Source of the DNA: an uncultured Clostridia bacterium
Lineage (GTDB): Bacteria > Bacillota > Clostridia > Lachnospirales > Lachnospiraceae
Length of the DNA: 10,011 nt
NCBI GenBank assembly: GCA_946623485.1
Contig: CAMORF010000051.1
Coordinates: forward strand, 1-10,011
Direction of reading: 5' to 3'
The translations under genes and the position numbers were made by a program. The notes under the pieces were generated by a model, which did no database searches, was not told the origin of the DNA, and saw nothing but the letters and a program-made list of their open reading frames with translations. Positions 1-10,011 of the stretch are shown here, in pieces; positions within the stretch are counted from its first letter, which is position 1; the number at the start of each line of letters is the position of its first letter.

Positions 1-90
1 TCGAATGAAAATCCTGCGCAATCTGCACAATTTATTTTGTAACAGCTCCTAAATTATACAGACAAAATATAGATAAGATTATACCGGTCA

Positions 91-136
91 ATTCACTGAT
101 CTTTCATTAATAATCAAATATTCACTGATATTTCAT
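91..136. repeat. Pair of 17-bp direct repeats upstream of the diguanylate cyclase promoter
   Basis: Two copies of attcactgatNtttcat lie at 91-107 and 120-136, differing at one base (c or a at N) and starting 29 bp apart. They sit in AT-rich DNA just upstream of the proposed -35 box at 158. Paired direct sites in this position are typical of activator binding, but no regulator is identified. AT-rich DNA can give chance repeats, yet 16 of 17 matching bases makes this less likely. Confidence 0.5.
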
Positions 137-157
137 ATTCCATATTGTCACATACGG

Positions 158-185
158 TTGCATTCTATTGATAGTTGAGTATAAT
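158..185 (+). promoter_or_regulatory. Probable sigma-A promoter of the diguanylate cyclase gene
   Basis: A perfect TATAAT (180-185) is preceded by TTGCAT (158-163) with a 16-bp spacer, in an AT-rich stretch 48 bp before the start codon. The -35 box matches only its TTG half, so activation by a factor bound at the upstream direct repeats would make sense. This is inference from box matching only. Confidence 0.55.
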
Positions 186-232
186 CATAAAAGATTAAAA
201 AAGGATTTATACAATTTATTTAAACAGGATTT

Positions 233-1348
233 ATGAAAATGAAAAAGAAAAACAGAAGGGTCGCCACAGGGTTAATGCGGTGGTTGTTTCCTGATGTACA
301 GAAAAGCTCTTATGAAGGAATTAACCAGGTCAATATCCAGCTGATCAGAAAAGTCAGTCCGCTGTTTCTGGGGTTCACGATCGTATTATTGGTTCTCTAC
401 GGGGGCTATTATGTTCTCCACGGATCGTGGCATTCTCTGGCCCTGAACAGTCTCGTCATTTGTGTCAGTATCTTTGTTTTCGTTTTCGTGATATCAGGAC
501 GCTGGGGGAAGGATCCCTTCGCGGCTTCCAGGAAAAGCACGGCCTGGATGATGGAATTGTTCTATTGGCTGTTTTCTGTCTGGGGCATCGTGGTCTCCTG
601 GAGGATGTACCTGCGCGGAAACCAGATGATGATCATGGACACGGTACAGATCGGATTCATGCTGCTGGTTTGCTGTTATCCTGCCTGGGGAATCATACGG
701 ATCCTGGTGAGCTATATAGCACTTTTCTTACTTCTGTTCCAGGCAGATGGATCTGCCCAGATCAACTTTGCCGTTTATGGCATGATGATCTTTATGACCT
801 GCTTTGGGGTTGTCCTGAGATATGGAATGGAGCTGCGGAATATTGAAATGGTAAGGGATCTGAACAGGTATACCCAAAACCTGCAGCATCGTTCCAGCCA
901 TGACGAGCTGACAGGAATGAAAAACAGGGTTGCTTTGCGTGTGGATTTCCCAAACTATTGCAGGAAAAATGTATGGGTGGTCATGTGCGATGTGGATCAT
1001 TTCAAGCGGTATAATGATACCTATGGTCATGCGGTCGGCGACGAGATTCTGCAGACTTTCGCGGAAAAGATTACAGATTTCTTCGGGGAAGCCAGCACTT
1101 ACAGATATGGCGGGGATGAGTTTCTGATGATCCTGGAGGGTGACTCTCAAAGTGAGATCGGATCTTTGCTGATGATATGGGCGGACGCGATCCGCCGGAT
1201 CCGGCTGGACACCCTGCCGGAGGAGGATGATTTCTCCTGCAGCTATGGATATGAAGAAGGAACGCCGGCCGATGAGCAGGCGCTCAGGAGAATGGTTGTC
1301 CTTGCGGACGAAAAACTGTATCAGATGAAGAAATCCCGTTTCCGCTGA
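233..1348 (+). CDS. Membrane-bound GGDEF diguanylate cyclase
   Basis: Predicted to make cyclic di-GMP from two GTP at the inner face of the membrane (371 aa). About six hydrophobic helices are visible (roughly residues 41-63, 67-88, 103-124, 132-149, 151-170 and 176-196); I do not recognise them as a named sensor family. The GGDEF domain spans about 220-370, with DELTGMKNR near 224-232, DVDHFKRYND at 253-262, an intact GGDEF at 293-297 and a terminal ADEKLY motif. The product-inhibition site RxxD, expected five residues before GGDEF, reads FGEA, so feedback inhibition is probably absent. The first ATG at 233 follows an aggat-type ribosome site; a second ATG two codons on is equally possible. 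It is transcribed alone from its own promoter and ends before a terminator. The small N-terminal domain may sense membrane state or a small molecule; the signal is unknown. Confidence 0.93.
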   Translation: MKMKKKNRRVATGLMRWLFPDVQKSSYEGINQVNIQLIRKVSPLFLGFTIVLLVLYGGYYVLHGSWHSLALNSLVICVSIFVFVFVISGRWGKDPFAASRKSTAWMMELFYWLFSVWGIVVSWRMYLRGNQMMIMDTVQIGFMLLVCCYPAWGIIRILVSYIALFLLLFQADGSAQINFAVYGMMIFMTCFGVVLRYGMELRNIEMVRDLNRYTQNLQHRSSHDELTGMKNRVALRVDFPNYCRKNVWVVMCDVDHFKRYNDTYGHAVGDEILQTFAEKITDFFGEASTYRYGGDEFLMILEGDSQSEIGSLLMIWADAIRRIRLDTLPEEDDFSCSYGYEEGTPADEQALRRMVVLADEKLYQMKKSRFR

Positions 1349-1494
1349 GCCCGATGAGCTGCAGGACGCAGCGAATTACATATCAGCTTTGGCTGACGCG
1401 AAGATGAATCTATGCTCATGCATTGCGCTTTGCACTTAAATAGAATCTGCCCAACGACAGGCGGTCTATGGGATATTGTAGTCCCGAAAGAAAT
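1349..1494. other. Intergenic stretch after the cyclase gene, possible gene remnant
   Basis: The gap between the two signalling genes runs from 1349 to 1779. Its first part has no recognisable gene. A 29-codon plus-strand frame (1412-1501) ends in GLWDIVVPKEMA and its stop lies inside the following terminator stem, so this may be the tail of a lost gene, though there is no ribosome site and no family I recognise. A small stem (gctgc/gcagc) directly after the cyclase stop codon has no T run. The rest of the gap holds the terminator and promoter listed separately. Confidence 0.3.
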
Positions 1495-1531
1495 GGCATA
1501 ACTGGAATACATATCCGGTTATGCCGTTTTA
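1495..1531 (+). terminator. Rho-independent terminator, possibly bidirectional
   Basis: The left arm ggcataactgga (1495-1506) pairs with tccggttatgcc (1514-1525): 12 pairs with one G-U, around a 7-base loop, followed by gtttta. It is placed to end transcription from the diguanylate cyclase gene before the next operon. An A-rich stretch before the left arm (aaagaaat) could supply a T run on the other strand. Confidence 0.7.
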
Positions 1532-1672
1532 TTATGGGCAGGCATCTCGCCTTTACGGTTTTGGATGATTCTCATATGCCTGGTATTCTGCCCGTTTGTC
1601 TTCTTTGTTTCATAGATGCATATAGATAAACTTCCCTGATGCAGGAACAATCCTGCCTATGGAAAGAAAGCA

Positions 1673-1701
1673 TGGAATCAGAAGAACAAAAGTTGTATAA
1701 T
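1673..1701 (+). promoter_or_regulatory. Probable promoter of the binding protein/receptor operon
   Basis: A perfect TATAAT lies at 1696-1701, about 80 bp before the lipoprotein start codon. The best -35 at 17-bp spacing is tggaat (1673-1678), matching the consensus at only three positions. A short perfect hairpin (gcagga/tcctgc, 1641-1656, loop acaa) lies just upstream and has no T run, so it is unlikely to be a terminator. Confidence 0.5.
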
Positions 1702-1766
1702 CAAAACTGTATAGCAGGGGTTGTATGATCAAACTTACATCGTGAACCAAAGCCACGCCATGGAAC

Positions 1767-1773
1767 AGGAGGG
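1767..1773 (+). promoter_or_regulatory. Strong ribosome binding site fixing the lipoprotein start
   Basis: AGGAGGG lies 6 bases before the ATG at 1780, close to ideal spacing, and supports that start, which also gives a well-formed lipoprotein signal peptide. Confidence 0.8.
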
Positions 1774-1779
1774 TGCGGC

Positions 1780-3468
1780 ATGAACAGATTCATTTCCAAC
1801 AGACATGGATACCGCCGGGTGCTGATGTTGATGCTTGTGCTGGTGAGCGTGTTTTTGTCCGCGTGTTCCTCCGGCTCCCATAAGGATGCCACGACAGAGC
1901 CGGAACCCGGGCAGGAGCCTTCGGAGGATCCTTCGCGCTATCTGATTGCCATTGAGGACGAGCCTGACACGGTGGACTTTCAGTGTACGACGATTCATTA
2001 TACCATTGCCCAGAATGTGTTTGACCGTCTGGTTGAGATGGAGAATGACGAGGAGGGAAATGCTCTGATCAGGCCTTCCCTTGCGCAAAGCTGGGAGATC
2101 TCCGGGGACCGGCGCACCTATACCTTTCATCTGCGAGAAGGAGTCAGGTTCAGCAACGGCTCGGCGCTGACGGCTGCTGACGTCTTGTATACATTTACCC
2201 GGCTGCTGACCCACCCGGATACCTGCAACCGGGATATCATTGAGAATATCGTCGGCGCAGACCGCCTGGAGGCAGGCGAGACAAACCATCTGGAAGGCTT
2301 CCAGGTGCTGGGGGATCTCGATTTCTCAATCACCCTTGAGGCACCCTTTGAGGCTTTCCTCGCCTCCCTGTCCATGCCAGGCGCTTCCATTCTGGACGAT
2401 GAGACCACGCGGGAAGCAGGCACCCGTTTCGGGACAGACCCGGAATGGACCATCGGGACAGGCCCCTTCATTCTGCAGGAATGGGTGCCGGGAAAGGGCA
2501 TGCTTCTGAAGGCAAATGCGGACTGCTGGCAGGGTGCGCCGCGCTGCGCAGGATTGAACCTGCGTTTCCTGACCGATCCGGAAGAGATCCGGCTGATGTT
2601 TGAAAACGGCGGGCTGGACATCCTGAATCTGGATGACGTGGGAAGAGCCTCCGAATACTTTATGCACGGAGATATCTATCAGGACAGGCTTTACAGTGTC
2701 CGGCGGATCAGCATTACTTATATTGCCCTGAATGAATCAGTTGCCCCGCTGGATGACGTGCGAGTCAGGAAAGCGTTGCAGTATTCCATCAACCGTCCCA
2801 TCCTGCTGGACGTCGGATACAGCGGGAGGGGGCAGGTGGAGAACGGGATCATGCCCCAGGGACTGTATGGGTGCAATCCGGATCTTGACGAGATCCCCTA
2901 TTCGGCGGAGGATGCAAAAAAACTCCTGCGGGAGGCAGGCTATCCGGACGGGTTTTCCCTGACCTTCAGCGTGAGTTCCGCCACCTCCTTAAGTGAACTA
3001 TCCATGATCCGGGCAGCCGTATCCATGTGGGAAAAGATCGGCGTACACGCAGGGGTGGAAATCCTGCCTGACAGCCGTTTCATGGAACAAAGGAAAAGCG
3101 GCAGCCTTGCCTGCTACTGCGCAACATGGACCGCAGACATCAATGATCCGGACAACTTCTTCTATACATTCTTTGGCAGTGAAGAAAACACCCGGTTCCG
3201 GAGCCTTTGCTATCCGCGCGAAGACATCATGGAACGGATCCGCGATGCCCGTATGATCGCAGACCCGGATGCGCGCGTCCGGGAGTACCGGGAGCTGGAG
3301 AAAACGATCGTCCAGGAGGATGCAGCCTGGATCCCGCTGTTCTCCAGGCTTTACACCTATGTTTCTTCAACGCGGCTGGAGGGGCTGCATCACTCCTGGA
3401 ACGGATCGGTCAAAAACAGATACCGGGACATGTCTGTCACAGATTCTCATGAGGAGAAGAAGCGATGA
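1780..3468 (+). CDS. Family 5 extracellular solute-binding lipoprotein (oligopeptide/dipeptide type)
   Basis: A 562-aa protein expected to be anchored outside the membrane and to bind a peptide or similar small ligand. A basic N-terminus (Arg-8, Arg-12, Arg-13), a hydrophobic stretch at 14-27 and the lipobox LSAC place lipidation at Cys29. The SBP_bac_5 fold shows family motifs: FSNGSALTAADVLYTFTRLL (about 124-143), TGTGPFILQEW near 226-236, LDDVRVRKALQYSINR near 324-339 and YSAEDAKKLLREAGYPDG near 374-391. Length fits the DppA/OppA family. In transporters such proteins hand ligand to a permease, but no permease or ATPase gene is here; the stop codon overlaps the start of a Cache-GGDEF-EAL receptor by ATGA, implying translational coupling. 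I infer it is a sensory accessory protein for that receptor, though it could also serve a distant transporter. The ligand cannot be read from sequence. Confidence 0.92.
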   Translation: MNRFISNRHGYRRVLMLMLVLVSVFLSACSSGSHKDATTEPEPGQEPSEDPSRYLIAIEDEPDTVDFQCTTIHYTIAQNVFDRLVEMENDEEGNALIRPSLAQSWEISGDRRTYTFHLREGVRFSNGSALTAADVLYTFTRLLTHPDTCNRDIIENIVGADRLEAGETNHLEGFQVLGDLDFSITLEAPFEAFLASLSMPGASILDDETTREAGTRFGTDPEWTIGTGPFILQEWVPGKGMLLKANADCWQGAPRCAGLNLRFLTDPEEIRLMFENGGLDILNLDDVGRASEYFMHGDIYQDRLYSVRRISITYIALNESVAPLDDVRVRKALQYSINRPILLDVGYSGRGQVENGIMPQGLYGCNPDLDEIPYSAEDAKKLLREAGYPDGFSLTFSVSSATSLSELSMIRAAVSMWEKIGVHAGVEILPDSRFMEQRKSGSLACYCATWTADINDPDNFFYTFFGSEENTRFRSLCYPREDIMERIRDARMIADPDARVREYRELEKTIVQEDAAWIPLFSRLYTYVSSTRLEGLHHSWNGSVKNRYRDMSVTDSHEEKKR

Positions 3469-6400
3469 AGATACATACCATTCGATTTAAAATTACGGCC
3501 ATCACCCTTGCCGTGATTCTTGCGACCGTCCTGGGGGTCATCGCTGTCTGCTATGCTCCGGTCCGGACGGTGACGGACCATGAGTCCGTTGAGATGATGC
3601 GTCTCATCGGGCAGGATACGCAGAACATCCTGAATCAGTATTTTTCCAGCATAGAGCAGGCTGTGGAAATGACCGCGAGTGAAGCGATCGAATCCCTGGA
3701 CAGTGTGGTCCTGGCCGAATGCGGCGGCGCGGGAACCTATGCGGCGGGCAGCACGAAGACGAAGGAGCAGGAAAACCGGCTGGACGCTTACCTGGCCGTA
3801 TACTGCAGCCAGATTCAGGATACCTTCCAAAGCGTCGCCAGCCATACGTATGGCAGTATCACCTATTATTACTGCATCAATCCGGAAGTCAGCGAGAATG
3901 TGCACGGCTTCTTTTATTCCCGGGTCGGAAAAGCAGGCTTTGTTGGACGGGAACCCCTGGATGCAAGAACACTGGATCCGAAGGATAAAGAACACACTAC
4001 CTGGTATTACACACCGATCGAGCGCGGCCGGCCCTCGTGGGTAGGTCCGTATACTGCTCATTTTCTGGATGAGATATGGATCTGCTCCTATCTGGTACCG
4101 ATCTATAATATGGGCACGCTGATCGGCGTGCTGGGGATGGATATCCCGGTTGACACCATGGTGGAGCAGGTGCGGCCGATCAAGGTCTATGAGACAGGAT
4201 TTGCCAGCCTGTGTGACGCAAGCGGCCACATATTCTATCATCCGAACCTGAGCCAGGGGATTGTCCCGGAGCTTTCAGATCCCTCCGTTTCTGATATGAT
4301 ACTGCAAAATGAAAGCAGCGGCGATACCATGATCCGTTACACGGCAGAGGGGGAGAAGCGGCAGATGTCGTTTTCCACCCTGCAAAATGGAATGAAGCTG
4401 GTCATCACCGCGCCGGTAAAGGAGATCAACGCGCCATGGATCTCATTGGTCAACCGGATCCTGCTGATCCTGATCGCTGCCATTGTCCTCTTCTTCACGG
4501 TTTTGATGATCGCCCTGACTGCTACCACCCGTCCCCTGCAGCGGCTGACATCCGCAGCCCGGAAGCTGGCCGCGGCGGATTATGATGTTGAGCTGGATTA
4601 TAAAGGCAAAGATGAGGTCGGAGAGCTGACGGATGCCTTCCGCCTGATGCGGGATAAGCAAAAGGAATACATCGATGACCTCAATCGCCGGATCTATACG
4701 GATGACCTGACCGGGCTTCCGAACATGCGCTCCTTCTTTTTGCTGGCGCTGGAACACAAGGCTTCCATGCTTGAGGCAGGGAAAAAACCGGCGCTTCTGT
4801 ATATTAACCTGATCGGCATGAAGCATTTCAACCGCCAGTACGGGTTTGAGGAGGGAAACCGGCTGCTTTGCGCATTTGCAGAGATTCTGAAGGATCACTA
4901 CGGCAGGAGGCATGTGTGCCGGTTCAGCCTGGATCATTTCGCCGCAGTGGTCGAGGAACAAGGCCTGGAGAAGGAACTGCATGAGATCTTCGATGCGTGC
5001 CAGGAGATCAACGATCAAAGGTCGCTGCCTGTCCGGGTGGGAATCTACCAGAACAGCATCGAAGACGTCGATGTCAGCGTTGCCTGCGACAGGGCAAAGT
5101 ACGCCTGTGACCTTCGGAGAAAGACTTTTGTCTCCGGTTTCACCTATTTCAGAAAGGGAATGCAGGAGCAGCTCCTGAAGGCACGCTATATCGTCAACCA
5201 CCTGGATCAGGCGTTATCTGAGCAGTGGGTACAGGTTTTTTACCAGCCTCTGGTCAGGGCCGTGAACGGCAAGGTCTGTGATGAGGAAGCCCTCGCGCGG
5301 TGGATAGACCCAACCTGGGGAATGCTGTCCCCGGGAGAATTCATTCCCGCTTTGGAGGAGGCCGGGCTGATCTACCGGCTGGATCTGTATGTGCTGGATC
5401 AGATCCTGGAGAAGCTTCTCCATCAAAAAGAGGTGGGGCTGGCAGTTGTCCCCCATTCCGTAAATCTTTCCCGTTCGGATTTCGATGCGTGTGACATCGT
5501 GGAGGAGATCCGCAGCCGGGTGGATCAGGCAGGGATCGCGCGTGACAGGATCACGATCGAGATTACCGAGAGCATCATCGGGAGCAATTTTGATTTTATG
5601 AAACAGCAGATCGAACGCTTCCGGTCTCTTGGATTCCCCGTATGGATGGATGATTTCGGCAGCGGTTATTCTTCCCTGGATGTTCTGGAGAGCATCCGGT
5701 TTGACCTGATCAAATTTGACATGAGTTTCATGAAGAAGCTCGATGATGGCAAGGATGGCAAGATTATCCTGACAAAGCTGATGGAGATGGCGACGGCGAT
5801 CGGCGTGGATACGGTATGTGAGGGCGTTGAGACCGAGGCACAGAAGCAGTTCCTCCAGGAGATCGGATGCTCCAAGCTTCAGGGGTATTACTATTGCAAG
5901 CCGATCCCCCTGTCCGAGATCATTGAACGGAACCGGAAGGGAATCCAGATCGGATATGAAAACCAGGAGGAGTCCGCTTATTATGAAGCGGTGGGGAGGG
6001 TCAATCTCTATGATCTTGATGTGATCACGTCAGGTGAGGATGGCATGTTCCAGCATTCCTTCAATACGCTGCCCATGGGGATCGTGGAGATCCGTGGAGA
6101 TGCTGCGCGCTTTGTGCGCAGCAACCAGTCTTACCGGGATTTCCTCCGGCGTTTCTTCGACATAGAGCTGTCAGGCCTTGGAGATGCATTTATCCGGTAT
6201 CATTCCGGCTTCCTCTGTCGTGTGATCCAATACTGCTCGGAGATGAGCGGACGTGCCTTCTTCGATGAAACGATGCCGGACGGATATGTAGTGCACACTT
6301 ACATTCGGAGGGTCAGCACCAATCCGGTCAAGGGAGATATCGCGGCCGCCATCGCGATCCTCTCTATCACAGAGCCGGAGGAGGGTACGTCCTACGCGGA

Positions 6401-6767
6401 CATCGCAAGGGCGCTTGCCGCAGACTATTATAATATCTATGTGATTGATCTGGACACAGAGCATTTCATCGAATATACCTCTCAGGTCGGCAGGGAAGAT
6501 CTGGCGGTAGAGCGTCACGGCGAACAGTTCTTCGCGGCGGTGAAACGGGATGTGGCCACACGGATCTACGAGGCGGACAGGGCTCCTTTCCTGAGTGTCT
6601 TCACAAAAGAAAACCTCATCCGGATGCTGGATGAGACGGGTGTTTTTACAACGACGTACCGCCTGATCGACACCGGTGTCCCGGTGTATGCCAACATGAA
6701 GATTACGCGCATGCCGGGCGGAAACCGGATCATCATGGGCATCAGTATCATTGAAGCGCCGCAATAA
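3465..6767 (+). CDS. Cache-HAMP-GGDEF(degenerate)-EAL-PAS receptor, probable c-di-GMP phosphodiesterase
   Basis: An 1100-aa membrane receptor expected to hydrolyse cyclic di-GMP in response to an extracellular signal. Order: helix 9-31; Cache-like extracellular domain about 35-325; helix 327-352; HAMP about 353-405; GGDEF-like domain about 405-560; EAL about 570-820; two PAS-like segments about 860-970 and 978-1098. The GGDEF position reads SLDHF (488-492), so cyclase activity is unlikely, though GTP could still bind and regulate. The EAL domain keeps E608 (EAL), N667, E699 and E702 (EITE), D729-D730 in DDFGSGYSSL, K750, E786 and Q806, so it should be active. The Cache domain has GPYTAHF where amino-acid-binding dCache domains usually have a Y-x-D, suggesting another ligand or indirect sensing. 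The start overlaps the lipoprotein stop; a gaggagaag ribosome site lies inside the upstream gene. The last segment (ADYYNIYVIDLDTEHFIEY) resembles a domain that in related proteins often precedes a GGDEF domain, but here the protein ends. Confidence 0.93.
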   Translation: MKIHTIRFKITAITLAVILATVLGVIAVCYAPVRTVTDHESVEMMRLIGQDTQNILNQYFSSIEQAVEMTASEAIESLDSVVLAECGGAGTYAAGSTKTKEQENRLDAYLAVYCSQIQDTFQSVASHTYGSITYYYCINPEVSENVHGFFYSRVGKAGFVGREPLDARTLDPKDKEHTTWYYTPIERGRPSWVGPYTAHFLDEIWICSYLVPIYNMGTLIGVLGMDIPVDTMVEQVRPIKVYETGFASLCDASGHIFYHPNLSQGIVPELSDPSVSDMILQNESSGDTMIRYTAEGEKRQMSFSTLQNGMKLVITAPVKEINAPWISLVNRILLILIAAIVLFFTVLMIALTATTRPLQRLTSAARKLAAADYDVELDYKGKDEVGELTDAFRLMRDKQKEYIDDLNRRIYTDDLTGLPNMRSFFLLALEHKASMLEAGKKPALLYINLIGMKHFNRQYGFEEGNRLLCAFAEILKDHYGRRHVCRFSLDHFAAVVEEQGLEKELHEIFDACQEINDQRSLPVRVGIYQNSIEDVDVSVACDRAKYACDLRRKTFVSGFTYFRKGMQEQLLKARYIVNHLDQALSEQWVQVFYQPLVRAVNGKVCDEEALARWIDPTWGMLSPGEFIPALEEAGLIYRLDLYVLDQILEKLLHQKEVGLAVVPHSVNLSRSDFDACDIVEEIRSRVDQAGIARDRITIEITESIIGSNFDFMKQQIERFRSLGFPVWMDDFGSGYSSLDVLESIRFDLIKFDMSFMKKLDDGKDGKIILTKLMEMATAIGVDTVCEGVETEAQKQFLQEIGCSKLQGYYYCKPIPLSEIIERNRKGIQIGYENQEESAYYEAVGRVNLYDLDVITSGEDGMFQHSFNTLPMGIVEIRGDAARFVRSNQSYRDFLRRFFDIELSGLGDAFIRYHSGFLCRVIQYCSEMSGRAFFDETMPDGYVVHTYIRRVSTNPVKGDIAAAIAILSITEPEEGTSYADIARALAADYYNIYVIDLDTEHFIEYTSQVGREDLAVERHGEQFFAAVKRDVATRIYEADRAPFLSVFTKENLIRMLDETGVFTTTYRLIDTGVPVYANMKITRMPGGNRIIMGISIIEAPQ

Positions 6768-6806
6768 TCCGGAAATAAATCGTAGCGAATCGTCACAGTC
6801 AGCACG

Positions 6807-6860
6807 CAACCAGGTCCTATTCTTTCATTTGTGGCTGAATAGGAGCTGGTTGTAATTTGT
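6807..6860 (+). terminator. Hairpin terminator of the receptor operon
   Basis: The arms at 6807-6822 and 6837-6852 pair over 16 positions with one mismatch (caaccag...tcctattc against gaatagga...ctggttg), with a 14-base loop. The tail taatttgtta is only moderately T-rich. It lies 40 bases after the receptor stop codon. Confidence 0.6.
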
Positions 6861-6892
6861 TACAGCGCAGTGTCCAGGGAGGAAATGAGTAT

Positions 6893-7157
6893 ATGGTCAG
6901 GCGTGCTTTCTTTCTCAGATTGCTGGGGGTCCTGGAACGCTTTTCCCCGGATTGGGCCTCCCGGCTTCAGATCCGGATTTTACATGACATGACAGCACGG
7001 GCATTTGCCCGGAAAGAAAGCAGATCAGGTCACGATGCTGGAAGCAGGAAAGGAATTCAAGCCTTTTGCGCTTTCCGTGAACAGGCTTGCCGGGTTCCGG
7101 AAAACAGGGATGTTTTTTGACGAACGGATGATCCGGATGCTGCTTCCCAATATGTAA
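6893..7157 (+). pseudogene. Small gene remnant, apparently frameshifted
   Basis: A good ribosome site (gggaggaaatgag) precedes the ATG at 6893. The first frame reads like a real protein: MVRRAFFLRLLGVLERFSP, then RLQIRILHDMTARAF, then becomes low-quality and stops at 7120. A second frame, offset by one base, is protein-like from about 7015 to the stop at 7157 (KEFKPFALSVNRLAGF and FFDERMIRMLLPNM). Joining the frames near 7005-7020 would give about 87 residues. I do not recognise the family. The alternatives are two unrelated small frames or a sequencing error. It ends 9 bases from the bioY stop codon, converging on it. The rest of the 6768-7166 gap holds the terminator and this remnant only. 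Confidence 0.4.
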
Positions 7158-7166
7158 GTCTCCGCA

Positions 7167-7763
7167 TCAGGCGGAAGGCCGGATGCCGGCATATTTGCGG
7201 ATCCGGGGCGCAATCATCAGAGTGACCGCGATCTTGGCCAGGTCGGGGAGAATGAACGGTATGACACACCAGCCGAGCACCGCGGCCAGGGAGACCGGGC
7301 CATTTCCTCTGGAATAAACGACCATGAACCAGGCAGTCCCGAACGCATAACAGATCAGAAGGCCCAAAAGCATGGAGACCAGCTGGATGACGCGTCCATT
7401 TCCAAACAGATGCTCAAAGCCCCACATGAACAGCGCGGAGAACAGGAAACCGATGATGTATCCGCCGGTATTGCCGAGCAGGATGCCGATCCCGCCGGTA
7501 AATCCGGAAAAAACAGGAAGCCCGATGGCACCGAGCAGGATATACACAAGAACGCTCAGGGTTCCGCGTTTTCCGCCCAGGATGCTTACCGCGAGAAATA
7601 CGCCCATGGTCTGGAGCGTAAAGGGAACCGTAGTCTGGATGGAGATCCAGGAACAGACCGTGATGAGCACCGCAAACAGGGCGATGTACACGAGGTCATA
7701 GGTTTTTGAAGCACGTTTTATGGTGCTGGTTTCTTTTGAAAATGATTCTGCAGATGATGTCAT
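7167..7763 (-). CDS. bioY: Biotin ECF transporter substrate-binding subunit BioY
   Basis: A 198-aa integral membrane protein that binds biotin outside and works with the shared ECF energy module (EcfA, EcfA', EcfT), which is not encoded here. Family hallmarks: TVPFTLQTMGVFLAVSILGG near 45-64, GLPVFSGFTGGIGILLGNTG near 81-100 followed by GYIIGF, and a final helix with PDLAK (173-177). About six hydrophobic segments are visible, and the length is normal for BioY. The start at 7763 is fixed by GGGAGGA (plus-strand 7769-7775) five bases upstream. The gene stands alone with a leader of about 300 bases that holds seven tandem repeats, and a BirA-type operator at 8075-8106 predicts repression when biotin is plentiful. 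No clear terminator lies beyond the stop codon; a weak stem (tccgc/gcgga) overlaps it. Confidence 0.95.
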   Translation of the reverse strand: MTSSAESFSKETSTIKRASKTYDLVYIALFAVLITVCSWISIQTTVPFTLQTMGVFLAVSILGGKRGTLSVLVYILLGAIGLPVFSGFTGGIGILLGNTGGYIIGFLFSALFMWGFEHLFGNGRVIQLVSMLLGLLICYAFGTAWFMVVYSRGNGPVSLAAVLGWCVIPFILPDLAKIAVTLMIAPRIRKYAGIRPSA

Positions 7764-7780
7764 ATGATTCCTCCCATGTT

Positions 7781-7997
7781 TTGCAGACTGCGTGATCTCT
7801 TGCGTAATTGTCTGCAGACTGCATGATCTCTTGCGTGATTGCTTGCCGACTGCGTGGTTCCTTGCGTGATTGTTTGCTGACTGCGTGATCTCTTGCGTGA
7901 TTGTCTGCAGACTGCGTGATTTCTTGCGTGATTGTCTGCAGACTGCGTGATTCCCTGCATGATTGTTTGCCGGCTTCGTGATTTCCCGTGCAATTCA
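7781..7997. repeat. Seven contiguous 31-bp tandem repeats in the bioY leader
   Basis: Units begin at 7781, 7812, 7843, 7874, 7905, 7936 and 7967, exactly 31 bp apart and without spacers. On the plus strand a typical unit is ctgcagac, tgcgtgat, ctct, tgcgtgat, tgt, so the 8-mer tgcgtgat occurs twice per unit. Units 1, 2, 4, 5 and 6 are the closest; the last is degraded. On the minus strand, the direction of bioY transcription, the unit has no stop codon in any frame. The array starts 17 bp upstream of the bioY start codon and would be transcribed as part of its leader. Its role is unknown. Confidence 0.95.
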
Positions 7998-8013
7998 TGC
8001 CGTGCCTGCGCGG

Positions 8014-8048
8014 CGGAATCGGTGTCTGCGCGAGCCATTCTGATTCCG
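8014..8048 (-). other. Inverted repeat in the bioY leader
   Basis: cggaatc (8014-8020) and gattccg (8042-8048) are perfect complements separated by 21 bases. The stem would form in the bioY leader RNA between the operator and the tandem repeats. There is no T run on either side, so it is not a terminator. It could be chance. Confidence 0.35.
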
Positions 8049-8074
8049 GGCAAATGTAGCACAGCCGGAGGGAA

Positions 8075-8106
8075 ATGTCAACCATATAAGCATACAAGGT
8101 TTACAT
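8075..8106 (-). promoter_or_regulatory. BirA-type biotin operator overlapping the bioY promoter
   Basis: ATGTCAACC (8075-8083), a 14-base spacer and GGTTTACAT (8098-8106) match the known BirA operator form wTGTnAACC-N14-16-GGTTnACAw, and the arms are complementary at 8 of 9 positions. It lies upstream of bioY, a standard target of the dual-function biotin ligase/repressor. On the minus strand a possible promoter is TTGGTT (plus 8108-8113), an 18-base spacer and TTATAT (plus 8084-8089), so bound BirA would cover the -10 region. The operator is convincing; the promoter boxes are weaker. Confidence 0.88.
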
Positions 8107-8215
8107 TAACCAAAAGAAGGAATCCGCACAGGAATGAGATCAGAATGGGACTAAGCAGTGTGGAATGGGGCGGAACAGGACAGAATGGGTCGTGGGCAGG
8201 ATTCCGATGTTCAGA

Positions 8216-8244
8216 TGGTAAAGAACCAGGATCGAGCGTATAAT
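8216..8244 (+). promoter_or_regulatory. Possible promoter of the flavodoxin-fold protein gene
   Basis: A perfect TATAAT (8239-8244) lies 95 bases before the start codon. The 17-bp-spaced -35 position holds tggtaa, a poor match. It is divergent from the bioY promoter. Between 8107 and 8215 I see no gene or clear site. Confidence 0.45.
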
Positions 8245-8251
8245 AGAAATG

Positions 8252-8310
8252 GGAAGACGCCGGTATGCACCCACCGTCTTCCATGCCGGACTGCCGCTGC
8301 GGCCCGGCAG
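8252..8310 (+). other. Hairpin-rich leader with interleaved stems
   Basis: Three pairings lie between the promoter and the ribosome site. Stem A is ggaagacg (8252-8259) with cgtcttcc (8275-8282). Stem B is ccggtatg (8260-8267) with catgccgg (8282-8289), one G-U pair, interleaved with A and sharing one base. Stem C is ctgccg (8291-8296) with cggcag (8305-8310). A and B could form a pseudoknot or exclude each other. No known riboswitch core was recognised and there is no T run for termination. Confidence 0.4.
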
Positions 8311-8338
8311 ATGATGAACCAAAGGAAACGGAGGAGGA

Positions 8339-8968
8339 ATGATGAGCAGAGTGATTCTGTTGAACGGCAGCCCGCACATTCATGGATGTACGGCTGCGGC
8401 ACTGGAAGAGATGATCAGGGTATTTGATTCTGAAGGTGTGGAGACTGAACTGATCCAGGTAGGGAACAAAGCGATCCGCGGATGCATCGCCTGCGGAAAA
8501 TGCAGTGAGACGGGGAAGTGTGTGTTTGATGACCTTGTCAATGAAACAGCGCCGAAGTTTGAGCAGGCGGATGGACTGGTCGTCGGCAGCCCGGTTTACT
8601 ATGCTTCTCCGAACGGAACCATCCTGTCCTTCCTGGACCGCCTGTTTTACAGCACTTCCTTTTCAAAACACATGAAGGTCGGCGCCGCGGTGGTCAGCTG
8701 CAGGCGCGGCGGGAATACAGCAAGTTTCGATGTACTGAACAAGTATTTCACGATCAGCGGCATGCCGGTTGCTTCCAGCACCTACTGGAACCAGGTGCAT
8801 GGTTTTTCGGCTGAGGATGTGAAGAAGGATCTCGAAGGACTTCAGACGATGCGGAACCTGGCAAGAAACATGTCATTCATGATCCGCGCGATTGACGCCG
8901 CGAAAAAGAACGGCGGATGTCCGCGGCAGGAGCAGGACATGTTCACCAGTTTTCCGGATGGAAAATAG
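8339..8968 (+). CDS. Flavodoxin-fold NAD(P)H-dependent oxidoreductase, iron-sulfur flavoprotein-like
   Basis: A 209-aa soluble protein predicted to bind FMN and carry out electron transfer; the substrate is unknown. The N-terminus has the flavodoxin-like phosphate-binding loop LLNGSPHIHGCTAAAL (7-22), and GSPVYYASPNGT (83-94) is the second flavin-contacting motif of the NADPH-dependent FMN reductase family. Cysteines at 49, 52, 55 and 61 form CX2CX2CX5C, close to the compact cysteine motif that binds a 4Fe-4S cluster in Methanosarcina-type iron-sulfur flavoprotein (Isf). Many clostridial relatives have these cysteines without a known cluster. The ribosome site ggaggagg (8330-8337) lies very near the ATG at 8339; the adjacent ATG at 8342 has more normal spacing and may be the true start. 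It may share a transcript with the exonuclease gene 66 bases downstream. Confidence 0.88.
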   Translation: MMSRVILLNGSPHIHGCTAAALEEMIRVFDSEGVETELIQVGNKAIRGCIACGKCSETGKCVFDDLVNETAPKFEQADGLVVGSPVYYASPNGTILSFLDRLFYSTSFSKHMKVGAAVVSCRRGGNTASFDVLNKYFTISGMPVASSTYWNQVHGFSAEDVKKDLEGLQTMRNLARNMSFMIRAIDAAKKNGGCPRQEQDMFTSFPDGK

Positions 8969-9034
8969 AAACCGGCAGGATTGGCTTTTCTTCCCGGCCG
9001 GGTATCACAGATAAGAAAGGCTAAGGAACCGGAA

Positions 9035-9697
9035 ATGAAGGTAAAAATCGTAATCGATGTTGAGATGTGCCTCGTCCAGAAAAGCTATGAGTGGAAGGAC
9101 TATCCGTACGAACACGAGATCATCCAGATCGGAGCTGTTATGATGGATGAGGAATATGAGATTGTGGATGAATTTTCATCCTTCGTGAATCCGCAGTACG
9201 GCAGGATTGACCATTTTATCCGGAAGCTGACAGGGATCAGTGAAAAGGATATTGTGGAAGCCCCGCCGCTGGAGGAAGTCCTGCGGCAGATGCTTGCCTG
9301 GATCGGCGGCCGGGAAGCGGTTTTTTATTCCTGGAGCGTGACCGATTATAAGCAGATCGTCCGGGAGATTCATGCCAAAGGGATGGACGAGGGAGAGATG
9401 GCGGTGCTTCTGGAGAAGGATCACTGGGTGGATTATCAGCCGGAAGCGGGAAAACGCTTTGACAAAAGATGGCGGCTTGCGCTGGAGGATGCCCTCATGC
9501 TCGCTGAGGTCGAGCCGGAGGGAAAACAGCACGACGGCCTGGTTGACGCGAGGAATACGGCAAGACTGATCGCAAAGATGGAGCGGAATCCGGATTCTCA
9601 TTTTCTGCAGGACCGCCTGCAGGAGGAGAAAAATGACGCTCCGCTGGGTACATCCCTGGGAAGCCTGCTGAAACAATATAACGGGATTCAAAAATGA
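9035..9697 (+). CDS. DEDDh 3'-5' exonuclease (RNase T / DNA polymerase III epsilon-like fold)
   Basis: A 220-aa cytoplasmic nuclease predicted to remove nucleotides from 3' ends of RNA or single-stranded DNA using two metal ions. The DEDDh residues are visible: D8 and E10 in VIDVEMC, D104 in SWSVTDYKQI, and H166 with D171 in HDGLVDARNTARL. LTGI at 65-68 in the Exo I/II region is also typical. It is a stand-alone domain, similar in size to KapD-like and Eri-like exonucleases, not a polymerase proofreading subunit. An open frame extends upstream to a TTG at 8981, but the ATG at 9035, behind aaggaaccggaa, begins exactly where homology-like sequence starts and is preferred. The C-terminal 35 residues are polar and may be flexible. 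The physiological substrate is unknown. Confidence 0.88.
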   Translation: MKVKIVIDVEMCLVQKSYEWKDYPYEHEIIQIGAVMMDEEYEIVDEFSSFVNPQYGRIDHFIRKLTGISEKDIVEAPPLEEVLRQMLAWIGGREAVFYSWSVTDYKQIVREIHAKGMDEGEMAVLLEKDHWVDYQPEAGKRFDKRWRLALEDALMLAEVEPEGKQHDGLVDARNTARLIAKMERNPDSHFLQDRLQEEKNDAPLGTSLGSLLKQYNGIQK

Positions 9698-9829
9698 TAG
9701 CTCCAGTGTGACACATTCGCGAACAATTCTGATTGCGGCAACGCTTCGGTATGAGGGCTTTCCGGTGCGGATCGCGGAAGATCAGATTAGAGATCTGCCA
9801 AGTTGAAAAAGAGAGGTGACAAGGTTTTC

Positions 9830-10011
9830 ATGAAACAATTAATGCTGGGCAACAAGGCGGTTGCCCGCGGCCTTTATGAGGCTGGCTGCTGTTTTGCCTC
9901 CAGTTACCCCGGTACGCCGAGTACCGAGGTGACGGAGGAGCTTGCGAAGTATGATGAGGTTTACTGCGAGTGGGCGCCGAATGAGAAGGGGGCAATGGAG
10001 GCTCCATTTGG
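9830..10011 (+). CDS. iorA: Indolepyruvate:ferredoxin oxidoreductase alpha subunit, N-terminal part
   Basis: The first 60 codons are present and the gene runs off the window. The product normally pairs with IorB to oxidise aryl pyruvates (from Trp, Phe or Tyr) to aryl-acetyl-CoA with thiamine diphosphate, passing electrons to ferredoxin. SYPGTPSTEVTEEL (25-38) and CEWAPNEKGAMEA (46-58) are characteristic of the IorA N-terminus. The ATG at 9830 is preceded by gagaggtgac about 11 bases away and aagg at 5 bases, so the start is likely though the spacing is not ideal. No clear promoter is seen in the 132-base gap after the exonuclease gene. The later ferredoxin-like domain and iorB would lie beyond the window. 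Confidence 0.93.
   Translation, partial: MKQLMLGNKAVARGLYEAGCCFASSYPGTPSTEVTEELAKYDEVYCEWAPNEKGAMEAPF

Follow-up and report, generated by a model that had tools for sequence, protein, structure and literature searches.

Introduction

In the available parts of the sources cited here, control of c-di-GMP by a solute-binding protein (SBP) is described for the NspS-MbaA pair of Vibrio cholerae and Sinorhizobium meliloti (PMC9993111). SBPs also occur in other signalling systems: in Vibrio, the periplasmic chitin-binding SBP CBP controls the hybrid sensor kinase ChiS (PMC10208484); in Gram-positive Corynebacterium glutamicum, the GlnH-GlnX-PknG system combines an SBP with a transmembrane protein (PMC9769921); and CuaD is a predicted lipoprotein that is encoded together with its receptor and adjoins the transporter's own SBP (PMC10384115). 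On the receptor side, the Cache protein A4 (9HVJ) is a direct uracil/acetate sensor (PMC12415202), and the amino-acid sensor PctA is characterized by the residue set R126, W128, Y144, D146, and D173 (PMC9540692).

Here we describe a lipoprotein gene and a receptor gene within a window of 10,011 nucleotides, by which we mean the whole stretch of DNA analysed. We consider it probable, judging from the sequence, that the gene products form a single sensory unit in which the lipoprotein reads a ligand for the receptor. To our knowledge, few c-di-GMP enzymes have a known ligand, and this holds above all for those of Gram-positive bacteria from gut and rumen.

Organization of the Locus

The following features were assigned in and around the gene pair:

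1490..1530, + strand: terminator-like hairpin between the upstream cyclase gene and the gene pair (RNA fold of 1485-1545, -24.2 kcal/mol)
1696..1701, + strand: TATAAT, weak candidate -10 element (sequence; not supported by the consensus scan)
1780..3468, + strand: gene for a family-5 solute-binding lipoprotein, 562 aa (SBP_bac_5 match; receptor-linked SBP clade)
1780..1866, + strand: signal peptide and lipobox LSA-C with Cys29 (sequence; Cys aligned in relatives)
3451..3468, + strand: coupling junction, GAGGAG ribosome-binding-like site plus ATGA overlap (sequence)
3465..6767, + strand: gene for a transmembrane receptor of 1100 aa, dCache-HAMP-GGDEF-EAL followed by a C-terminal region (Pfam)
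3552..4454, + strand: extracellular dCache domain, about residues 30-330 (dCache_1 in Pfam; 9HVJ match)
4524..4658, + strand: HAMP domain, residues 354-398 (Pfam, E 1.8e-11)
4695..5033, + strand: degenerate GGDEF domain, residues 411-523 (Pfam, E 5.5e-13; SLDHF at residue 488)
5196..5903, + strand: EAL phosphodiesterase domain, residues 578-813 (Pfam, E 1.8e-62; motif positions)
5925..6767, + strand: C-terminal region, 280 aa (no significant Pfam match)
about 6798..6863, + strand: long hairpin 3' of the receptor gene with a weak T tail (RNA fold of 6795-6865, -27.9 kcal/mol)

The two open reading frames share ATGA at 3465-3468, and the ribosome-binding-like GAGGAG (3451-3456) lies 8 nt 5' of the receptor ATG. 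Sequence and Pfam thus bear out both frames as originally predicted, namely a family 5 lipoprotein overlapping an 1100-residue Cache receptor; SBP_bac_5 (PF00496) matches lipoprotein residues 97-470 with E 1.8e-79 and 268 bits against a cut-off of 32.4. It had also been claimed that permease and ATPase genes are missing, and indeed no ABC permease or ATPase was found among the seven window ORFs scanned with Pfam and no relative of OppB, OppC, or OppD in the window, so within the window the lipoprotein is not encoded with the permease or ATPase genes of an Opp/Dpp ABC importer. BioY, which we take to be a biotin-transport protein, is encoded at 7167-7763 on the strand opposite to the pair.

The proposal that the pair has its own promoter and terminator holds in part: hairpins lie on both sides, but the promoter is a weak candidate, TATAAT, and a consensus scan found no promoter-like site on the + strand from 1349 to 1780. 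The T tail of the downstream hairpin is poor (GTAATTTG), neither hairpin was reported as a terminator by the consensus terminator scan, and the window contains no Rfam match at the gathering threshold.

The receptor contains all seven EAL catalytic motifs (EAL, NLS, EITES, DDFG, KFD, EGVE, and QGY), and SLDHF stands in place of the GG[DE]EF of active GGDEF domains. With its intact set of EAL motifs and a degenerate GGDEF motif, the receptor is predicted to break down c-di-GMP. A pattern search in relatives found ExTE in 92 of 118, QGY in 71 of 118, and the other motifs in 113-118 of 118, and the length of the C-terminal region varies stepwise among them. By their Cache-HAMP part, EAL-type receptors form a single clade (100/99).

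Conservation of the Pair

A dCache receptor adjoins 28 of 29 distinct SBPs of at least 51% identity, 26 times downstream and twice upstream, and the same holds for 22 of 23 loci in an earlier sample that overlaps with the set of 29. Reciprocally, an SBP lies beside 26 of 27 EAL-type receptors, a count that includes SBP fragments at contig edges; these receptors came from the 30 best distinct Cache-HAMP matches (E 1.4e-107 or better), and the EAL domain is present in G1305:C26, G527, and G540. The two exceptions are an SBP with no receptor nearby (L030) and an EAL receptor with no SBP nearby, which adjoins a GH32 gene (L060). Among the matches listed, 19 of 119 SBP clusters equal one of 119 receptor clusters in the exact size of the longest contig, compared with 0-1 in 11 shifted controls. 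The pair recurs across 51-70% SBP identity, its genes overlapping or a short gap apart; the records concerned carry the labels Lachnospiraceae, Oscillospiraceae, and Erysipelotrichaceae. Close homologues of the two genes are therefore not usually found apart, nor do the SBP homologues sit with OppBCDF/DppBCDF genes: OppB/OppC is absent within 4.4 kb of the 29 receptor-clade SBPs, some of whose flanks are very short, and the single case, 4.4 kb away, belongs to the operon of another SBP. Overall, adjacency and the lack of OppBCDF support the core of the original prediction, a dedicated SBP and c-di-GMP receptor unit in a Gram-positive cell; its weaker parts, on the ligand, on indirect sensing, and on NspS-MbaA, are taken up below.

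Receptor-linked SBPs form one clade (100/99), outside of which the permease-linked SBPs fall, and at 35 positions that are conserved within the clade, at least seven of eight outside SBPs carry a different residue. One could suppose that the SBP still feeds a permease encoded elsewhere and that adjacency merely couples the expression of uptake and signalling, given that family-5 SBPs are transporter parts and that 25 BPD_transp_1 matches occur in the genome from which the window comes, which is 73% complete. However, the Opp-type permease genes inspected have SBPs of their own (L045, L043), and this, together with the flanks and the 35 divergent positions described above, makes such a supply improbable.

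The partner is usually a receptor predicted to degrade c-di-GMP; cyclase receptors and a hybrid kinase also occur beside SBPs of the same clade. The Butyrivibrio SBP still falls within the clade and its partner is now a hybrid kinase from another Cache lineage, so that this SBP has, by its placement, changed receptor type; a separate SBP adjoins a SpoIIE receptor. These arrangements bear on the view that the genes are simply inherited together, having spread vertically or by transfer, and that their products make no contact. Such a view would accommodate the finding that SBP distances track all receptor domains about equally (r 0.71 with Cache, 0.702 with GGDEF, and 0.671 with EAL, against 0.685 for Cache with EAL within one polypeptide; n = 38 pairs, half of them matched by exact contig size only), but we regard it as very unlikely in light of the range of SBP identities and family labels over which the pair is held, the overlaps or short gaps, and the occurrence of SBPs beside cyclase, kinase, and SpoIIE receptors. 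It speaks for one unit that SBP and Cache correlate about as well as Cache and EAL do within a single chain. Because the SBP tracks EAL and GGDEF almost as closely as Cache, contact-specific co-evolution with Cache was rejected. A 1554-aa open frame at G526/L058 was likewise rejected as an SBP-receptor fusion because the genes are separated there by a stop codon, TAG, and by a ribosome-binding-like site, and PF00496 was found in none of the best 120 of 310 receptor matches.

The SBP-receptor pair is rare, and most of its hosts come from rumen or gut. At family level, 2 of 200 genomes contain close homologues of at least 54% identity, and at order level 5 of 392 do, the own genome being counted each time. 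Among 391 class-level and 398 phylum-level genomes, a threshold of E 1e-140 left the own genome alone; at most three candidates per genome were scored in the order-, class-, and phylum-level surveys.

Candidate Ligand-Binding Residues of the Lipoprotein

The lipobox pattern is present in 99 of 120 SBP relatives among the matches listed, and Cys occupies the lipobox column in 131 of 148 receptor-clade SBPs. In DppA, as we understand it, an Asp binds the peptide amine and an Arg the carboxylate. The aligned Asp453 is invariant (148 of 148 clade members), whereas the Arg column, assigned by spacing in the alignment, holds Ser in 80, Ala in 43, Thr in 18, and other residues in 7 clade members and Arg in none; the window SBP thus lacks the Asp-Arg combination of DppA-type dipeptide binders. 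Outside the clade, Ser occupies this column in 8 of 8, so that permease-linked relatives are likewise without Arg. Because no clade member has Arg at the carboxylate-binding place, a classical dipeptide is, as far as these residues indicate, unlikely as the ligand of the receptor-linked SBP. The candidate peptide-like ligand originally proposed stems from the family name, and its classical dipeptide form loses ground here. Family 5 SBPs cover other ligand classes besides peptides. A scan of ten neighbouring genes for hints of the ligand revealed no shared theme.

The Cache Domain

The nearest solved relative of the window Cache by sequence is A4 (9HVJ, E 4e-37). The distal pocket of the window Cache consists of C137, F150, L165, W180, Y196, A198, F200, and D226; all four uracil-specific A4 residues (R116, T145, N178, and N180) are replaced, by C137, L165, A198, and F200, respectively, which sets the domain apart from dCache_1UR uracil sensors. 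The generic frame of F150, W180, Y196, and D226 is mostly retained among homologues, and C137 is found in 119 of 119 among the matches listed. In EAL rows of the locus set, C137 gives way to Tyr in 2 of 23 readable rows (L048, L060), and two positions vary widely: 198 is A in 11 of 23 rows and 200 is F in 8 of 25, with gaps in 7 of the 25. On this alignment, the altered distal pocket is largely conserved in itself.

The Y-x-D motif is missing, as had been noted, since the window reads Y196-T-A198. The counterparts of the PctA set are T178 (its R126 column being placed by distance from W), W180, Y196, A198, and D226, and the full five-residue set occurs in 0 of 119 homologues among the matches listed; the window Cache accordingly differs from dCache_1 sensors of amino acids or AI-2 of the PctA/CahR kind. 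The accompanying argument that a missing Y-x-D fits indirect sensing is not sustained, as the closest Cache is a direct sensor and the altered pocket is largely kept. Because the uracil residues of this direct sensor are swapped for a conserved set, the window Cache may sense another ligand directly.

One reading is a dual input, in which Cache would bind a small ligand of its own, distally or in the proximal pocket, and the SBP, once liganded, would add a second signal at another site, the two acting as an AND gate or the second as a gain control. Beyond the kinship with A4 and the retained frame and C137, the SBP-linked cyclase of the own genome (on C48) retains 7 of 8 uracil and 4 of 4 acetate residues, and the cyclases L061-L063 have a C/F/L/W/Y/A/F-or-Y/D pocket without a family-5 SBP alongside. 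However, pocket conservation may equally stem from folding or SBP docking, and the Tyr substitutions and variable positions 198 and 200 also count against a dual input, which we regard as a real possibility that falls short of being probable. It would modify the one-unit explanation rather than replace it, so the odds of the two overlap. SBP-adjacent receptors show at least three pocket types; because of this and of the SBP-free L061-L063, the C/L/A/F pocket was discarded as a mark of SBP dependence.

Proposed Mechanism and Significance

In the one-unit explanation that we prefer, the lipoprotein would be a transporter-derived binding protein that no longer takes part in transport and serves as a membrane-anchored extracellular ligand reader. 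Its open or closed form, depending on the ligand, would dock on the dCache domain of the neighbouring receptor, and the signal would travel from dCache by way of HAMP into the degenerate GGDEF domain and the intact EAL domain, so that the ligand would set the rate of c-di-GMP breakdown. The explanation is based on how the genes are ordered and overlap, the conserved pairing, the separate clade, the lack of nearby Opp genes, intact EAL motifs, and receptor-type exchange; from these we infer docking, loss of transport, the ligand, the sign of the response, and phosphodiesterase activity. More tentatively, the SBP might be a portable reader in gut Firmicutes, with one clade serving interchangeable dCache receptors of opposite or different outputs (phosphodiesterase, cyclase, and hybrid kinase), several of them with an opposing enzyme in the operon, and with each receptor keeping its own metabolite pocket, which would integrate two signals.

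The pairing suggests an unstudied route by which Gram-positive gut bacteria sense an outside cue. As a soluble domain separate from the receptor, the ligand reader would be open to purification and screening, and cultured Butyrivibrio strains could serve as hosts; with both at hand, the cue that sets c-di-GMP in gut and rumen anaerobes becomes directly testable. Furthermore, receptor-type exchange under one SBP clade would show how sensory specificity can evolve apart from output.

Comparison with Known Systems

The SBP-receptor pair is not described in the available parts of the literature searched, a scope that leaves most subscription journals outside, and terms for SBP and GGDEF are absent from PMC11237719. 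As far as the available text of its source goes, NspS-MbaA resembles the window in that the SBP gene overlaps the gene of a membrane GGDEF-EAL receptor (PMC9993111), an order seen here in the ATGA overlap and in the 26 of 27 EAL receptors. However, NspS is a PotD-like polyamine SBP, whereas the window SBP is a family 5 predicted lipoprotein with SBP_bac_5 as its sole Pfam match; the window also differs in its dCache sensor, degenerate GGDEF, and Gram-positive hosts. The parallel drawn in the original prediction therefore stands for gene order and as an analogue only, the SBP families being different.

XylFII is presumably an SBP that acts on the LytS kinase. In the accessible text of the source, XylFII-LytS and CuaD-CuaSR involve clostridial SBPs that bind the extracellular sensor domain, to which the window pair may be likened (PMC10384115); unlike the window, they combine sugar SBPs with histidine kinases and contain no c-di-GMP enzyme. 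The available part of the source on GlnH-GlnX-PknG indicates a glutamine-related SBP and a protein kinase output, as against c-di-GMP in the window (PMC9769921). The dCache_1UR sensors (A4/9HVJ, H8, and M8) include the closest solved Cache domain by sequence and have generic pocket residues in common with the window, in which all four uracil-specific residues are replaced; the main text of their source, in the part available, does not mention solute-binding or substrate-binding (PMC12415202). CBP-ChiS has another receptor and output than the window, not being of the GGDEF-EAL type. CBP is, we assume, a family 5 SBP, and CBP-ChiS resembles the kinase variants L027 and L039.

Gene organization and predicted receptor output

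The SBP lipoprotein, whose signal peptide ends in LSAC, is joined to the receptor by an ATGA overlap of its stop codon with the receptor start codon, both features being read from the sequence. The genome of origin (G000; the window is its contig C51) is a 2.45-Mb draft that is 73% complete. It belongs to one family with Butyrivibrio MC2021 and AE3009, since two genomes of its own family, G526 and G496, have coordinates identical to those of the L028 and L035 genomes; the family is thus probably Lachnospiraceae. The window contains the following genes, identified by Pfam and, for the SBP and the receptor, also as ORFs:

233-1348, + strand, diguanylate cyclase
1780-3468, + strand, SBP lipoprotein
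3465-6767, + strand, receptor
7167-7763, - strand, BioY gene
8339-8968, + strand, FMN reductase-type protein gene
8981-9697, + strand, exonuclease gene

The membrane-type diguanylate cyclase lies 5' of the pair, has an intact GGDEF motif, and is separated from the pair by a terminator-like hairpin. Between the receptor and BioY is a small ORF without a family match (6857-7120), possibly a gene remnant, and a tandem array with a 31-bp unit (about 6.5 copies, 85% matches; 7780-7982) lies immediately upstream of BioY.

Pfam divides the receptor into dCache_1, HAMP, GGDEF, and EAL domains. All EAL motifs are found (EEAL, NLS, EITES, DDFG, KFD, EGVE, and QGY) and SLDHF stands at the GGDEF motif site, so the predicted output is c-di-GMP breakdown. 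Among 118 listed relatives that are long enough, the motif patterns recur as DDFG in 118, K in 118, EGVE in 117, EAL in 114, and NLS in 113, with ExTE in 92 and QGY in 71, these last two patterns being strict or the searched stretch short. No significant Pfam match was obtained for the 280-residue receptor tail (5925-6767). The 120 best-listed relatives of the N-terminal part mostly cluster in length near 835, 975, 1110, 1243, and 1405 residues, with one of 1682, and the C-terminal part therefore seems to lengthen by steps of about 130-160 residues (P0121-P0240).

Conserved linkage of the SBP and the receptor

The original prediction treated the SBP and the receptor as one unit, and close homologues of the two are indeed kept together. 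Genomes were picked for presence of the SBP, irrespective of its neighbour; rarity counts come from samples of genomes. A first scan of genome contigs with the SBP gave 23 loci, and in 22 of them a dCache receptor ORF directly adjoins the SBP, the sole exception being L030 (Butyrivibrio AC2005). In a second, overlapping survey, 26 genome entries, two of which duplicate others with identical coordinates (G496 = G1320, G526 = G1314), served as targets for two queries, the SBP (E 1e-100) and the Cache-HAMP part. The 38 SBP rows include 2 duplicates and 7 at ≤41% identity, for one of which neighbours were viewed; among the 29 distinct SBPs at 51-70% identity, 28 adjoin a dCache receptor, again with only L030 excepted. 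The receptor is downstream in 26 cases and upstream in two, both kinases (L027 and L039).

The Cache-HAMP search gave 32 rows at E 1.4e-107 or better, or 30 distinct matches after removal of 2 duplicates. Of these, 27 are EAL-type, an EAL region being seen in every one, although L019 and L068 are interrupted in assembly. An SBP, or a contig-edge fragment of one (L037, L038, L069), adjoins 26 of the 27; the exception is the 1588-residue receptor of L060, with a GH32 gene upstream in place of the SBP. This longer protein also has PAS matches. The remaining three (L061, L062, L063) are cyclases that have no family-5 SBP beside them. Weaker than this cut-off are two interrupted receptors, the SBP-adjacent EAL-type L078 and the cyclase L065 without an SBP, and Cache matches at <43% identity, some of which were fetched, are mostly cyclases. 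An amino-acid permease gene (AA_permease_2) precedes three of the four SBP-less cyclases (L061, L062, and L065, the fourth being L063); in these three the Cache pocket is altered in the way seen in the window receptor (for L065, from a partial reading), and a CotH/lamin-tail protein follows the L061 cyclase.

In a large protein database, from which the best 120 of longer SBP and receptor cluster lists were taken, 19 of 119 listed SBP clusters have a longest contig identical in size to that of one of 119 listed receptor clusters, versus 0 or 1 such matches in each of 11 shifted controls. Over 38 SBP-receptor pairs, half of them matched only through this identical contig size, SBP distances correlate with those of the Cache (0.71), GGDEF (0.702), and EAL (0.671) domains, each value exceeding 500 of 500 permutations; the Cache-EAL correlation inside one chain, as a yardstick for the SBP-Cache value, is 0.685.

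Separation from transport genes

The SBP also stands apart from OppBCDF-type genes, as had been expected. OppB/OppC genes are absent from the fetched flanks of 29 receptor-clade SBPs, some of them short (one side measures 1 base at L041 and 146 at L024), except at L027, where they lie 4.4 kb away inside the operon of a second SBP. ATPase-like matches occur 1.7 to 7.5 kb from the SBPs of L018, L027, L034, and L041. Inspected SBPs at ≤47% identity are mostly beside permeases: BPD_transp_1 genes follow those of L009-L013 and L045 and the second SBP of L027, and OppB-like genes follow those of L043 and L059. The exceptions are L042, beside a receptor, and the second SBP of L019 (24% identical), which lies at a locus edge with no Opp gene in view. 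Within the own genome, six family-5 SBPs were found, three of them next to receptors (C51, C48, C197) and the other three next to genes for a permease or a transporter ATPase (C185, C310, C102).

Exchange of receptor type

When 41 SBPs are placed in a tree, those linked to receptors make up a single clade (100/99; 29 rows), L030 being its sole member without a nearby receptor; permease-linked SBPs fall outside it, and L042 groups with them. At L042 (own C197, L042:1-3854) the SBP gene is coupled through an ATGA overlap to one for a dCache-SpoIIE phosphatase-type protein (dCache_1 score 40.6 bits, below the cut-off of 45), and this pairing therefore looks like a separate recruitment, though the L042 branch is long. 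The cyclase-linked SBPs (L032, L036, and L041, the last from own C48) lie outside an inner 26-row clade (100/99), within which the kinase-linked SBPs of L027 and L039 are nested among EAL-linked ones; the tree label 'otherCache' also includes L019, L057, L068, and L078, whose receptors are of the EAL type but truncated or interrupted. A tree built from 46 Cache-HAMP sequences groups all 26 EAL-type rows in a single clade (100/99) and places the kinase Caches in another (100/100, 9 rows). The SBP has thus switched receptor type. In addition, L040 couples an SBP fragment, 78% identical to the L027 SBP across 134 residues, with a dCache protein that belongs to the kinase-Cache lineage and has GGDEF and receiver domains.

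Ligand pockets of the Cache domain and the SBP

The nearest solved structure to the window Cache by sequence is 9HVJ (E 4e-37), the A4 domain, whose distal module is described as binding uracil and whose proximal module as binding acetate (PMC12415202). Its residues were transferred through the alignment (chain number + 11). Distal residues R116, F129, T145, W160, Y176, N178, N180, and D205 become C137, F150, L165, W180, Y196, A198, F200, and D226, and proximal Y225, H238, Y273, and K280 become F246, H259, Y292, and R299. Most of the pocket frame that also occurs in the amine sensor McpX is retained, whereas the uracil-specific residues of A4 are lost. Across 119 listed homologues C137 is invariant, with L165 in 109, A198 in 99, and F200 in 93; in the locus set 23 EAL rows are readable at this position, of which 21 have C137 and two (L048 and L060) have Tyr, and residues 198 and 200 vary far more.

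The original prediction took the missing Y-x-D as fitting indirect sensing, a step that does not follow. The SBP-linked cyclase of own C48 keeps 7 of 8 uracil and 4 of 4 acetate residues. The own C32 cyclase (L053:1728-3449) has all 8 uracil residues without an SBP and is a candidate uracil-sensing diguanylate cyclase. Comparison of the two suggests that, by sequence, SBP partnership and direct Cache sensing are compatible with each other rather than alternatives. Rumen dCache receptors, including c-di-GMP enzymes, were earlier surveyed for AI-2 sensing by a motif (PMC9540692). This motif is absent from the window receptor family.

DppA is among the closest solved relatives of the SBP (5f1q, E 4e-49; 1dpp). 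All 148 clade SBPs and all 8 others (seven permease-linked plus L042) carry Asp453, which aligns with the DppA Asp that contacts the amine of the peptide. At a second position, presumably the site of the DppA Arg binding the peptide carboxylate, the 148 clade SBPs have Ser (80), Ala (43), Thr (18), Asn (3), Val, Lys, or Gly (1 each), or a gap (1). Furthermore, conservation within the clade is 95% or more at 35 positions that at most one of the 8 outside SBPs shares; 14 of these positions fall within residues 59-87 and 543-549. A longer peptide is a possible ligand, as is an oligosaccharide or another compound.

Opposing c-di-GMP enzymes at related loci

At own C48 a dCache-HAMP-GGDEF protein with an intact GGDEF motif comes after the SBP, and a PAS-GGDEF-EAL protein after that; at L032 an SBP and cyclase precede a GGDEF-EAL protein. 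At L047 a GGDEF protein, its dCache match (43 bits) just short of the 45-bit cut-off, ends 15 nt ahead of the SBP, and the EAL receptor comes after. SBP_bac_3-GGDEF-EAL fusions (L067:903-5442, L077:3032-7599; Pfam) lie directly upstream of dCache-HAMP-GGDEF-like cyclases, and similar N-terminal sequence occurs at L074 and L075. Judging from the Pfam matches of the two fusions, SBP_bac_3 would be a second, distinct SBP family associated with opposing c-di-GMP enzymes.

Comparison with known systems

SBP-driven receptors are established in NspS-MbaA (PMC9993111) and CBP-ChiS (PMC10208484), and in clostridia in XylFII-LytS and CuaD-CuaS (PMC10384115), and an SBP survey describes such signalling as general, including c-di-GMP cyclases and phosphodiesterases (PMC9602780). 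Relative to these precedents, what appears to be new in the window pair is the combination of a family-5 SBP, a dCache domain, a predicted phosphodiesterase output, and a Gram-positive host.
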